This document shows positions 1 to 64,000 of a DNA stretch of 64,000 nt, piece after piece. Location: NCBI RefSeq assembly GCF_002208115.1, contig NZ_CP020946.1, positions 3,472,001 through 3,536,000 of the forward strand, in the 5' to 3' direction. The notes beneath the pieces are model-generated. The model was not told the DNA's origin. It saw nothing but the letters and a program-made list of their open reading frames with translations, and did no database searches. Position numbers and translations under genes: made by a program. How positions within the stretch are numbered: position 1 is the stretch's first letter; the number at the start of each line of letters is the position of its first letter. The stretch is from Bdellovibrio bacteriovorus (GTDB lineage: Bacteria > Bdellovibrionota > Bdellovibrionia > Bdellovibrionales > Bdellovibrionaceae).

Positions 1-204
1 CTTCTTGGCTTGTTCAATGGACGCCACATGCACAATCAAAGGATCAAAAAACGGACGCTCTTTGGTGGTAAAGATCTTTTCGATGGCCGAAGGGATGTCA
101 ATACGGGCCGCCAGACCGTAAACGGTCTCAGTGGGGAAGCCGATGACTCCCCCTTCTTCCAGAATGATTTTGGCTTTGGCCAAGGCCTCGTTCGGCGTCA
201 TCAT
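1..204 (-). CDS. Threonylcarbamoyl-AMP synthase (TsaC/Sua5/YrdC family), 3' part missing
   Basis: Only the first 68 codons lie in the window; the gene runs off the left edge. The reading contains the YrdC-type opening GGVIGFPTETVYGLAAR followed by a KERPFFDPLIVHV segment, which corresponds to the K-x-R and PL-x-V-H nucleotide-binding region of this family. Members make threonylcarbamoyl-adenylate from threonine, bicarbonate and ATP for the t6A tRNA modification. Two adjacent ATG codons (204 and 201) could start it. Whether it is the short TsaC form or the long Sua5 form cannot be told because the C-terminus is not present. Confidence 0.85.
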   Translation of the reverse strand, partial: MMTPNEALAKAKIILEEGGVIGFPTETVYGLAARIDIPSAIEKIFTTKERPFFDPLIVHVASIEQAKK

Positions 205-250
205 GGATACTTTTGTACATCATCTCAGACGGGATTAAAAGGACTCCCGT

Positions 251-2800
251 CTATTTTTCTTCGCGCAGGATGCTTAAAGCACTTTCCCGGACGATATCCA
301 GACTGGCCAGCAGTGAAATCACCAGACTTAAAACGGTGATAATCACCACCGACAGCAGCGGCTGTACCAGCGAGAACTTGAAATCACTTTCAAAGATGAA
401 CGTATTCAGAGCAAAGCTCACCACCACGCTGAGGGCCGCCCCGAAGAACGATGCGATAAATGCCAGGAAAGCAAATTCCGTCAGAATGAAGCTGGCGACT
501 TCCCCCCAACTGGCACCGAGGATTTTTAACATGTTCAGCTCCCAACGGCGCAGCTTGATCTGACTGCGCACAATCGAGAACAACACGATGTATCCGGTCA
601 AAAGCGCCAGACCCGCCATCAGCTCCAGGGACCAGCTCATTTTTTCGGCGGTCCTTAGGACATCATCCACCGTGCGCACAACATCAATCACAGACACGTT
701 GGAAAATTCTTTGGCAATGGCGTTTTGCAATTCAGATCTTTGCTGATCCGGCAGGAACGGAATCGCCGCAATCCAGCTTTTCGGGGCCTCGTTCAAGACG
801 CCGTTTTGCACCAGAATAAAGAAATTCGGCTGGAAGCTTGTCCACTTCACCTTGCGCAGGTTGATGATTTCGCCTTCCACTTCCACACCCTGCACATCAA
901 AGACCAGCACATCACCAATCTTAAAGCCCATGCGATCTGCAAAGCGGGTTTCCACCGAGAGTTCGGCGCGCTTTTGTTTTTCCGGATCAAAGGGACCCGA
1001 GAACGGCCGGCCATCAATCATGATTTCGGAATCAGAAAGCCCTTCACGGAAAGACAGGTTCATCCCCCGGTTGCGGAAACGGGCTTCACGCTCTTCTTCC
1101 CGGGTTTTAAACCCTTGGGTTTCGAGCTTTCTTTCATAGTCCTGATCGTTCACCTTCAAGATGCGCGCGCGCACCAGCGGAGATCGGCCCAAAGGTTTCA
1201 CTTCACGGTCCGCCAGAATCTTTTCCAGACCCGTCCATTGTTCATCCTGAATATCGAACATAAACAGAGACGGGATCTTGCTGTTGGCATCCATTTGGAA
1301 TTCCGCCTGCAATGAGTTTTTCAACTGCGGCAGGATATTGATCAGCAAAGCCCCCAAGCCCAGCGCCACAAAGATCGCAAGGCTCGCCCCCGCCCGGCGG
1401 GACAGACTTAAGAAGCTGAATTTCAGGAACCAGCGGTTCAAGCCCCGTATCCAGCCAGCCATTTTAACTGTCCCATAACCGATCAAAAGCAGCGCCAGCA
1501 CCACGGCGACCATTGATCCGACAAACAGACTGCCGATTTTCCAGGAATGAGCCTGGTACACTGAAAGGGCATAGAACAAAGCCACACAAGGCAGGAATGT
1601 CCAATAGCGACGCTGTCCTTCGCCCACCGCAAACTTTTCTTCACTGAACAGTTTCGCCGCACGCAGATCAAAGATCTTCATCAGGAACGGGATACTGACC
1701 ACGAAGCTGCCAAACACCGCCATCAAAAGACAAATCAAGAACGCTTCCGGCGTCACCGTGGGACTTAGATCAAACGGCGTGAAGTTCGCCAGCAGTTTAC
1801 TGAGCAAAGGCAACACCAGCAGACTGAACAGCATCGTCGGAATGGTCGCCAACAGCCCCAGCATGGAGGCCTGCAGAATATAAACACTCACCGCCTCGCC
1901 ACTTTGCAGACCCAGCGTGCGCAAAATGGCGATTTCTTTCATGCGGGTCGACAGGAACAGACGATAGATGTAGGCCGCTCCCAGCGCCGACATAAACAGC
2001 GCTACGATCGCCACCAGGCCCAGATAGTCAGACAAATAACCCAGTTGACGGCCGGAATCTTCACCCGCCGTTTCAGGGGTTTCGACATTAATCTGCGGAT
2101 CGGTCAAAACATTATAAAGCTGATCTCGCACCAGCTTGTGATCCGTGGTTTCTGGCAGCTTAAACAAGTGCGCCAGCGAGAACGTGCTTCCGTACTGCAA
2201 AAGACCTGACTGCGGCAAGAGTTCGCGGTTCACAAAAACTCTTGGCGCCAGACTGGCCATTCGGAAAGTTTGGGTCGCGTCTTTTTTTACAACATCAGAA
2301 ATATTAAGCTTCAGTTGACCCAGTTGAATCTCATCCCCAACATCCAGTCCCAGTTGGGACTTCAGCTCGGGATAAATCCACGCTTTGGGCGCTGAAAGAA
2401 TATCTTTGTTGTCACTGCCTGCGGTGATCTGGCGGCCGGATTCAAGATCAAGCTCCCCATAAAACGGATAGGCCTGATCCACGGCTTTGACCAAAACCAG
2501 TCTTGAACCCTTGGACGAACTTAACATCGCAAAGAATTCATAGATCTTGCCTTCGGTGGCCCCGGCGGGAACCAGTTCCCGCATTTTCCTGGCTTCGTCC
2601 TCGGTCAGCTCGCGGCGTGCCGCCACGGCCAGATCCGCGGAAAGAATGGATTTGGCATTGGCCTGAATTTCAGTTTCCAGCGCCACATTAAAGGCCTGCA
2701 GGGACACGAAGCCCGTCAGCCCAAGACTTAGATTGAATATGAAAAAGAGCCCAAAGCGCCAGCTACGCAGAAGCTCCCGGCAAGCAAGTCGGAAAATCAT
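251..2800 (-). CDS. FtsX/YbbP-type ABC transporter permease
   Basis: This 849-residue protein has the layout of YbbP-like exporters. An N-terminal membrane helix lies near residues 15-40 and a large periplasmic domain follows to about 255. A first FtsX domain covers about 256-385, with further helices near 400-450 and 470-495. A second periplasmic domain precedes a C-terminal FtsX domain at about 720-840. Its start codon overlaps the stop of the upstream ATPase gene by one base (TAATG), so the two should be co-translated. The substrate is unknown. In E. coli the equivalent pair sits beside tesA, as here, and related systems move lipids or lipoproteins. It differs from LolC/E in having about ten predicted helices rather than four. 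Confidence 0.9.
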   Translation of the reverse strand: MIFRLACRELLRSWRFGLFFIFNLSLGLTGFVSLQAFNVALETEIQANAKSILSADLAVAARRELTEDEARKMRELVPAGATEGKIYEFFAMLSSSKGSRLVLVKAVDQAYPFYGELDLESGRQITAGSDNKDILSAPKAWIYPELKSQLGLDVGDEIQLGQLKLNISDVVKKDATQTFRMASLAPRVFVNRELLPQSGLLQYGSTFSLAHLFKLPETTDHKLVRDQLYNVLTDPQINVETPETAGEDSGRQLGYLSDYLGLVAIVALFMSALGAAYIYRLFLSTRMKEIAILRTLGLQSGEAVSVYILQASMLGLLATIPTMLFSLLVLPLLSKLLANFTPFDLSPTVTPEAFLICLLMAVFGSFVVSIPFLMKIFDLRAAKLFSEEKFAVGEGQRRYWTFLPCVALFYALSVYQAHSWKIGSLFVGSMVAVVLALLLIGYGTVKMAGWIRGLNRWFLKFSFLSLSRRAGASLAIFVALGLGALLINILPQLKNSLQAEFQMDANSKIPSLFMFDIQDEQWTGLEKILADREVKPLGRSPLVRARILKVNDQDYERKLETQGFKTREEEREARFRNRGMNLSFREGLSDSEIMIDGRPFSGPFDPEKQKRAELSVETRFADRMGFKIGDVLVFDVQGVEVEGEIINLRKVKWTSFQPNFFILVQNGVLNEAPKSWIAAIPFLPDQQRSELQNAIAKEFSNVSVIDVVRTVDDVLRTAEKMSWSLELMAGLALLTGYIVLFSIVRSQIKLRRWELNMLKILGASWGEVASFILTEFAFLAFIASFFGAALSVVVSFALNTFIFESDFKFSLVQPLLSVVIITVLSLVISLLASLDIVRESALSILREEK

Positions 2801-3465
2801 TAGGCTTCCTTCAACTGGCCTTCTTCAAGGCGCAAGGTACGTTCACATTTTTTCGCCAAAGCTTCACTGTGAGTGACAAGCAGCGTGGTGATCTTGTGTT
2901 TGCGAACCACATCAAAAAACACATCCATGACTTTATCACCTGTATGGATGTCCAGGTTTCCACTGGGTTCATCAGCCAGAAGAATTTTGGGCTTCACCAC
3001 CAAGGCCCGCGCAATCGCCACACGCTGACACTCGCCCCCGCTCAACTGACTTGGGAAGTGATTCAGACGATGCCCCAGGCCCAGTTCTTTTAGTGCTTCT
3101 TCAGCACGGGCTTTGGGATTTTCCATTTTCAGAATTTCCAGCGCCAGCATCACGTTTTCCACTGCCGTCAAATGGGCAATCAGATGGTACTGTTGAAACA
3201 CGACGGCGATGTTCTGGGCGCGGAACAAAGTCATTTGCTGTTCGCTCATCGGGGTCAGATTGATATTGTCGACCAGAATCTCGCCGCTGTCAGCGCGCTC
3301 CAGCCCCGCAAGAATTGAAAGCAAAGTGGACTTGCCACTGCCAGACTGACCCACGACGGAAACAACCTGTCCCGGCTGGATGGTGACGTTAAGGCCTTTC
3401 AGCACCTGAATCTCGGACTCCCCTTGCAGGAAACCTTTTCTAACATCTTTCAGGATCAAACTCAC
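2800..3465 (-). CDS. ABC transporter ATPase, YbbA/LolD type
   Basis: This 221-residue nucleotide-binding protein energises the permease encoded just downstream. Walker A (GQSGSGKST) is at residues 39-47, the Q-loop at about 91, the signature LSGGECQ at 141-147, Walker B ILLADEPSGNLD at 161-172 and the switch histidine at 199. The PSGNLD wording after Walker B is typical of the MacB/LolD/YbbA class. The start is GTG, overlapping the tesA stop by four bases (GTGA), with a purine-rich GGGGG element upstream. It is the middle gene of a tesA-ybbA-ybbP order and a confident ATPase, but the transported molecule cannot be read from sequence. Confidence 0.92.
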   Translation of the reverse strand: MSLILKDVRKGFLQGESEIQVLKGLNVTIQPGQVVSVVGQSGSGKSTLLSILAGLERADSGEILVDNINLTPMSEQQMTLFRAQNIAVVFQQYHLIAHLTAVENVMLALEILKMENPKARAEEALKELGLGHRLNHFPSQLSGGECQRVAIARALVVKPKILLADEPSGNLDIHTGDKVMDVFFDVVRKHKITTLLVTHSEALAKKCERTLRLEEGQLKEA

Positions 3466-4061
3466 AACGCCCCCTTTAGAACTGAAAACACATTGTCTGC
3501 GATTATCTTGTGACCTTCTTCGTTGGGATGAATCCCATCGGCCAGATTGTATTTTGGATTTCCCGCCACCTTGTCCAGAATGAAGGGAATGAAAGTCAGT
3601 TTGTATTTCTTGGCCAGTGACTCGTACATTTTTTTGAATTTGTCGGTGTAGTCTTTGCCGTAATTCGGGGGCATGTACAGACCACCCAGGATCACTTTCA
3701 CCTTTTGTGACTGCGCATATTCGATGGACTGAGCCAGATGCTTTTCGCTGTCTTCGACTTTCAGACCGCGCAAACCATCATTCGCCCCCAAAGCCAGAAG
3801 CACCACATCGGGTTTTGACTTGAACACCCACTTCATGCGACTCAACCCCGAGGCGGTGGTGGAACCACTGACCCCGGCATTGATGATGGTCCATTCTTTT
3901 TTGCCGGCCTCATGAAGTTTCTTTTCAAGAACCGCCGGGAAGGCCGCGTCTTTGGCAACGCCATATCCTTCGGTGAGCGAATCACCCAGAACGACCAGTT
4001 TTTTTTGTGCAAAGGAAAGAGAACTGCAAAGAAGAATGAGGAAAAATAAAAAAGGTCTCAT
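3462..4061 (-). CDS. tesA: TesA-like SGNH hydrolase (arylesterase/lysophospholipase)
   Basis: The protein has 199 residues with a signal peptide (about residues 1-18, ending SFAQ), so it should act in the periplasm. SGNH blocks are visible: GDSLTEG with nucleophile Ser28, Gly64 in block II, GAND with Asn94, and DGIH with Asp175 and His178. Family members hydrolyse acyl thioesters, lysophospholipids and aryl esters. It overlaps the ABC ATPase gene, suggesting a joint role with the YbbA/YbbP exporter. The start codon lies in the 3' arm of a perfect 13-bp hairpin that also looks like the terminator of the upstream RRM gene, which is unusual and implies control of initiation or read-through. Confidence 0.92.
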   Translation of the reverse strand: MRPFLFFLILLCSSLSFAQKKLVVLGDSLTEGYGVAKDAAFPAVLEKKLHEAGKKEWTIINAGVSGSTTASGLSRMKWVFKSKPDVVLLALGANDGLRGLKVEDSEKHLAQSIEYAQSQKVKVILGGLYMPPNYGKDYTDKFKKMYESLAKKYKLTFIPFILDKVAGNPKYNLADGIHPNEEGHKIIADNVFSVLKGAL

Positions 4062-4080
4062 AGGGTTCCTATGAGACCTT
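4052..4080 (-). terminator. Hairpin plus T-tract overlapping the tesA start codon
   Basis: Arms at 4052-4064 and 4068-4080 are perfect 13-bp complements with a 3-base loop. On the minus strand the stem is followed by TTTTTTATTTTT, giving a textbook intrinsic terminator for the RRM gene upstream. The tesA ATG (4061-4059) sits in the descending arm, and the T-tract encodes Phe-Leu-Phe-Phe of its signal peptide. A likely AGGA ribosome-binding site is at the loop. The structure could both stop upstream transcription and mask tesA initiation. The structure is seen directly; its function is inferred. Confidence 0.8.
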
Positions 4081-4127
4081 AGTTTTTAAGACAATGACAA
4101 GTCCAGCTTCGTCAAAGTATGGGCTGC

Positions 4128-4484
4128 TTAGCGAGGACCACCGCGACCACCGCCGCCGAAGCCACCGCGTCTTTCGCCGCCGCCACCGCCGCGACCACCA
4201 CCGAAGCCGCCACGACGTGGACCGCCTTCGCGAGGAGCCTGAGGACGAGCCTCAGAGATATTGATCGGACGACCGCCCAATTCAATACCGTTGCCTCTTT
4301 CGATAGCTTGATCAGCAGCAGAATCATCGGACATCTCTACAAAGCCGAAGCCTTTAGAGCGACCAGTTTCTCTGTCCATGATCACTTTTGCTGAATCTAC
4401 CGCACCGAACTGTGCGAAGTGTTGGTGAAGTGCCTCATCATCTACAGAATAAGGCAGGTTGCCTACATAAAGTTTCTTAGCCAC
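4128..4484 (-). CDS. Glycine-rich RRM RNA-binding protein
   Basis: The 118-residue protein has one RNA recognition motif over about residues 3-80, with RNP2 LYVGNLPYS near the N-terminus and RNP1 KGFGFVEM near residue 45. A tail of about 35 residues rich in Gly and Arg with RGG-like repeats follows. Such proteins in bacteria resemble cyanobacterial cold-inducible Rbp proteins and bind single-stranded RNA, often as chaperones. The start is GTG with a strong AGGAGG seven bases upstream. A second RRM gene lies at 25310-25615. The upstream leader (4485-4611) is fairly long, which would fit post-transcriptional control, but no known riboswitch is recognised. Confidence 0.93.
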   Translation of the reverse strand: MAKKLYVGNLPYSVDDEALHQHFAQFGAVDSAKVIMDRETGRSKGFGFVEMSDDSAADQAIERGNGIELGGRPINISEARPQAPREGGPRRGGFGGGRGGGGGERRGGFGGGGRGGPR

Positions 4485-4565
4485 AAAGACCTCCTATGGT
4501 TGGGCCATATTACCCGAGGAAGCCTTCGAACAAGATGAAATCGAGTACACTCACACGGGGACTTA

Positions 4566-4582
4566 ACTAGCATTAACGCTAG
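4566..4582. repeat. Short inverted repeat between yajQ and the RRM gene
   Basis: The arms ctagc and gctag flank a six-base loop. On the minus strand the hairpin lies after the yajQ stop and before the RRM leader. No convincing T-tract follows it, so it may be a weak terminator or processing site. This is only a structural observation. Confidence 0.3.
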
Positions 4583-4611
4583 CATAGCCCAAAAAACGTG
4601 CAAGCCCAATT

Positions 4612-5097
4612 TTAAGCGCGCATATTATTAAATTGTAAGGGAAGAGGGAAGTTTCCACCACGCACCAGACTGATGCATTCTTGAAGCTCATCAATACTTT
4701 TTGACGTCACTTTCAATTTATCATCTGCAACCTGAGGCTGCACTTTCAGCTTGGAATCCTTAATCAATTTAATGATATCCTTGGCGATCTCGCGGTCAAT
4801 TCCCTGTACCAAAGTGACCTTCTGGCGAAGCATTCTGCCACCAGCCTCTTCGATCTTTTCGAATTTAATCGCTTTGATATCAATCCCACGACGATGCAAT
4901 TTGGTTTGCAGAATCCCGGCCATCGCCCCAATTTTGTAATCATCCTCCGCCAGAAGGACCATTTCTTTTTTATCCCATTGAAGCTCAGCCTTGCTGCCTT
5001 TGAAATCGTAACGAGCTTCAATCTCTTTACGCGCCTGATTTACGGCGTTGTCCACTTCCTGAACATCAATCTCAGAAACAATATCAAACGAAGGCAT
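4612..5097 (-). CDS. YajQ family nucleotide-binding protein
   Basis: The 161-residue product begins MPSFDIVSEID, the characteristic start of the YajQ family, and continues with the conserved RYDFKGSKAEL segment and a second half containing KLIKDSKLKVQ and a C-terminal RGGNFPLPLQF. YajQ proteins fold as two RRM-like domains and are reported to bind nucleotides including cyclic di-GMP. The chosen start at 5097 has a GGAG site nine bases upstream; a more upstream in-frame start at 5112 lacks one. The cytoplasmic role in this organism is unknown. Its position beside an RRM protein and a peptidyl-prolyl isomerase suggests housekeeping. Confidence 0.9.
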   Translation of the reverse strand: MPSFDIVSEIDVQEVDNAVNQARKEIEARYDFKGSKAELQWDKKEMVLLAEDDYKIGAMAGILQTKLHRRGIDIKAIKFEKIEEAGGRMLRQKVTLVQGIDREIAKDIIKLIKDSKLKVQPQVADDKLKVTSKSIDELQECISLVRGGNFPLPLQFNNMRA

Positions 5098-5177
5098 CGC
5101 AACTATCTCCAAAAAAATAAAAAAGGAAATTTAAAAAAACCAATCAGCCAATTCCAAGAACCACAATGAGGCTGATC

Positions 5178-5284
5178 AAAAGGGCCCGATCGCAAGGCGG
5201 AGGCCCTTTTACGAAACGAAGGCGTACTCAAAGTACGCCGAAGAGAAGGAAAAGGGCCGACAACGCAGTCGAGCGGGCCCTTTT
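5178..5284. repeat. Nested inverted repeats in the slyD-yajQ spacer
   Basis: The sequence AAAAGGGCC occurs at 5178 and 5250, and its complement GGCCCTTTT occurs at 5202 and 5276. Two separate hairpins (5178-5210 and 5250-5284) or one long hairpin joining the outer arms can therefore form. Between them is a perfect 8-bp hairpin, GGCGTACT caa AGTACGCC, at 5221-5239. The T-rich outer edges allow termination in either direction. It is most likely a compound terminator or a repeated intergenic element; a small RNA is possible. No coding frame is evident. Confidence 0.6.
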
Positions 5285-5294
5285 CATCGGCCGA

Positions 5295-5768
5295 CTAGTG
5301 GCCACTGTTGCCGTGTAGGCCGTGCGGGTGTCCATGCAGAACTTCTTCCGCCGTCGCCTCACGAATCAAAACCATCTCGATTGCAAACTCAAGATCCTGA
5401 CCAGCCAATGGGTGATTGCCATCCAGGGTGACTGCTTCGTCAGTGATTTTTGTCACACGAACGATGTGAGCGCCTTGGCCCAGCTCCAAACGCAGGTGAG
5501 CACCCACTTCCAATTGTGGAAGGTGTGCAAGCTCAGCTTTAGGAACATCCATGAACATGTTTTCTTTAACTTCGCCGTAAGCGTCTTTCGCCGCCAGCTT
5601 CACAGTTTTTTTATCGCCCTCTTGCAGGTCTTTGATTTCTTCTTCCAATTTCGGAATGATTTGGCCAGCACCTTCAAGGAAAGGAAGTGGTTGGTTGCGC
5701 TCGGAAGCGTCCAATACAGTGCCGTCAGGTCCTTTAAGAACGTAGTTAAATGCCAAGACTCTTTTCAT
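5295..5768 (-). CDS. slyD: SlyD-like FKBP-type peptidyl-prolyl isomerase
   Basis: The 157-residue protein matches the SlyD architecture: an N-terminal FKBP half, an inserted IF chaperone domain (about residues 65-120), then the second FKBP strand set (VTLDGNHPLAGQDLEF). A short His-rich tail (HGHPHGLHGNSGH) follows that can bind nickel or other metals. Such enzymes catalyse prolyl cis-trans isomerisation and hold unfolded proteins in the cytoplasm. An AGGAGG site precedes the ATG. The tail is shorter than the long metal-binding tail of E. coli SlyD. The structured spacer downstream probably ends its transcript. Confidence 0.92.
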   Translation of the reverse strand: MKRVLAFNYVLKGPDGTVLDASERNQPLPFLEGAGQIIPKLEEEIKDLQEGDKKTVKLAAKDAYGEVKENMFMDVPKAELAHLPQLEVGAHLRLELGQGAHIVRVTKITDEAVTLDGNHPLAGQDLEFAIEMVLIREATAEEVLHGHPHGLHGNSGH

Positions 5769-5866
5769 AAATATGCCTCCTGTAGCGCTTAAAACGTCGG
5801 TATCCCATTTTGGCCCTATTCAGGCAACCGAAAAGACCCAGTTCTTTTGAATATTTAACGAGACAC

Positions 5867-5896
5867 TTGAAATTGAGACGCAGAGCTAGATATAAT
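5867..5896 (+). promoter_or_regulatory. Sigma-70-type promoter for the HNH operon
   Basis: A TTGAAA -35 element (5867-5872) and a perfect TATAAT -10 element (5891-5896) are separated by 18 bases. The expected transcription start near 5903 lies about 26 bases upstream of the HNH start codon and its GAGGGGGG ribosome-binding region. The elements are read directly; activity is inferred. Confidence 0.7.
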
Positions 5897-5928
5897 CATA
5901 TTTAGGATCGCGCCTGAGGGGGGAAAGC

Positions 5929-6462
5929 ATGATGCACATGTCCTCGCTGAGGTCCTTGTTGCTTAACTCCAGCTACGAGCCGATGCAGATCGTAGGTTGG
6001 CAAAAGGCCTTGGTATTGTGGTTTCAGGGAAAAGTGGAGATATTGGAATATCACTCTGCGTTTGCCCGGTCGGTACAACGAAGGTTTCAGCTGCCCAGTG
6101 TTTTGCGGCTGAAGACTTATGTTCGACCCCGGACTGCCGGAGCCGTCCGATTCTGCCGGGAAAACGTTTATATCCGCGATAATTACACCTGCCAGTACTG
6201 CGGCACCAAACTCGCCGCCAAGTTACTCACTCTTGATCACGTTGTCCCCGCCTCACATAACGGTCCGAAAAACTGGACCAACGTTGTCGCCGCCTGCCGG
6301 GACTGCAATCAAAGAAAAGCGAATCGAACGCCCCGCACTGCCAATATGCCTTTACTGAGCGAGCCCCGTGCTCCATCATGGTTGCCGACACTGCAACTGG
6401 AGATCGGCGAGGATCATGTGCCTCCCGACTGGTCGCCCTATCTAAGGCTAAATACTGGATGA
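5929..6462 (+). CDS. HNH endonuclease family protein
   Basis: The 177-residue protein carries an HNH domain with zinc-binding pairs Cys88-x-x-Cys91 and Cys123-x-x-Cys126, the catalytic-type Asp103-His104 and Asn118. The N-terminal 80 residues (LLNSSYEPMQIVGWQKALVLWF) belong to the conserved COG1403-like form found as a stand-alone chromosomal gene in many bacteria, where its role is unknown. It is not linked to a restriction or phage module. Three ATG codons (5929, 5932, 5938) are possible starts; the purine-rich site favours the first two. Its stop overlaps the next gene by ATGA, making it the first gene of a four-gene operon. Confidence 0.88.
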   Translation: MMHMSSLRSLLLNSSYEPMQIVGWQKALVLWFQGKVEILEYHSAFARSVQRRFQLPSVLRLKTYVRPRTAGAVRFCRENVYIRDNYTCQYCGTKLAAKLLTLDHVVPASHNGPKNWTNVVAACRDCNQRKANRTPRTANMPLLSEPRAPSWLPTLQLEIGEDHVPPDWSPYLRLNTG

Positions 6463-6914
6463 CGACAGAGTACGAATTTAAAACCATCTCAACCACCGAC
6501 ACTCTTCCCATCCGTCAAAGAGTTCTTAAGCCTCACCTGCGCGCCGAAGAATGCGTGAATCCGGGAGACGACCTTCCGACCACGTTGCACTTCGGCCTGT
6601 TTATTTCCGGAAAACTTGTCTCGGTCGCGACTTTCATCCAGGAATCACACCCTGCATTTGCTGCCGGCCATCCGTATCGCCTGCGTGGCATGGCCACCGA
6701 TGACAGCTATCGCGGCCAGGGCCTGGGACAAAAGCTTGTGCGTTTTGGTGTTGAAGAACTAAAAAGCCGCCGTTGCGACCTTGTGTGGTTCAATGCGCGC
6801 ATCAAGGCTTTTTCATTCTATGAAAGACTTGGATTTTCATTCTATGGTCCGCTGTTTGATATCAAGGATATCGGGCCCCATAAAACCATGTACAAGCATC
6901 TTATTCCCCGTTAA
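6459..6914 (+). CDS. GNAT family N-acetyltransferase
   Basis: The protein has 151 residues. The acetyl-CoA binding motif A is visible as RGMATDDSYRGQGLGQKLV (about residues 75-93), followed by motif B around FNARIKAFSFYERLGFSFYG. The acceptor substrate cannot be predicted. The start at 6459 is chosen because it forms an ATGA overlap with the HNH gene; a longer frame from 6378 would overlap the HNH gene deeply and lacks family similarity. A clear AGGAGG site for the following gene begins 13 bases after the stop, so the operon continues. Confidence 0.88.
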   Translation: MTTEYEFKTISTTDTLPIRQRVLKPHLRAEECVNPGDDLPTTLHFGLFISGKLVSVATFIQESHPAFAAGHPYRLRGMATDDSYRGQGLGQKLVRFGVEELKSRRCDLVWFNARIKAFSFYERLGFSFYGPLFDIKDIGPHKTMYKHLIPR

Positions 6915-6936
6915 CCTTTTCTCTTAGGAGGAATCG

Positions 6937-8580
6937 GTGAATAAGGATGTTCACAATCAGCTGACCTCAGCACTGACCACCATCATCAGCGAAACCAACG
7001 GGATCTCACTTTCTGACACTGTTGATCTGCTTTTGTCTTCAAAACTTAAAACAGAGAATCTGGATGCCTACGGCCTGGTGGTCGAGTTCCGTGATTTACT
7101 GAATCGTTTTCAGATCAATCAAGTGACGATTTCATCGCTGCTAAAGCACCCGGTGTCCGCCGCCTTGTTTGAGTTCTTCAAAAACTTCCCGCTGAAATAC
7201 AACGAAGAACACATTCACCTGACCGGCGCGATCACCGCAGAATTCATCTATCCCAGACTGAAAAAACTGCTGGAAGGCCCCGACAAAGACATCTATGAAC
7301 AAAAGATCAAAGAAGTCTATGGCGACAAAGCCCTGCCTATTCGTTCGGTTGAAGATGTCGACCGTCTGATCCGCCTGCAGGAAAATGAAGGCTTTTCGCG
7401 CTATCTGAAAATTCTGTATCTTCCAAAATTGATCTTCATCAATCGCGAAGTTCACAAGGAAGCGGCCTATTCCATGGCCGAAGAGCTGTACTATAAATTC
7501 AACGTCGGCCGTGTACGTTTGAAATTCTCGCTGTCCCGTTCGACGGCAAGCTCCTCCGAACAGATTCCGGGCATCGACAACGTGACCTCGGAAGACGTGG
7601 TGCTGGGCCTTTATGACGGTTTCCGTGCCTTCCAGGAAAAACATCCGAACTTTGATTTCATCCTGTCGCCGTCTTTCAGAAAAGAAGCCAACCACTTTGA
7701 TTCTGAAAAGTTCAAAAACCGCCAGGAACACTTCATGGAACAGATCAACGAACTGGTCGACATGATCGACAAGTATCCGTTCCTGGAGCGTCATTTGCGA
7801 GATGTCGACACCGTGGGTGATGAGCGCGAACTTTACCGTAAAGAGCATTTCAACGAAATGCAGGCCGGCTTCCGCAAACTTCAGTACCGTGGCTTTAAAA
7901 TCCGTTCGCACCATGGTGAAACCTGGCACACTCTGAAAAAGGGCATCCAGGCCGTCGACAATGCCATGAACATCTGGCACATCGACACCCTGGAACACGG
8001 GATCAGTCTGGGTATCAACCCAAACAAATACTTCCACCGGATTTATCAGGACATTCTGGCCAAAAACCAGCAAGGCCTGCCGATTTCTGAAAAAGATCCG
8101 TTGTATCGCGAACTGACCGAGCTGGATTGGGGCTTCAACCGTCACGTCCTGGATAAAATCCTGAAAGGGACCAAGATCACGGCGGAAGAGGACATTTTGT
8201 TTGTAAAAGCCAAGTTCCACACTGCCCGCGAAGTTGAGCACTATCAGCACGACGTTTTAAATCGCATGATTCAAAAAGGCGTGACCCTGGTGTCCCTGCC
8301 GTCCTCAAACAACAAGCTGACCGGCAAGTTTGAAGACTACAAGGACCATCCGTTTTCGTGGTGGGAGAAAAAAGGCGTGCAACTGGGCGTTGGCACCGAC
8401 AACCACGTGACATTGAACACGAACTTCATTTATGAAATGTTGATTCTTCTTTACACCGATGCGGTGAATTTGAAGATCACAAAACTATTGATGGTAACCA
8501 CCGGCGAAACCCGCCGTCCTTACATCAGCCATCTTCTGTGGAAGATGCGAAAGCAACTTGGAAAGACCGCGCACCGATGA
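6937..8580 (+). CDS. Adenosine deaminase superfamily protein, divergent and enlarged
   Basis: At 547 residues this is far longer than ordinary adenosine deaminase (about 340). Zinc-site motifs are in the expected order: HIHLTGA with His92 and His94, HHGE with His325 and Glu328, HG with His354, LPSSN with Ser457-Asn458, and GTDN with Asp488. In classical enzymes the last motif is DD, and the second Asp binds purine N7; here that position is Asn489, so the substrate may not be adenosine. Inserted regions lie between residues 105-300 and 360-440. The start is GTG after a perfect AGGAGG. It overlaps the AmpG-type gene by ATGA. Confidence 0.85.
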   Translation: MNKDVHNQLTSALTTIISETNGISLSDTVDLLLSSKLKTENLDAYGLVVEFRDLLNRFQINQVTISSLLKHPVSAALFEFFKNFPLKYNEEHIHLTGAITAEFIYPRLKKLLEGPDKDIYEQKIKEVYGDKALPIRSVEDVDRLIRLQENEGFSRYLKILYLPKLIFINREVHKEAAYSMAEELYYKFNVGRVRLKFSLSRSTASSSEQIPGIDNVTSEDVVLGLYDGFRAFQEKHPNFDFILSPSFRKEANHFDSEKFKNRQEHFMEQINELVDMIDKYPFLERHLRDVDTVGDERELYRKEHFNEMQAGFRKLQYRGFKIRSHHGETWHTLKKGIQAVDNAMNIWHIDTLEHGISLGINPNKYFHRIYQDILAKNQQGLPISEKDPLYRELTELDWGFNRHVLDKILKGTKITAEEDILFVKAKFHTAREVEHYQHDVLNRMIQKGVTLVSLPSSNNKLTGKFEDYKDHPFSWWEKKGVQLGVGTDNHVTLNTNFIYEMLILLYTDAVNLKITKLLMVTTGETRRPYISHLLWKMRKQLGKTAHR

Positions 8581-9917
8581 CGACTGCAAAAAAATCTCGC
8601 CGCCTTAGCTGGATGGACACTATCAAGTCCCTGGCTCGTCCCAAAGTTTCTATTATGCTGGCCCTGGGCTTTTCCTCAGGCCTGCCGTTTATGCTGGTCG
8701 GAAACACGCTGGGGTACTGGCTGCGTGAAAGCGGCATTGCGCTGGCGACCATCGGGTTTCTTTCCTGGGTGGGCCTTGCGTACTCGCTGAAGTTTGTCTG
8801 GGCACCCTTGATTGATAAAATGAATGCACCGATTTTCGGGGCTTGGCTGGGACGCCGTCGCGGCTGGATGATCATCTCGCAAATTCTGGTGGGGATCTGT
8901 CTGTTTGGCATGGCGTACGTCAAACCCGAAGGGGGCCTGGCCTTGTTCACGCTGTTGGCGGCGATAGCGGCCTTTGCTTCCGCCACCCAGGACATCGTGG
9001 TCGATGCGTGGAGGATTGAAGTTTCTGATGCCAGCGAAGACATGGCCTTGCTGTCGTCATCGTATCAACTGGGTTACCGCGCCTCTTTGCTGGTGACAGA
9101 TGCCTTGATTCTGATTCTGGCCGGTGCGATTGGCTGGTCGGTTTCTTATTCTGCCATGGGCGCTCTGATGGCCGTGGGTGTGATTGCGACATTGTTTGCC
9201 GCAGAACCCAAGCACGGACCGGCGAATGTGGCTGGTGCTGTGTCTTTGTGGTCTGCGCGAGGTTTGTTCGATGCCGTTGCTGGTCCGTTTATCTCTTTCT
9301 TCAAACAGCACGGTCAGCGCGCTTTATTGATTCTGGCGGCAGTGTGCCTGTATCGCCTGTCTGACTTTGTCATGGGTCCGATGGCAAATCCGTTCTATGC
9401 AGATCTGGGACTGAGCAAAGAAACTGTGGGCGCTGTTCGCGGGTCCGTCGGCTTGATCGCCTCGGTAGTGGGCGTGGCTGCGGCCGGCCTGACCGCCGTG
9501 CGTTTTGGCTTTATCTCGACGTTGCTTATTGGTGCGGTGATTGGTCCGGCTTCCAACCTTGGCTTCTCGGTTTTGGCGATGATGGGGCCAAGCACTGAAG
9601 TGTTTACAGGTGCCATGATCGTGGATAACTTTGCTACGGGCTTTGCAGGAACTGCGCTGGTTGGTTATATGTCCAGCCTGACAACGCTGGGGTACACGGC
9701 CACGCAGTATGCCCTGCTCAGCTCCTTCTATGCGTTGTTAGGAAAGGTGCTGAAAGGCTTCTCGGGACTTGCGGTTCAGAAACTTAGCGAAACCCATGCT
9801 CTGATGGAATCCTATGCACTCTTCTTCCTGGGAACGGCGCTGATCGGGGTTCCAGCACTGCTGTTATGCATCCTGCTGGTTCGCAGTAACACAAAACTAA
9901 AATCCAGTACCAACTAG
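8577..9917 (+). CDS. AmpG-type muropeptide permease (MFS)
   Basis: The 446-residue protein has about 12 predicted membrane helices and an N-terminal half typical of AmpG: ALGFSSGLPFMLVGNTLGYWLRESG, then FVWAPLIDK and SATQDIVVDAWRIE. AmpG imports GlcNAc-anhydro-muropeptides across the inner membrane for cell-wall recycling. The chosen start gives an ATGA overlap with the deaminase-fold gene; an in-frame ATG at 8538 would overlap by 43 bases. In a wall-degrading predator such uptake could also bring in prey wall fragments, but that is inference. A terminator follows directly. Confidence 0.88.
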   Translation: MTTAKKSRRLSWMDTIKSLARPKVSIMLALGFSSGLPFMLVGNTLGYWLRESGIALATIGFLSWVGLAYSLKFVWAPLIDKMNAPIFGAWLGRRRGWMIISQILVGICLFGMAYVKPEGGLALFTLLAAIAAFASATQDIVVDAWRIEVSDASEDMALLSSSYQLGYRASLLVTDALILILAGAIGWSVSYSAMGALMAVGVIATLFAAEPKHGPANVAGAVSLWSARGLFDAVAGPFISFFKQHGQRALLILAAVCLYRLSDFVMGPMANPFYADLGLSKETVGAVRGSVGLIASVVGVAAAGLTAVRFGFISTLLIGAVIGPASNLGFSVLAMMGPSTEVFTGAMIVDNFATGFAGTALVGYMSSLTTLGYTATQYALLSSFYALLGKVLKGFSGLAVQKLSETHALMESYALFFLGTALIGVPALLLCILLVRSNTKLKSSTN

Positions 9918-9946
9918 AAAGAGGCCCCAACGGGCCTCTTTTAGTT
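9918..9946 (+). terminator. Intrinsic terminator after the HNH-AmpG operon
   Basis: A perfect 10-bp stem, AAAGAGGCCC (9918-9927) with GGGCCTCTTT (9932-9941), has a CAAC loop and runs into a T-rich tail TTTTAGTTTTT. It begins on the base after the stop codon. Confidence 0.9.
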
Positions 9947-10093
9947 TTTGCTATCTGAAATTGCGCAAACAAAAAAACAACAGTGTTGCATTTTCAGCAA
10001 TACTTCTGACACCGATCTATTATGCAGCCTCTATCTGCATGATTCTTATTCTTTCTGATAAAGCAAAATGCTAGAGTGCTCTCAGAGGTTCAT

Positions 10094-11365
10094 ATGCCAA
10101 AAAAAGTCGTCATCGTCGGTGGTGGTTTTGCGGGGCTGAAAGCCGCGCGCGCTTTCGGAAACAATGAAGATGTTTCCGTCACTCTTATTGATCGTCGCAA
10201 CTATCATCTGTTCCAGCCATTGCTTTATCAGGTAGCTACAGCGGGACTTTCCCCAGCAGAAATTTCCGGACCCATTCGCGGAATACTTTCCAAATACAAA
10301 AATGTCTCAGTCTTCATGGACAATCTTGAAAGCGTTGATCTGCAGAATAAAAAAATTCAAGTGCAGGATCGCAGCATTGAATACGACTATCTGATTCTGG
10401 CCTGCGGAGCCAAACACAGTTACTTTGCGCATCCCGAGTGGGAGGAAAATGCCCCGGGATTAAAAACTCTGGAACAAGCAACCGAAATTCGCCGCCGTCT
10501 TTTGATGGCCTTTGAAAGAGCCGAAAAAGAAACCGATCCGGATAAACAAAAGCAACAACTGACCTTCGTGATTGTGGGTGCAGGCCCTACAGGGGTGGAG
10601 CTTGCCGGCACCATTGGTGAAATCAGCCGTCACACTTTGACGAAGGACTTCCGCCACATCGATCCGTCCCGCACGCGTGTGATTTTAATTGAAGCGGGCC
10701 CACGAATTCTTGCGGCCTTCCATCCGGATCTTTCCCGCAAAGCCGCCGCCGATCTGGAAGATCTCGGTGTGCAGATTTGGACCAACACACGAGTCACGGA
10801 TGTGAAATCCGATTCCGTGGTGTTGGGTGACGAAGTGATTAAAGCCGCCACCATCCTGTGGGCCGCGGGTGTTCAGCCCTCCAGCATCAACAAAACAATG
10901 GGTGTGCCACTGGATCGCGCGGGCCGAGTGATTATCGAGAAGGATTTAAGCTTGAAAGAACACCCGGAAGTGTTTGTTTTGGGCGATCAAGCTTGTTACC
11001 TGACCGAAAACGGCCAAGCCCTGCCTGGACTTGCTTCGGTGGCTATGCAACAAGGGACCCATGCTGCGAATCAGATTCTGCGCGAAATTGACGGAAAACC
11101 CCGACTTGATTTTAAGTATCTCGACAAGGGCCAAATGGCGACAATTGGCCGGCGCAAAGCAATTGCACAAATCAGTAATCTGAAATTCAGCGGATTCTTC
11201 GCATGGATTTTGTGGTTATTCATCCACGTCTACTATCTGATTGGTTTTAAGAACAAAGTCTTCGTTATCTGGCAGTGGGCCTATGCCTACTTCACATTCA
11301 AACGTGGAGCCCGGTTGATTGTCGATAAGGAATGGCGCTCCAAACCTAAGCCGCCTGTTTCGTAA
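10094..11365 (+). CDS. ndh: Type II NADH:quinone oxidoreductase (NDH-2)
   Basis: The 423-residue flavoprotein has an N-terminal FAD Rossmann motif VVIVGGGFAGLKAA (residues 4-17), a second NADH-binding motif VIVGAGPTGVELAGTI around residue 165, and the quinone-side segments LFQPLLYQVATAGL and MATIGRRKAIA. A C-terminal hydrophobic stretch (FFAWILWLFIHVYYLIGF) likely anchors it to the inner membrane. It would pass electrons from NADH to quinone without pumping protons, feeding oxidases such as the caa3 operon in this window. The start at MPKKVV is preceded by AGAGG; an upstream ATG at 10076 is less likely. Confidence 0.9.
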   Translation: MPKKVVIVGGGFAGLKAARAFGNNEDVSVTLIDRRNYHLFQPLLYQVATAGLSPAEISGPIRGILSKYKNVSVFMDNLESVDLQNKKIQVQDRSIEYDYLILACGAKHSYFAHPEWEENAPGLKTLEQATEIRRRLLMAFERAEKETDPDKQKQQLTFVIVGAGPTGVELAGTIGEISRHTLTKDFRHIDPSRTRVILIEAGPRILAAFHPDLSRKAAADLEDLGVQIWTNTRVTDVKSDSVVLGDEVIKAATILWAAGVQPSSINKTMGVPLDRAGRVIIEKDLSLKEHPEVFVLGDQACYLTENGQALPGLASVAMQQGTHAANQILREIDGKPRLDFKYLDKGQMATIGRRKAIAQISNLKFSGFFAWILWLFIHVYYLIGFKNKVFVIWQWAYAYFTFKRGARLIVDKEWRSKPKPPVS

Positions 11366-11409
11366 CACTGGATCTATTCAAGTCTTGAGGCTGTCCTTAG
11401 CCTCAAGGC

Positions 11410-12519
11410 ATGTACTTACAAAACTTCCACTCCATTCAGCCTCCATATCAGAAAAACCAGAAGGAATGCCTTGAATGGCTTTCCGAAGCCCACAAGCTGG
11501 CACAGAAGAATCAGGGATACTCGCAAGAGGACTACCTGAAGATGCTGCAAAGGGTGGGCTGCCCGGAAACGCAGATTGAAAAAAGGTACTTTTTCATTCC
11601 CGACGTCGAACGCTCGAACTGGGACGACAAGCCGATTTATCCCGTCAAGGCCAATTCCCACGGCGTCAGCATGCACATGCGCCACGAGTACTATCACAAA
11701 ACCGTGAAAGAACTTTTTGAGCGCATCTATTCAGAGCGCGCGTTTCCCGATGATCTGATTCACGTCAGTTGCACGGGATATATCTCGCCAAGTGCGGCGC
11801 AGATGACGGCGGTGAAGTCGCCCAAACCGGTGACGGTGACTCACTCTTATCACATGGGTTGCTACGGCGCCTTCCCGGCTTTGCGCATGGCCTCGGGTTT
11901 TTTGGCGAATGAAAATATTCTTGGCAAAAAGCTGACCGTGGATCTGGTACACACTGAACTTTGCAGTCTGCATCTGAATCCGGAAGATCCGACGCTGGAA
12001 CAAATGGTGATTCAAAGTTTGTTCGCCGATGGATGTATCGCTTATTCGATGTCGACTCAGCAACCTCAGAAGGGGTTCAAGGTTCTGTCGTTATATGAAG
12101 AACTGATCCCCAACACCACCGCCGCCATGGAGTGGATGGTTTCGGACTGGGGCATGAAAATGAGCCTGTCCAAAGATGTGCCGATGATGGTGGGCGATAA
12201 GATTCGTGATTTCACCACACGATGGTTGAAAGAGCGCGGATACGATCTTGCCCACGTGGTTAAAAACGGCTTGTTCGCCGTTCACCCGGGCGGACCCAAA
12301 ATCATCGATCAGGTTGTGAAGCACCTGGAGCTGGATCAGTCTCAAGTGGCCCACAGCCGGGCCTTGCTGCGCCAGCGCGGGAACATGTCGTCGGCAACAC
12401 TTCCGCACCTGTGGGAGCAGATACTTCGCGACGACAGCGTGCCTTCCGGAACCCCCATCATCAGTTATGCTTTCGGTCCCGGTCTTACAGTGTGCGGAAG
12501 TTTGATGGAGAAGTTATGA
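11410..12519 (+). CDS. Type III polyketide synthase (chalcone/stilbene synthase family)
   Basis: The 369-residue enzyme retains the full type III PKS triad: Cys151 in HMGCYGAFPALRMA, His292 in FAVHPGGPKIID and Asn325 in RGNMSSATLPHLW, plus the C-terminal FGPGLTVCGSLMEK loop. Bacterial members condense malonyl-CoA with fatty acyl or aryl starters to give alkylresorcinols, alkylpyrones or tetrahydroxynaphthalene; the product here is unknown. The following membrane-protein gene overlaps by ATGA and presumably acts on the same product. The N-terminus is about 20 residues longer than many homologues. It may share transcription with ndh, 44 bases upstream. Confidence 0.93.
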   Translation: MYLQNFHSIQPPYQKNQKECLEWLSEAHKLAQKNQGYSQEDYLKMLQRVGCPETQIEKRYFFIPDVERSNWDDKPIYPVKANSHGVSMHMRHEYYHKTVKELFERIYSERAFPDDLIHVSCTGYISPSAAQMTAVKSPKPVTVTHSYHMGCYGAFPALRMASGFLANENILGKKLTVDLVHTELCSLHLNPEDPTLEQMVIQSLFADGCIAYSMSTQQPQKGFKVLSLYEELIPNTTAAMEWMVSDWGMKMSLSKDVPMMVGDKIRDFTTRWLKERGYDLAHVVKNGLFAVHPGGPKIIDQVVKHLELDQSQVAHSRALLRQRGNMSSATLPHLWEQILRDDSVPSGTPIISYAFGPGLTVCGSLMEKL

Positions 12520-13022
12520 CAGTCAGTGCATTTTTGGTTGTGTCAGGAATTCAAGGGGCTGCTATTTTATTTGATGAGTTCGTGTTTCATCGCCGTCGCG
12601 GACTGCCACGGTGGGAACGTATCGGCCACCCGATCGACACCATGTCAGTGATTGCGTGTTTGTTGTTCCTGGCCTTTGTTAACCGGACCCCTACCACCGA
12701 AGTTATTTATTATATTATGGCGGGCTTTTCCTGTGTGCTGGTGACCAAGGACGAATGGGTTCACCGCAAGTTTTGTTCAGCCGAAGAAATGTGGCTGCAT
12801 GCGATTCTCTTCCTGATGCATCCGCTGGTGCTGTTCACCGGGATGGCCGAATGGGAGGACAACCGCCCCCTGTTCCTGGCTGTTGCCGGAGGAATCTTCG
12901 TCTTTTTCGTCTATCAGGTGGTCTATTGGAATTTCGTGGAGGCTCAAGCCCGCAAAGCCAAGCAAAAGGCCCACTACGCCCGGGTTCGGCAGGAAGAACT
13001 GTACGAATACTTCGGAGAATAG
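12516..13022 (+). CDS. Small integral membrane protein coupled to the type III PKS
   Basis: The 168-residue protein has about four hydrophobic segments (near residues 3-18, 42-56, 63-78 and 95-145, the last probably two helices) and a charged C-terminal tail. I do not recognise the family. Two similar acidic and His-containing stretches, DEFVFHRR (about residues 20-27) and DEWVHRKFC (about 79-87), recur after hydrophobic segments, and further His residues occur in HPIDT, LHAILF and HPL. This could be a metal-dependent membrane enzyme, for example one modifying a lipid-like polyketide. In other bacteria type III PKS genes neighbour membrane methyltransferases or hydroxylases. The start overlaps the PKS stop (ATGA) with a GGAG site. 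Confidence 0.75.
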   Translation: MTVSAFLVVSGIQGAAILFDEFVFHRRRGLPRWERIGHPIDTMSVIACLLFLAFVNRTPTTEVIYYIMAGFSCVLVTKDEWVHRKFCSAEEMWLHAILFLMHPLVLFTGMAEWEDNRPLFLAVAGGIFVFFVYQVVYWNFVEAQARKAKQKAHYARVRQEELYEYFGE

Positions 13023-13046
13023 GCCCAATTTTTTGGTACAAGTCCT

Positions 13047-13074
13047 TGCATTGCCGCGTTGCGCTATGATACTT
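13047..13074 (+). promoter_or_regulatory. Possible promoter of tRNA-Ser
   Basis: TTGCAT (13047-13052) and GATACT (13069-13074) are 16 bases apart and would start transcription about 20 bases before the tRNA. Each hexamer matches consensus only partly. Confidence 0.35.
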
Positions 13075-13100
13075 TGGCTTCTCTTTACGTTCCTGTTTGC

Positions 13101-13191
13101 GGAGAGGTGGCCGAGTGGTTGAAGGCGCACGCCTGGAACGCGTGTGTAGGTCACAAGCCTACCGAGAGTTCGAATCTCTCTCTCTCCGCCA
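13101..13191 (+). tRNA. tRNA-Ser (anticodon GGA)
   Basis: The acceptor stem GGAGAGG pairs with the 3' segment before discriminator G and an encoded CCA (13189-13191). The anticodon stem CACGC/GCGTG encloses the loop CTGGAAC, giving anticodon GGA. A long variable arm (TGTAGGTCACAAGCCTACC region) and the T-loop GTTCGAATC are present, as expected for a class II serine tRNA. It reads TCC and TCT codons. A perfect 8-bp hairpin follows immediately at 13191-13210. Confidence 0.97.
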
Positions 13192-13210
13192 TTTTTGCGC
13201 CAGCAAAAAT
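13191..13210 (+). terminator. Hairpin directly after tRNA-Ser
   Basis: ATTTTTGC (13191-13198) and GCAAAAAT (13203-13210) form a perfect 8-bp stem with a GCCA loop, starting at the last base of the tRNA. It lacks a downstream T-tract, so it may act in termination or in 3' processing. Confidence 0.4.
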
Positions 13211-13213
13211 CAT

Positions 13214-13307
13214 CTAATCTTCCAATTTCTAATTTCCTTGCGACGCCGATAGGCGAGCTAGTTTTCACGTGCGTAAAAATGGCTGGAAATTGGAGATTGG
13301 AAATTAG
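13214..13307. repeat. Imperfect long inverted repeat beside tRNA-Ser
   Basis: The left arm (13214-13237) and right arm (13285-13307) are complementary at about 21 of 23 positions with one gap, separated by 47 bases. Each arm is itself built from short repeats of the form CCAATTTCC. The repeat precedes the four-helix-bundle gene and follows tRNA-Ser with no other gene between. It may mark the edge of a small inserted element. No transposase or matching right-end copy is seen. Confidence 0.6.
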
Positions 13308-13368
13308 AGTTCGGCCGGGGAACGGATCTTAATAAGGCTTCTTGAAACTTCAAATGTCTTTGCTTCGC

Positions 13369-13387
13369 TACGGAAATTGCTTCCGTA
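13369..13387. promoter_or_regulatory. Hairpin just upstream of the four-helix-bundle gene
   Basis: TACGGAA (13369-13375) and TTCCGTA (13381-13387) form a 7-bp stem with an ATTGC loop, ending six bases before the start codon where a ribosome-binding site would be expected. No purine-rich site is seen, so translation may depend on this structure. Confidence 0.35.
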
Positions 13388-13393
13388 AATTTC

Positions 13394-13789
13394 ATGAAAT
13401 TCTCTTTTGAAAATCTGGAAGTTTATCAGCGCGCAATTAAATTCAACTTGGTAATCGACGACATTTTAAAGCGTGAAGGTGTGACTCGAACTTTGGCGGA
13501 TCAATTATCACGTGCTGCGATCTCCATTCCGTTGAATATCGCGGAAGGTAACGGTCGTTGGCACAAAGGCGACAAACGCCAATTCTTTTGGATTGCACGG
13601 GGATCTGCCTTTGAGTGTATCCCGGCGATCGAAATTCTATCTCTCAAAAATGCCATTTCTGGACAAGAGAAGGACAGTCTCCGATCAGACTTGGAGGTTA
13701 TAGGAAGGATGCTAACGAAGCTTGCACAAGCCCAGGATGGGCGCAGCCAATCTCTCTCCCGGCTCAATACACAAACCAAATATCCTTAA
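13394..13789 (+). CDS. Four-helix-bundle protein of the S23/IVS family
   Basis: The 131-residue helical protein has the family signature FENLEVYQRAIKF near the N-terminus, LADQLSRAAISIPLNIAEGNGR in the second helix, and RGSAFECIPAIEIL in the third. The family was first described as the product of intervening sequences within 23S rRNA genes and is widespread as a stand-alone gene of unknown role; some relatives assist diversity-generating retroelements, but no reverse transcriptase is present here. It lies beside tRNA-Ser behind a long inverted repeat. Its 3' end overlaps the convergent SnoaL-like gene by 26 bases. No normal ribosome-binding site precedes the ATG. Confidence 0.88.
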   Translation: MKFSFENLEVYQRAIKFNLVIDDILKREGVTRTLADQLSRAAISIPLNIAEGNGRWHKGDKRQFFWIARGSAFECIPAIEILSLKNAISGQEKDSLRSDLEVIGRMLTKLAQAQDGRSQSLSRLNTQTKYP

Positions 13790-14096
13790 TCAACCCATCC
13801 TTAAAGTCATAGATGGCAACCACATGCGACCCACTGGGAACCACGGACTCCTCATCCAGCACCTTTCCATTCAAAACAATCCGGCTTTTCAAAGTGCAGT
13901 GCAGATCCGGCGTGTTCTTAAACTTCTCGCCATAACTTTTGCGAAAAGCCTCCATCCCCACCATGAACGGAACATCCTGCCCCAGCCGGTACGCCATGAC
14001 GTCGGCATGATAGAACGAACAAAACTTTTCAATGTCCCGAGCGTTGTAAGCCTCTAGCTGCCCTTGAACCAAAGCGACTCGTTGTTCGGTTGTCAT
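13764..14096 (-). CDS. SnoaL-like/NTF2-fold protein
   Basis: This 110-residue cytoplasmic protein has the alpha+beta cone pattern of SnoaL-like proteins: an N-terminal helix LVQGQLEAYNARDIEKFCSFYHADV, then FMVGMEAFRKSYGEKF, and strands ending VVAIYDFKDGLIKDIWFV. Members are polyketide cyclases, ketosteroid isomerase relatives or ligand-binding proteins; nothing here fixes the ligand. Its start overlaps the stop of the VCBS/ASPIC gene (TAATG), so it is the last gene of a three-gene coupled operon. It converges on the four-helix-bundle gene and overlaps its end. Confidence 0.8.
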   Translation of the reverse strand: MTTEQRVALVQGQLEAYNARDIEKFCSFYHADVMAYRLGQDVPFMVGMEAFRKSYGEKFKNTPDLHCTLKSRIVLNGKVLDEESVVPSGSHVVAIYDFKDGLIKDIWFVY

Positions 14097-15733
14097 TAGC
14101 GAGGCTCCTCAATCTTCAAAGTGCTGTTCACTGAAACATTATCAAGGACCTGAACTTTTCCTGAAGGCCAACGAACCTCCACCTTGGAAATATTCTTCAC
14201 CGGACCCAAACCAAAATGCAAAGTCGGATCATTCTGCTGATTCATCGTCCCCGTCACACCATCCACCTGGCGCAAGAAAACCCCATCAGAATGATAGACT
14301 CGCACCTGGGCCGCCACTGCCTGAGTCCCGGAACGAGTTCCCTTGATCTGCACCCGCAGATAGTTGCTTCCATCCCCCATCACGTTTTGCAAAACGCGAA
14401 TGGCCGGAGCTTCCTTGTTCTTCGCTCTGCCTGACTGAACCAGATCCATCTTACCGTCGTTATTCAGATCCGCCCAAGCCGCCGCATAACTGTCAAAGAC
14501 GCGAGTTCCGTGAAGAGCACTGACTTCCTGAAACTTGAATTTGCCAAGATTTTTGTAAAGCACCGAGTACGAGTACGCCAAATCATAAACCTGACTGATG
14601 TAAACATCGAGCAGGCCGTCATTATCAAAGTCCGCGGCCGTGGTCTGCGCCCACAACTCATCGCCTTTGTATTTCGAGAAATCACCGATAGGGCGATAAG
14701 GAATACCGGATTGCGCCCTGACGTCAATCAACCGGTACAACGGATGACCGGTATTGCGATAGATTTTGGAATCATCACACAGATAGCCGCGCTGATCGAA
14801 AGTGCCTTTCGGGGTCATACCCACAAACTTGTGCACCAGATTGGAAACCCACAAATCCAGATTGCCGTCATTATCCAGATCCACCCAGATCGAAGCAATG
14901 GTATGTCCGTACTGAGGCCCATAATACGCCTTGCGGGTGCTGTCATAGAACTTCTTGGGATCGTGATCACCCTGCACATTCAGCAGTGGCGCCTTATCCA
15001 CCATGATCGTGGGATTCAAAGTATAAAAATTATTCGGTCGCAAACGATAGTTAGAAAAATACGCATCGGTCTGCCCGTTATTGTCATAGTCAGCAACGGC
15101 TATCCCACGCAGATAGTTGGGATTCTGCGTGAACACCGAAGGTGTTGCATCCTGAAAATATCGCCCTTTGATATTCAGATACATTTTGGGTGGCAACAAA
15201 GGGTCGCCGAATTTTGGTTCGGCAAAACCAACCAGGACATCCATCAGGCCGTCTTTATTAACATCGACAATCGCCAGATCGTGGGCATGATCTGGCACGG
15301 CAAACTTAAGGGCTGCCGAGGACTCCACAAAGCGACCCAAAGACACCTGCACAAACGCCTGTCCTTTGGTGGTCAGAATATCCAGCAGCCCGTTATTGTC
15401 GATGTCCACAAAGAGCGGGGCCCCTTTTAAATCCTGAATCCCCACCGAGTCAGTCACCTCGGTAAAACGGATGTTCCTTTCGTTACTGACATTGCGGAAA
15501 AGCCTTCCCGCCGCCAGCATATCCACCCAACCGTCACCATCATAATCTCCGAAGACGATAGTCCCGGAATGAACTTTGGGAATTCCCGACAATTCGGTCA
15601 CATCCTGAAACTGGGAGGCTGTAGAACTGAGGTCTTCCCTTCCAGCCTGAAAAGAACCTTCCGGAGAAGAAACTTTAAAGCCGACAACAAAACATCCAAC
15701 AATCACTGCGGCACAGAAAAAAGCACGATTCAT
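14096..15733 (-). CDS. VCBS/FG-GAP repeat protein with ASPIC/UnbV C-terminus
   Basis: The 545-residue exported protein starts with a hydrophobic signal or anchor (FFCAAVIVGCFVVGF). At least seven calcium-binding type repeats follow, including GDYDGDGWVD, VDIDNNGLLD, VDVNKDGLMD, ADYDNNGQTD, VDLDNDGNLD, ADFDNDGLLD and ADLNNDGKMD. These suggest a beta-propeller. The last 80 residues carry an ASPIC/UnbV domain (VRWPSGKVQVLDNV). Such proteins are secreted or surface-bound and thought to mediate binding. The start is placed at 15733, where the ATG overlaps the SDR stop (ATGA) and has an AGGG site; a longer frame begins at 15772. Confidence 0.88.
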   Translation of the reverse strand: MNRAFFCAAVIVGCFVVGFKVSSPEGSFQAGREDLSSTASQFQDVTELSGIPKVHSGTIVFGDYDGDGWVDMLAAGRLFRNVSNERNIRFTEVTDSVGIQDLKGAPLFVDIDNNGLLDILTTKGQAFVQVSLGRFVESSAALKFAVPDHAHDLAIVDVNKDGLMDVLVGFAEPKFGDPLLPPKMYLNIKGRYFQDATPSVFTQNPNYLRGIAVADYDNNGQTDAYFSNYRLRPNNFYTLNPTIMVDKAPLLNVQGDHDPKKFYDSTRKAYYGPQYGHTIASIWVDLDNDGNLDLWVSNLVHKFVGMTPKGTFDQRGYLCDDSKIYRNTGHPLYRLIDVRAQSGIPYRPIGDFSKYKGDELWAQTTAADFDNDGLLDVYISQVYDLAYSYSVLYKNLGKFKFQEVSALHGTRVFDSYAAAWADLNNDGKMDLVQSGRAKNKEAPAIRVLQNVMGDGSNYLRVQIKGTRSGTQAVAAQVRVYHSDGVFLRQVDGVTGTMNQQNDPTLHFGLGPVKNISKVEVRWPSGKVQVLDNVSVNSTLKIEEPR

Positions 15734-16485
15734 TTCAAAGACCCTTCTAAATCCTGAACAGATAGCAGACACGACTGACTTTTGAACGCTTGCGAAGACA
15801 AACAGAATCTGACGACCAACGAAGCCACGTCTGCCGGATCACGCAACTGGTGATCTGATTTCAACTTTTTGAAATTCGCGACATCCGGAAAGTCCTTCTT
15901 CTTCAGACCACGAATGGTCTGCTGCATCTGGGTGTCCAGAACTCCGGGACTGAAGTGGTAAATTTTGATTTTCTTATTCTTGGCTGTCTGTAAATCCAAG
16001 TCCGTGTTTTCGGTAAACATCTTAAGACCTGCCTTGGACGAACAATACATCGACCAGCCCGCAATCGGGCGGAACGAGGCCCCTGATCCGATATTAAAGA
16101 TCGTCAGCGGTTTTTTCTCTTCCGTCGTCAGACGTGCGCACACCTGCGAAAGCAACAGCGGAGAGATCAGATTCGTCACCAGATGGGTGTTCATCTCGGC
16201 CGGATCCAGATCCACCAACGACCCCACGGGATTAATCAGGGCGGCATTGTTAATCAGGTGAACTTTTTTAAAAGGCGAAAGATCCACATTCTCAAGAACC
16301 GATTCAACTTTTTGAATCGTCTTAAGACCCAGGCTGAAATCCGCCGTGATGTGTTTAAACTGCGAAGACCTGATGTTCGGACGAGAGCGTGAAAGGTTGA
16401 TGACCTGATGCCCTTTTTCAAGAGCCTGCAGACAAACCTGCTCCCCCAGTCCCTTGGAACCGCCGGTAATAATAAATAAATCCAT
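15730..16485 (-). CDS. Short-chain dehydrogenase/reductase
   Basis: The 251-residue Rossmann enzyme has the cofactor motif TGGSKGLG near residue 8, the NNAALINP segment near residue 85 and the catalytic set Ser in GSGASFRP with Tyr-x-x-x-Lys in YCSSKAG. The early Ser/Arg-rich LSRSRPN region suggests NADPH. It is closest in style to sepiapterin or benzil reductases, but the substrate is unknown. The start is set at MDLFIITGG because the glycine motif must be near the N-terminus; the open frame continues upstream to 16608. The ATG lies in a perfect 9-bp inverted repeat, and no good ribosome-binding site is near. Confidence 0.88.
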   Translation of the reverse strand: MDLFIITGGSKGLGEQVCLQALEKGHQVINLSRSRPNIRSSQFKHITADFSLGLKTIQKVESVLENVDLSPFKKVHLINNAALINPVGSLVDLDPAEMNTHLVTNLISPLLLSQVCARLTTEEKKPLTIFNIGSGASFRPIAGWSMYCSSKAGLKMFTENTDLDLQTAKNKKIKIYHFSPGVLDTQMQQTIRGLKKKDFPDVANFKKLKSDHQLRDPADVASLVVRFCLSSQAFKSQSCLLSVQDLEGSLK

Positions 16486-16500
16486 AATATAATTATGGAT
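16480..16500 (-). promoter_or_regulatory. Perfect inverted repeat covering the SDR start codon
   Basis: Arms 16480-16488 and 16492-16500 are perfect 9-bp complements with a 3-base centre. On the minus strand the SDR start codon lies in the 3' arm. It may be an RNA hairpin masking initiation or an operator in the divergent promoter region between the SDR and methyltransferase genes. Confidence 0.5.
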
Positions 16501-16634
16501 TCCCGTCTGAAGTTCAGCAAGGGCGACCGGACTGCAGGTCCAGAATTCGAAACACAAAATGCGTCCCACTTTGAAGATAGCTGGACTATGGGTGGAGCAA
16601 TTTCCCATGGTAATCTTGGCGCAGGAGATTCATC

Positions 16635-17492
16635 ATGAACAACGCACCAAAAACCATCCCTGATCACACCGCCGTTCGCGTGGCCTTGTGGCGCGCCATT
16701 CATCTGCAACTGGATGCTTATCCACCGGTCTTCAAAGATGATGTGGGATTGAAGCTGATCGCCCCGGAAGAAGGCTGGCAAAAACGCGGCGACATGCATC
16801 CAGTGGGAACAAAAGGCTATCGCGCCTCTATTGTAGGTCGGGCAAGATTTCTGGAGGATCTGGTTTTAGAGCAAATTCAAAAAGGTGTGGATCAGTATGT
16901 GATTCTGGGCGCGGGCCTTGACACCTTTGCCCAGCGCCATCCGGAAGTGGCTTCCAAAGTCCGCATTTTTGAAATCGACCAACCCGAAACCCAAGCCTGG
17001 AAAAAGAAGCGCCTGAACGAAACCCGTCTGGACACCATCGGCCATCTGCAGTTTGTCCCCGTCGACTTTGAAGCTGGCGAATCCTGGAGAGAAAAACTGA
17101 TTCAGCACGGCTTCAATCCAAACAAGCCTGCGGTAATTGCCTCTACCGGCGTGACTATGTACCTGACCTTGGAGGCCAACATAGAAACCCTTAAAGAGGT
17201 CACTAAGTTTGCAAAAGGATCAACATTAGCAATGACTTACATGGTGCCACTGGATTTAATTGATCCAGAAGAGCGCCCCGGTCACCAGATGGTCTATGAA
17301 AAAGCCAAAGCCGCCGGAACGCCTTTCATCAGTTTCTTCCGTCCCGAAGAAATGACCGCTCTGGCCCTGCAGGCAGGCTTCCCGAACGCCAAACATGTGT
17401 CACGGACACAGATCATTGAAAAGTACTTTAAGGGCCGTACCGACGGACTGGAGCCTTCCACAGGGGAAGAATTCCTAGTCGCCAGCACCTAA
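16635..17492 (+). CDS. SAM-dependent methyltransferase, TIGR00027/leucine carboxyl methyltransferase type
   Basis: The 285-residue protein shows the family blocks GYRASIVGRARFLEDL, then YVILGAGLDTFAQR (SAM motif I, about residues 88-101), FEIDQPETQAWKKKRL and VIASTGVTMYL. These methyltransferases occur widely in actinobacteria and proteobacteria; most substrates are unknown. A GGAG site lies eight bases upstream. The gene is divergent from the SDR operon across about 150 bases that include a palindrome. Fourteen bases before the next start an AAAGGA site begins, so glutathione peroxidase may be co-transcribed. Confidence 0.88.
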   Translation: MNNAPKTIPDHTAVRVALWRAIHLQLDAYPPVFKDDVGLKLIAPEEGWQKRGDMHPVGTKGYRASIVGRARFLEDLVLEQIQKGVDQYVILGAGLDTFAQRHPEVASKVRIFEIDQPETQAWKKKRLNETRLDTIGHLQFVPVDFEAGESWREKLIQHGFNPNKPAVIASTGVTMYLTLEANIETLKEVTKFAKGSTLAMTYMVPLDLIDPEERPGHQMVYEKAKAAGTPFISFFRPEEMTALALQAGFPNAKHVSRTQIIEKYFKGRTDGLEPSTGEEFLVAST

Positions 17493-17529
17493 TTGAGTTA
17501 TAAGCCCGGGTAACAGAGAAAGGATTCTT

Positions 17530-18078
17530 ATGAGCACTCTTCATCAAATCGAATTCAGTACAGCAGATGGTAAAAAAGCGACTTTGGCCGACTATAGCGG
17601 AAAAGTTCTTCTGGTTGTGAACGTGGCTTCCGAATGCGGATTGACTCCGCAGTACGAGGGTCTTGAAAAGGTTCACGAGAAATACGAGTCCCAAGGACTG
17701 CGTGTTCTGGCTTTCCCGGCGAACGAATTCGGCGCTCAAGAACCTGGCTCCAACGAACAGATTCAGGAATTCTGCCGCACTCAATTCGGTGTGAAATTTC
17801 CGGTGTTTGCAAAAATGGTGGTTAAGGGCGAAGGACAACATCCGTTGTACCAGCAACTGACGTCCCTGCAGCCAGCAGCGCAACAAGTTCCGGGCGGCAC
17901 ATTGAAGTCTGTTCTGGAAGAGCACGGCCTTCTTTCCGGCGGTCCCTCTGACATCATGTGGAACTTTGAAAAATTCCTGATCGGCAAATCCGGCAACGTG
18001 GTGGCGCGTTTTGCTCCCGACATGACTCCGGAAGATCCAACAATCGTAAAAGCGATTGAAGCAGAGCTGGCTCGCTAG
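17530..18078 (+). CDS. Glutathione peroxidase-family thiol peroxidase
   Basis: The 182-residue enzyme has the peroxidatic cysteine at Cys36 in NVASECGLTPQYEGL where animal enzymes have selenocysteine, Gln70 in the AFPANEFGAQEPGS block, and the Trp-Asn of IMWNFEKFL. There is no TGA-encoded selenocysteine. Bacterial Cys forms (BtuE type) reduce hydrogen peroxide and lipid hydroperoxides, usually with thioredoxin. A stretch ATLKSVLEEHGLL-like insertion before the WNF motif is slightly longer than usual. The next gene begins two bases after the stop, suggesting a shared oxidative or thiol-stress transcript. Confidence 0.93.
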   Translation: MSTLHQIEFSTADGKKATLADYSGKVLLVVNVASECGLTPQYEGLEKVHEKYESQGLRVLAFPANEFGAQEPGSNEQIQEFCRTQFGVKFPVFAKMVVKGEGQHPLYQQLTSLQPAAQQVPGGTLKSVLEEHGLLSGGPSDIMWNFEKFLIGKSGNVVARFAPDMTPEDPTIVKAIEAELAR

Positions 18079-18080
18079 TC

Positions 18081-18428
18081 ATGACCTGGGTTCTGCTTCA
18101 CAATCCCGGTTGCAGTAAAAGCCGCGAGGCGATCGAAGCGCTTCGTTCTGTCGAAGGACTTGAGGTGCGCAAGTACCTTGAAAACCCCCTGAATGAAAGC
18201 GAACTGCGTTCCCTGATCCAAAAGCTCGACACCCCGGTGTCGAGCTTGGTACGCACGAAAGAAGCGCTTTTCACCGAAGCGCCTTTTGATGTGAATAATA
18301 TGGACGAAGTGATTCAGCATCTGGTGAAAACACCCAAGCTGATGGAACGCCCGGTCCTGATCGGCAGTAAAGCCGCTGCCATCGGACGCCCTTTTGAAAA
18401 GATCCGGGAACTTCTAGGAAGGAAGTAG
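18081..18428 (+). CDS. ArsC-family reductase (arsenate reductase/Spx superfamily)
   Basis: The 115-residue thioredoxin-fold protein has HNPGCSKSREA with Cys11 in the ArsC position, a middle YLENPLNESELRSLIQKL segment, and the C-terminal ERPVLIGSKAAAIGRP motif containing the anion-binding arginines. Glutaredoxin-linked ArsC reduces arsenate to arsenite, but chromosomal members also include YfgD/YffB-type proteins of unknown substrate, and no arsenite pump is nearby. It follows glutathione peroxidase by two bases. A perfect hairpin spans its stop codon. Confidence 0.85.
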   Translation: MTWVLLHNPGCSKSREAIEALRSVEGLEVRKYLENPLNESELRSLIQKLDTPVSSLVRTKEALFTEAPFDVNNMDEVIQHLVKTPKLMERPVLIGSKAAAIGRPFEKIRELLGRK

Positions 18429-18444
18429 GCCCCTCGCCTACTTC
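18422..18444. terminator. Bidirectional hairpin between arsC-like and response-regulator genes
   Basis: GAAGTAGGC (18422-18430) and GCCTACTTC (18436-18444) form a perfect 9-bp stem with a CCCTC loop. The stem covers both convergent stop codons. T-tracts are short, so termination strength is uncertain. Confidence 0.55.
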
Positions 18445-19823
18445 TTGATTCCCGCCAAACGACGGCGGATATCACCCAGTGTACTGCGGGGAATACCCAA
18501 GTATCTCGCCGCTGCCGATTCAGAGCCTTTTTTCTTCAGCGCAAAATCAATCAGCTTCAGCTCAAATTCCGACACCACATGGCTGTAGCGGCCTTCAAGG
18601 GCGGCTTCGTCAATTTCTGCTACAGAAGAGCTTTTGATAACTTCTTCATATACCGGAGCTGATTGCACCAAGTGCGGAGTTAGATCGGACACCTGGATCT
18701 CGCTATCCTCAGCCAAAACACAGGCCACTTCAATCGCAGATTTCAGCTCACGAATGTTCCCCGGCCAGGAATAAGTCAGCAAAAGCTCTTCGGCTTTTTT
18801 GCTGAAGGATTTATCCCCATAGTTACCCGCACGCAGGAATTCGTTTGCCAGATCCAAGATGTCTTCTTTGCGCTGACGAAGAGGTGGCAAAGTGATCGTG
18901 AACTTTTTAATACGGAAGAACAGGTCTTCACGGAATTTCTTATCCGCGATCATTTCTTCCAGGTTTTCATTAGTGGCGGCAATCGTGCGGCAGTTTACTT
19001 TTTTGCCAAAGTCCTGACCCACCGGATAAATATCACCACTGCTCAAAGCACGCAGCAGCTTCACTTGCAGGTCCTGGCTTAGCGTAGCCAACTCATCCAG
19101 GAACAAATCCCCGCCATCGGCACTTTCAAACTTCCCTGCGCGGGACTCTGTCGCACCGGTGAAAGCACCTTTTTTGTGGCCGAACAGCTCTGATTCTGCC
19201 AGATGGGAAGGAATCGCCCCGCAGTTCACGGCAATGAACGGACGGGAGTCGTCGTTTTCAAGACTCCACAAATACTGCGCCATCACCTCTTTACCCGAAC
19301 CGGACTCCCCGCGAATCAAAACCGACTGACCTGAACCACGGATTTTCTTGGCCGTGTCGATCACTGCCTTGAATGCGGGGGATTTGGTGTAAAGATTGAT
19401 ATGGGAAACAAGTTTTGATCCCGCCTGATGCTTCAAGGTCTGATTACGACGAAGCAGACGGTGCAATACCGGGGCCTTGCGCAGAACTTGCGTCAGCACT
19501 TTGCCATCAAAAGGCTTCACCAGATAATCAACCGCTCCGGCTTTCATGCAGGCCTCAACCAGATGGGATTCGTCGTGACCGGTCATCGCCACCACCACCG
19601 TGCTTGGATAGTGTTTGGAGATATGCTGAATCAACTCGATCCCCTGACGTTCGGCGGATTCATCCAGCGACAGATCGGTGAAAACAAGGTCGATAATCTG
19701 TTTATCCAGAACATCCACGGCTTCTTCCAAAGAATCCGCCAAGGCCACGGTGTGTGTCGGGGGAATCTGAGACTGCATGGTTTTACGAACAAGTGTTTCG
19801 TCATCAACAATCAGAATACGCAT
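18438..19823 (-). CDS. Sigma-54-dependent response regulator (NtrC family)
   Basis: The 461-residue protein has a receiver domain (residues 1-115; acidic pocket near Asp7-Asp8, phospho-site Asp50, Lys103). An AAA+ domain follows with Walker A GESGSGKE at 172-179, the sigma-54 loop GAFTGAT at 219-225 and Walker B DLFLDE at 239-244. The C-terminal Fis-type helix-turn-helix (about 430-455, SAAARYLGIPRSTLGDIRRRL) binds DNA. It would activate sigma-54 promoters when phosphorylated. The start overlaps the upstream kinase stop by one base (TAATG), so the kinase is its cognate partner. Target genes are not evident in this window. Confidence 0.95.
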   Translation of the reverse strand: MRILIVDDETLVRKTMQSQIPPTHTVALADSLEEAVDVLDKQIIDLVFTDLSLDESAERQGIELIQHISKHYPSTVVVAMTGHDESHLVEACMKAGAVDYLVKPFDGKVLTQVLRKAPVLHRLLRRNQTLKHQAGSKLVSHINLYTKSPAFKAVIDTAKKIRGSGQSVLIRGESGSGKEVMAQYLWSLENDDSRPFIAVNCGAIPSHLAESELFGHKKGAFTGATESRAGKFESADGGDLFLDELATLSQDLQVKLLRALSSGDIYPVGQDFGKKVNCRTIAATNENLEEMIADKKFREDLFFRIKKFTITLPPLRQRKEDILDLANEFLRAGNYGDKSFSKKAEELLLTYSWPGNIRELKSAIEVACVLAEDSEIQVSDLTPHLVQSAPVYEEVIKSSSVAEIDEAALEGRYSHVVSEFELKLIDFALKKKGSESAAARYLGIPRSTLGDIRRRLAGIKK

Positions 19824-21619
19824 TAGGAAGTCCTTACTTTAAGTTCAAATTGTGAAATCCAAGGCTTCGGTATCAGGTGAACATTCAGCTTACGAACGCG
19901 GTCCTGCACCCATTTTTCGTCAAATTCAGAAGTACACAGATACGCTCTTTTTGCGAGCGCGGCCTGTTCTAAAATCTCAAGGCCCGTTTTGCTGCCATTC
20001 AGATTCTGATCAATGATCAGCAGGGCCGACTCTGACAGGGACGCCAACGGCACCTCAGCAATGAACTTATCCACTGAGCTGTAAAAAGCCGCCGCCGTCA
20101 ATCCCAGTGCTCCTGCCTTCGCCTGCCACGCACTCAGCACATTCAGATCATCATCCACAAAGAATATTTCTTGATCCGTCGCCAGTTCAATGGACGGAGC
20201 CAGCCATGCCGGGTTCTTTTCTTTGGGAACCTTCAAAGTAAAGACCGTTCCTTCGCCTTCCACTGTTGCCACATCCAGCGTGCCACCTGTCCATTCGATC
20301 GCAGTTTTTGCCTGGAATAGTCCCAAACCTGACCCCCCGGTTTTTCCCGAGGTGAAACTGCGCTCAAAAATCTTATCAAGAATTGTGGCCGGAATGCCTT
20401 TACCATTATCGCGAATCTGCAAAGTCCACTTCTTGCCTTCAGCACCCAGAACCAAATCCACCTTGGTGGCGCCGGCTTCAAAGGCGTTATTGATCAGGTT
20501 TGAAACAGCGGACTGAAGTTCGTTGATCTGTAAAACACTCCAGATTTCAGGCAAGGGTGAAACACCCGAAAGGGTCAATTGCTGATCCGGCTTCAAACGC
20601 ACACTGTGCTCATTCACCACAGTGGCGATCAAAGGCTCCACCAAGGTGAGCTTCGGAGCTTCCACCCCGGTTTCCTGATCCGGCTTGGCGATTGAAGCGG
20701 ATAGCTTCTGCACGATACCAGCCACCCTGGCCACGGCGCTTTTTAAAATCGCCAGCGGTTCCATCGGCGCATTTTCAATCTGGCTTAACGCCATGTTCAT
20801 GCTCATCAAGGGGCTGCGGATGTCGTGGGCCACCTGCGCTGCCACCTGACTGCGGGCCTTATCTCGTTCAGCTTCCAGCAAGCGGGACTGACTGGCCTGC
20901 AAAGTCTGCAACATGTGATTCAGGTTTCGTCCCAGTCCGTCCAGTTCGTCCCTGGATCTTCGGTCGGATTCTTCATCGGCCACATTCACACGTTTGGAAT
21001 AATCCTGAGTCTGCGTGATTTCTGCCAGCAGGGAATAAATTGCATTCACCTTGCGCAGCAGGGTTGTCGTCAAAACGCGGGACAACCACAAAGAAAACAG
21101 AATCAGCGCCGCCGCCGTTCCCAACAACGTGTACTTGATGCGATTCAGTTCTTTCTCGATGGTCGCTGCCGATATGGTGGATACCATGCGGTACTCTTTG
21201 CCGCTTTTATCCTGCAATGATGTCAGGACCACCATACGCCCGTCTTTCCAGTAAGCGCCGTCCCCTTTGGAAAGCATTTCCACGGAATCGAACGTGGGCT
21301 GAAACTCGGGGCGAGTCACCTTCCCCATATTTTCATTATCGGGGCCGAACAGTTCCACATTCAGGTTATCCACATCGTGATGGATCATATCTTCCAGCAG
21401 ATTGTTCAGGACCATGCGGGCCTGCGAACCTTCCAGGTTTTCCAGCGTCTGCGCCAGCAGGTTCATGTGATCGATATAAGATTCTTCAAACTCGATGATG
21501 CGATGACTGGAAAGGGCGGTGTTCAGGACCAGACAGACCGTCAACGCGGAAAAGACGGCCGTCCCAAAGATTGCCAGAAAGATCTTTTTTGAAAAGCTCA
21601 TTTGGGAAATTCGACTCAT
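19823..21619 (-). CDS. Hybrid sensor histidine kinase with C-terminal receiver
   Basis: The 598-residue inner-membrane protein has two membrane helices (about 13-35 and 163-182) around a roughly 125-residue periplasmic sensor, then a HAMP-like linker. HisKA carries His265 in QVAAQVAHDIRSPL. The ATPase domain shows Asn377, DNGKG at 404-408 and GSGLGL at 429-434. A receiver-like C-terminal domain spans about 484-598, with DDD at 489-491, Asp537 and Lys585. The kinase is coupled to a sigma-54 activator. The start codon lies in the 3' arm of an 8-bp hairpin. A start at MSFSKK (21601) is an alternative. Confidence 0.93.
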   Translation of the reverse strand: MSRISQMSFSKKIFLAIFGTAVFSALTVCLVLNTALSSHRIIEFEESYIDHMNLLAQTLENLEGSQARMVLNNLLEDMIHHDVDNLNVELFGPDNENMGKVTRPEFQPTFDSVEMLSKGDGAYWKDGRMVVLTSLQDKSGKEYRMVSTISAATIEKELNRIKYTLLGTAAALILFSLWLSRVLTTTLLRKVNAIYSLLAEITQTQDYSKRVNVADEESDRRSRDELDGLGRNLNHMLQTLQASQSRLLEAERDKARSQVAAQVAHDIRSPLMSMNMALSQIENAPMEPLAILKSAVARVAGIVQKLSASIAKPDQETGVEAPKLTLVEPLIATVVNEHSVRLKPDQQLTLSGVSPLPEIWSVLQINELQSAVSNLINNAFEAGATKVDLVLGAEGKKWTLQIRDNGKGIPATILDKIFERSFTSGKTGGSGLGLFQAKTAIEWTGGTLDVATVEGEGTVFTLKVPKEKNPAWLAPSIELATDQEIFFVDDDLNVLSAWQAKAGALGLTAAAFYSSVDKFIAEVPLASLSESALLIIDQNLNGSKTGLEILEQAALAKRAYLCTSEFDEKWVQDRVRKLNVHLIPKPWISQFELKVRTS

Positions 21620-21641
21620 GCTTCATCTTAAAACATGAGTC
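21613..21641 (-). promoter_or_regulatory. Inverted repeat covering the kinase start codon
   Basis: Perfect 8-bp arms at 21613-21620 and 21634-21641 enclose 13 bases that contain the purine-rich AAGATGAAG before the ATG. On the minus strand the ATG is in the 3' arm, so folding would hide the ribosome-binding site in the loop and the start codon in the stem. Confidence 0.5.
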
Positions 21642-21665
21642 TTTTATGTCAAAACAATATGCGGG

Positions 21666-22895
21666 TTACTTGCGTTTCTTACGAGGCTTCATGGACGCTT
21701 CCGCAGCCTCGATGATCTCCTGCAGGCTGAGCTCGTGCTCCGGCTGGGACGCGATGATCTCATAGTCAGTCTTGCTGACTTTGATCACTTCAATAGGCTT
21801 ACCCAGCAGGGTTTGGATTTCTTCCAGCAAAGGTTTTTCCTCGTTGCTGCAGAAAGAAACCGCCACGCCCTTATTAAAGCCACGTCCGGTGCGCCCGATG
21901 CGGTGGACATAGTTGGCAGACTTTTCAGGAAGATCATAATTAATCACGTGAGTGACATCCGGGATGTCAATACCACGAGCACTCAAGTCCGTGGCGATAA
22001 GAACCTTGCAGTCCCCTTTGCGGAAGGTTTTCATCACCTCAGCACGGTCGGTTTGATCTTTTTCCCCGTGCAGGGTCAAAGACTGAACCTCAACGCGGGC
22101 CAAAGCTTTGGCAACACGTTCTGCGCGAACACGGGTTCTGACGAAGATGATGAACTTGCCATCGGCATTCTGGCGCAGGTATTCCGCCAGGAAGAAACGT
22201 TTATCGTCCATTTCAACAAACATCACAAAGTGCGCGATGTTTTTGGAAACAGGGTCTTCCGGAGAAATCTGAATGCGGATCGCACTGCTGCGAACTTGAG
22301 AGAACGCCAGCTTTTTGATTTCCGGATTGATGGTCGCAGAGAAGAACAAAGTCTGATGACGTTTCGTCAGTTTGCGTTTCACGGAAGTGATGTCATCGAT
22401 AAAACCCAGATCCAGCATGTGGTCAGCTTCATCCAGCACCAAAGTTTCGATGCGGCTGATATCAATATGCCCCTGGGCAATCAGATCAAACATACGGCCC
22501 GGTGTTGAGATCAAAATATCAATCCCGTCCTGAAGCTTCTGAATTTGTGCATCCTGCTCCACACCACCAATCAGGGCAAAAGGCTTCACTTTGGTGTGTT
22601 TGGAAAGTTTGTTGAAGACCTCGCCAATCTGCTGAGCCAGCTCCCGGGTGGGAACCAATACCAGACATTTGATCCCGATAGCACGTTTGCTGCTTTTTTC
22701 ACTGTGGATCATGTTGATGATTGGAATGGCAAAGGCGGCAGTCTTCCCGGTGCCGGTCTGGGCGATCGCCAGCACATCTTCACCCTTCAAGATAGAGGGA
22801 ATGGCCTTGTACTGGATGTCGGTGGTTCTGAAGAAACCATTGTCGTTCAGGTTACGCAGCAAATCTTCAGACAGATGGAACTTTTCAAACTTCAC
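21666..22895 (-). CDS. DEAD-box RNA helicase, RhlE-like
   Basis: The 409-residue helicase core has the Q motif (FRTTDIQYKAIP), motif I AQTGTGKT, Ia PTRELAQQ, II DEAD, III SAT, IV FIIFVRTR, V ATDLSARGIDIP and VI HRIGRTGR in order. The C-terminal tail is short and basic. Such proteins unwind short RNA duplexes in ribosome assembly or mRNA decay, often in the cold. I place the start at a GTG (22895) giving MKFEKFHLSEDLL, because an AAGAGG site lies seven bases upstream; a longer frame from a GTG at 22931 lacks a good site. A second DEAD-box gene is at 25872-27227. Confidence 0.93.
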   Translation of the reverse strand: MKFEKFHLSEDLLRNLNDNGFFRTTDIQYKAIPSILKGEDVLAIAQTGTGKTAAFAIPIINMIHSEKSSKRAIGIKCLVLVPTRELAQQIGEVFNKLSKHTKVKPFALIGGVEQDAQIQKLQDGIDILISTPGRMFDLIAQGHIDISRIETLVLDEADHMLDLGFIDDITSVKRKLTKRHQTLFFSATINPEIKKLAFSQVRSSAIRIQISPEDPVSKNIAHFVMFVEMDDKRFFLAEYLRQNADGKFIIFVRTRVRAERVAKALARVEVQSLTLHGEKDQTDRAEVMKTFRKGDCKVLIATDLSARGIDIPDVTHVINYDLPEKSANYVHRIGRTGRGFNKGVAVSFCSNEEKPLLEEIQTLLGKPIEVIKVSKTDYEIIASQPEHELSLQEIIEAAEASMKPRKKRK

Positions 22896-23078
22896 GGGAA
22901 ACCTCTTGGAATTAAACGAAGCATCTACCACAGGGCCTGAAAAAGCGGGACCTTTAATTGAAAAAAGGAAGAAATTTCCAGAATTTACCCCTCAAACGGG
23001 TCCTAAATCGAAATGACAAATTGCAGGGTTTCAAAACCCCGAAACGGACTTAAAATAAGGGCACTTCAAGGAGGCCTT

Positions 23079-23663
23079 ATGCCCACCATCACCGTCTTTA
23101 ACTCCGTCTCTTTGGATGGCTATTTTGCGGATAAAAACTCAGACATGAGCTGGGCCCATAATCAGGAGCAGGATGACGAATTCACCGCCTTTGTCGCCGC
23201 CAATGCCAAAGGTGGAGGCGCTCTGCTGTTTGGAAGAAAGACCTACGACATGATGGCCGGCTTCTGGCCGACACCTTCCGCCAAAGAGGCCATGCCGGAA
23301 ATTGCCGAGGGCATGAACCGCATGAAAAAATACGTGGTTTCGCACAGTCTGAACGAAGTGACCTGGGAAAACTCAGAACTGATCAAAGGTGATCTGGTCA
23401 GTGAAATCAGAAAACTAAAGAAGCAAAACGGCCCGGACATTGCCATCCTGGGAAGTGGTAGCATTGTTGCCCAGCTGGCCGAGGCCAAACTTATTGATGA
23501 ATATTCCGTTGTGGTGCTGCCTCTTCTTTTGGGTTCTGGACGGTCCCAGTTTGACGGATTGAAGTCCCGCCGTGATCTGCAGCTGATAGAGTGTCGCAGT
23601 TTTAAAAACGGAAACGTATTCCTGCGCTATCGTCCAGCGGCCGTTCACGACGACCTTCACTAA
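23079..23663 (+). CDS. Dihydrofolate reductase-fold protein (RibD C-terminal-like)
   Basis: The 194-residue protein begins MPTITVFNSVSLDGYFADKNSD, the usual start of the stand-alone RibD_C/YyaP-YwjB family, and contains LLFGRKTYDMMAGFWP and the nucleotide-binding AILGSGSIVAQL. Members have the DHFR fold and probably bind NADPH, but their substrates are generally unknown; this is unlikely to be the cell's folate enzyme. An AAGGAGG site precedes the chosen ATG; the frame extends upstream to 23013 without support. It is divergent from the helicase gene. Confidence 0.9.
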   Translation: MPTITVFNSVSLDGYFADKNSDMSWAHNQEQDDEFTAFVAANAKGGGALLFGRKTYDMMAGFWPTPSAKEAMPEIAEGMNRMKKYVVSHSLNEVTWENSELIKGDLVSEIRKLKKQNGPDIAILGSGSIVAQLAEAKLIDEYSVVVLPLLLGSGRSQFDGLKSRRDLQLIECRSFKNGNVFLRYRPAAVHDDLH

Positions 23664-23741
23664 ACGCAAATATTCTCATGACCGAGAACTTTCAGGACCA
23701 GCACTCTTGCTTTTGGGTACGAAACTTCATCAAATAGAGAA

Positions 23742-24989
23742 ATGCAAAATAAAGAAGTGGATATTCTGGTCGTAGGCGCCGGTATTATTGGCGCGTCTGT
23801 GGGTGCTGAACTTTCTCGTCGTGGCGCCAAAGTGTGTGTGATTGATAAAGGCACCGTGGGGAAAGGCTGCTCTTACGGCAATGCCGGATGGATGACTCCT
23901 TGTTTTGCCATGCCTCTGCCAATGCCGGGAATGCTGATAAAATCAATGAAGTGGCTGCTGAATCCAGAGGGTCCTCTTTACATAAAACCTTCTTTGTCTT
24001 TGGATCTGGCGAACTGGATGTACCACTTTATGAAGAACATGAACGCCACCCAGGCCCGCCGCGCGGTCGATGCCCTGGTGGTGCTTTCCCAGAAAAGCCT
24101 GACTGAATATGAAAAGCTGGGACAGCTTTATCCAGAAATCCGTTTCCAGCAAAAAGGTCTGATGATGGTCAGCCGCACCCAAGCCGGTGTGGCCGCCGCC
24201 GTTGAGGAGCTGGAATACGTCAAAGACATCGGTGTTACGGGCAGGATTTTGAATGGCGACGACATCCAGCAGATGGAACCCGCATTGAAAGGTCCCCTGT
24301 TGGGCGGCGTTTACTTTGATAAAGAAGCCATGGCTGAACCCTATCTGGTGGTCCAGGCGCTGGCCAAAGAAATCCGCAAACACGGCGGCGAGATTTTAGA
24401 AAACTGCGAACTGCAGGATATGGAAATCTCCGGCAACTGCATTGAGTCCGTAAAAACATCCCAAGGCACCATTCGCGCCAAGCAGATTGTCATGGCCACC
24501 GGCAGCTGGTCCAAATCCATGGCCAAGATGATGCGTCTGCGTGTGCCGATTCTGGGTGGCAAAGGTTATGCGATGATCGTTCCGAGCTTGGAAAAGCAAC
24601 CGCAGTACCCGATCATGCTGGTCGAAAAAAAGATCGCCATCACCCCACGCGAAAACTCTCTGCGCATTGCCGGCACCCTGGAACTGGTCGATCAGGACTT
24701 CTCGATCACGCAAAGACGTGTCGAGAGCATTAAAAAAGGTGCGAAAGAATTCTTGCATTTGCCTGAAGAGCTTCAAGTCCAGGAACTGTGGGCGGGACTT
24801 CGCCCGTGCACTCCGGATGGTGTGCCTTTGATTGGATATCATAACAATCTGAATAATCTGGTTTTGGCCGTTGGCCACCAGATGCTGGGACTGCAAAGCG
24901 GCGCCGGCACAGGACTGCTGGTCGCAGATCTTATCGAAGGCAAGAAACCGTTTATTGATATGTCGGTTGTAAACGCGAATCGTTTCTAA
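23742..24989 (+). CDS. D-amino-acid dehydrogenase-like FAD oxidoreductase (DadA family)
   Basis: The 415-residue DAO-fold flavoprotein has the FAD motif DILVVGAGIIGASVGAELSRRG at residues 7-28, the DadA-style CSYGNAGWMTP segment, and the C-terminal GLRPCTPDGVPLIG with GHQMLGLQSGAGTG. DadA enzymes oxidise D-amino acids to keto acids and pass electrons to the respiratory chain. Given the wall-related genes in this window it could consume D-alanine released from peptidoglycan, but that is inference; D-hydroxyproline or sarcosine-type oxidases are alternatives. The site before the ATG is weak. An inverted repeat (24974-25001) spans the stop codon. Confidence 0.88.
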   Translation: MQNKEVDILVVGAGIIGASVGAELSRRGAKVCVIDKGTVGKGCSYGNAGWMTPCFAMPLPMPGMLIKSMKWLLNPEGPLYIKPSLSLDLANWMYHFMKNMNATQARRAVDALVVLSQKSLTEYEKLGQLYPEIRFQQKGLMMVSRTQAGVAAAVEELEYVKDIGVTGRILNGDDIQQMEPALKGPLLGGVYFDKEAMAEPYLVVQALAKEIRKHGGEILENCELQDMEISGNCIESVKTSQGTIRAKQIVMATGSWSKSMAKMMRLRVPILGGKGYAMIVPSLEKQPQYPIMLVEKKIAITPRENSLRIAGTLELVDQDFSITQRRVESIKKGAKEFLHLPEELQVQELWAGLRPCTPDGVPLIGYHNNLNNLVLAVGHQMLGLQSGAGTGLLVADLIEGKKPFIDMSVVNANRF

Positions 24990-25001
24990 ATTCGATTCGC
25001 G
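24974..25001. terminator. Hairpin at the dadA-like stop codon
   Basis: CGCGAATCG (24974-24982) and CGATTCGCG (24993-25001) are perfect 9-bp complements around the stop codon. No T-tract follows, so it may stabilise the 3' end rather than terminate. It also lies past the end of the convergent IF-1 gene. Confidence 0.4.
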
Positions 25002-25023
25002 CCTTAAGGATCCTGGAAAATTA

Positions 25024-25245
25024 TTAGGCTTTAAAGCGATGAGTAATGAGTCCGTGGGTGGGGTCATAAGGTGACAAACCCACGGTGACACGGTCACCGA
25101 CCACAACTTTGATTCTGAACTTTTTCATTTTTCCGCACAAGCGCGCGCGAATATCAACACCGTTATCAAGAGTGATGAAATAAACACCCCCGCCGGACAT
25201 GTCAGATACTTTTCCGTCAATACTTACCAAATCGTCCTTTGCCAT
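25024..25245 (-). CDS. infA: Translation initiation factor IF-1
   Basis: The 73-residue protein is a single S1/OB-fold domain of IF-1 length, beginning MAKDDLVSIDGKVSD and containing the loop RARLCGKMKKFRIKVVVGDRV and a terminal GLITHRF. IF-1 blocks the ribosomal A site during initiation and supports IF-2 and IF-3. A GGGAGG site precedes the ATG. It differs noticeably from E. coli IF-1 (for example PTHGLITHRF in place of the usual KGRIxxR ending), so a second infA may exist elsewhere. Being next to an RRM gene and between helicases suggests a cold-response setting. Confidence 0.87.
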   Translation of the reverse strand: MAKDDLVSIDGKVSDMSGGGVYFITLDNGVDIRARLCGKMKKFRIKVVVGDRVTVGLSPYDPTHGLITHRFKA

Positions 25246-25262
25246 AGGCCTCCCTGCACTTT

Positions 25263-25299
25263 AAAAAAAACAAGGCCGGTCTTTTGAGGAACCGGCCTT
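25263..25299 (-). terminator. Intrinsic terminator of the second RRM gene
   Basis: AAGGCCGGT (25272-25280) and ACCGGCCTT (25291-25299) form a 9-bp stem with a 10-base loop. On the minus strand it follows the RRM stop and runs into an eight-base T-tract. IF-1 downstream therefore probably has its own promoter or relies on read-through. Confidence 0.88.
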
Positions 25300-25309
25300 C
25301 CCATGGTTC

Positions 25310-25615
25310 TTAGTAAGAACGGCGAGAGCCGCCGCCATTGCGACGTGGGCCGCCACCAGAGCGTGGCTCTTGTGGTTTAGCTTCAGAAATGTTCATTGCA
25401 CGACCCGCCAACTCCATACCGTTCAATTTCTCAATTGCGGCGCGAGCTTCGGTATCAGTGGACATTTCAACAAAAGCGAAGCCTTTGCTGCGACCTGTTT
25501 CACGGTCCGTGATCATGTTGACAGAATCAACAGTGCCGAACTCCGCGAAAACATCATTTAGTTGATCTTGATCGACATTGAAAGAAAGATTGCCGACGTA
25601 AATTTTTTTTCCCAT
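25310..25615 (-). CDS. RRM RNA-binding protein (second copy)
   Basis: The 101-residue protein has one RNA recognition motif with RNP2 IYVGNLSFN at residues 4-12 and RNP1 KGFAFVEM near 44-51, followed by a short basic tail rich in Gly and Arg ending RRSY. It is a paralogue of the RRM protein at 4128-4484 but lacks the long RGG-rich tail, so the two may differ in protein or RNA partners. A GGAGG site precedes the ATG. The 256-base upstream region without a gene probably holds its promoter and leader. Confidence 0.93.
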   Translation of the reverse strand: MGKKIYVGNLSFNVDQDQLNDVFAEFGTVDSVNMITDRETGRSKGFAFVEMSTDTEARAAIEKLNGMELAGRAMNISEAKPQEPRSGGGPRRNGGGSRRSY

Positions 25616-25871
25616 TTTTTGCCTCCGTTAAAAGCTTGGGGGCCATTCGCAGAAGACAAAAGGACATCTAATGAACTATGTGAACGACAGTGTGATCCTT
25701 AGTAGAACACACGCGAGTGGCGATAGATATAGCCAAATCGGCATATGAAGAAAGTATACAAAACACTGCCTCAAGTCGCTCACCGCCGAACTGACACTGA
25801 AATCAGTCAAAATACATCAAGCCGTTCATCGGGGTGAGTCACACTCGCTCTGTTTTCAGAGAGCCATTTCT
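25616..25871. other. Spacer upstream of the second RRM gene (256 bases)
   Basis: This is the longest gene-free stretch. A hairpin near 25849-25866 (GCTCTG tttt CAGAGAGC) lies just past the downstream end of the second helicase gene. The rest is AT-rich with no open frame of note. A long leader for the RRM gene is likely, but I cannot assign a promoter or a known RNA element with confidence. Confidence 0.4.
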
Positions 25872-27227
25872 TTATTTTCTCTTCGCAAATCCTGACTTCT
25901 TCGGTCCTGATTTTTGGGGCGCTACAGTTTTACCGGCAAAGGGATTGATTTTGCCGCCTTTGCTTTTAGGTTTTCCCACGGGGGTCGCGCTTTTCGCGGC
26001 TTGAGGTTTCCCCGGTGCATTCCGGCGAGGAGGTTCATTGCCTTTGGCAGGTTTGTTTTTATCAAACTTTTTCGAGCGATCAATGAACGCAAAAGTCGGA
26101 TCGACTTTGATTTCCTGAGCGCCCTGCAAGTAGCCTTTGATTTTGGCGTACATGCGTGTGTCTGACGGCGTGACAAAGGTGATGGCCTCACCACCACGGC
26201 CCGCGCGAGCGGTCCGTCCGATTCGGTGCAGGAAGTCCTCTGACTGGAATGGCAGATCAAAATTCACCACGTGATCCACATGCGGTACATCCAGGCCCCG
26301 CGCCAGCAGATCGGTTGCCACGACGATGCGGATCTCGCCTTCACGGAAGCCACGAACCACACGGTTTCTTTGCCCTTGAGAAAGCCCGCCGTGAATCAGG
26401 TCGGTTGAAAAACCGTATTCTTTCAGATAGTTCCCGACTGCCTCGCAGTTTTCCTGATTGCCCGTGAAGACGATCACACCGCCGCGAGTGGCGTTGAGTT
26501 CATCCAGCAAACGGTCATTTTTCATCGAACGATCCAGGAACAGAACCTTTTGTTTCAGGCTTTCCACCGGCGCTTCGGCTTTTTCTGAACGCACCATCAC
26601 CACATCCGGTTTCATGAACAATTGTGCGATGGATTCCACATTGGAACCAAAGCTTGCCGAGAACATCATGGTCTGGCGCGGACCACGCAGAGTGCTTTGA
26701 ATCGTGCGAAGCTGCGGGGCAAAGCCCATGTCCAGCATGCGGTCGGCTTCATCCAGGACGATCACTTCCACATTCTGCAAAAGCAGCTTGTTGCCGGACA
26801 GATGGTCATTCATGCGACCCGGCGTCGCGATGATCAGACGCGGATTTTTCTTCAGTTGGTTGGCTTGCTTTGAACCCGTGGTCCCGCCGATTGCCAGGCA
26901 CACAGACACCGGCATTTCTGCACAAAGTTCCAGAAAGACTTTGTAGATCTGCTGGGCCATTTCACGGCTGGGAACCAAAATCAGACCCCGGGCCTGAGGT
27001 TTTTTCTGCAAAGTGGTCAGCAAAGACAAGGCAAAAGCCAGCGTCTTGCCGCTGCCCGTTTGAGCGATGGCGATGATATCAGAACCATCCAGGCTTGCCG
27101 GGATCGCCTGGCTTTGCACCGGCGTCGGTTTGGAGATTTTCATTTTGGTCAAAGCCGGCAGCAGTACAGGTGCCAGGTTCATTTCCTGAAAGGTCTTGGC
27201 GCGAACGGGGGAATTATGCAGTTTCAT
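25872..27227 (-). CDS. DEAD-box RNA helicase with basic C-terminal tail
   Basis: The 451-residue protein has the Q motif PTPVQSQAIP, motif I AQTGSGKT, Ia PSREMAQQ, II DEAD, III SAS (variant of SAT), V ATDLLARGLDVP and VI HRIGRTARAGR. A low-complexity tail of about 85 residues rich in Lys, Pro and Gly probably binds RNA. The start is set at MKLHNSPVRAKTF because the upstream part of the open frame (to 27293) would be encoded by the tpx terminator. The ribosome-binding site is weak. It resembles the RhlE/CsdA group but cannot be assigned to one. Confidence 0.92.
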   Translation of the reverse strand: MKLHNSPVRAKTFQEMNLAPVLLPALTKMKISKPTPVQSQAIPASLDGSDIIAIAQTGSGKTLAFALSLLTTLQKKPQARGLILVPSREMAQQIYKVFLELCAEMPVSVCLAIGGTTGSKQANQLKKNPRLIIATPGRMNDHLSGNKLLLQNVEVIVLDEADRMLDMGFAPQLRTIQSTLRGPRQTMMFSASFGSNVESIAQLFMKPDVVMVRSEKAEAPVESLKQKVLFLDRSMKNDRLLDELNATRGGVIVFTGNQENCEAVGNYLKEYGFSTDLIHGGLSQGQRNRVVRGFREGEIRIVVATDLLARGLDVPHVDHVVNFDLPFQSEDFLHRIGRTARAGRGGEAITFVTPSDTRMYAKIKGYLQGAQEIKVDPTFAFIDRSKKFDKNKPAKGNEPPRRNAPGKPQAAKSATPVGKPKSKGGKINPFAGKTVAPQKSGPKKSGFAKRK

Positions 27228-27263
27228 AGGGCGCAGGTGTACCACAACCCGTTGAAAAGAGAC

Positions 27264-27302
27264 AAAAAAAAGCGGCTTTAAGCCTTCGCCCAAAGCCGCT
27301 TT
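27264..27302 (-). terminator. Intrinsic terminator of tpx
   Basis: AAAGCGGCTTT (27269-27279) and AAAGCCGCTTT (27292-27302) form a perfect 11-bp stem with a 12-base loop. On the minus strand it follows the tpx stop by about 20 bases and continues into a T-tract. Confidence 0.92.
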
Positions 27303-27321
27303 GCAATTATAACAGACCTGA

Positions 27322-27819
27322 TTACTTCAAAGACGCCAAAGCCGCTTCGTAGTTCGGCTCATTGACGATCTCGGACACCTGCTCAACATACAAAATCTTG
27401 TTGTCAGCAGAAAGGGTCACCACCGCGCGGGAAAGAAGGCCTGCCAGCGGGGAATCCATGATCTGAACACCCCAGTCCTTGCCGAAAGAGCTGCGGAAAG
27501 TGGAAACAGTCTCGCAGTTCTTGATGCCTTCAGCACCGCAGAAACGGGCTTGAGCAAACGGAAGGTCCGCAGAAATGTTCAGAACAACCGTGTTGTCCAA
27601 TTTAGAGGCTTCCTGATTGAAGCGACGAACAGACGCCGCACAAGTGCCAGTGTCCACGCTTGGGAAGATGTTCAAAACTTTCTTTTTGCCTGCATAGGTG
27701 CTCAAAGAAACTTCAGAAAGATCGTTGCGCACAAATTTGAAGTCTTTGGCGGCAGTGCCCGCTTCTGGAAGAGTGCCGGAAGTATTAACGGGATTGCCTT
27801 TGAGTGTGATCGATGCCAT
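27322..27819 (-). CDS. tpx: Thiol peroxidase Tpx
   Basis: The 165-residue atypical 2-Cys peroxiredoxin has the peroxidatic Cys60 in [14 protein letters not shown] and resolving Cys94 in ARFCGAEGI, the same spacing as E. coli Tpx. It reduces hydrogen and alkyl peroxides using thioredoxin; in Gram-negatives Tpx is usually periplasmic or cytoplasmic without a cleaved signal, as here. Cys102 is an extra cysteine. An AGGAG site precedes the ATG and a strong terminator follows, so it is a single-gene transcript. Gene length matches the family closely. Confidence 0.95.
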
Positions 27820-27880
27820 GGATGCTCCTTTTGTTTAAGCGAACCCAGCATAGCACCGATCCGGTGAAGATCAAAATGAT

Positions 27881-28639
27881 CTACTTACAAATGGACAGAT
27901 TCTGGCTCCAGCTCACAATGGACTTATAGCTGGTCTTGTCACCGGCACGCAGCACCGACCAGTACCGGGCGCCACCTTTCCACGCCCCGCTCACTTTACC
28001 GGCAATACGCCCGTCACGGCCCACCCAGCGATCCAGAATTCTGATACCACAGCTCAGGTTTTGCAACGGATCGTGAAGATCTTTGGTGGACTTAAAACCA
28101 CAACCATAGGCGTTGCCGGACTCGATGGAAATCTGCAGCAAACCACGACTGATCACGCGCTTGCCGTTACTGTCATTGAAGTCCTCGGTATAGGATGTTT
28201 CAGTTTTAAAGTTACTCTCAAATCTTACCATGGACGACAGCATGAAGGCCCAGTATTGTTTGCGCTGGGCATAAGACAAACTGGAATATTTCGGACAGAA
28301 CAAGCTGCGGTCGGCGGGGATCACATCCAGCAGATTTGGACCCAGCTTATCCAATGCACTGTAAACGTGCGTGGACCAGGCCTTGCCGTCAGTCACCTTG
28401 TCTTCCCATAAAGGAATGACTTCGCGCAGATTATTATCCACGGAAGGAGGCGTCACCGGCGGAACCACCTCTGGTTCCACAGGGTCCGGCGTCGTGGTGC
28501 CGGTATCAGGAGTCGACGACGAGGAGTTTTCCGAAGAACCCACCGTCGTGGAGCTAGAGGATTTACAACCCGCCAGGATCTGAACAACAAGCAACAGGGC
28601 GACTACGAAAAATAGTTTGTGTTGAGGGGTGTTTTTCAT
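27881..28639 (-). CDS. Lipoprotein with lytic-transglycosylase (SLT) domain
   Basis: The 252-residue product has a signal peptide with lipobox LAGC (Cys25), then a flexible Ser/Thr/Pro-rich linker to about residue 68. A lysozyme-like domain follows with Glu141 in MVRFESNF as the likely catalytic acid, and the family motif SRGLLQIS at 164-171. Such enzymes cleave the MurNAc-GlcNAc bond to form 1,6-anhydro products, the substrates of AmpG. The domain is short and the C-terminal part (GRIAGKVSGAWKGGARYWSV) is unlike the standard NAYNAG motif, so activity should be checked. The ribosome-binding site is weak. Confidence 0.85.
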   Translation of the reverse strand: MKNTPQHKLFFVVALLLVVQILAGCKSSSSTTVGSSENSSSSTPDTGTTTPDPVEPEVVPPVTPPSVDNNLREVIPLWEDKVTDGKAWSTHVYSALDKLGPNLLDVIPADRSLFCPKYSSLSYAQRKQYWAFMLSSMVRFESNFKTETSYTEDFNDSNGKRVISRGLLQISIESGNAYGCGFKSTKDLHDPLQNLSCGIRILDRWVGRDGRIAGKVSGAWKGGARYWSVLRAGDKTSYKSIVSWSQNLSICK

Positions 28640-28759
28640 TCTGAACCCATCGGCAAAAAAATCCCGGTGCTTGACTGTTGGTCAAACTGTCGAAGTTTTT
28701 GTAATTTTCTGGGCCTTTTTCCGTAAACCTGAAATCATGGATTTCCTACACACTGAAGG

Positions 28760-28786
28760 CCGGTTCACGACAAAAAAGTGAGCCGG
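28760..28786. promoter_or_regulatory. Near-perfect hairpin upstream of rsmG
   Basis: CCGGTTCAC (28760-28768) and GTGAGCCGG (28778-28786) pair at eight of nine positions around an A-rich loop. It lies about 50 bases before rsmG in the divergent spacer and could be an operator or leader hairpin. A second short repeat, TTGAC-TGTTG-GTCAA, occurs near 28672-28686. Confidence 0.35.
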
Positions 28787-28835
28787 TCCAGAGTCTGAAC
28801 TTCCCTTTTGGCGGCGAAGTCTTTACAACTGGGGG

Positions 28836-29453
28836 ATGTCTGAACATTTCGAAAAACGTCGTGCGATTTTTTTACAGCTTGGTTTCAACGAATCCGCCCT
28901 GCCTCAGCTAAAGGCTTATTTGGATCTGTTGTGGTCCTCGAATGAAGAGCTGAATCTGATCAGCCGTAAAATGACCTACGAGGAATTGATCGACAATCAC
29001 GTCATCGACTGCCTGCTGCCGATCAAGGACTTTCCGAAGGATGTAAAGGTGGCGGCGGATTTTGGTTCCGGCGGGGGACTTCCGGGGGTGATCTATGCCA
29101 TCCAGTTCCCGAATGTTGAGTATCACCTGTTTGAAAAATCCAAACTGAAACAGGATTTCTTAAATCGCTGCGTCAGCATCGCGCCGAACCTGCGCATTCA
29201 CGGCGAGATCCCGCCAAAGCTTGAAAGAATCGAAGTGGTTTCTTCCCGCGCCTTCAAGCCGGTGGATGTGATTTTGGAATTCAGCCGTGATTACTACAAA
29301 AAAGGCGGCAAGTACTTCCTGCTGAAGGGCCGTAAAGAAAAGATCGACGAAGAAGTCGCGTTGGCTCGCAAGAAGTTCAAAGACCTGAAAGTCACCATCC
29401 AGCCGCTGAGTTCTCCAGTACTGGAAGTGGAACGCCATCTGGTTCTGATTTAA
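28836..29453 (+). CDS. rsmG: 16S rRNA (guanine527-N7) methyltransferase RsmG
   Basis: The 205-residue enzyme has the RsmG hallmarks NEELNLISRKMTYEELIDNHVIDCL, the SAM-binding DFGSGGGLPGV at residues 75-85, and SSRAFKPVDVILEF. It methylates G527 of 16S rRNA; loss of the enzyme gives low-level streptomycin resistance in other bacteria. RsmG is often next to mnmG or parAB near the origin, but here it stands alone between a lipoprotein gene and benE, and its stop abuts the convergent benE stop. It starts at an ATG immediately after a GGGGG run. Confidence 0.92.
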   Translation: MSEHFEKRRAIFLQLGFNESALPQLKAYLDLLWSSNEELNLISRKMTYEELIDNHVIDCLLPIKDFPKDVKVAADFGSGGGLPGVIYAIQFPNVEYHLFEKSKLKQDFLNRCVSIAPNLRIHGEIPPKLERIEVVSSRAFKPVDVILEFSRDYYKKGGKYFLLKGRKEKIDEEVALARKKFKDLKVTIQPLSSPVLEVERHLVLI

Positions 29454-30617
29454 TTATTTCCCAGGCCTTGTCACCACAAGGCCGATGCCTCCGGCCACCA
29501 AGCCCCAAAATGGCGAACCGATCCCCCACAAGGTCACACCCGAAGCGGTCACCAGGAATGTCAGCAATGCCGCCTCACGACTCCAGTCTTCACGCATCGC
29601 TGAAGCCAAGCCGTTTGCAATCGTCGCAAACAAGGCAATGCCTGCCACTGACAAAACCAGCTCTTTGGGGAAAGCCGCAAACACCGCCATGATCGAGGCG
29701 GCAAAAAGTGAAATCAGCAAATAGAAAGCACCGGCAGAAATAGAGCTGATATAGCGCTTGGCTGGATCTTGGTGCGCCTCCGGCCCGGCACAAATCGCCG
29801 CGGTGATCGCTGCAAAGTTCACCGAAAATGCACCAAAGGGAGCCAACAACAAAGTCGCAAAACCTGTTCCCGTGATCACCGGTGAAATCGGCGGCTGATA
29901 GCCTGACGCTTTCAACACCGCCACCCCTGTCAGATTCTGAGAAGCCATCGTCACCACAAACAAAGGCAGGCCAATACCGATCATTACCGGGAAAGAAAAC
30001 GCAGGCACCACAAACTCAGGACGGGCAAATTCAAGTCGTACCGAAGAAAAATCCAGCATCCCCTGCGCTTGGGCCACCAGCACCCCGGCCAGCAGCACAA
30101 ACAGCACTGAAAAGCGCGGACTGAAACGACGGGCGGCAAAATATACCGCCAGCATGACCAACACCATCACGGGCTGGGCTTTTAAGGAATGAAACACGTC
30201 CATTCCAAAACGCACCAACACTCCCGCAAGCATCGCGGAGGCCAGTGCCACCGGAATACGGTTGGCCACGCGGGCAAAAATCCCCGTAATCCCTGAAAGC
30301 ACAATCAGCACTCCACAGAAAACAAAGGCCCCAATCACTTCGGGCATCGGAATGGGAGTCGCAAAACTTGCCACCAACAGGGCGGTGCCCGGCGTGGACC
30401 ACGCAGCCAGAATCGGCATCTTGTAATGCCACGAGAAAAGAATGGAAACCAACCCCGCTCCAACACAAACCGCAAAGACCCAGGAACTGGCCTGGGACGC
30501 GGTCGCCCCCGCCGCCTGCGCTGCCTGAAAAAGAAGAGCCACGGAGCTTGCAAAGCCCACCAGCACCGCCACGATGCCTGTCGCCACACTGGGAAGAACG
30601 GAAGTCATTGATTTCAT
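29454..30617 (-). CDS. BenE family benzoate/H+ symporter-like transporter
   Basis: The 387-residue inner-membrane protein has about 12 hydrophobic segments and BenE-type blocks such as GFASSVALLFQAAQAAGATASQASSWVFA and SWHYKMPILAAWSTPGTALL, plus QNLTGVAVLKASGYQPPISP and CAGPEAHQDPAKRYI. Characterised BenE proteins import benzoate with protons, but most genomic members are untested and may carry other aromatic or purine-like solutes. No benzoate catabolic genes are nearby. Two ATG codons at the start (MKS and MTS) are possible. The gene is the end of no obvious operon. Confidence 0.88.
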   Translation of the reverse strand: MKSMTSVLPSVATGIVAVLVGFASSVALLFQAAQAAGATASQASSWVFAVCVGAGLVSILFSWHYKMPILAAWSTPGTALLVASFATPIPMPEVIGAFVFCGVLIVLSGITGIFARVANRIPVALASAMLAGVLVRFGMDVFHSLKAQPVMVLVMLAVYFAARRFSPRFSVLFVLLAGVLVAQAQGMLDFSSVRLEFARPEFVVPAFSFPVMIGIGLPLFVVTMASQNLTGVAVLKASGYQPPISPVITGTGFATLLLAPFGAFSVNFAAITAAICAGPEAHQDPAKRYISSISAGAFYLLISLFAASIMAVFAAFPKELVLSVAGIALFATIANGLASAMREDWSREAALLTFLVTASGVTLWGIGSPFWGLVAGGIGLVVTRPGK

Positions 30618-30728
30618 GTCTGAACGCTACCACGCACTTTGCTGTTCAACAAGGAGGGGGAATTTAATTTGTCCCCGTTCCGCCTTGTGAAAGACGATAA
30701 CAAGCTCATCTGCAAGAAGGAGTTTGCC

Positions 30729-31139
30729 ATGTTGAAAGTGACCGCTGAACACCCCGAATTCAAATACATAGAAATTCTGGTCGACGGGGATATTAGTAAG
30801 GATTCCGTTGTACCCCTTCTGAATCTGATACAAAAACGCATTGATGACTGGGGTGAAGTCAGCGTCTTGGAAGAAGTTCGTGACATTGGCAAGATCGAAC
30901 TTGCGGCCTTCTGGAAAGACCTTCGTTTTGGCATAAAAAATCTCAAGAAAATCCCGAAAGCTGCTATAGTTACAGACATCCACTGGGTGAAAAACGTCAG
31001 TAATTTCTTTGATCCGATTGTGGGCACTGACATTGAGGTTTTCACCCGCAAAGAGCTGGATCAGGCCCGTGCCTGGCTGGCGGAAAAGGAACCGGATGAA
31101 GCAACGATCAATAAAGCAAGTGGCCTCCGCAATCCGTGA
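30729..31139 (+). CDS. SpoIIAA-like (STAS-fold) protein
   Basis: The 136-residue protein starts MLKVTAEHPEFKYIEILVDGDISKD and continues with WGEVSVLEEVRDIGKIELAAFWKDLRFG, matching the SpoIIAA-like family of Gram-negatives. These proteins adopt a STAS-type fold and are thought to bind membranes or hydrophobic ligands; the function is unproven. An AAGGAG site supports this start; the open frame runs upstream to 30639. Its 3' end overlaps the pirin gene by 44 bases, so the two are likely co-transcribed. Confidence 0.85.
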   Translation: MLKVTAEHPEFKYIEILVDGDISKDSVVPLLNLIQKRIDDWGEVSVLEEVRDIGKIELAAFWKDLRFGIKNLKKIPKAAIVTDIHWVKNVSNFFDPIVGTDIEVFTRKELDQARAWLAEKEPDEATINKASGLRNP

Positions 31140-31944
31140 GGATATTGACGACCTGATCACCCGACGCGCACTTCCCACCCATCAAGTGCGCATCGTGGAT
31201 CCGTTTTTGTTTTTGAATCATCACGGGCCGCAAACTTACCCTTCACCGAATCACGGTCTGCCTTTTGGCCCGCATCCGCACCGCGGCTTTGAAACCGTGA
31301 CCTTTATTCTGGAAGGCGACATCGCCCATCGTGACAGCGGCGGGCATGAAAGTGTGATCAACGCCGGTGGCGTGCAGTGGATGACCGCCGGGGATGGCCT
31401 GATACATGAAGAAGTGTCTTCAGAAGAATTCATGAAGAAAGGCGGGCCGCTGGAAATCCTGCAACTGTGGGTGAATCTTCCGGCAAAACTCAAACGCACC
31501 AAGCCCAACTACAGGGGCTTGCAGGCCCCGGACATTCCAAAGATCAAAACCGATGACGGCAAAGTGACTGTGGAAGTCGTCTCTGGATCCTGGCTGGGGG
31601 AAAAGGGCGCCTTTGAACCCCTGGTCGACATCCAGTGCCAGTTGCTTCACCTGAAGGCCTCCGCCCAGTTGGATCTGACAGTCTCAGCCCCGCGGAATAT
31701 TTTCTTTTATGTCGTGCGCGGTTCGGTGACCGTCAACGGTCAGACTGCCGAGCGGTTTCAACTGGTTGAGTTTAACAACGACGGTGATACCCTGCGGGTC
31801 AATGCGGAAGAAGATGCTGTGATTCTTTTTGCCCATGCTGATCCTTTCAATGAACCCGTGATTTCCCACGGACCGTTTGTGATGAACACCAAAGCAGAAA
31901 TCATCGAGGCTATCGAGGACTATCAAGCCGGAAAATTCGGCTAA
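31096..31944 (+). CDS. Pirin family protein
   Basis: The 282-residue bicupin has the N-terminal metal site of pirins: His60 and His62 in GPHPHRGFETVTF, His104 and Glu106 in GDGLIHEEVSS. The second cupin (about residues 165-245, DIQCQLLHLKASAQLDLTV) is typical. Bacterial pirins include quercetinases and regulators of metabolic enzymes; the role here is unknown. The start is supported by AAGGA seven bases upstream and gives a 44-base overlap with the SpoIIAA-like gene. The last bases overlap the convergent DUF899 gene by four. Confidence 0.92.
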   Translation: MKQRSIKQVASAIREDIDDLITRRALPTHQVRIVDPFLFLNHHGPQTYPSPNHGLPFGPHPHRGFETVTFILEGDIAHRDSGGHESVINAGGVQWMTAGDGLIHEEVSSEEFMKKGGPLEILQLWVNLPAKLKRTKPNYRGLQAPDIPKIKTDDGKVTVEVVSGSWLGEKGAFEPLVDIQCQLLHLKASAQLDLTVSAPRNIFFYVVRGSVTVNGQTAERFQLVEFNNDGDTLRVNAEEDAVILFAHADPFNEPVISHGPFVMNTKAEIIEAIEDYQAGKFG

Positions 31945-32555
31945 AGACTGAGGTTCATGCCTCCATCGTCCATTCTTTCAGGACGGCTCCAGTAATGGTA
32001 CTGGGGCGTCCATTCATCCATGCCGATACCGGCCAGACTGAGCAGACTCCACACCGGACAGAATGTGTCCCCCGGCCCCACCACACTGCTGTTCTTTTTA
32101 AAGATGCGCTCCCCGCGCCGCTCATAGTACACCAGGCCCGGCATATTGTTTTTTCCCGGCACTACACTTTGTTCCCGGATGTAAAGTCCCCCACCGTGGG
32201 AAACCATATTAAAGCGCCAGCCCCGATCATTGGCAAAACGCCGCTGTATTTCAGGAGGATCTTTTGAAAACATCACCACGGCGAACTGTTCTTCCAGCGC
32301 CGGTAAAAAAGCATTGTAACCATCCGCCCACATTGTGCATGAACGACAACCCTGCCCCATATTGTGAATGGCCAGCAACCGATCCTTGCCATCGAAAAGA
32401 TCACGCAAGGTCACTTCTCCGTGAAGGTTTTTGAAAATGTAGTTTTTGACTTCCAATGGTGGATTTTCTTTTCTTAAGACTTCAAGACGGCGCTGCAAAC
32501 GATAAATGTCGTTTTCAAGTTTTTGAATTTCGCCCAGAGGATTTTCATTCAACAT
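31941..32555 (-). CDS. DUF899-type thioredoxin-like protein
   Basis: The 204-residue protein has a coiled N-terminal helix (EIQKLENDIYRLQRRLEVLRKE), then a thioredoxin-like core with Cys70-x-x-Cys73 in MGQGCRSCTMWADGYNAFLPAL, and a conserved C-terminal block FCPVWSLLSLAGIGMDEWTPQYHYW. The DUF899 family is widespread and probably redox active, but no substrate is established. An AGGGGGCG site precedes the ATG. It converges on pirin with a four-base overlap. Confidence 0.87.
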   Translation of the reverse strand: MLNENPLGEIQKLENDIYRLQRRLEVLRKENPPLEVKNYIFKNLHGEVTLRDLFDGKDRLLAIHNMGQGCRSCTMWADGYNAFLPALEEQFAVVMFSKDPPEIQRRFANDRGWRFNMVSHGGGLYIREQSVVPGKNNMPGLVYYERRGERIFKKNSSVVGPGDTFCPVWSLLSLAGIGMDEWTPQYHYWSRPERMDDGGMNLSL

Positions 32556-32617
32556 AAACGCCCCCTGCCTTCATTCTAGTTACAGTGGAAGTTTTTGTCC
32601 GCGTGTATTCCGTCAGG

Positions 32618-33520
32618 TTATGACGTGATCTTACTGCCAAGGATCCGGACAATCTGCAGAAGGTTTTCCGGAACCTCTTGTCGATCCTCAATGCTCCAGG
32701 CGGCTGACAGCATCGAATAGCAGAATGTCCATCCCAAAATACGATAAGGATCCATCGCAAGCTCGCGATAAAGAATGTCCAGACGCTGATCAAGAATCTT
32801 TTCCAGTGGTTGTCCTGAAGGATAACAATCCAGCGGATTTGAAATCATCGCCCCGACTTCAAAGGCCGGGTCACCCACATATCCATGTGGATCAATGACC
32901 TTCCAGCCGTCGGCAGAAGCCAGAATATTGTCATGATGAAGGTCCCCGTGTAAAAGCACATCGCGCGGAGCCGTCATACAAAGTTCGTCATAAAGAACGG
33001 CTACCAGTAGCACCAGCTCTGAAGAAAGTCTTCCGTGCAACAGTGACAGTGTCGGCAGGAAGTCGCGCACATGCTTGTAAGGCAGGGTCCCCGCGGGCCG
33101 CTCTTTACCCAAAGACCGGATCATTTGCGCAATCACTGACGTGGCTTCGCCATCTTTACCGGCCTTCACCAGTGATTTCAGTGAACTGCCCGGTGACACC
33201 ATCTGCATCATAAAAGCTCTTTGATCCGACTCCACCGCCAGCACTGCCGGAGTGACTTCGGAATAGTATTTAAGCCATTGCAGCTCTTTATCCAGAATTC
33301 CATCAGGACAAAGTACTTTGAGCACCACAGGATTTTTTTGCGCATTGGTGCGCGCATATCCCACGAAGTTATAAGAAAGATCTTCGGCGTGCCCGGTGAT
33401 CGTCAGATCCCAGCGTTCACAAAGCCCGCGCAACAAAGACGGAAGGCCTTGCAGCCACTCTTCGCCAGCAATACCAAAAGTGTCGCGGATGTTTTTCACA
33501 AACGGTGCGGGAAAATTCAT
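32618..33520 (-). CDS. Aminoglycoside phosphotransferase APH(6)/hydroxyurea kinase-like protein
   Basis: The 300-residue kinase-fold protein shows Lys68 in VVLKVL, the Brenner motif LLHGDLHHDNIL (191-198 core, catalytic Asp193, Asn198) and the metal-binding IDPHG with Asp210. The PHGYVGDPAFEVGAMISNPL segment places it with the streptomycin 6-kinase/hydroxyurea phosphotransferase family. Chromosomal members often have unknown natural substrates, so resistance should not be assumed. No mobile element or other resistance gene is adjacent, and composition is like its neighbours. The ribosome-binding site is weak. Confidence 0.83.
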   Translation of the reverse strand: MNFPAPFVKNIRDTFGIAGEEWLQGLPSLLRGLCERWDLTITGHAEDLSYNFVGYARTNAQKNPVVLKVLCPDGILDKELQWLKYYSEVTPAVLAVESDQRAFMMQMVSPGSSLKSLVKAGKDGEATSVIAQMIRSLGKERPAGTLPYKHVRDFLPTLSLLHGRLSSELVLLVAVLYDELCMTAPRDVLLHGDLHHDNILASADGWKVIDPHGYVGDPAFEVGAMISNPLDCYPSGQPLEKILDQRLDILYRELAMDPYRILGWTFCYSMLSAAWSIEDRQEVPENLLQIVRILGSKITS

Positions 33521-33634
33521 ACTATTGACTCTGGCACAGCGCTTCGGAAAAAGTAAGCAGGTACCTTTTGGACCTTGATCCAGATTGGGAGAGGGGCTTT
33601 TGACTTAAGACAGGAACGCGCCCAGCCTGAATTC

Positions 33635-34501
33635 ATGCTAGAAATGATTCTGTCTTTATTTCTGATGACGAAAGCCGCTCCTGCAAGCAATTACGTGAGT
33701 GTGACTGACACTCTTCGCCGCATTGTTCAGGAAAATCCCACCAACGCTCAATGGATCGATATCGGTCAGTCTGATTCCGGTCAGATGATCTCGGGTCTTA
33801 AAATCGGAAACGGTGAAATTGCCGATCTGATTGTTGCCACTCACCACGGGAACGAGTACGGCTCCACCGCCGTGGCCCTGGGTGCGGCCGAAGCCTTTGC
33901 CAGAAATCCGATTCCGGGTCACACCGTTTACGTCATTCCGGTTCTGAATATTTCCGGCTACAACTCCCGCAACCGTTACGAGCGCACCTCCAGCGGATCT
34001 GTGGATCCCAACCGTGATTATCCAGGCCCTTGTGTGAACGGCGCCTCTCACCGCTCCAAGGCCACCAAAGCTTTGGCGGAGTTCCTGGAAAAAGCCAACA
34101 TCGTCAGCTCCGCCACCTTGCACACCCACTGGCCGGCCGTTCTTTATCCATGGGGCTTCTCAACCCGTGACACGGAAACCGCCTATGACAGCACCTTCAT
34201 CGGTCTTTCCAAAGATGCCGTCGTGGAAAGCGGTTATCAGGTTGGAAATTCCAAAGAGCTTCTTTACGCCGCCGATGGCGCCTTTGAAGATTACGCTTAT
34301 TGGAAGCACGGCGTATGGTCATTGCTCTTTGAAATGGGCACGACTCATTCTCCGTCCCAGAATCAGATGAAACAAATGATTGACGTAAACGTTCCGGGCC
34401 TTCGCCGCTTCTTTGAAAACGCGCCTAAAGAGCGCGCTCAGAATCATGCCTTTACCGGCAAATGTGACAAGAGCTCCCGTCAAAGAGAGCACTTGGAATA
34501 G
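33635..34501 (+). CDS. M14-family zinc carboxypeptidase, exported
   Basis: From the chosen start the product has 288 residues with a short signal peptide (LEMILSLFLMTKAAPAS). Zinc and catalytic residues of M14 are present: His71-x-x-Glu74 in THHGNEYGS, His163 in TLHTHWP, the substrate-binding Asn-Arg in SVDPNRDYPG and Glu233 in LLFEMGTTHSP. It probably trims C-terminal residues of peptides or, as some M14 enzymes do, of wall peptides in the periplasm. The start is uncertain: the frame is open from a TTG at 33575, and neither ATG (33635, 33644) has a good ribosome-binding site. Confidence 0.85.
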   Translation: MLEMILSLFLMTKAAPASNYVSVTDTLRRIVQENPTNAQWIDIGQSDSGQMISGLKIGNGEIADLIVATHHGNEYGSTAVALGAAEAFARNPIPGHTVYVIPVLNISGYNSRNRYERTSSGSVDPNRDYPGPCVNGASHRSKATKALAEFLEKANIVSSATLHTHWPAVLYPWGFSTRDTETAYDSTFIGLSKDAVVESGYQVGNSKELLYAADGAFEDYAYWKHGVWSLLFEMGTTHSPSQNQMKQMIDVNVPGLRRFFENAPKERAQNHAFTGKCDKSSRQREHLE

Positions 34502-34507
34502 TCCTGT

Positions 34508-35488
34508 TTAGCGGGCCGTCAGCACAATTTTTCCAGTGTGCTGACTGGCTTCCATCATCGCATGGGCCTCTGCGGCCTGTTCCAGCTTAAGAACTTTGTA
34601 AATCACCGGGCGCATTTGATTTTTATTCAGCAGCGGCCAGATATTTTTCAGCAAAGCATCGGCAATACGGGATTTTTCCGCCACCGGACGCGCACGCAAG
34701 GTTGAACCCGTCAAAGTCAGTCGCTTAAACATCACTTTGCGCAAATCCAGTTCCACCTTCGCCCCCTGCAAAGTGGCGATCTGCACCAGCCGTCCCTGCA
34801 TCGCCAGCGCCTCAATGTTTCGGGCGAAATAATCTCCACCCACCATATCCAGAATGACATCCACACCTTTATCCGCCGTCAGTGTTTTCACCACGCTGAC
34901 AAAGTCCTCTTCCTTGTAAAGGATCACCCTTTCAGCGCCCAGATCCAGACACGTCTGCACGGATTCTTTTTTTCCCACCGTCGTAAAGACCCGAACCCCC
35001 AAAGACGCCGCCATCTGAATCGCCGTGGTGCCGATGCCTCCGGCCCCGCCGTGAATCAAAACGGTCTCGCCTTTTTGCAGACGCCCACTTTCAAACAGAT
35101 TCGTCCAGACAGTAAAGAAGGTTTCCGGCAATGCCGCAGCCTCTGTCACACTCATGCCTTCAGGAATCGGCAAACACTGCCCTTCCGGCGCCGCCACATA
35201 TTCGGCATAACCCCCACCGGTGACCAGCGCACAAACCATGTCGCCCACTTTCCAGCGAGTGACCTCCGCGCCAACGGCGATGACTTTGCCCGCCACTTCA
35301 AGCCCCGGAATATCCGACGCCCCTGGAGGAGGCGGATAAGATCCCTGTCTTTGCGCGCAGTCGGGACGATTCACGCCGCTGGCATGAATCTCAATCAACA
35401 CCTCGGTGGCAGCCGGTTCAGGCTTTGGACGCTCACGCACTTTCAAAACTTCAGGTCCGCCGGGCTGGGTGATTTCAATAACACGCAT
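34508..35488 (-). CDS. Zinc-independent quinone oxidoreductase (MDR superfamily, PIG3-like)
   Basis: The 326-residue NADPH enzyme has MRVIEITQPGGPEVLKV at its start, the GVNRPDCAQRQGSYPPPPGASDIPGLEVAG block and the nucleotide motif HGGAGGIGTTAIQMA near residue 150. It lacks the structural zinc cysteines, as expected for QOR/PIG3 members, which reduce quinones and reactive enones. An AAGGAG site precedes the chosen ATG; the frame extends to 35542 without support. It may share a divergent promoter with the small secreted protein gene. Confidence 0.9.
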   Translation of the reverse strand: MRVIEITQPGGPEVLKVRERPKPEPAATEVLIEIHASGVNRPDCAQRQGSYPPPPGASDIPGLEVAGKVIAVGAEVTRWKVGDMVCALVTGGGYAEYVAAPEGQCLPIPEGMSVTEAAALPETFFTVWTNLFESGRLQKGETVLIHGGAGGIGTTAIQMAASLGVRVFTTVGKKESVQTCLDLGAERVILYKEEDFVSVVKTLTADKGVDVILDMVGGDYFARNIEALAMQGRLVQIATLQGAKVELDLRKVMFKRLTLTGSTLRARPVAEKSRIADALLKNIWPLLNKNQMRPVIYKVLKLEQAAEAHAMMEASQHTGKIVLTAR

Positions 35489-35613
35489 GATTGACTCCTT
35501 CTGGGATTCATTCAAAATGCGCCCGGCTTTTTCCGTCGTCAAGACTTTGAAACTGGGCCATAGACCAGTTGCCGGGCGTTAAGCCCGAAGGCCTGAAACA
35601 CGATAAGATTTAT

Positions 35614-35994
35614 ATGAGAATCTTGCTGCTGGGATTAATCATCACAAGTGCTGTCACGGCTGGAGCTGAAGAAAGTTCCGTCTACACCTGCCGCTTTGAC
35701 GGCGAGTACGGAAACTTTTCATCCATTCGCATGAAGAAATATTTCGATCCTGCGGAAAACATGCAGATGGGCAAAATCGATCTGCTGCAAAATCTGGTGG
35801 TGGTGGAAAGCACGCCGGCCCGGGTTTATCAGATTCCTCTTCTGGACAATCAAACCTACGTTCAACTGTGGAACTCCAAAGACATCCGCGTCGATGCGCA
35901 GCTTTCCTACTCACAAGGTGGCCGTGAATTCAAAGCCACCTACACCAAGAATGAGGAAAAGAAAGCTCTCGTCTGCCGAGAGCTTCGCGATTAA
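35614..35994 (+). CDS. Small secreted protein of unknown function
   Basis: The 126-residue product begins with a clear signal peptide (MRILLLGLIITSAVTAGA, cleavage near AGA-EES), so the mature protein of about 108 residues should be periplasmic or secreted. The mature part has two cysteines (CRF and VCRE), one near each end, that could form a disulfide, and is mostly beta-strand by pattern. I do not recognise a family. It is short and compact, and its end overlaps the convergent rnk gene by four bases. The ribosome-binding site is poor; the frame is open from 35569. Confidence 0.75.
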   Translation: MRILLLGLIITSAVTAGAEESSVYTCRFDGEYGNFSSIRMKKYFDPAENMQMGKIDLLQNLVVVESTPARVYQIPLLDNQTYVQLWNSKDIRVDAQLSYSQGGREFKATYTKNEEKKALVCRELRD

Positions 35995-36401
35995 AGATCG
36001 AAGTTGCCTGAGGCTTCCGGCTGGAAGGTCACGGCCTGCACTTTCAGCTTCTTGCTTTGACCGTTAGGAAGCTTCCAGTTGATCTCCTGACCAACACTCA
36101 AGCCCAAAAGCGCAATCCCCACCGGCGCCAGAATCGACAAGCGTCCTTCTTCCAGTTTTGCATCCTGCGGATACACCAAAGTCATTTCACTTTCCTGACC
36201 GGAAGCTTCATCCAGGAATTGCACGCGGGAATTCATGGTCACGACATTTTTAGGGATTTCTTTTTGCGCGATCACATTGGCGCGGCTGAGCTCTTCTTCC
36301 AAAGCTTCAGCAAAAGGACCTTCCACCTGAGAAACCAAAGCGGACAGACGATGGAAATCCTGATCAGTAATAAGAATGCGAGGTTCTGTGTTGTTGTTCA
36401 T
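35991..36401 (-). CDS. rnk: Rnk-type GreA/GreB C-terminal-domain protein
   Basis: The 136-residue protein has a short N-terminal helical region (FHRLSALVSQVEGPFAEALEEELSRANVI) and a C-terminal FKBP-like GreA/B domain with VVTMNSRVQFLDE, LVYPQDA, and ILAPVGIALLGLSVGQEINWKLPNG. This matches Rnk, which binds RNA polymerase near the secondary channel and was named a regulator of nucleoside diphosphate kinase. It lacks the long coiled coil and acidic tip needed for transcript cleavage. An AGGAGG site precedes the ATG. Confidence 0.9.
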   Translation of the reverse strand: MNNNTEPRILITDQDFHRLSALVSQVEGPFAEALEEELSRANVIAQKEIPKNVVTMNSRVQFLDEASGQESEMTLVYPQDAKLEEGRLSILAPVGIALLGLSVGQEINWKLPNGQSKKLKVQAVTFQPEASGNFDL

Positions 36402-36485
36402 AACTCCTCCTAAAGGAATAAGAGCTGTTGTTAAGTTGATTTGATTTTTAAAAATGCGGGGAACGAAAAGGTAAAACTAGGCCTT

Positions 36486-36504
36486 CAGCAGAATTTCTCT
36501 GCTG
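36486..36504. promoter_or_regulatory. Hairpin in the rnk upstream spacer
   Basis: CAGCAGA (36486-36492) and TCTGCTG (36498-36504) form a perfect 7-bp stem with a 5-base loop. It could be an operator or part of the rnk leader. The spacer of about 210 bases otherwise shows no gene. Confidence 0.35.
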
Positions 36505-36561
36505 CAACAGAATCTCAGAATAAGATTTGCGAATGTTGCGCGGCTCATTAAGTCATTAAAC

Positions 36562-36594
36562 CGCACTCAGGCCGCTTTTTCAAGGTCGAGTGCG
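36562..36594 (-). terminator. Possible terminator of the phnD-like gene
   Basis: CGCACTC (36562-36568) and GAGTGCG (36588-36594) pair as a 7-bp stem with a 19-base loop about 20 bases after the phnD-like stop on the minus strand. It is followed only by GGTTTAAT, so it would be weak. Confidence 0.4.
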
Positions 36595-36614
36595 AAAAGA
36601 CTGTAAGTCACTGA

Positions 36615-37508
36615 TTACTTTGCGGGTTCTTGAACCTGCTGGCTCATTTCCAAAAGAATTTTACGGGCCTTTTCATAGTCCTTGTCCGAACAATCCTTGA
36701 ATCCCTCCAGGTGATAGAGGTTTTTCAGGGCCTTCGCTCCTTCTGGAGTGGACGGGAAGCTTTTCAGAGCGGCGATCAGACGGGCACTGAGATCCGCCGG
36801 AAAGTCCTTGCGAAAGACAACCGGATCGCTGGGAATGGATTCAGTCTTTTGAACAATACGAACCTTTTCATAAACATCAGGAAACTGCGATTTGACCAGC
36901 CGGCGCGCGTCCTGGGGAATGCCGTCCTCTGATGGAGTGTGATACGTGGCCCCGGCATCCACACGTCCCTGATAAACCATCATCACCACGCTGTCGTGTT
37001 TACCGGCAAAAACAGTGTCGCCCAGTTTGATATTCTGATCCTTGAAAAGTTTCGCCGGAAGAATATAGCCGGAGGTGGAAGCCGGATCGACATAAGCAAA
37101 CTTCTTACCCTGCAGATCGTTCACACTTTTGATTCCGGGATCGGCAGTGATGATCTGACCCCAGTATTCAGAGATGCCGCGGTTCACACCAATCAGCTTG
37201 GCCTGAGCCCCGTACTTGTCGTGAGCCAGCACATAGCCGAACGTATTTAAGATCGCCACATCCACGCGCTGCGAGCCAATAGCTTCTACCACGGCGACAT
37301 AACTGACCGGCACCTGCATGCGCACATGCAAACCGGACTTTTCCAGAATCCACTTTTCCAGCAGCTTCCCGTTTTCCATAAGCACAGCCGAATCCTGGCC
37401 TGGAACCAGTGCAAACTGAATAGGCTTTTCACGGCTTCCCAGCTCCTTTTGTGACGTGCATGTAATCAAAAGAAACGGGAACAGGACGACAAGAAAAAAC
37501 TTCAACAA
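36615..37508 (-). CDS. PhnD-type periplasmic binding lipoprotein
   Basis: The 297-residue protein has a signal peptide with lipobox ending ITC (about residue 17), then the phosphate/phosphonate-binding family core: FALVPGQDS, ALLNTFGY-like AILNTFGYVLA, VNDLQGKKFAYVDPASTSGYILP, and DAGATYHTPSED. The best start is TTG at 37508, seven bases after AGGAG; the longer frame from a TTG at 37565 has no such site. No phn permease or ATPase genes are beside it. Instead it is divergent from HPt, hybrid kinase and receiver genes, so it may serve as a ligand-binding input to that system rather than in transport. Confidence 0.87.
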   Translation of the reverse strand: MLKFFLVVLFPFLLITCTSQKELGSREKPIQFALVPGQDSAVLMENGKLLEKWILEKSGLHVRMQVPVSYVAVVEAIGSQRVDVAILNTFGYVLAHDKYGAQAKLIGVNRGISEYWGQIITADPGIKSVNDLQGKKFAYVDPASTSGYILPAKLFKDQNIKLGDTVFAGKHDSVVMMVYQGRVDAGATYHTPSEDGIPQDARRLVKSQFPDVYEKVRIVQKTESIPSDPVVFRKDFPADLSARLIAALKSFPSTPEGAKALKNLYHLEGFKDCSDKDYEKARKILLEMSQQVQEPAK

Positions 37509-37633
37509 GGCGCTTCTCCTCACAGATTTCTCATCGAATTTACTCTTGGTATTAAATGTATGCAATAAACACTGTCATAAACTAATATGAATTGTAAACC
37601 TGAGCAGTTTTCGAGGATAAGGAGGGCATGGAA

Positions 37634-37939
37634 ATGTCTAAGGTTAAGGTTGAAATCGATGCTGATCTACAAGATCTGATTCCTCAGTTTATTGAGAATC
37701 GGAAGAAGGACATTGAGTCCCTTAGCGCTCTCGTGGAGAAAAACGATCTCCAGTCTATCGCGCAAATGGCTCACAAGATCAAAGGTGCTGCTGCAGGATA
37801 CGGCTTTGCCGAACTCAGCGACCTTGCCGCGCAAATGGAAGTTGCCGCGAAGAAAAACGACGCAACCCCCTTGCCTGAACTTGTGAAGAAGATGCGCATT
37901 CACTTTCTGAATATCGAGATTCATTACGTCCCGATGTAG
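37634..37939 (+). CDS. Histidine phosphotransfer (HPt) protein
   Basis: The 101-residue all-helical protein has the HPt signature AHKIKGAAAGYGFAELSDLAAQME, with phospho-accepting His47 (from this start). It relays phosphate between receivers. The ATG at 37634 is eight bases from GGAGG; the ATG at 37628 is too close. The hybrid kinase gene begins six bases after the stop, and a receiver gene follows that, giving all parts of a phosphorelay: kinase, internal receiver, HPt and output receiver. Confidence 0.93.
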   Translation: MSKVKVEIDADLQDLIPQFIENRKKDIESLSALVEKNDLQSIAQMAHKIKGAAAGYGFAELSDLAAQMEVAAKKNDATPLPELVKKMRIHFLNIEIHYVPM

Positions 37940-37945
37940 GAGCCT

Positions 37946-40900
37946 ATGAACCATAAGAACCGCCTGTTTCTTTTTACCTCAGTTCTGGTACTGGGCACCC
38001 TGCTCATTGCCGGAACTGTTGGTTACAAGATGGGCAGTTCTTCGCTGGAACAAAGCACCCGCGAACGTCTGGTGCAGATTCGTGAATTCAAGTCCGATGA
38101 AATTCAAAAAGAATTTGCCTATCTGAAGAACGCTCTGGTTCTGACTTCGGAATACACGCCGATTCTTCAGTTCCTGCGCCGTTATCCACAAGAGCACCAG
38201 CAACTGCAGACCTGGCTTCGTTCTCACGGAAAGCCCACGGCCTGGCGCAACGAAATGGAAGAGCGCAATCCCTCACAGGTCTCTGATTATCCCCGGATAC
38301 TGGAACAATTCACAGCCCTGCCGCTGTTTTTGCAATATCAGTTTCAGGAAAGTGCACGCACCCAGAACCGCCCCCTGCCTCAGCTAGCTTCCGTCAGCGG
38401 GTTTTCCGGGCTGGACTATTTCCGAAGCTACGAAAGTCTTCATTCAAAACTCTTCGATGTTCTGGAGCGCTCTCACCTGAGCGATGTTCTGCTGATTGAA
38501 CCCAACGGCACGGTGGCCTATTCAGCCGCAAAGTCCCTGGCCCTGGGGGACAACCTTATTTCCGGCCCGCTTTCCAATTCCCGTCTGGCTCAGGCCTATC
38601 GCTGGTCTCTGAATGCCCCCAAAGGGGCCACCAAGTATTTTGATTTTACTCCGATCAGTCATTTCTGGCATACACCTGCGGCCTTCCTGACAATGCCGCT
38701 GTTTGATCAGACTAATTTTGTGGGAACTTTGGTTTTCCAGCTTTCTTTGGATCGTATTGATCAGATTCTTTCCCACAATCGCAAATGGAAAGAACTGGGT
38801 CTTGGCATGACCGGCGAAGTTGTCGCCTTCGGCACGGACGGGTTTGTGCGCAACAACCCGCGCATGTATCTGGAAAGCCCCGACAGCTTCGCTCAGAAAG
38901 TTCGCCAGCAAGATGACGCCCGCACAGCCCTGGAAAGTATTGAGCGGTCCCGCTCGGCATCTTTGTCTTTGATTCTTCCGCCGACTCAGGTTCGCCGCTA
39001 TATGGAGCGGGGTGTGGCCTTTGATTCCGGCGAAGACTATCTGGGCACACGCAGCCTGCAGTCCGCTGGGCGCGTGAATGTCGCTGACAATACCGACTGG
39101 ATCATTATCAGCAAAATGGATCTGAATGAAAGCCTGGCACCGCTGTCTTACAAGTTGCCGTGGTTCTTTATCGGAGGCTTTTTACTGTGGAGTCTGGCAT
39201 TAGCCGGAGCATGGCTGGTTTATCGCCGCATGTTCTTTCCGTCGCAGGTGCTGGCCGACGGCCTGGACAAACTGAAATCGCACAACTTCAGCGAAGTCCT
39301 GCCCGCTCCGGAAGAGGATGAGTACAAAGACCTGTACCAGAAATTCGACGAGGTCCGCGAGGACTTCCGCAAAACCAAGGCCGCGCGCGACTTCCTGGAA
39401 AATGTGGTCTATTCCCTGAACGAAGTCTTTTTCATCGTCGAGGTGGAGGACGTCGAGGACAGCCTGCGCAAGAACTTCCGCGTGCGGGGTTTCAATCCCA
39501 CCGCCCAGTCTTTGACCGGAGCCCCGGGGCACACTCTGAAAAACAGCGACCTCAGCCTGTGGCTTGAAACCGATTACTCGGTGATTGAAAACTCCTTGCG
39601 CGAGCGTGACATCCACAAGTCCACCCACACGGCGGAAGCTTCCTTAAAGAAAATCACCGGCGACCGTGTCCCGCTGGAAGTTTCCTGGGCCCGCGTCAAC
39701 ACTGAAAACAAAGGGAAGATTCTTCTGGCCATGATGGGCACCGACATGCGCTGGAAAAAGGAAATCGAAAAAGAACTGAAGCTGAAAGAGGAACTTCTGA
39801 AAGAATCCCAGTCCCTGTCCAGAACGGGATCCTTCCGCTGGGACATCCGCACCGGAAAATGCCTGTGGTCAGAGGAAGAATTCCACCTGCTGGGCCTGAC
39901 CCCGGACAATGTCGTTCCAAGCTATGATCTTTTCCGCTCGCTGATTCTTTCAGAGGATCTGCCGGTCTTTGATAAAGCCCTGGCAGAAGCACACAAAAAT
40001 ATCGCCCCCTTCCACGTGGATCTGCGCATGAAAAAGCAGGATTCCAACGATCTGATCTGGGTGCGCTGTCAGGGCCGTACTGAGTACGACGACTATGGCA
40101 ATGCCCTGTTCATGTACGTCACCACTCAGGACATCACCGAGCTTCGTCGGGTGGAGCAATCCCTGATCACCACCAAGAACGAAGCCCTGAAGGCTTCGCA
40201 GGCCAAGTCCGAATTCCTGGCTCAAATGAGTCACGAAATCCGCACACCAATGAACGCAATTATGGGAATGGCAGAACTGCTGAAAGAAACCAAGCTGGAC
40301 GCCGATCAAAAGTACTATGTGACGATCTTCTGCAAAGCGGGCGAGGTTCTGATGTCGCTCATTAACGATATTCTGGATCTTTCCAAGATCGAAGCCGGCG
40401 AAGTTTCCATTGAAAACATCCCGTTTGAGATGACGAAGCTGATCGCCGACGTTGAGGACATGATGAAGCCACGCGCCCTGGAAAAGGGTCTGAGCTGTAT
40501 GTGTGAAATTGCTCCGGGAGTTTCGCCTCACCTGATGGGCGACCCGACGAAACTTCGCCAGGTGCTGATCAATTTGATCGGGAACTCGATCAAGTTCACC
40601 CATAAGGGCCAGGTGCGTCTGGTCATCGGCAAGAATCCGTCCAAAAAAGACACTCTGCTTATCAGCGTTACCGACACAGGCATCGGGATTCCTGAGGATC
40701 GCCAGCACATGATTTTCCAGAAGTTTTCCCAGGCCGACAACTCCGTCACCCGAAAGTATGGTGGTACGGGGCTGGGACTTGCTATTTCCAAGAGCCTGGT
40801 TGAGTTGATGGGAGGCCAGATCTGGTTTAAAAGCCGCCCGGGCACTGGAACGACGTTCTTTTTCACAATTCCGTATCGCGAACAGATCTACAACCCAGTG

Positions 40901-41344
40901 AACCACAAGCCGGTGCCAATGCGCACCCCTGAACTGGATTTTGTAAGTCCGAAGCCGCGTGACCCGAATCACAAGGTGAAGATCCTGATTGCTGATGACA
41001 CCGAGGACAATCGCACCCTGTTCACGCACTATCTTAAGAACGAGCCCTTTGAAATAATTGAAGCAGAGAATGGACTTCAAGCCATAGATCAGATAAAGTC
41101 AGGTGAGTTTGACATCGTCTTTATGGACGTGCAAATGCCTGAGATGGATGGCTATGCAGCCACTGATCGAATCCGTGAATGGGAAAAGGAAAGTCACAAA
41201 GCTCCGGTTCCTATCATCGCCTTAACGGCGCACGCTTTGGCGGAAGATCGGCAGAAATCCTTGCGGGCCGGCTGCAACGATCACATCGCCAAGCCGTTTA
41301 AGAAGGACACCCTGTTGGGAGTCATTAACAAATACTCTCTGTAG
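37946..41344 (+). CDS. Hybrid sensor histidine kinase with sensor domain, two PAS-type domains and receiver
   Basis: The 1132-residue membrane protein has helix 1 (about 7-27), a large periplasmic domain of Cache-like size (30-400), helix 2 (about 406-430), and a HAMP-like segment. Two PAS-like domains lie at about 480-600 and 615-735. HisKA has His763 in FLAQMSHEIRTPMN; the ATPase has ADNSVTRKYGGTGLGLAIS; the C-terminal receiver (about 1010-1132) has Asp1061 in FMDVQMPEMDG. It would autophosphorylate at His763, pass phosphate to Asp1061, then to the HPt protein upstream. Its ribosome-binding AGGAG is only three bases from the ATG, perhaps coupling it to HPt translation. Confidence 0.94.
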   Translation: MNHKNRLFLFTSVLVLGTLLIAGTVGYKMGSSSLEQSTRERLVQIREFKSDEIQKEFAYLKNALVLTSEYTPILQFLRRYPQEHQQLQTWLRSHGKPTAWRNEMEERNPSQVSDYPRILEQFTALPLFLQYQFQESARTQNRPLPQLASVSGFSGLDYFRSYESLHSKLFDVLERSHLSDVLLIEPNGTVAYSAAKSLALGDNLISGPLSNSRLAQAYRWSLNAPKGATKYFDFTPISHFWHTPAAFLTMPLFDQTNFVGTLVFQLSLDRIDQILSHNRKWKELGLGMTGEVVAFGTDGFVRNNPRMYLESPDSFAQKVRQQDDARTALESIERSRSASLSLILPPTQVRRYMERGVAFDSGEDYLGTRSLQSAGRVNVADNTDWIIISKMDLNESLAPLSYKLPWFFIGGFLLWSLALAGAWLVYRRMFFPSQVLADGLDKLKSHNFSEVLPAPEEDEYKDLYQKFDEVREDFRKTKAARDFLENVVYSLNEVFFIVEVEDVEDSLRKNFRVRGFNPTAQSLTGAPGHTLKNSDLSLWLETDYSVIENSLRERDIHKSTHTAEASLKKITGDRVPLEVSWARVNTENKGKILLAMMGTDMRWKKEIEKELKLKEELLKESQSLSRTGSFRWDIRTGKCLWSEEEFHLLGLTPDNVVPSYDLFRSLILSEDLPVFDKALAEAHKNIAPFHVDLRMKKQDSNDLIWVRCQGRTEYDDYGNALFMYVTTQDITELRRVEQSLITTKNEALKASQAKSEFLAQMSHEIRTPMNAIMGMAELLKETKLDADQKYYVTIFCKAGEVLMSLINDILDLSKIEAGEVSIENIPFEMTKLIADVEDMMKPRALEKGLSCMCEIAPGVSPHLMGDPTKLRQVLINLIGNSIKFTHKGQVRLVIGKNPSKKDTLLISVTDTGIGIPEDRQHMIFQKFSQADNSVTRKYGGTGLGLAISKSLVELMGGQIWFKSRPGTGTTFFFTIPYREQIYNPVNHKPVPMRTPELDFVSPKPRDPNHKVKILIADDTEDNRTLFTHYLKNEPFEIIEAENGLQAIDQIKSGEFDIVFMDVQMPEMDGYAATDRIREWEKESHKAPVPIIALTAHALAEDRQKSLRAGCNDHIAKPFKKDTLLGVINKYSL

Positions 41345-41355
41345 GAGAACCAAGG

Positions 41356-41859
41356 ATGGCTGCGCCACAAGAAGAGAAAAGCCGATTGCTCATCGTCGAG
41401 GACGATTCCGACATCCGAGAGCTGTTGAAGCATTTCTTAAAAGAATTTGTGGATGAAATCGTGGAAGCCGAAGACGGCTCTGCCGCCCTCCAGTTCGTGA
41501 AGGCCCAGGAGTTCGACACCATCTTGTCTGATATTGAAATGCCCCACATGAATGGTCTTAAGTTTTTGGCCTATGTTCGCTCTTTGGGTCAAATGACCCC
41601 GTTTGTTGTGCTAACGGCTCACGGAGATCATTCCCGCGCCCTGGAAGCACTTTCTTTGGGCGCCTTTGACTTCATCACCAAGGATTCCAAACGCAAAGTC
41701 GTGATCGAAAGCGTCTGCGCGGCTTTGAAATTCGGGCGCGAGATGAAGTCTTCCAAAAACGATGCTGTGAGATCCTCTCATCTTCGTAAAATCTATGCGG
41801 ATATGTCCAAATCTTCTGAGATGAGACTGCGCAAGATTATCGAGGAAATGTCGTCCTAA
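41356..41859 (+). CDS. Receiver-domain response regulator without DNA-binding domain
   Basis: The 167-residue protein has a receiver domain (about 10-125) with acidic pocket Glu15-Asp16-Asp17, phospho-acceptor Asp59 in LSDIEMPHMNG and Lys in FITKDSK. The remaining 40 residues (about 128-167) are charged and helical and contain no recognised output domain. It probably works by protein contact, as CheY-like regulators do. It is 11 bases after the hybrid kinase gene with an AGGAG site, so it is the likely end point of the HPt phosphorelay. Confidence 0.92.
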   Translation: MAAPQEEKSRLLIVEDDSDIRELLKHFLKEFVDEIVEAEDGSAALQFVKAQEFDTILSDIEMPHMNGLKFLAYVRSLGQMTPFVVLTAHGDHSRALEALSLGAFDFITKDSKRKVVIESVCAALKFGREMKSSKNDAVRSSHLRKIYADMSKSSEMRLRKIIEEMSS

Positions 41860-41911
41860 GATTTGACCGGCTCCCGATTTGAGGCCATGTTAACTTCACA
41901 GGAGTTGCCCC

Positions 41912-42319
41912 ATGGTTAAAATGTCCGGAGTCTATCAAGGTCACAAACACAGTGAAATCAAACACGGCCCGTCCGGTGCCGCACTGGAAACTGACGCCCC
42001 CAAAGACAACAATGGCAAAGGTGAAGCTTTTTCTCCGACAGACCTGGTGGGTGCTGCCATGGGCAGTTGCATGATGACTGTGATGGCCATTGCCGCTGAC
42101 AAAGACGGTGTGGAACTAAAGGGCGCGCGCTTTGAAGTGGAAAAAGAAATGGGCGTAAACCCACGCCGTATCGTGAAGCTGAATGTGGTGCTGCACATGC
42201 CTCAAAGCATCCCGCATGACTACAGAAAAAAACTGGAACAAATCGCCCTGACCTGCCCGGTGAAACAAAGCGTTCACCCGGACATGCAGGTTCCGGTTTT
42301 GTTCCACTATGACATCTAG
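41912..42319 (+). CDS. OsmC/Ohr family protein
   Basis: The 135-residue protein has the family pattern: SPTDLVGAAMGSCMMTVMAIAADKDGVEL with the first reactive cysteine, and IALTCPVKQSVHPDM with the second. It follows the YhfA/OsmC-like type rather than classical Ohr, judging from GPSGAALETDAPKDNNGKGEAFSP near the start. Such proteins reduce organic hydroperoxides using dihydrolipoyl or other thiols. An AGGAG site lies seven bases before the ATG. Its stop directly abuts the convergent pbpC stop. Confidence 0.9.
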   Translation: MVKMSGVYQGHKHSEIKHGPSGAALETDAPKDNNGKGEAFSPTDLVGAAMGSCMMTVMAIAADKDGVELKGARFEVEKEMGVNPRRIVKLNVVLHMPQSIPHDYRKKLEQIALTCPVKQSVHPDMQVPVLFHYDI

Positions 42320-44338
42320 TTATTTTACCAGAACAGAGACCTCGGCCACTTTGCTGTCACCTTCATAAAGCACAAAGTGATGACGACCCAACGAAGGCGA
42401 CCACAGATAAGAATCGGTCGCCTTTATTTTTTTGTCTTCGTTGATCTTCCAGTACAGATCCTTCTTTAAGGAATTTTCAACCAGCAAAGGCATCTTTTGA
42501 TTTCCCGGCGGAATTGCCGGATCCAGCGCCAGCACCATGCCGTCCTGAGGATACAAGATGCGCGCCCCCGGATAAGCTTCCGGAGATGATTCCTGCGGTG
42601 GAACGGTTTCGGCCAGTCTGGTTTCAGACGGATAGTGATCCTGCAACCAGATCATGGTGCGCTTCCAGATCGGGGCGGCGCCACTGACTCCCATCACATT
42701 CCACATCGGTTCACCGCTGAAATTTCCAACCCACACTCCCACAGTAAAACGATCGTTCATCCCCACACACCAGTTGTCGCGCATGTCCTTGCTGGTTCCG
42801 GTTTTTACCGCCGCCCCCGGCAGCGCCAGGGCGGAATCCAGTCCAAACCCCAAAGCCCTGTTCTGATTGTCGGACAGAATTTCTTTCACCTCGCGCGCAC
42901 TGGTTGCCTGAAAGACCTCAACAGCTTCGGCCGTTTCCTGAAGAGGCTCAAATTTCAACGAGGACAAGAAACCATCCTGGGCCAGGGTTCGATAGCCTTG
43001 CGCCAGATCCTCCAAGGTCACATCCGCCACCCCCAAAGCCAGGGCCGGTCCGTAGTGTTCAGGCTCTTCCAGATTTCTGAAATTCAACGCCTTAAGCTTT
43101 CCCCAGAATGAATCATCGTTTAAAAGTTTGAAGGTCTTTACCGCCGGAACATTCAAGGACGATCCCAATGCGGTCTTCACCATCACCCAGCCATAAAACT
43201 GGCGGTCATGGTTTTGGGGTTTGTACACGCCCCGGTCAAAGACGATATCCACGGCCGAATCCTCAAGCCAGGATTCGGCTTTTAAAAGATTCTTTTCAAA
43301 AGCTGTCGCATACAAGAAAGGCTTCAGCGTCGATCCTGCCTGCCTTAAGGACTGAACTCCGTCGACATAAGGCGCACTGGAAAGATCGCCAGATCCACCG
43401 ACATAGGCGAAAACTTCGCCCGTGCGGTTTTCAATCACAATCACCGCGGCGTCATTCACGTTCTGCGCCTGAAGCCTGCGAATCTGGGAGGTGATCTGTT
43501 CCTGGATATAATTTTGCAAGTCCCGATCCAAAGTTGTTTGAATCTGACCGCGCCGCCCCTCTTTTGAAAATCTTTGTGCAAGATGCAGGGCCTGTTGATT
43601 CTGGGTGCTCATCTTTTGCGGCTGAATGCGACTGATACTGTCCTTCAAGCTGGGGCACAGATCCGGCTCCTGCCAACAGGCGCGTTTTTCCCATTGTGCG
43701 GTTTCAGAATTCGGCGAACGAATCAGGACGGACAGAAGTGTTGAGTCCACACGATTTAAATCCGCTGAACTTTTTCCAAACATCATCCACGACGCCGCAT
43801 TCACCCCCCGCAGCTCGCCACGGAAGCTGACCAGGTTCAGATAGCTTTCCAGAATCTGCTCTTTGCTCCACTGACTTTCAAGTTTTAGCGCCGCCACAGA
43901 CTGGCGCATTTTTCCGGGCAACCCTTGCCAGGTTTTCTTATGGGGATGAAGCAGTTTCACCAATTGCATGGTGATCGTGCTGGCCCCGCGCGGGGAATCC
44001 TTCACACTGCGCTGATACACCGAGGCCGCCATGGCCACAGGATCCACGCCCCAGTGACGGAAGAAATTTTTATCCTCCGACTTCAGCAGCGCCGCGATCA
44101 TGGCCGGTGAAATGCCTTTATGATCCGCCCACAATAAAGTGCGCTCTTTCAGATCCTGACGCCATTGATGCAACGGTTTTCCGTTACGATCCACTAGAAA
44201 CAAATCTGAACTGACATAGGACTTTTTCACCGACTCATAAGAGGGCAAAGACGGAACCCCGCTGGCCAGGACTGCAAGTCCCGCACTCAGCCCCAGCACT
44301 CCCGCCCCAACAAGTCCCCAGATCAGTCTTTTTCTCAT
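42320..44338 (-). CDS. pbpC: Penicillin-binding protein 1C (bifunctional peptidoglycan synthase)
   Basis: The 672-residue protein has an N-terminal membrane anchor. The glycosyltransferase domain carries Glu88 in SEDKNFFRHWGVDP and RGASTITMQLVKLL. The transpeptidase has Ser336-Thr-Leu-Lys, SLN at 394-396 and KTGTS at 512-516, and a C-terminal BiPBP_C-type domain ends the protein. PBP1C family members polymerise glycan and can bind beta-lactams, though cross-linking by E. coli PBP1C is doubtful. The start makes an ATGA overlap with the alpha-2-macroglobulin gene and has GGAG upstream. The pairing with an alpha-2-macroglobulin gene is conserved in many bacteria. Confidence 0.95.
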   Translation of the reverse strand: MRKRLIWGLVGAGVLGLSAGLAVLASGVPSLPSYESVKKSYVSSDLFLVDRNGKPLHQWRQDLKERTLLWADHKGISPAMIAALLKSEDKNFFRHWGVDPVAMAASVYQRSVKDSPRGASTITMQLVKLLHPHKKTWQGLPGKMRQSVAALKLESQWSKEQILESYLNLVSFRGELRGVNAASWMMFGKSSADLNRVDSTLLSVLIRSPNSETAQWEKRACWQEPDLCPSLKDSISRIQPQKMSTQNQQALHLAQRFSKEGRRGQIQTTLDRDLQNYIQEQITSQIRRLQAQNVNDAAVIVIENRTGEVFAYVGGSGDLSSAPYVDGVQSLRQAGSTLKPFLYATAFEKNLLKAESWLEDSAVDIVFDRGVYKPQNHDRQFYGWVMVKTALGSSLNVPAVKTFKLLNDDSFWGKLKALNFRNLEEPEHYGPALALGVADVTLEDLAQGYRTLAQDGFLSSLKFEPLQETAEAVEVFQATSAREVKEILSDNQNRALGFGLDSALALPGAAVKTGTSKDMRDNWCVGMNDRFTVGVWVGNFSGEPMWNVMGVSGAAPIWKRTMIWLQDHYPSETRLAETVPPQESSPEAYPGARILYPQDGMVLALDPAIPPGNQKMPLLVENSLKKDLYWKINEDKKIKATDSYLWSPSLGRHHFVLYEGDSKVAEVSVLVK

Positions 44339-47300
44339 TGCACACTCCATACGGATTCTGGCAGTTCCGCAAAGAGATCCGGGCTGTACATCGCCTCCAC
44401 GCGCGGTGCTGGCAGTACGTAGGTACCTGACTGATTGAAGCGCAATGTGTATTCCATCACCTGTTCATCCTGCGGGAACCAGGAATGATAGAAACGAATC
44501 AGCTCGGACTTTCTTTCCACCGAGGTCGCATAAGAAGCCTGAATCACACTGGCCCCGGTCGGGACTGGATCTTCAACCACCACCCAGGTCTGCGAAGCTT
44601 TGGCTTTTACTTTCAACTGAACCCTGGCGACATCCCCGACACTCCAGCGGCCCTTTTCTTTCTGCTCGACAGGCGTGATGATTTTTTCAACGTTAAATCC
44701 GGCAAAGACCGGCTTGGTCACAGGAACGGCGGCTTTCACCGACACCGTGATCCACGGACGACCCGCGCCCTGCTGATCCAGCTTCAATTCGCCTTTGTCC
44801 TGATGCCATGGAAGGCTCAACGAACCCGAGCTTCCCTTGGACCAAGAGTATTTCTCGGAAGCCCCGGCAAGTTCTGCCACGAATGTCCCTTCGACTTTTT
44901 CTTTGCCATAGTGTTCTTGCAGACGTCTCATCACAATCGCGCCCCAGGCGTTATCTGAAGTCAACGCCCAGGCCCCCTCTTGCTGCAGGCCCCATGCCCC
45001 CTGATACAGGCGAGGAATATCGGACTGCCATTGCGGAAGCTTCATCATGGTCAGAATCAGGCGCAGGACCGAGCTCTCTGTGTCACGCATAAGCCATGGC
45101 ATGGATTCCAAACGCTCATCTTTGAACTGCAAACGCTTGGCGGAGAAGTAAAAGCGGTTGCGCAAGACAGACTCGATGTCTTTCATAGTCTGTTCTCGAC
45201 CGGACACCTCTTTTTCCCACAAATGAATCTGATACCATTCAATCAACGTGTACATGGGCCATTGGTTCGGCGAATATTCAATCGTCGGTATGCTTGCGAT
45301 ATTCAGTCGGCGATAACGGGAAAGTGTCTCCATGACGGTGATCTTTTTAAGAACACTATCGGCACGATCGAATTCCTGACTTTCACGCAAACGGCCTTCA
45401 GCGTAGGCATTCAACGCATCCAGCATGCGATTTTCATGTTCATCACTGAATGTGAAGCCGGCCTCGTGGGCAATATTCAAGACATAAGCTGTCAGGTTCA
45501 CGTTTCCAGAAACTGCATTCCCCGGGAAATATCGCAACAACCCGTTGCCATCCAAATAGGTGTCAAGCTTGTCTTCCAGCTTCTGCCAGGCCTTTTTGTC
45601 ATTCAAAGACACGACTCTTGAAACCTGCTGTTCAAGACAGGAATACATATAGTTCTTCCAGAACTCACGAATGCCTTCCGTCGAACCACCCAGGGAACTG
45701 TTCAGTTCCACAACGATAGAGCTTTTTGCCTGATCCGCTCCGGCAGGTTGTTGCAAAGAAAGCTTTTTGAAGTCCGGCCAGTTGCCAAATTCACTTTGAT
45801 AAATTCTTGCCACTCTCACCGGAAGAATCTGCTGGGTCTTTTTTATCTCGTCCACCGCGCGACCATCAACCGTGCGGGCGCTTAAGATATACTCAAGCTG
45901 GGAAGCACCGGCCGGAACTTTGACCTTCCAAAAGACCTCTTTTGCCTCGCCTGCTGCCAGGCGCAGTTTCTGGGCCGGGTGAGTCCCCGCATTTGGAGTC
46001 ACGGCGAGGGTCAAATTCAGATCATGAATTTTATCCGAGGCATTGCGCACTGTGAACCCTGCCTGGAATTCGTCCCCGTCGCGAACGACCGAAGAAAGGC
46101 CCGGCATAATCATGACTTCCTGAGAAGACTGAATGGATGTCCAGCCTGTGCCGAACTGATCCTGCCCCTGCAGGGCCACCGCCACAATGCGGAAGCTCGT
46201 GGTGGAGTCATTCAGCTTGATATCAACCTTGGCCTCCCCTTTGGCGTTTAGTTTTACACTCGGGTTCCAGTACAGCAGGGTATCAAACAGTTCGCGGCGA
46301 AGACCTCCCGCCCCGTCACCGCCGATAGGTACGGCTTTTAAACCGAAGTGGCGACGACCCACCACTTGCGTCTGTGACGTTGCTGTCTGCACCGTGTGTG
46401 AACGAAGTCGCATCATGGAGCCCAGCAGATCCCAGGAATCATTGTCCCGCAAAGCCAGCAGCCCTTCGTCCACAGCCACCAAAGCCACTTCCGCTTTGGC
46501 TGCCGGTCGACCCAGACTGTCTTTCACGCTGATTGTGACTTGGGATTTCTGACGGGCACTGTAGGTCTTTTTGTCCGTAGCCACCGACACTTTCAGAGTG
46601 TTTTCTTTCCAGCCGACTTTGATTTGTGCAAGACCGAGCTTGTAAGCAGGCTTCGCCAAATCCACCAGCGCCGTTGGTTTTGGATCCGCCAGTCGACCGC
46701 GGATCGCAAAGGCTGATACCACCACATTCGGAGCATATTCCTTTTTGATCGGCACACGAATCACCGGGCTGTCACCGCTGACATCGACGACTTCCGAGTG
46801 AAGGATGCCATCGCGCTCTACGGTCACCAGAACTTTGGCCTGCGGGAAGGGCGTGCGTAACTGAAATTCTGCGGTTTCGCCAGGTTCATAAGTTTTCTTA
46901 AACGGGATCAGATCCGCACGATCATTGTCTTCAGATCCAAACCACTGATTTTCCCCAGGGCGAATGATCCACTGAGTGACGTTACTATAGCTTATGCGCC
47001 CTTGAGCATCCTTACCGGACACCACCGCAATCACGGATCCCGAAGCCTTGGTCTTTCCTTTACACAGGAACTGGCCTTGGGCATCCGTGACCCCGCGGCA
47101 CAGCTCGCCTATTTTTTTGTATTCCCGGAAATCTTCATAGGCATAAAAGCCCCCCACCAGGCGCTTGCGGTGGGTGTAGTAACGGCTGGTATACAGATCA
47201 ACCTGCACACTCTGATTTTTCAGTGGACGCTGTTGCAGATCCAGGGCTACGACATCAAACTCCACTTTATCCGGAGTCGCGGACCAACCGCGGGACTTCA

Positions 47301-49803
47301 TCCCCAAAACCAGAGACGACGACCACAAAGGGAAGGTGCGGCTGAGTGATTGAATCTCTCCGTTCGGGTCCTTGTATTCAATCTCGGTACGCAGATTCTG
47401 AGGTGCGGCCGCATATTTAATTCCGGAGATTGATTCCTGGGCCACGCCTTGCTTGTTTAACTTAAAATCACGAGTCCCACTTTGTGGGACGTGACGGTGA
47501 ATTTCTTCTTCGCCCTGGCGGAACAGGCCCTCACTGACCGCTCCATTGGCAAAAGCATACTCCTGGAAATCTTCATTTTGCGGCGAGAAATAGCCCGGCT
47601 CAACATTCCAGCGCATCTTCACTGGCAAGTCCCCGGCAGGACCGCCGGCAAAGTATGTTCCGGACACCTGTACGGGAATATTCTTTTCCTGCACGTACAC
47701 CGGTTTTGTGCCATCCAGCCTTACCTGCATCAATGGAACGCGGAAGTTTTCAACAGCCACGTCACCGACAGCAATTTGGATTGAAGGCGTGTCTTTTTCC
47801 AAAGTCAGGGTCCAGCGTCCCAGCTTCGCCCCAGCGGGCACCGGCCAGGTCACCAACGCTACGCCCGTTTGTTTGTTCCAGGTCAAAGACAGCTTGAACG
47901 TCTGCAATCCGGAATCGTGCGCCACCGTCAGACGGGTCGGCCATTCATTTGCTGTCGGCAACGAAAACCCCGAAAGGCTGGTTTTGCGCAGTACAATTTT
48001 CGCTGACATTTTTTCTTCAGGTTTCAAAAGTGTGCGGTCTAAAATCGCATGCCCCAGCCAAAGGGAATCCGTGTCGCCCGAACGAATCTGGAAACGCCAC
48101 GATTCGATGCCTTTGTCCCAACTGGTATGGGTGAAGCTGAAATCATCACTTTTTTCCGCCATGGCAAAAAAGCCCCCATAAAAGCCGCTTTGTGGATCCG
48201 TCGCCCAGTCATCCACCGGTTTTGCGAACTTGAAGGAAGCCCATCCGCGCGCATCCGTTGTGGCACTGGAAATAACATTCCCGGCATTGTCAAAGATGGA
48301 AACCTTTGCACCCGGGACGACTTTAGTGGTTTTAAGCTCCGTCACCCACACCCAGGCTTCATTGCGCGTGTGCTTCACATGCACAGACATATTCGTCACA
48401 AGACCGGCCGAACGCACATAGAATGGCTTTTTCTGATCCAGCAGGTTCTGTCCCAGCAGAGGGCTTTTCATTTCCACCACATAGAATCCAGAAGCCTTCA
48501 GCGGAATTCCCACCACCTCAAGGTCTGTGGCTTTTGCCGGCTTGTCGACTTTGATTTTTTGTGTGGCCTTCCCCTGCCAGTTTTTCAAAGCTTCTTCACC
48601 GTAAGGGTTTCGCATCACTTCGCCCAAGGCCTTTATCACGGACTTAAAGTCATTCGCCTTCAACTGCCCTGTCCAGCCCCCAAACTGAGTGTCCACAGAC
48701 TTTTCCACGCGACGCAAAGTCACCGCCATGGCCGCCTCGGGACCGGATTCGATCACCCCGAAAGTGGAGGCAAATTTCAGCAGCGAAGGATCTTCGCCGG
48801 TTTTTACCTTCAAAGGGAACTGGGATTGATTGGACAACAGGCGATCATCCTCGTCCTTCATTTTTGCGGGAATCACCACAGTGTACTGACTGTTGGCCAC
48901 AAACGGGCCCTTAAACTCCAAATAGCTGACGTTATCTTTTCCGCCCGCAGCGGCATCCAGATTCGCAGCTTTGATTTTTTTTCCGTCGGCTGACTGGATA
49001 TAAATTTCCTGTGCCAGCTTTGCCGGGAATGATGCTGAAGCATTCAGACGCATCCCCATCAAAGGGACACAGGGTCTGTTCGCAGCCTCCCGATCGCAAT
49101 TGAAAGACAATTTAAACGGCTCACGCACATTGAATTCATACACTTCATCTTCTTTCGAAGTGTGACCGGATGGTGACTGCACGGCCTTGGACCATACCAG
49201 GCTCACTCTGGCACCCGCCGGGAAAGGGCGCTGTGCTTTCAGAACGACATAGTCGCCTTTAAATAATTCTTTTTCGTACTTGTATTCATTTTCGGCAGCC
49301 TGATAAGTTTTTGTCGCTTCCCCACCTGTGATCACCTGCGCAGGGACACGATCCCCCAGACCCTCAATCACAAAGTAAACACCCGCAGCCAGAGATTCTG
49401 TTTTTACCGGAGAGTCGGCAAAGACCACAAAACTTTGCTCGGGATCAATGTCACGATATGTTTGCGGGAAGATATTTTTGATATGCGGGCCGCCTGTGTT
49501 GAAGCTGAAGATCTGACCATGAACCTTCACTTCACAAGATTGTCCTCCAGCCACGGGCTCAGTGAAATCAAATACCCAGTTCCGGGTGTCGATCCAGCGG
49601 CCCTGTCCTTTTTTTGCATCAAAGCACGAACTCTGCACCGGAGAATCCAGTTTGATTTCGCCAAATCGAACCATCGGTTGATTGAATTCGACCCGCACTT
49701 GCTCAACAGATTTTACAAAGCCCTGTGGAGTGAACGTCTGCACCTGCACTTTTTGCTGAGCAAAAGACAGCGTGGTTAGAAGAGAGAAAAACAAACTGAT
49801 CAT
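44335..49803 (-). CDS. Bacterial alpha-2-macroglobulin with thioester (YfhM type)
   Basis: The 1822-residue exported protein has a signal peptide (MISLFFSLLTTLSFAQ) without a lipobox, several MG-type beta domains, and the thioester motif CLEQ at Cys1389 (YMYSCLEQQVSRV). Helical repeats follow and a C-terminal receptor-like domain ends it. These periplasmic proteins trap attacking proteases by covalent coupling and are thought to protect the wall together with PBP1C, encoded next. Most E. coli-type members are lipoproteins; this one appears soluble. For a predator exposed to its own and prey proteases such a shield would be useful (inference). An AGGAG site precedes the ATG. Confidence 0.95.
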   Translation of the reverse strand: MISLFFSLLTTLSFAQQKVQVQTFTPQGFVKSVEQVRVEFNQPMVRFGEIKLDSPVQSSCFDAKKGQGRWIDTRNWVFDFTEPVAGGQSCEVKVHGQIFSFNTGGPHIKNIFPQTYRDIDPEQSFVVFADSPVKTESLAAGVYFVIEGLGDRVPAQVITGGEATKTYQAAENEYKYEKELFKGDYVVLKAQRPFPAGARVSLVWSKAVQSPSGHTSKEDEVYEFNVREPFKLSFNCDREAANRPCVPLMGMRLNASASFPAKLAQEIYIQSADGKKIKAANLDAAAGGKDNVSYLEFKGPFVANSQYTVVIPAKMKDEDDRLLSNQSQFPLKVKTGEDPSLLKFASTFGVIESGPEAAMAVTLRRVEKSVDTQFGGWTGQLKANDFKSVIKALGEVMRNPYGEEALKNWQGKATQKIKVDKPAKATDLEVVGIPLKASGFYVVEMKSPLLGQNLLDQKKPFYVRSAGLVTNMSVHVKHTRNEAWVWVTELKTTKVVPGAKVSIFDNAGNVISSATTDARGWASFKFAKPVDDWATDPQSGFYGGFFAMAEKSDDFSFTHTSWDKGIESWRFQIRSGDTDSLWLGHAILDRTLLKPEEKMSAKIVLRKTSLSGFSLPTANEWPTRLTVAHDSGLQTFKLSLTWNKQTGVALVTWPVPAGAKLGRWTLTLEKDTPSIQIAVGDVAVENFRVPLMQVRLDGTKPVYVQEKNIPVQVSGTYFAGGPAGDLPVKMRWNVEPGYFSPQNEDFQEYAFANGAVSEGLFRQGEEEIHRHVPQSGTRDFKLNKQGVAQESISGIKYAAAPQNLRTEIEYKDPNGEIQSLSRTFPLWSSSLVLGMKSRGWSATPDKVEFDVVALDLQQRPLKNQSVQVDLYTSRYYTHRKRLVGGFYAYEDFREYKKIGELCRGVTDAQGQFLCKGKTKASGSVIAVVSGKDAQGRISYSNVTQWIIRPGENQWFGSEDNDRADLIPFKKTYEPGETAEFQLRTPFPQAKVLVTVERDGILHSEVVDVSGDSPVIRVPIKKEYAPNVVVSAFAIRGRLADPKPTALVDLAKPAYKLGLAQIKVGWKENTLKVSVATDKKTYSARQKSQVTISVKDSLGRPAAKAEVALVAVDEGLLALRDNDSWDLLGSMMRLRSHTVQTATSQTQVVGRRHFGLKAVPIGGDGAGGLRRELFDTLLYWNPSVKLNAKGEAKVDIKLNDSTTSFRIVAVALQGQDQFGTGWTSIQSSQEVMIMPGLSSVVRDGDEFQAGFTVRNASDKIHDLNLTLAVTPNAGTHPAQKLRLAAGEAKEVFWKVKVPAGASQLEYILSARTVDGRAVDEIKKTQQILPVRVARIYQSEFGNWPDFKKLSLQQPAGADQAKSSIVVELNSSLGGSTEGIREFWKNYMYSCLEQQVSRVVSLNDKKAWQKLEDKLDTYLDGNGLLRYFPGNAVSGNVNLTAYVLNIAHEAGFTFSDEHENRMLDALNAYAEGRLRESQEFDRADSVLKKITVMETLSRYRRLNIASIPTIEYSPNQWPMYTLIEWYQIHLWEKEVSGREQTMKDIESVLRNRFYFSAKRLQFKDERLESMPWLMRDTESSVLRLILTMMKLPQWQSDIPRLYQGAWGLQQEGAWALTSDNAWGAIVMRRLQEHYGKEKVEGTFVAELAGASEKYSWSKGSSGSLSLPWHQDKGELKLDQQGAGRPWITVSVKAAVPVTKPVFAGFNVEKIITPVEQKEKGRWSVGDVARVQLKVKAKASQTWVVVEDPVPTGASVIQASYATSVERKSELIRFYHSWFPQDEQVMEYTLRFNQSGTYVLPAPRVEAMYSPDLFAELPESVWSVQ

Positions 49804-50044
49804 AGGGAACTCCTTCTGCCTCTTAAGCTTGGCTGTCGCTTTCAGTCAGGTCACTGGATGATGCCCTATGCCGACGTTCTCAATGGGGTTTCATTCTCAA
49901 AACTGGACTTAGTTCTGTATTCGTCCCCAACTCGAAATCACGGGGAAAAGACGTAAGATTTTCTCTATGAGGGGATTAGCTTTTATCTATTGGTGAGCGC
50001 ACACAAAACCATGAGAAAATAATGGCTAGTAAAGGGAGGTCTTT

Positions 50045-50167
50045 ATGACGACTCTTGAAACAAGAGCTATTCTGGCTCCGAAAATTCGTTTAGGACGTGT
50101 GGTAATTTATTTCTATCTGACCGCATTCATCGTGGTCGGTATTATCGCCTATCTGGCGAATGGCTGA
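50045..50167 (+). CDS. 40-residue single-helix membrane peptide
   Basis: The frame encodes MTTLETRAILAPKIRLGRVV followed by a hydrophobic stretch to the stop: about 12 polar, basic residues and then one membrane helix (about 19-37) containing YFYLTAF and VVGIIAYL. A strong GGGAGG lies nine bases before the ATG, which supports real translation. The family is unknown. Such small proteins often bind and tune larger membrane complexes. It sits alone in the spacer between the alpha-2-macroglobulin and sodC genes. Confidence 0.65.
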   Translation: MTTLETRAILAPKIRLGRVVIYFYLTAFIVVGIIAYLANG

Positions 50168-50224
50168 TGACATCAACTCAGGGATCAGTGACAATATTCA
50201 GCACAATACTGAAAGGGGATCCCT

Positions 50225-50794
50225 ATGAAGAAAATGTTGCTTGTCAGTTTGTTGGCCGTTGCGATGACTTCTTGTATGCATAAATCCAAGAAGGCTGAAG
50301 CCCCTGCCCCTGCTGAACCCACTCCAACCCCAACGGCGACAGCCGCTCCTCAAAAAGCCCAGGCAGTTTTGAAAACCATTAAAGGTTCCAAACTGAAAGG
50401 CATCATTCACTTCACCGAAGGTGATGGCGAAATGAAAATCGAAACGATGGTTGAAGGCATCAAACCGGGACCTCACGGATTCCATATCCATGAAAAAGGT
50501 GATTGTTCTGCTGCGGACTTTTCTTCAGCCGGTGGCCACTTCAATCCGACCAAGGGATCTCACGCGGGCCACGACGGTCAGGGACGCCATGTCGGTGATA
50601 TGGGAAATCTGATTGCCGATAACAAGTCCAAAGCCATCACAACTCTGGTGATCAAAGGCATGACTATGAAACCGGGTGCTGAAAGCATCATTGGTAAAGC
50701 GGTGGTTATTCACGCGGACAAGGATGATTTGAAATCCCAACCGGCAGGAAACTCGGGTGCGCGTATTGCGTGCGGAGTGATTCAGGCCCTTTAA
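50225..50794 (+). CDS. sodC: Cu/Zn superoxide dismutase, lipoprotein form
   Basis: The 189-residue protein has a signal peptide with lipobox MTSC (Cys17), a Pro/Ala/Thr-rich spacer, then the SodC fold: HGFHIHEKGDC with copper-ligand histidines and one disulfide cysteine, GGHFNPTKGSHAGHDGQGRHVGDMGN with zinc and bridging ligands, VIHADKDDL and a terminal GNSGARIACGVI. It would remove superoxide at the cell envelope. The lipid anchor is less common than the soluble periplasmic form. It may use its own promoter; its stop codon lies in a 7-bp hairpin. Confidence 0.94.
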   Translation: MKKMLLVSLLAVAMTSCMHKSKKAEAPAPAEPTPTPTATAAPQKAQAVLKTIKGSKLKGIIHFTEGDGEMKIETMVEGIKPGPHGFHIHEKGDCSAADFSSAGGHFNPTKGSHAGHDGQGRHVGDMGNLIADNKSKAITTLVIKGMTMKPGAESIIGKAVVIHADKDDLKSQPAGNSGARIACGVIQAL

Positions 50795-50838
50795 ACAAGG
50801 GCCCGAAATGAAGGGTGAAGGCTTAAACGGCCTTCACC
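50785..50838. terminator. Paired hairpins over convergent sodC and FAH stops
   Basis: GGCCCTT/AAGGGCC (50785-50791, 50797-50803) brackets the sodC stop, and GGTGAAGGC/GCCTTCACC (50814-50822, 50830-50838) brackets the stop of the hydrolase on the other strand. Neither has a strong T-tract. Together they probably end both transcripts. Confidence 0.55.
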
Positions 50839-51803
50839 TTCTGGAAGATTCGTCCGAAGATGCTTTCACCTTTGGCGTTGAACATTTCCATTTCAACGGT
50901 GTCGCCGGACTTCATAAATGGCGTTTTAATCGCGCCGGTCTCGATTTGCTCAATCATGCGTTTTTCCGCCAGACAGCTTGAACCATTGGCGTGATCTTCA
51001 TTGGAAACAGTTCCACTGCCGATCACAGAACCCGCCGCCAGGTTGCGGGTTTTTGCCGCATGAGCAATCAACTGTCCAAAGTGGAAGTGCATGGCGCCCG
51101 CATTGGCTTTACCAAAGAATTCACCATTGTACTTCACATTGAGTGGCAAATGAATGCGCCCGTCTTTCAATGCCTCACCCAGCTCGTCTGCCGTCACGGC
51201 AAACGGAGCCAAGGCTGATGCCGGTTTACTTTGGAAGAATCCAAAGCCCGCCGCCAGCTCTTCAGGGATCAATCCACGCAAAGACACGTCATTGATCAAG
51301 ACATACAGACGGATGTATTTCAGTGCCTCATCAGGGGTCACGCCCATTGGTACAAAGTCAGTCACCACACCCACTTCACCTTCAAAGTCTGTCCCGTGTG
51401 CGAAATCACGCTGAGGGATGTCTTCGGTCGGTGCCAGGAACTGCCCACACTCGCCCTGATACATCAGAGGAACCGTGCTCAAGGTTTCTGGAAGCGGAGC
51501 TTTGCGCGCCATGCGCACCAGCTTGATATGATAGATAAAGGCAGAACCATCAGCGAACAACCATGTGCGCGGAAGCGCAGAGTGGAAGTCACCTTCTTTA
51601 ACGGCAAAAGCACCTGCCGCTTTGCCCGCATTCAAGTCGTCAGAAAGTTTCTTCAGGGAAGCTTCTTTCTCGGACCATTTTTCCATCGCTTCACGCAAGG
51701 ATGGGGCAATAGCTGTGGCTTTCACCGCGGTTTTAAGGTCGCGGCTGATCACACACAATTCACCATCCATGCTTTGAGACGATTTAAGAGAACCTAATTT
51801 CAC
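50823..51803 (-). CDS. Fumarylacetoacetate hydrolase-family protein
   Basis: The 326-residue protein has an N-terminal cap region and the FAH catalytic core beginning near residue 105, with FEGEVGVVTD as metal-binding acidic segment, YVLINDVSLRG, and the C-terminal GSVIGSGTVSNED. In tyrosine and homogentisate breakdown this enzyme splits fumarylacetoacetate into fumarate and acetoacetate. A maleylacetoacetate isomerase gene (53229-53885), the preceding step in that pathway, is only 1.4 kb away, which supports this role. Other FAH-family acylpyruvases remain possible. The start is GTG with AGGA eight bases upstream. Confidence 0.88.
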   Translation of the reverse strand: MKLGSLKSSQSMDGELCVISRDLKTAVKATAIAPSLREAMEKWSEKEASLKKLSDDLNAGKAAGAFAVKEGDFHSALPRTWLFADGSAFIYHIKLVRMARKAPLPETLSTVPLMYQGECGQFLAPTEDIPQRDFAHGTDFEGEVGVVTDFVPMGVTPDEALKYIRLYVLINDVSLRGLIPEELAAGFGFFQSKPASALAPFAVTADELGEALKDGRIHLPLNVKYNGEFFGKANAGAMHFHFGQLIAHAAKTRNLAAGSVIGSGTVSNEDHANGSSCLAEKRMIEQIETGAIKTPFMKSGDTVEMEMFNAKGESIFGRIFQKVKAV

Positions 51804-51826
51804 GTCGAATCCTATTTCAAAAAATC

Positions 51827-52384
51827 TTAGTCAAAAGTGATCTGCAAGTTCGCGCCCACCGCGCGGTAGTTTTTCAAACCGTCTGCGGCATCACCGCTGG
51901 CAGTTTCATAATACAAAGTAGCACCCAACTGCGGAGCAAATTTGAAGCTTGCACCAAAGATGATCGGAGTCAGTGGCGATTTTACATCGTTCACTTTGCC
52001 GACTTCAGCATCGCTGTCCAGATTCAGACCCAAAGATACACCGGCGAACACGCCTGCGTATTCTTCGAATTTGTACATAAGCGCCACTGGAACATCCAGA
52101 TAGTTCATGCTGATCTTGTTTTCATCACCAGTCGCATCTGTTTCAACAATCACCGGTCTTTGAGTGTAAAGCAAACCTGTGCGCATGTGCCATGCACCAG
52201 AGATCGGGAAATGAGCTGTTGCACCGAACTGGAAACCCATTTGGGATTTTACAGAAGCCAAATTAGAATCCACTTCACCGGACTGCTGACGAATACCCAC
52301 TTCCAAACCATAATCAATATCTGCCATCGCAACGGATGACATCATACCCAAAGCAGCCATCACTGTTAGAGCCAACTTTTTCAT
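51827..52384 (-). CDS. Outer-membrane beta-barrel protein (OprF/porin-family-like)
   Basis: The 185-residue protein has a cleavable signal (MKKLALTVMAALGMMSSVAMA) and a mature part made of alternating strands with aromatic ends, finishing in ...GANLQITFD. The size suggests an eight-stranded barrel. Segments like TAHFPISGAWHMRTGLLYTQRPV and YLDVPVALMYKF are typical of the outer membrane beta-barrel family of PorT/OmpW-like proteins. No ligand can be predicted. The start has AGGAGG eight bases upstream; an ATG at 52420 is not supported. The unusual C-terminal Asp instead of Phe/Trp is worth noting for barrel assembly. Confidence 0.85.
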   Translation of the reverse strand: MKKLALTVMAALGMMSSVAMADIDYGLEVGIRQQSGEVDSNLASVKSQMGFQFGATAHFPISGAWHMRTGLLYTQRPVIVETDATGDENKISMNYLDVPVALMYKFEEYAGVFAGVSLGLNLDSDAEVGKVNDVKSPLTPIIFGASFKFAPQLGATLYYETASGDAADGLKNYRAVGANLQITFD

Positions 52385-52438
52385 TTTAATCCTCCTAAAG
52401 GCTTTCATTGAAGCCCTCAAATAGTCCCATAATTTGAA

Positions 52439-53164
52439 TTACTTATCAAAACACCACACAGCATTTAGTGCCATCTCGTTTATAACCTTATCCAGCGACA
52501 CCTCGCTGTGCTCCAAAGCCAGATGGTGTGCTTCAACGGTTCCACGAGCGGCCAAAACAATCAGAACCAATGGAAGCAACGCCCGCCACAGGATCTCAAA
52601 CTTCGACCCGGCCTGCGGGGAATACTCGTCCTTCCAATCCCCGAACTTAAGGCTTTTCACCAGCATGTATCCAAGGCTGAACAAAAGAACTGTGATGATA
52701 CAGAAGATCCAGGATTGATTCGGAGGCAGCGACTTGAATTGTTCAAGCCAGCCTTCCAAATTCCAGGAGCTGTAATCAGCAAAGCGCATGCGCTTTCCGT
52801 ATTTCGCAAAATGGAAAAAGTCCACAAACGTCAGAGCACAGATCAGAAACCAAACCGTCGTGAAATAGACTTTATAAAACACAAAGCCTGCACGCGGCCA
52901 TTTCTGCAACACCGCCTGAATCATCACCAGGAAATAAAGCGGAATGAACAAGAATCCAAAGATCAAAAGATCAAAACGAAACCCCGCCAGGAAAGACTGG
53001 GCAAATTCAACAAACGCCGCATCCGGGGTCGCATGAAACACCGACAGGAAATAGAGATTCAGTCGGAACAAAGTCATGAAGACGATCATGGCAAACGCCA
53101 AGACGGCCATCTTTAAAAACACTTTAGAAGAGAAACGCAGAGAAAAGATAAAACGATTGGGCAT
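52439..53164 (-). CDS. Membrane protein resembling the N-terminus of LtaS-type phosphoglycerol transferases, no catalytic domain
   Basis: The 241-residue protein has five hydrophobic segments (about 16-37, 55-80, 83-105, 150-172, 190-210). The strings FAGFRFDLLIFGFLF-like, ADYSSWNLEGW, and ARGTVEAHHLALEHSEVSLDKVINEMALNAVW resemble the membrane half of LtaS/MdoB family proteins up to the point where the sulfatase-fold domain would begin. That domain is absent; a stop follows directly. It may be a decayed or a specialised membrane fragment. An AAAGGA site supports the start; the frame extends to 53215. Confidence in the family is moderate. Confidence 0.65.
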   Translation of the reverse strand: MPNRFIFSLRFSSKVFLKMAVLAFAMIVFMTLFRLNLYFLSVFHATPDAAFVEFAQSFLAGFRFDLLIFGFLFIPLYFLVMIQAVLQKWPRAGFVFYKVYFTTVWFLICALTFVDFFHFAKYGKRMRFADYSSWNLEGWLEQFKSLPPNQSWIFCIITVLLFSLGYMLVKSLKFGDWKDEYSPQAGSKFEILWRALLPLVLIVLAARGTVEAHHLALEHSEVSLDKVINEMALNAVWCFDK

Positions 53165-53228
53165 CGAAAAGTCCTTTGACTGAAAATCAAAAGCAGAATG
53201 AAATGTGAGGCTCAATAGGAGTCAGTAT

Positions 53229-53885
53229 ATGTCCTCGATAGTACTTTACAACTATTTTCGAAGCTCCACTTCGTACCGTGTTCGTCTGGCTTTGCACCAC
53301 AAGGGTCTGGCCTTTGAGTACAAACCCATCAATCTTTTGAAGAGCGAACAACTGACCCCGGAATACAAAGCCATCAACCCGCTGGGCGGCGTACCCACGC
53401 TGATCCACGACGGCAAGATCATCCCGGAATCCTTTGCCATCATTGAATATCTGGACGAGGTCTTCCCACAAACACCTCTGATGCCGAAAGATGCCTACAA
53501 ACGTGCCCGCATCCGCCAAGTATGCGAAGTGATCAATTCCTTCATGCACCCGATGGCCAATCTGAAAACACTCAAGTACCTGACCAACAAACATGGCTAT
53601 GACCAGGACCAAAAAGACGAATGGGCCCAGCACTGGATCTATCAGGGGCTGGAAGTTCTTGAAACAACGCTGAAAGAGTTCTCGGGAACTTACAGCTTCG
53701 GTGATGAAATCACCATGGCCGACATCTTCCTGATCCCGCAGCTTTTAACGTCTCAAAGATACAAAGCCGACATCACCAAATTCCCAACCCTGGTGAAGAT
53801 CAACAACAACTGCCTGAAGCTGGAAGCTTTCAAGAAAGCTCACCCGTTCAATCAGATGGATACACCCGAAGAATTCAAAAAATAA
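53229..53885 (+). CDS. maiA: Maleylacetoacetate isomerase (GST zeta class)
   Basis: The 218-residue GST-fold enzyme begins MSSIVLYNYFRSSTSYRVRLAL, containing the zeta-class catalytic motif SSxSxRVR, then NPLGGVPTLIHDGKIIPESFAIIEYLDE for glutathione binding, and a C-terminal helical domain with the GDEITMADIFLIPQL motif. It converts maleylacetoacetate to fumarylacetoacetate in homogentisate breakdown, and the FAH-family gene nearby supplies the next step. An AGGAG site precedes the chosen ATG; the frame begins at 53205. A strong two-way terminator follows. Confidence 0.92.
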   Translation: MSSIVLYNYFRSSTSYRVRLALHHKGLAFEYKPINLLKSEQLTPEYKAINPLGGVPTLIHDGKIIPESFAIIEYLDEVFPQTPLMPKDAYKRARIRQVCEVINSFMHPMANLKTLKYLTNKHGYDQDQKDEWAQHWIYQGLEVLETTLKEFSGTYSFGDEITMADIFLIPQLLTSQRYKADITKFPTLVKINNNCLKLEAFKKAHPFNQMDTPEEFKK

Positions 53886-53909
53886 AAAAGGCCCGGAAAC
53901 GGGCCTTTT
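53886..53909. terminator. Bidirectional terminator between maiA and the oxidase operon
   Basis: AAAAGGCCCG (53886-53895) and CGGGCCTTTT (53900-53909) form a perfect 10-bp stem with a GAAA tetraloop. T-tracts appear on the 3' side of either strand, so it can end both maiA and the caa3 oxidase transcript. Confidence 0.92.
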
Positions 53910-53912
53910 CTT

Positions 53913-54791
53913 TTAGTTATGATGAATGAAGAGGAAGTTCCATTTATCAATCACCGGGATGATGATGAAGACTAACATGGAAACGTTGAGCCACATAAAG
54001 AAGGCCAGCCAACGTTCAGTCCCATTGGACTTGTAGTAGCGATAGAACTCTTGCAGAACCTTGAACACAAACGGGAACGTCAGCAGAACAAACATCCAGC
54101 TGGCGTGAACAAACACCGGCGCCGCCAAAGCCACACCCACATAAACGAAGGTGTAAAGGCCGACCTGGAACATGGTTTTTTCCATGCCCAAAGCCACCGG
54201 CAAAGTCGGAATCCCGCCCGCTGCATAGTCATCTTTGTAACGGATTGCCAGCACCCAGAAGTGCGGCATCTGCCACAGGAACATGATCAGGAACAGATAC
54301 AAAGACTCCGAGTTGAAGATGTCCGGATTTGCCACCGCGTAACCGATAGTCACTGGCAAAGCCCCCGGGATCGCCCCCGGAACGGCCGCAAACACCCAAC
54401 GGCGTTTCCACCACAAAGTATAAGGACCGTTATAAAGGAAAACGCAGAACAACCCCACCCAGCCGGCCACAGGCTCCAGCTTGAACAGCATGTTCATACC
54501 GACCAGCAAAAGACCTACCGACAAAATACCCGCCGCTGCCGGCTTGATTTTACCGGAAGGGATCGGACGCTTGGCTGTACGGGGCATTTTTTGGTCGATC
54601 TTCCAGTCTTGAACCTGATTGAGCGCAAGAGAGCCCGAGCTGAGGAAATAAATCCCCAGCAGGGTTTCTAAAAAGATTTTCCAATCAAAGGGATTTTCGA
54701 TCTGAAAACCAGTGGCATAGCCGGCCAGTCCCGCTAGGACTGAGAAAACGACTATGCCAAACTTGGTAAGATCTGCGTAGATTCGTAGCAC
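53913..54791 (-). CDS. ctaB: Protoheme IX farnesyltransferase (heme O synthase)
   Basis: The 292-residue membrane protein of the UbiA superfamily has about eight helices and the first prenyl-binding motif ALNQVQDWKIDQKMPRTAKRPIPSG with DxxxD spacing, and a second near MFLWQMPHFWVLAIRYKDDYAAGGIPTLP. It converts heme B to heme O for the oxidase. The start is placed at a GTG (54791) seven bases after the subunit IV stop; the frame extends further upstream to 54893 but overlaps subunit IV. It is the last gene of the caa3 operon. No ctaA (heme A synthase) is present in the window. Confidence 0.93.
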   Translation of the reverse strand: MLRIYADLTKFGIVVFSVLAGLAGYATGFQIENPFDWKIFLETLLGIYFLSSGSLALNQVQDWKIDQKMPRTAKRPIPSGKIKPAAAGILSVGLLLVGMNMLFKLEPVAGWVGLFCVFLYNGPYTLWWKRRWVFAAVPGAIPGALPVTIGYAVANPDIFNSESLYLFLIMFLWQMPHFWVLAIRYKDDYAAGGIPTLPVALGMEKTMFQVGLYTFVYVGVALAAPVFVHASWMFVLLTFPFVFKVLQEFYRYYKSNGTERWLAFFMWLNVSMLVFIIIPVIDKWNFLFIHHN

Positions 54792-54798
54792 GATAATC

Positions 54799-55134
54799 TT
54801 ACAGCGGGCTGACTTCGTGAACGCGAGTCGCGAAGTCGATCGCGCAGATCGCGAACAGCAACGCCAGGAAGAAGAAACCAGATGCAAAGACAAAGCGATT
54901 CATCTTGGTGTCGTCTTTCAAGTGCATGAACCAAAGGCAGACCAATGTAGCCTTAACCAAAGCAATCAGGAACGCCACTGGCGCAGCCAAAGCACCCAAT
55001 TCAGCTCTGAAGTTGTGGGCGATGATTGTCAGGAAGGTCAGACCGAACAAAGCCAGGGCAACTTTGAAGTAAGTTGCCAGTGGCGTGATGTGCGGATGAA
55101 GAACATTCGAATTACTGTCGTTATGTTGAGCCAT
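54799..55134 (-). CDS. Cytochrome c oxidase subunit IV (CtaF/CoxD-like)
   Basis: The 111-residue protein has three predicted membrane helices (about 22-45, 53-76, 82-105) and the caa3 subunit IV motif LVALVKATLVCLWFMHLK-like (IALVKATLVCLWFMHLKDD). The conserved WFMHLK segment supports placement in the bacterial subunit IV family, which stabilises the subunit I and III core. It follows subunit III by three bases. The N-terminus is hydrophilic. Confidence 0.92.
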   Translation of the reverse strand: MAQHNDSNSNVLHPHITPLATYFKVALALFGLTFLTIIAHNFRAELGALAAPVAFLIALVKATLVCLWFMHLKDDTKMNRFVFASGFFFLALLFAICAIDFATRVHEVSPL

Positions 55135-55137
55135 TTG

Positions 55138-55803
55138 TTACCCCACCAAATACAGAAGAGGGAATAGGAAGATCCAGATCAAGTCGACGATGTGCCAGAA
55201 CAAACCAACACCTTCTACAACGATCCAGTACTGACTGTGGAAATCACCGCGGATAGTGCGGATCAAACACCATGTGATCAGACCCATACCCAACAAGACG
55301 TGGATACCGTGCAGGCCCGTCATCACGTAGTAGAAGCCGAAGTACAAACCAAGGTTTGCGTGTTCTGCGCCCACTTTCGCAACATCCAGGAATTTACCCG
55401 GAAACAGACCCAGGTGGAATTTATGCTGGTATTCGAAGTACTTGATCACCATGAAGATCGCGCCGCAAAGAACAGTCGTTGCCAGGGCAAGGACCGCTTT
55501 TTTCTGCTGGTTCTTCTGGATGAAGGAGATCGAGATCGCCATAGTGAAGGACGAGAAGATCAGAACCAGGGTATTTACGAAACCCATCTTCCAATCAAGA
55601 GACTTCGCACCTTCAGCGAACATCGCCGGATATTCATTGTGATAAAGAGCGTAACCCACAAAGATCGCACCGAACATCAGGATCTCTGTAAGCATGAACA
55701 ACCAGATACCCTCTTTACCAGAGGAATACTGTTGCTCAGCCGTTTTAAAGTGGTGAGCTACGTGTGCTGTGTGAGCGCCGTGTGCTGTATTATCTGTACT
55801 CAT
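55138..55803 (-). CDS. ctaE: Cytochrome c oxidase subunit III
   Basis: The 221-residue protein has about six membrane helices. It shows KEGIWLFMLTEILMFGAIFVGYALY, the subunit III helix pair FYYVMTGLHGIHVLLGMGLI and a terminal YWHIVDLIWIFLFPLLYL-like segment (VGLFWHIVDLIWIFLFPLLYLV). It supports subunit I stability and proton uptake. Its start overlaps the subunit I stop by 14 bases. A His-rich N-terminus (NTAHGAHTAHVAHH) is somewhat unusual and could bind metal, perhaps copper during assembly; that is inference. Confidence 0.95.
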   Translation of the reverse strand: MSTDNTAHGAHTAHVAHHFKTAEQQYSSGKEGIWLFMLTEILMFGAIFVGYALYHNEYPAMFAEGAKSLDWKMGFVNTLVLIFSSFTMAISISFIQKNQQKKAVLALATTVLCGAIFMVIKYFEYQHKFHLGLFPGKFLDVAKVGAEHANLGLYFGFYYVMTGLHGIHVLLGMGLITWCLIRTIRGDFHSQYWIVVEGVGLFWHIVDLIWIFLFPLLYLVG

Positions 55804-57397
55804 AAGGCCCCGCTGTTACTACTGGTTCAACACTGAAGTTGTCATGTGGAGGAGGAGAAGCCGTCTGCCACTCCAAAGTTTTAGAGCCCCAAGGATTCAT
55901 CGGAGCTTTTTCACCTTTCAACAGACCCTGAACGATTGTGTAAAGACCGAACAGGAAGCCGATAAGGATCAACCAAGAACCCACTGTGGAGATCTTATTC
56001 AGATTCTCGTACGCCGGGATGTAGTCGAAGTAACGACGAGGCATACCCATTGCGCCCAGAACGAACTGAGGGAAGAAGGTCACGTTGAAACCGATGAAGA
56101 TGAACACGAAAGAGATACGAGCAGTGGTTTCGTTGTACATCTTACCGAACATTTTCGGGAACCAGTAGAAGTAACCACCCATCAACGCCATCAAGGTACC
56201 ACCCACCATTACGTAGTGGAAGTGAGCCACCACGAAGTAGGTATCGTGGAAGTGAACGTCGATTGGCAAGGTCGCCAGCATGATACCAGTCACACCACCG
56301 ATGGCGAACAGGAACATGAAGCCTAAAGCGTAAAGCATCGGAGACTGGAAGGACACGGAACCTTTATAGAAAGTCGCCACCCAGTTGAACATCTTGATCG
56401 CCGTCGGAACCCCAACCAGCATTGTCAGGAAGGAGAAGATGATACCAGTCGTTTCAGACTGACCGGACACGAACATGTGGTGACCCCAAACGAAGAAGGA
56501 CACCGCCGCGATACCCAAAGAAGAGTATGCGATCGCCGTGTAACCGAAGATGACTTTTTTGGAGAAGGTCGTGATCAGCTCGGAGATGATACCCATCGCC
56601 GGGATAACCATGATGTAAACCGCAGGGTGAGAGTAGAACCAGAAGAAGTGCTGGAACAATACCGGGTCACCACCCAGTTTAGGATCGAAGATACCGATAC
56701 CCAGGAATCTTTCCACTGCCAGAAGAAGCAATGTGATACCCAAAACCGGAGTCGCCAGCATCTGAAGGATCGCTGTTGCATACAAAGACCAGATGAACAA
56801 TGGCATACGGTGCATGGTCATGCCAGGAGCTCTCAGCTTGTGCACAGTCACGATGAAGTTCAGACCTGTCAGGATGGAGGACATACCCATGATGAAGGCT
56901 GCAAGAACCATCATCGCCGTCGCTGTACCCGTTCTGATAGAATAAGGAGTGTAGAACGTCCAACCAGTGTCGATCTTAGTAGTGAAGAAGGTCGCAATCG
57001 CCAGAGCCGCACCCGCCATGAAGCAGTACCAGCTCAGCAGGTTGATTCTTGGGAAGGCCACGTCTTTCGCACCGATTTGCAAAGGCAGGAAGAAGTTGCC
57101 CAGAATCGCCGGGATACCAGGAACGATAACCATGAAGACCATGATCGCCCCGTGATACGTCATCACCTGGTTGTAAACGTCACCGTTTGCCAGAATCTGA
57201 CCCACGTTTGGTGCCGCATTTGGAGCAAAAAGTTCCAAACGAAGCAACAAAGCCATGATCCCACCGACAAGGAAGAAGAACATAACTGTGATGAAGTACA
57301 TCAGGCCGATACGTTTGTGGTCGACAGTAGTCAGCCAGGACCAGATGCCTTTTTCGAAATTAATATAGTTGTCGCCGTGAGCTGTAGTTTTCGCCAT
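55790..57397 (-). CDS. ctaD: Cytochrome c oxidase subunit I
   Basis: The 535-residue heme-copper oxidase core has about 12 helices. Typical blocks are present: VMTYHGAIMVFMVIVPGIPAIL with a heme ligand His, FWFYSHPAVYIMVIPAMGII with the CuB His-Tyr pair, the second and third CuB histidines in FVWGHHMFVSG, and HDTYFVVAHFHYVM with the remaining heme ligands. It reduces oxygen to water and pumps protons. GGAG six bases upstream supports the ATG at 57397; a TTG two codons earlier is less likely. It follows subunit II by 10 bases. Confidence 0.96.
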   Translation of the reverse strand: MAKTTAHGDNYINFEKGIWSWLTTVDHKRIGLMYFITVMFFFLVGGIMALLLRLELFAPNAAPNVGQILANGDVYNQVMTYHGAIMVFMVIVPGIPAILGNFFLPLQIGAKDVAFPRINLLSWYCFMAGAALAIATFFTTKIDTGWTFYTPYSIRTGTATAMMVLAAFIMGMSSILTGLNFIVTVHKLRAPGMTMHRMPLFIWSLYATAILQMLATPVLGITLLLLAVERFLGIGIFDPKLGGDPVLFQHFFWFYSHPAVYIMVIPAMGIISELITTFSKKVIFGYTAIAYSSLGIAAVSFFVWGHHMFVSGQSETTGIIFSFLTMLVGVPTAIKMFNWVATFYKGSVSFQSPMLYALGFMFLFAIGGVTGIMLATLPIDVHFHDTYFVVAHFHYVMVGGTLMALMGGYFYWFPKMFGKMYNETTARISFVFIFIGFNVTFFPQFVLGAMGMPRRYFDYIPAYENLNKISTVGSWLILIGFLFGLYTIVQGLLKGEKAPMNPWGSKTLEWQTASPPPHDNFSVEPVVTAGPYEYR

Positions 57398-57407
57398 GCT
57401 CAACTCC

Positions 57408-58364
57408 TTACTTCAGATTCTTGATGTACTCGACAAGAGCACTCAATTCGTTTTCGTTCAGCTGACCCTGGAAGGTGGGCATTACGCCCTTAGGGAAGCC
57501 TTTAACGATGTGTTTGTTTGGCTCAAGGATGGATTCGCGAATGTAGTTTTCGTCGAACATGATCTTGGTGCCATCATCCATAACTTCTTCGTGACCGAAT
57601 TTCTGGAACAAAGAAGGACCGACCATTGTTGCCGGGCTGTCCACCGCGTGGCAGGACGCGCAGGCTTTAACCGCAAACAATTTCTTACCTTTTTCACCCA
57701 GCGGCAGGAATCTTTCTTCCTGACCCTGTTCCAGGTATTTGTCGAAGTCTTCACGGGAAACAACTCTCAACTTACCGATCATGCCGGAGTGAGAAGTACC
57801 GCAGTACTCAGTACAGAACAGGTGAAATTCGCCCAGCTTGTCAGCCTTGAACCACAAAGCTGTGTAACGGCCTGGAACCGCATCCTGTTTAATACGGAAG
57901 GATGGAACGAAGAAGGAGTGGATCACATCAGAGGAAGTCAGAAGAATCTTCACGTCCTGATTGATAGGTACCACAACCTCATTCACGGTTTTGAAACCGT
58001 TCTTGTATTCAACTTCCCAAGCCCACTGTTTACCCAATACGTTGATTTCCAACGCATTTTTAGGCATCGCGCGCATTTGGTGATAGATGTACCAGCCCCA
58101 GCCGAACACACCCAGGAAGATTACAAGTGGAATGAATGACCACAAGAACTCCAACGCTGTGTTGTGAGAGATATAGGCTGTCTTGTCGTTGGAAGACTTA
58201 CGTCTGTATTTCCAAACGAAATAGATCATCCCACCGATCACAAGGACGCAGGCGATCAAACTTGTTACAAGCAAGAATCCATAAAGATTGTCGACCTGCT
58301 TCGCAATCTCGGTTCCCTGCGTGGGCATGAAGGATTGGGCCTTCGCAATATTAAACCACATCAT
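57408..58364 (-). CDS. ctaC: Cytochrome c oxidase subunit II with fused cytochrome c domain (caa3 type)
   Basis: The 318-residue protein has two membrane helices (about 30-52 and 72-93) then the CuA domain with FCTEYCGTSHSGM carrying the two cysteines, His and Met ligands. A C-terminal cytochrome c domain follows with the heme motif CASCH and a later Met ligand in VMPTF. The fusion marks a caa3 oxidase, able to take electrons from soluble or membrane cytochrome c. No lipobox is seen at the N-terminus; the start could be either of two adjacent ATGs. Confidence 0.95.
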   Translation of the reverse strand: MMWFNIAKAQSFMPTQGTEIAKQVDNLYGFLLVTSLIACVLVIGGMIYFVWKYRRKSSNDKTAYISHNTALEFLWSFIPLVIFLGVFGWGWYIYHQMRAMPKNALEINVLGKQWAWEVEYKNGFKTVNEVVVPINQDVKILLTSSDVIHSFFVPSFRIKQDAVPGRYTALWFKADKLGEFHLFCTEYCGTSHSGMIGKLRVVSREDFDKYLEQGQEERFLPLGEKGKKLFAVKACASCHAVDSPATMVGPSLFQKFGHEEVMDDGTKIMFDENYIRESILEPNKHIVKGFPKGVMPTFQGQLNENELSALVEYIKNLK

Positions 58365-58370
58365 GTACCT

Positions 58371-59249
58371 TTATCTCCCCGCCGTATTGTTCTGCTCTCT
58401 GCGAGCGCGAATCCATACAGGCAATAACCAAATTACCATCACCAAAACCATCACCGCTCCGCCCATCTTCATTACGTTGAAGGCAACAAGCGTGTACTTG
58501 CTTTGATGTGGGTCATACTTAAAACAATAAAGCACCAAGCTGTCGACGAAGGTTCCGATTTTACCATCGGTCGCTTCGTTCAGAGCGATCTTGATGTCCT
58601 GAGGATTAAACATAATCCCCGGCAGATAGCGCGAGATCGTGCCGTCCGGAGTGATCACAATCGCTGCTGAAGCGTGGGCCCACTCCTGGGCTTTCTCGTC
58701 CCATCTGAACTTGAATCCCAGTGACTGCGTCAGTGCCTGCACCGTGGATTCGTCCGCCGTGATGAAGTGCCATTCCTTTTCAGATCCGGCGCGGTCATAC
58801 AGCTTCATGTAAGTCTGTTTTTTGTGTGCCGCCAAGTCGGGAGTCTCTTTTGAGTCAAAACTCACAGACAGCAACTTAAACTTCTTACCAATCGTCCAAT
58901 CCTTGTCCATCAACTTGAGCGCGTCGGTCAGACCGTTCAAATGGAAGTTACAAAGACCCGGACAGGAAAAATACACCGGCGAAATGATCACCGGATGTTT
59001 ACCGTCGAAGAAAGACCCCAGCGCCACTTCCTGGCCATTGTCGTCTTTCACTTTCAAAGTCAGGTCGATTTTTGAACCCAACTTTTCGTCGATACCCACG
59101 CCTTCAAGCTCTTTGGGCTGCTCGTTGGCAACCATCGGAGCCGGCTTGCCGTCGTAGGCTTGAGCACCTGCTGAAAACAAAACAAGAACGGCTGTCATCA
59201 GTACCGTTCCCATTGTCTTTGTTTTCAATACCAGCTCATTGGCAAGCAT
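58371..59249 (-). CDS. SCO1/SenC-family copper chaperone with C-terminal membrane helix
   Basis: The 292-residue protein has an N-terminal signal or anchor (GTVLMTAVLVLFSAGAQA), the thioredoxin-like SCO fold with the copper-binding Cys-x-x-x-Cys in YFSCPGLCNFH, and a further conserved His in the region WAHASAAIVITPDG. It loads copper into the CuA centre of subunit II. Unlike typical SCO proteins (about 200 residues, one N-terminal helix) it ends with another hydrophobic helix, GGAVMVLVMVIWLLPVWIRARR. A conserved SLVLYCFKYDPHQSKY segment before the helix is also extra. It lies between cytochrome c and subunit II genes. Confidence 0.92.
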   Translation of the reverse strand: MLANELVLKTKTMGTVLMTAVLVLFSAGAQAYDGKPAPMVANEQPKELEGVGIDEKLGSKIDLTLKVKDDNGQEVALGSFFDGKHPVIISPVYFSCPGLCNFHLNGLTDALKLMDKDWTIGKKFKLLSVSFDSKETPDLAAHKKQTYMKLYDRAGSEKEWHFITADESTVQALTQSLGFKFRWDEKAQEWAHASAAIVITPDGTISRYLPGIMFNPQDIKIALNEATDGKIGTFVDSLVLYCFKYDPHQSKYTLVAFNVMKMGGAVMVLVMVIWLLPVWIRARREQNNTAGR

Positions 59250-59264
59250 TAATTAAATCCTTAA

Positions 59265-59801
59265 TTATTGTGCGGTTTTTGCAAACTCAGCAACTTTAGC
59301 AGGATCGTCTTTGGATTTATTTTCAGTGATAGAATCGATGAAATGGATCACAGCCCAACGATCAGCCGGCTTGAAATGAGAGTAAGCCGCCATAGAGGAA
59401 CCTTTGATACCATTTTGCAGAACTTTATAGTGAGCGATAGCGCCTTCACCTTGAGTCCATTTACCTTCAACCAAGTTACGTGGCTTAGGATTCAAAGCCG
59501 CACCCGCAGCACCGTCGCCTTTACCTTCGTTACCGTGGCACATAGCGCAGTTTGTAGCGTAGAACTTCTTACCGTAAGCAACCATTTCTGGAGTGGAAAC
59601 CCAAGGATCCTGAACTTTGGTGATATCGAAGACAGGAACAGCGCCCTCTACTGCAGGGGCATTTGGATCTACAACGTTCTCGCCAAGATCAACACCTTTA
59701 TTGATCGCAACGATGTAAACGAAGAATGCACAGACGAATACCATTGAAAAGGCAAACGCCAGCAGACCACTACGGTTATACTCATCTCTAGGTTCAGACA
59801 T
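59265..59801 (-). CDS. Membrane-anchored cytochrome c, first gene of the caa3 operon
   Basis: The 178-residue protein has one membrane helix (about 12-33, LLAFAFSMVFVCAFFVYIVAI) and a periplasmic cytochrome c domain with heme motif CAMCH (in YATNCAMCHGNEGKGDG) and a likely Met ligand in GIKGSSMAAYS. It probably donates electrons to the oxidase. A GGGAG site precedes the ATG. The upstream 148 bases hold the operon's promoter region, but I cannot pick one pair of hexamers with confidence. Confidence 0.92.
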   Translation of the reverse strand: MSEPRDEYNRSGLLAFAFSMVFVCAFFVYIVAINKGVDLGENVVDPNAPAVEGAVPVFDITKVQDPWVSTPEMVAYGKKFYATNCAMCHGNEGKGDGAAGAALNPKPRNLVEGKWTQGEGAIAHYKVLQNGIKGSSMAAYSHFKPADRWAVIHFIDSITENKSKDDPAKVAEFAKTAQ

Positions 59802-59927
59802 AGGTTGGCACTCCCTGGGGGACGCAAAGTAGTTTTGTCACAGTATTGTAATATATTAAACGATAACTAACCGAAAACAGGCTGATGGGCAACCTATTAC
59901 GCCGACCCGGTCGAGTTGATTTTGCGC

Positions 59928-59940
59928 GGCGCAATGCGCC
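59928..59940 (-). terminator. GC-rich hairpin after the alpha/beta hydrolase genes
   Basis: GGCGCA-a-TGCGCC is a near-palindrome 10 bases after the hydrolase stop (minus strand), in a GC-rich stretch that can also pair as GCGGCG with CGCCGC. No long T-tract follows, so termination is uncertain. Confidence 0.4.
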
Positions 59941-59949
59941 ACGCCGCCG

Positions 59950-60726
59950 CTAGAACAGGTAACTCCGAGTGATGTTCACAAAGGCTTCAGGATTCTCGAT
60001 ATTTGGACAATGTCCTAAGTCAGGAATTTGCGCGAATTTACCCCGCAAAAACAGCGCCGCCAGAGCTTGAGAATCAACCTCAGAAAGCAGCTTGTCGTGC
60101 TCCCCGTGAAGCACCAGAACTTCATGTTCCACGGACTTCAAATCCTCGCGAACATCAAGCCCATCAAGGGCTTTAAGCACCCAGTGACCGATGGTTTGCA
60201 CAGCTTTATAGGCATCCGCCACCACCACTTCCTGGAAGTATTGGGAATGGGGATTATTATTATGAATCGTAGATCCAATCACCGTCGCCGTCAGCGCGCG
60301 ATCTTGTTTCATCTGCTCAAACGCGGTGATCATCGAAGCATCGAACGTGACGCCTTGTGCCCCGACAGGATCAAGCAGGACGGCCTTTTTAAAAAGAGTG
60401 GGTGCTTTTGACAACATCAGCGCCGCAATCAGCCCCCCGGTGGAATGCCCCACCAGATGATACGGCCCCTTGTTCAGTTGTTTGAGCAACGCGATGAAAT
60501 CCTCGGCAAACAGATGCATGTCAACTTCACTGCTATCCTTGGGGGCGGCACTTTTCCCGCACCCGCGAAATTCAGCGTAAATCAAAGAACCGGAATAATT
60601 CTTTCCCGCCGCATGCTTTGCCCAGTGTTCCTGCGCCGGATACCACCAGCGGTTGGAAGCCAGATTTCCATGGATAAAGAAAACACTTTCCGGAACCAGC
60701 CCGTCGACGACTTCATGGTGAATCAT
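59950..60726 (-). CDS. Alpha/beta hydrolase, cytoplasmic
   Basis: The 258-residue protein has the hydrolase-fold start FFIHGNLASNRWW, nucleophile elbow GHSTGG (Ser near residue 96), an acidic residue in VLVLHGEHDKLLS, and the catalytic His near the end in LGHCPNIENPEAF. The HGN oxyanion motif and cap region resemble lactonases, haloperoxidase relatives and carboxylesterases; substrate unknown. No signal peptide is visible. Its ATG overlaps the stop of the secreted hydrolase gene upstream (ATGA), so the two are coupled. Confidence 0.88.
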   Translation of the reverse strand: MIHHEVVDGLVPESVFFIHGNLASNRWWYPAQEHWAKHAAGKNYSGSLIYAEFRGCGKSAAPKDSSEVDMHLFAEDFIALLKQLNKGPYHLVGHSTGGLIAALMLSKAPTLFKKAVLLDPVGAQGVTFDASMITAFEQMKQDRALTATVIGSTIHNNNPHSQYFQEVVVADAYKAVQTIGHWVLKALDGLDVREDLKSVEHEVLVLHGEHDKLLSEVDSQALAALFLRGKFAQIPDLGHCPNIENPEAFVNITRSYLF

Positions 60727-61724
60727 TCGCGACCCACCTGAATTTCTTCTTGGCCGGTGCGCACTTCTCCGCGGAAGGGATAACCTTCAAAATCACGACC
60801 CTCAGAAAGCTTCTTGTTGCCGGAAAGAATCTGATAAACCCAAGCCGCGGTGAAGTTTGGAACGGCTTCCACCATCTTGTGTTCCGAACCATTGATGTAC
60901 AAACGGCTGGCGCGGGATTTTTCAGGAACGGCATCCCAGTATTCATCCAGCACGCTTGTATTGATGTACTGATCCTGGCGTGCAATCAACAGATGCAATG
61001 ATTTTGCCGGAATGGATTCTGTCAAATCAATCGGACGATACTTGCGAATCCCCTGAACCAGACGGAAAGTGGCTTCCAGCTTGAACGGATTTTCAAGCAC
61101 GATCGGCTCTGCCTGCGGATAGGTCGCATAAATGATCTGATGCAGATAATAGTCATACAAATCATCGTCGGACATTTTGTTAAACGGAAAAATCTGACGA
61201 GTCGCCCAGATCTGCGCACGAATCCACTGATCCTGACCATCCAACGGACGTGTGAACGGAGCCATCATGATCAGATTTTTCACCAGGGATGGATAAGCGG
61301 CGGTGAAGCCTGCAGCCACACCACCGCCATAAGACAGTCCAGCAATATTATATGGACCTTTTAAATTCATTTTATCTAAAAGCGCTTTCAGGTCTGCGAC
61401 CTGATCCTGAACCGGAATCGGCGCCACCACCGGAGCATACTTCAACAAAGTCTGCCCTTGTCCGATGGGATCATAGCGCAAAACGCCGACACCTTTTGCC
61501 AGCAGAGCATTCACGAAAGAATCCCACTGGCGGGTGCTGTAAGTCAGACCATTGATCAAAATAACCGTGGGCTGTTTTTCTTTGGCCGGAACATAATCCA
61601 CAAACAACTCTTTTTGCGGAGCAACCTGTACGAAGCCCTTAAACACTTCAGCCTTCGCCAAAGACTCCAGGGACACAAAGAAACCTGATACCAAGACACT
61701 CAAAGCCAAGAACAGAAATCTCAT
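60723..61724 (-). CDS. Alpha/beta hydrolase, exported
   Basis: The 333-residue protein has a signal peptide (MRFLFLALSVLVSGFFVSLESLAKA) and the hydrolase fold with VILINGLTYSTRQWD, nucleophile elbow GLSYGGG, and a His in NGSEHKMVEAVP near the end. It should act in the periplasm or outside. The AAGGAG site fits the ATG at 61724, not the GTG three codons earlier. It is coupled to a cytoplasmic hydrolase gene, suggesting successive steps on one ester or amide compound, though this is speculative. Confidence 0.87.
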   Translation of the reverse strand: MRFLFLALSVLVSGFFVSLESLAKAEVFKGFVQVAPQKELFVDYVPAKEKQPTVILINGLTYSTRQWDSFVNALLAKGVGVLRYDPIGQGQTLLKYAPVVAPIPVQDQVADLKALLDKMNLKGPYNIAGLSYGGGVAAGFTAAYPSLVKNLIMMAPFTRPLDGQDQWIRAQIWATRQIFPFNKMSDDDLYDYYLHQIIYATYPQAEPIVLENPFKLEATFRLVQGIRKYRPIDLTESIPAKSLHLLIARQDQYINTSVLDEYWDAVPEKSRASRLYINGSEHKMVEAVPNFTAAWVYQILSGNKKLSEGRDFEGYPFRGEVRTGQEEIQVGRE

Positions 61725-61759
61725 CGAAGTCACTCCTTATAAAAAAGTTGTCAGATCAT

Positions 61760-62509
61760 TTACAAAACCAAACCGCCATCAACGCTGATCACAGCGCCGT
61801 TGATATAGCCCGCCTGCTCGCTGGACAGGAACAAACATGCGTTGGCGATGTCTTCCACTTCACCCAAACGCGCCACCGGAACTTTGCCTTTCATGCCGTC
61901 CAGAACTTCTGCAGGCATCGCTTTGGTCATTGCCGTTGCGATAAAGCCCGGAGCAATTGCATTGGAAGTGAAACCTTTGCGACCCAGCTCTTTCGCCCAT
62001 GTCTTGGACATACCGATAACGCCCGCTTTTGCCGCCACGTAATTCGTCTGACCGAAGTTTCCATAAAGCGCCACAACAGACGCGATATTGATGATGCGCT
62101 TGCTGCTGGAGTTTGGATTGAATTTTTCCAAAACAGATTTAGTGACATTGAACAAACCCGTCAGATTGGTATTGATCACCGCATCCCAGTCTTCAGGTGA
62201 CATCTTTGCAAAAGATTTGTCGCGGGTGATACCGGCGTTGTTCACAAGAATATCCACAGCCCACGGCAAAGACGCCGCCGCTTTCGCGACGGAGTCACGA
62301 TTGCCAACATCGACTTGCGCGATGTGAATCTGCGATCCGTATTTTGCAAATTCAGATTTTGCAGTTTGCAAAGCTGCTTCAGAATAATCCCAGATGGAAA
62401 CATTTCCACCGGCTTCCAAAAAGCTTTTGGTGATTTGAAAACCGATACCGGAAGCTCCGCCGGTCACGATGGCATTTTTGTTTTTGAAATCAAAATTAAT
62501 ATTTGTCAT
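61760..62509 (-). CDS. FabG-type 3-oxoacyl-ACP reductase (SDR)
   Basis: The 249-residue SDR has TGGASGIGFQIT near residue 16, NNAGITRD near 85, and the catalytic Ser with Tyr-x-x-x-Lys in IASVVALYGNFGQTNYVAAKAG, then the terminal PVARLGEVEDIANACLFLSSEQAGYINGAVISVDGGLVL. It would reduce a 3-oxoacyl group with NADPH. The divergent neighbour is a FabH-like gene followed by an acyl-CoA ligase, which suggests a specialised acyl chain pathway. The site upstream of the chosen ATG is weak. Confidence 0.9.
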   Translation of the reverse strand: MTNINFDFKNKNAIVTGGASGIGFQITKSFLEAGGNVSIWDYSEAALQTAKSEFAKYGSQIHIAQVDVGNRDSVAKAAASLPWAVDILVNNAGITRDKSFAKMSPEDWDAVINTNLTGLFNVTKSVLEKFNPNSSSKRIINIASVVALYGNFGQTNYVAAKAGVIGMSKTWAKELGRKGFTSNAIAPGFIATAMTKAMPAEVLDGMKGKVPVARLGEVEDIANACLFLSSEQAGYINGAVISVDGGLVL

Positions 62510-62653
62510 GAACTTGAAGTACCCCCACAAGCCCCCGGTCCGTCAAAGGAAAAAGCACTTTTTCGCTCGGAGTATAGAGTTAATGCTCTAAATTTCTTTT
62601 CTTGCCAAAGACCGCAAATTGAATTCTAGATTAGCGAAATCGCAAAGGATTAA

Positions 62654-63664
62654 ATGATGACGACGACAAGAAAAGCGACAATTGCAGGGACCGGGATGTA
62701 CGCGCCTGAACGCGTGATCACCAATCAATATTTCAATGATCTTTACAAAAAAGACATCGGAACCTTCCTCGCGGAAAACCGCAACATCAAGGAACGCCGC
62801 TGGATGAATGAAGATCAGCGCACGTCGGATTTGATTCTGCCCGCCGCCGAACAGGCGATGAAAGCTGCTGGCATCACAGCCAAGGATCTGGATCTTATTA
62901 TCGTCTCTACTGACACACCTGACTATCTTTCCCCGTCCACGGCCTCGGTGGTGGCTTACCGCCTGGGCGCAGTGAATGCGGGTACTTACGACATCAACAC
63001 CGCGTGCGCGGGTTTTGTTGTGGGCTGCGATATCGCTTCAAAATATATTTTCGCCGACAGCAAGTACAAAAATGTTCTGGTGGTGGGCGCCTATGCGATG
63101 TCCAAGTATCTGAACTTTGATGATTACAAAATTGCTTCGCTGTTTGCCGACGGCGCGGGAGCGGTGATTTTGCAGCCGTCCAAAGACAACACCGGATTCA
63201 TCGACAGCCAGATGTACACCGACGGTCAATATCACGACTATATGGGCATCTATGCCGGGGGCACAGCCCAGCCGGTCACTCACCAGGTCGTGGAAAACAA
63301 AGGTCACCTGTTGGCTTTCCCAAAACGCATTCCGCCTGAAACCAACGGCATCCACTGGCCGCGTTTGACTAATATTTTATTGGATCGCATCCAGAAGAAA
63401 CCGTCTGATATCAAGCATTTCTTCATCACCCAGTTCAACGTGCAAAGCATCTATGAAACTTTGGACAAACTGGAGCTTCCGCGCGATCGCGCCCATTACG
63501 TGATGGACCGCTACGGATATACCGGTTCTGCCAGCATCGGCATGGCGGTGGCGGATGCGGCCAATCAGAAAAAAATGAAAAAAGGCGACTTGGTCTTTAT
63601 GTTGGGCTCCGGCGGTGGTATGAGCATGGCTGCACTGGCTCTGGAGTGGGGATACGACACTTAA
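62654..63664 (+). CDS. FabH-like 3-oxoacyl-ACP synthase III with altered active site
   Basis: The 336-residue thiolase-fold protein has the nucleophile Cys118 in DINTACAGFVVG and the glycine-rich end GSGGGMSMAALAL. In FabH the catalytic His lies in a PHQAN motif; the aligned position here is Gln260 (FITQFN). The catalytic Asn lies in GNTSAAS; here it is Tyr289 (YGYTGSAS). Two of three catalytic residues are therefore changed, so ordinary decarboxylating condensation with malonyl-ACP is doubtful; acyl transfer or a non-decarboxylating condensation is possible. AAAGGA precedes two adjacent ATGs. An acyl-CoA ligase gene follows by 17 bases. Confidence 0.88.
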   Translation: MMTTTRKATIAGTGMYAPERVITNQYFNDLYKKDIGTFLAENRNIKERRWMNEDQRTSDLILPAAEQAMKAAGITAKDLDLIIVSTDTPDYLSPSTASVVAYRLGAVNAGTYDINTACAGFVVGCDIASKYIFADSKYKNVLVVGAYAMSKYLNFDDYKIASLFADGAGAVILQPSKDNTGFIDSQMYTDGQYHDYMGIYAGGTAQPVTHQVVENKGHLLAFPKRIPPETNGIHWPRLTNILLDRIQKKPSDIKHFFITQFNVQSIYETLDKLELPRDRAHYVMDRYGYTGSASIGMAVADAANQKKMKKGDLVFMLGSGGGMSMAALALEWGYDT

Positions 63665-63681
63665 TCCACGAGAAGGTAACG

Positions 63682-64000
63682 ATGGAACTGGATTGGCTGA
63701 AACGCTGGAAGCTTTATTCTCCGAAAAATATCGCCATTAAAGATGGCGATACGGGCCGTGAATTTTCCTACGCTGATTTTTTCGATCTGGCCAACGCCGG
63801 AGCGCACGTGCTGCACGAAAAGTTCGGCATCTGCAAAGGGGACCGTGTGGCGGTCCTGGCCACCAACGAACTGGAATACGTGTTTCTGTTCTTTGCTTTG
63901 CAACGCCTGGGCGCCATCATGGTGCCGGTCAACTTCCGCCTGACCCAGCGAGAGGTCAATCACATCGTCGCCGACTCTTCGCCAAAACTGGTTTTGTTCC
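63682..64000 (+). CDS. AMP-dependent synthetase/acyl-CoA ligase, 5' part
   Basis: Only the first 106 codons are in the window; the gene continues past the right edge. The reading MELDWLKRWKLYSPKNIAIKD, then FSYADFFDLANAGAHVL and GDRVAVLATNELEYVFLFFALQRLGAIMVPVNFRL is the N-terminal domain of ANL-family ligases that activate fatty or aryl acids to acyl-CoA or acyl-ACP. An AGAAGG site lies six bases before the ATG. The gene follows the FabH-like gene closely and probably feeds or uses its acyl substrate. The adenylation core motifs lie outside the window. Confidence 0.9.
   Translation, partial: MELDWLKRWKLYSPKNIAIKDGDTGREFSYADFFDLANAGAHVLHEKFGICKGDRVAVLATNELEYVFLFFALQRLGAIMVPVNFRLTQREVNHIVADSSPKLVLF

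What the first reader, a model, noticed from the sequence alone, without database searches (positions are those of the whole stretch)
6937..8580. Deaminase-fold protein with the purine-binding aspartate replaced
All zinc-site residues of the adenosine deaminase superfamily are present, but the DD pair of known deaminases is DN here (Asp488-Asn489) and the protein is about 200 residues longer. Established knowledge links the second Asp to recognition of purine N7, so a different substrate is likely. Coupling to an AmpG-type permease raises the idea that it acts on an imported or prey-derived compound.
Basis: partly seen in the sequence, partly recalled or inferred. Interest (0 to 1): 0.5.

Follow-up and report, generated by a model that had tools for sequence, protein, structure and literature searches.

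The report
Predator-wide deaminase related to RADAR's RdrB
A gene kept by nearly all sampled members of two bacterial families that include predators encodes an adenosine-deaminase-like enzyme; the odd residue that drew attention is common in ordinary relatives, but the protein as a whole most resembles the ATP-deaminating part of an anti-phage defence system and probably acts on nucleotides.

Summary
The ORF at 6937-8580 encodes a 547-aa adenosine-deaminase-fold protein with the full zinc/catalytic set (H92, H94, H325, E328, H354, D488) and Asn489 where mouse ADA has Asp296. Asn489 is invariant in 110 of 110 aligned sequences. The inference drawn from Asn489 is weak. Asp-Asn also occurs in ordinary-length adenosine deaminases (20 of 52 loci read, a biased sample) and in the CRISPR ATP deaminase Cad1. 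More telling are Thr96 in place of the 5'-OH-binding Asp19 (109 of 110), invariant Lys196 and Arg201, a family-specific HHGE motif, and an enlarged loop plus insertion shared with RdrB, the ATP/dATP deaminase of RADAR defence. RdrB is the best PDB sequence-profile match (E 4.5e-5) and the sister group in a tree (99/95); alternatives are disfavoured but not rejected. The gene is in 50 of 51 genomes of the window's family, 18 of 19 sampled from a second family, and 0 of 57 from families outside these and the order. Best reading: a cytosolic, standalone deaminase of 5'-phosphorylated adenine nucleotides. The substrate is untested.

The parts
6926..6931 (+). Shine-Dalgarno AGGAGG before the GTG start
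   Evidence: read
6937..8580 (+). ADA-fold protein, 547 aa, probably cytosolic (no signal peptide seen by eye; no predictor was run)
7210..7227 (+). H92-I-H94-L-T96-G97: zinc ligands H92 and H94; Thr96 (109 of 110, Ser in 1) in the place of mouse ADA Asp19
7522..7539 (+). K196...R201, both 110 of 110, replacing the Glu and Pro of the ADA strand 'VEVRYSP'; candidate phosphate contacts (inferred)
7906..7920 (+). S324-H325-H326-G327-E328: zinc ligand and catalytic Glu; H326 is specific to this family (Ala, Val or Ser elsewhere)
7996..7998 (+). H354, equivalent of catalytic His238
8011..8247 (+). RdrB-like motif and insertion after H354 (G359 to Q437) before the next barrel strand
8398..8400 (+). 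D488, zinc ligand (mouse Asp295)
8401..8403 (+). N489 (mouse Asp296 position), 110 of 110
8577..9917 (+). AmpG-family MFS permease, start overlapping the deaminase stop (ATGA); a conserved neighbour in the window's family only

Best explanation
A standalone, chromosomal, metal-dependent deaminase of the ADA superfamily, sister to the RADAR deaminase RdrB. It most likely removes the 6-amino group from 5'-phosphorylated adenine nucleotides (AMP, ADP, ATP or their deoxy forms) in the predator's cytosol. By homology: a zinc ion held by H92, H94, H325 and D488 activates water, E328 and H354 shuttle protons, and N489 contacts the adenine ring, as Asn549 does in Cad1. By inference: replacing Asp19 with Thr96 removes the carboxylate that would repel a 5'-phosphate, and K196/R201 help hold the phosphate(s). 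Likely role: moving prey-derived adenine nucleotides into the inosine/guanine pool. Shown here: fold (predicted), conserved catalytic set, invariances, distribution, kinship signal. Not shown: activity, substrate, physiological role.
For: The catalytic set is invariant and the predicted fold is ADA. The A1 profile finds RdrB first in the PDB (E 4.5e-5), and hhalign ranks RdrB (5e-14) above ADA-DN (2e-12) and adenine-deaminase-like (1e-9) profiles. The tree puts the family with RdrB at 99/95. Six columns are shared by the family and RdrB against 0, 1 and 3 for three control groups; they share an enlarged loop after HxGE and an insertion after the catalytic His. The Asp19 position is Asp in ADA and Glu in adenine-deaminase-like rows, but non-acidic in RdrB (N/G/Y/S) and in Cad1 (G), both ATP deaminases (PMC9994260; PMC12669630), and non-acidic here. 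Cad1 needs Asn at the N7 position: N549D lost ATP activity. B. bacteriovorus 109J is reported to use mainly host nucleoside monophosphates (stated in PMC7529429, passages).
Against: No assay and no ligand-bound model. The tree joins long branches (2.46 for the family's stem), and grouping the family with Cad1, ADA-DN or ADGF-like rows is worse by only 10-13.5 log units (AU p 0.085, 0.063, 0.059). RdrB has DD, not DN. By Z-score the nearest structures are ADAL and ADA rather than RdrB (Z depends on length). The placement of K196/R201 at the phosphate rests on alignment, not coordinates. No phosphate-binding residues of RdrB or Cad1 could be compared. Non-acidic Asp19 positions also occur in rows of unknown substrate (S or G in 'oth' rows). 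No conserved neighbour points to nucleotide metabolism.
Confidence: 0.5

Rival explanations
1. It sanitises modified nucleotides from prey nucleic acid, such as N6-methyl-(d)AMP, like ADAL/MAPDA.
For: ADAL (8qch) heads the VIA list at Z 33.5, 333 residues, 3.0 A. That ADAL also lacks the acid at Asp19 is recalled, not tested. Predators digest Dam-methylated prey DNA (general knowledge).
Against: ADAL's lead is a tie within 1 Z of ADA; no sequence-profile hit to ADAL; the shared sequence features are with RdrB, though ADAL was not among the compared rows.
Confidence: 0.15
2. An unusual but ordinary adenosine (nucleoside) deaminase, redundant with the canonical one.
For: DN occurs in normal-length annotated ADAs. 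In 11 of 30 family-positive genomes of the overlap sample no other A_deaminase was found, so it could supply ADA activity there.
Against: It scores far under the cut-off of every NCBIfam ADA model it matches (best 28.7 against 216.55 bits); Asp19 is lost in 110 of 110; the window's genome has a separate canonical ADA-like gene (L001, 265 bits).
Confidence: 0.15
3. A non-purine amidohydrolase or deaminase (for example acting on an imported compound linked to AmpG).
For: HHGE, K196 and R201 are specific to the family among the rows compared; an AmpG-like gene is adjacent in the window's family.
Against: AmpG adjacency is absent in 51 of the 54 most divergent loci. HNH, GNAT and FKBP-type genes are conserved beside it as well, so this is general synteny.
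Confidence: 0.15

Closest known systems
RdrB, RADAR anti-phage ATP/dATP deaminase (PDB 8fnv, 8fnw, 8hr7)
   Same: ADA core; non-acidic Asp19 position; enlarged loop GE[TD][WF]..L..G; G359/Q437/W476-type columns; insertion after the catalytic His; best PDB profile hit
   Different: 547 aa against 799-912 in the 7 RdrB read here; DN against DD; no PADLOC RdrB match; no RdrA-like partner seen; conserved in a whole bacterial family
Cad1, CARF-fused ATP deaminase
   Same: Asn at the N7 position together with a non-acidic Asp19 position (Gly in Cad1)
   Different: no CARF domain found here; Cad1 (L183) has the short ADA loop and no insertion
Canonical adenosine deaminase
   Same: fold, zinc and catalytic residues
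   Different: Thr96 against Asp19; HHGE against HAGE; about 200 residues longer; far below NCBIfam cut-offs
ADAL/MAPDA N6-methyl-AMP deaminase
   Same: fold, Z 31-33.5
   Different: no profile sequence match; ADAL chains are 355-376 aa

Membership tests
ADA superfamily (Pfam PF00962) | score above the curated cut-off | tested here: met
   38.6 against 27 bits
ADA superfamily (Pfam PF00962) | HxH, HxGE, His238 and Asp295 equivalents | tested here: met
   110 of 110 at each
Canonical adenosine deaminase (TIGR01430 and PRK09358 models) | score above the equivalog cut-off | tested here: not met
   28.7 against 216.55 and 28.5 against 426 bits
Canonical adenosine deaminase (TIGR01430 and PRK09358 models) | Asp19 equivalent for the 5'-OH | tested here: not met
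   Thr in 109, Ser in 1 of 110
RADAR RdrB | match to PADLOC RdrB models | tested here: not met
   no family up to E 10, while the RdrB rows L117, L118 and L188 match
RADAR RdrB | adjacent RdrA AAA+ ATPase | tested here: inconclusive
   no RdrA-like family recognised among the neighbour clusters, of which only three were run against Pfam; an RdrA search of 39 genomes found nothing but had no positive control
RADAR RdrB | dodecameric shell | not testable with these tools
   no assembly prediction
RADAR RdrB | ATP/dATP deamination | not testable with these tools
   needs an assay
Cad1 (CARF-ADA) | CARF domain | tested here: not met
   no CARF match in Pfam or PADLOC; L183 as control matches CARF_ADA at 583 bits
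ADAL/MAPDA | N6-methyl-AMP deamination | not testable with these tools
   needs an assay

The most novel reading that the evidence does not exclude
Predatory Bdellovibrionota carry a core ATP/dATP deaminase that is the housekeeping sister of the RADAR effector RdrB: a growth-arresting defence chemistry run as ordinary metabolism (or aimed at prey nucleotides) in predators, with RdrB and this enzyme derived from a common nucleotide deaminase.
Probability: 0.25. Interest if true: 0.75.

Novelty: new variant of a known kind. Interest (0 to 1): 0.42.

Why it matters
If the enzyme deaminates adenine nucleotides, it gives a metabolic counterpart to the ATP-deaminating effectors of RADAR and type III CRISPR, and a candidate for how bacteria that live on prey nucleotides balance their purine pool. 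It also corrects a shortcut: Asn at the second Asp of the ADA motif does not by itself mark a new substrate.

Tried and rejected
Asn489 as a marker of a new substrate: rejected, because DN is common and is in Cad1. Asn489 as a marker of ATP specificity: also rejected, because RdrB is DD and ordinary ADAs are DN. AmpG as functional partner: judged lineage-specific. Other neighbours in the divergent loci (DsbA-like, a protein without Pfam match, MeaB) gave no common theme. Phage-defence label: no PADLOC match. Viral relatives: none confirmed in IMG/VR; one BFVD fold hit under E 0.001, weak. Plasmid relatives: none (best E 0.7). RdrA in 39 relatives: nothing, uninformative. TLC nucleotide transporter in the own genome: nothing rang, controls included, so uninformative. 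A Ham1-type ITP pyrophosphatase is present, but so it is in 14 of 14 controls. Profile comparisons with the ADGF-like, ADA_DN2 and L175/L176 sets returned only spurious short alignments, so they neither support nor exclude kinship.

Rows dropped: in the motif survey 2 of 54 loci gave no frame and 6 of 52 gave an unreadable, odd or clearly mis-picked motif. ADADN_L131 was read in a wrong frame (visible) and left out of the tree and column counts. The 110-sequence alignment holds near-duplicates (81 or 59 sequences remain at the two redundancy cuts tried) and the window's own copy. L177 (839 aa) is an outlier on a long branch. One of the 146 positive genomes (G076) is only a canonical ADA hit.

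Full report
Observation. The gene is real: 6937-8580, GTG start with AGGAGG at 6926-6931, 547 aa, Pfam A_deaminase 38.6 bits. I aligned 110 sequences: 30, one of them the window's own copy, and 80; there are near-duplicates among them. The residues H92, H94, H325, E328, H354, D488 and N489 never vary; 110 positions in all are invariant. AlphaFold2 on a 49-row alignment gives pLDDT 92.6. The predicted fold is ADA: VIA Z about 31-34 to mouse, human, plasmodial and bacterial ADA and to ADAL, 25-29 to Cad1, 26-27 to ADGF-type enzymes, 24 to RdrB. Ranks among the first are ties.

What Asn489 means. I read the motif in 54 loci: top A_deaminase matches in two phyla, ADA hits on plasmids, the window genome's own ADA and L116. 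Of 52 with a frame, 20 are HxHLD...DN, 24 HxH[LI]E...DD, 2 D...DD, and 6 were unreadable, odd or mis-picked. The sample is biased and gives no frequency, but it shows that DN is normal in one class of bacterial ADA, including genes annotated add in E. faecalis, Cetobacterium and Eubacterium eligens. I found no held paper that tests one of these enzymes; the class is called ADA by annotation. TaqCad1 also has Asn (549) there and Gly264 for Asp19; it converts ATP but not AMP or ADP, has little adenosine activity, and N549D lost ATP activity (PMC12669630, passages seen). The PDB alignments shown for four Cad1 chain sequences (two of them near-identical) have HLGG and NTDN. RdrB converts ATP and dATP but not AMP or adenosine (PMC9994260, passages seen); all 7 RdrB read here are DD. 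So Asn489 neither excludes adenine nor fixes the phosphate state.

What is more telling. The Asp19 equivalent is Thr96 (109 of 110; Ser in 1). In the aligned comparison set it is Asp in ADA rows, Glu in adenine-deaminase-like rows, and N, G, Y or S in RdrB; S and G also occur in other rows of unknown substrate. K196 and R201 (both 110 of 110) replace the Glu and Pro of the ADA strand VEVRYSP, and HHGE replaces HAGE. That K196 and R201 lie at the 5' side is inferred from alignment with ADA; I had no coordinates.

Kinship. The family profile searched against PDB sequences finds RdrB (E 4.5e-5), then nothing until E 0.81. Hhalign E-values are 5e-14 for RdrB, 2e-12 for ADA-DN, 1e-9 for adenine-deaminase-like; three smaller sets failed to align. 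In an IQ-TREE of 52 rows and 346 columns the family (12 rows) and RdrB (7 rows) form one side of a branch at 99/95. The family's stem is long (2.46), and the AU test does not reject grouping it with Cad1 (p 0.085), ADA-DN (0.063) or ADGF-like rows (0.059). Apart from the tree, six family-conserved columns are shared with at least 70% of RdrB rows and at most 4 others (R313, L333, G359, H428, Q437, W476); the same count is 1 for adenine-deaminase-like, 3 for ADA-DN and 0 for ADGF-like rows. For Cad1 only one row was available (6 columns), so that count is not comparable. Three of the six lie in the enlarged loop or insertion that the other rows mostly lack (gaps in 29-33 of 33). The labels ADGF-like and adenine-deaminase-like are mine, from motif and length.

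Distribution. In 290 genomes of the phylum 146 match (145 truly; G076 is an ADA hit). In the window's family 50 of 51 match. In the 97 genomes that share, counted by eye: window family 11 of 11, rest of its order 1 of 10, family f17 18 of 19, other families 0 of 57. Named loci place f17-like members among Bacteriovorax and Halobacteriovorax records (the link of f17 to these names is inferred). Both families contain known predators (general knowledge), but presence is by lineage and may reflect ancestry rather than predation. In 11 of the 30 positive genomes no other A_deaminase was found; the window's genome does have one (L001). In the phylum of G291 (titles say Acidobacteria) 4 of 247 genomes carry it and a fifth hit is a canonical ADA. 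Viral contigs and plasmids gave none.

Surroundings. Downstream is an AmpG-type permease whose ATG overlaps the deaminase stop. AmpG-like genes are present in 55 of 110 loci, 54 at +1, but in 3 of the 54 most divergent. HNH, GNAT and FKBP-type genes are conserved in the same loci (the FKBP name is mine, from the sequence). In divergent loci a DsbA-like gene is near upstream in 32 and MeaB downstream in 23. No partner is common to both halves.

Role. The metabolic model paper states that strain 109J mainly used host nucleoside monophosphates, and its passage appears to list histidine among required supplies (PMC7529429, passages seen). An enzyme that converts adenine to inosine nucleotides would fit such a diet. 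This is inference. Searches for print on a Bdellovibrio adenosine deaminase or an RdrB-like protein there found nothing relevant in the listings.

Verdict. The protein is a distinct, strongly conserved branch of the ADA superfamily closest to RdrB on present evidence, and most likely a nucleotide deaminase.

Noticed in passing
11410-12519 (+): Type III polyketide synthase-like protein (Chal_sti_synt_C 4.9e-21; DpgA model 92 bits, below cut-off).
   Followed up: no
6378-6914 and 5929-6462 (+): A GNAT acetyltransferase frame overlaps the end of an HNH endonuclease frame; both are conserved upstream of the deaminase in the window's family.
   Followed up: partly
L177 938-3451: 837-aa protein of a f17 genome with an ADA-like domain (HSHFGG) that has ATDGHG in place of DD/DN, flanked by other sequence.
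   Followed up: no
L172: A DN-type ADA domain in an open frame of about 970-1010 aa, seen in several genomes of the same phylum.
   Followed up: no
L046, L101: Family members at 71% and 60% identity in records titled Streptomyces griseus and Candidatus Kerfeldbacteria; probably mislabelled or contaminated bins.
   Followed up: no
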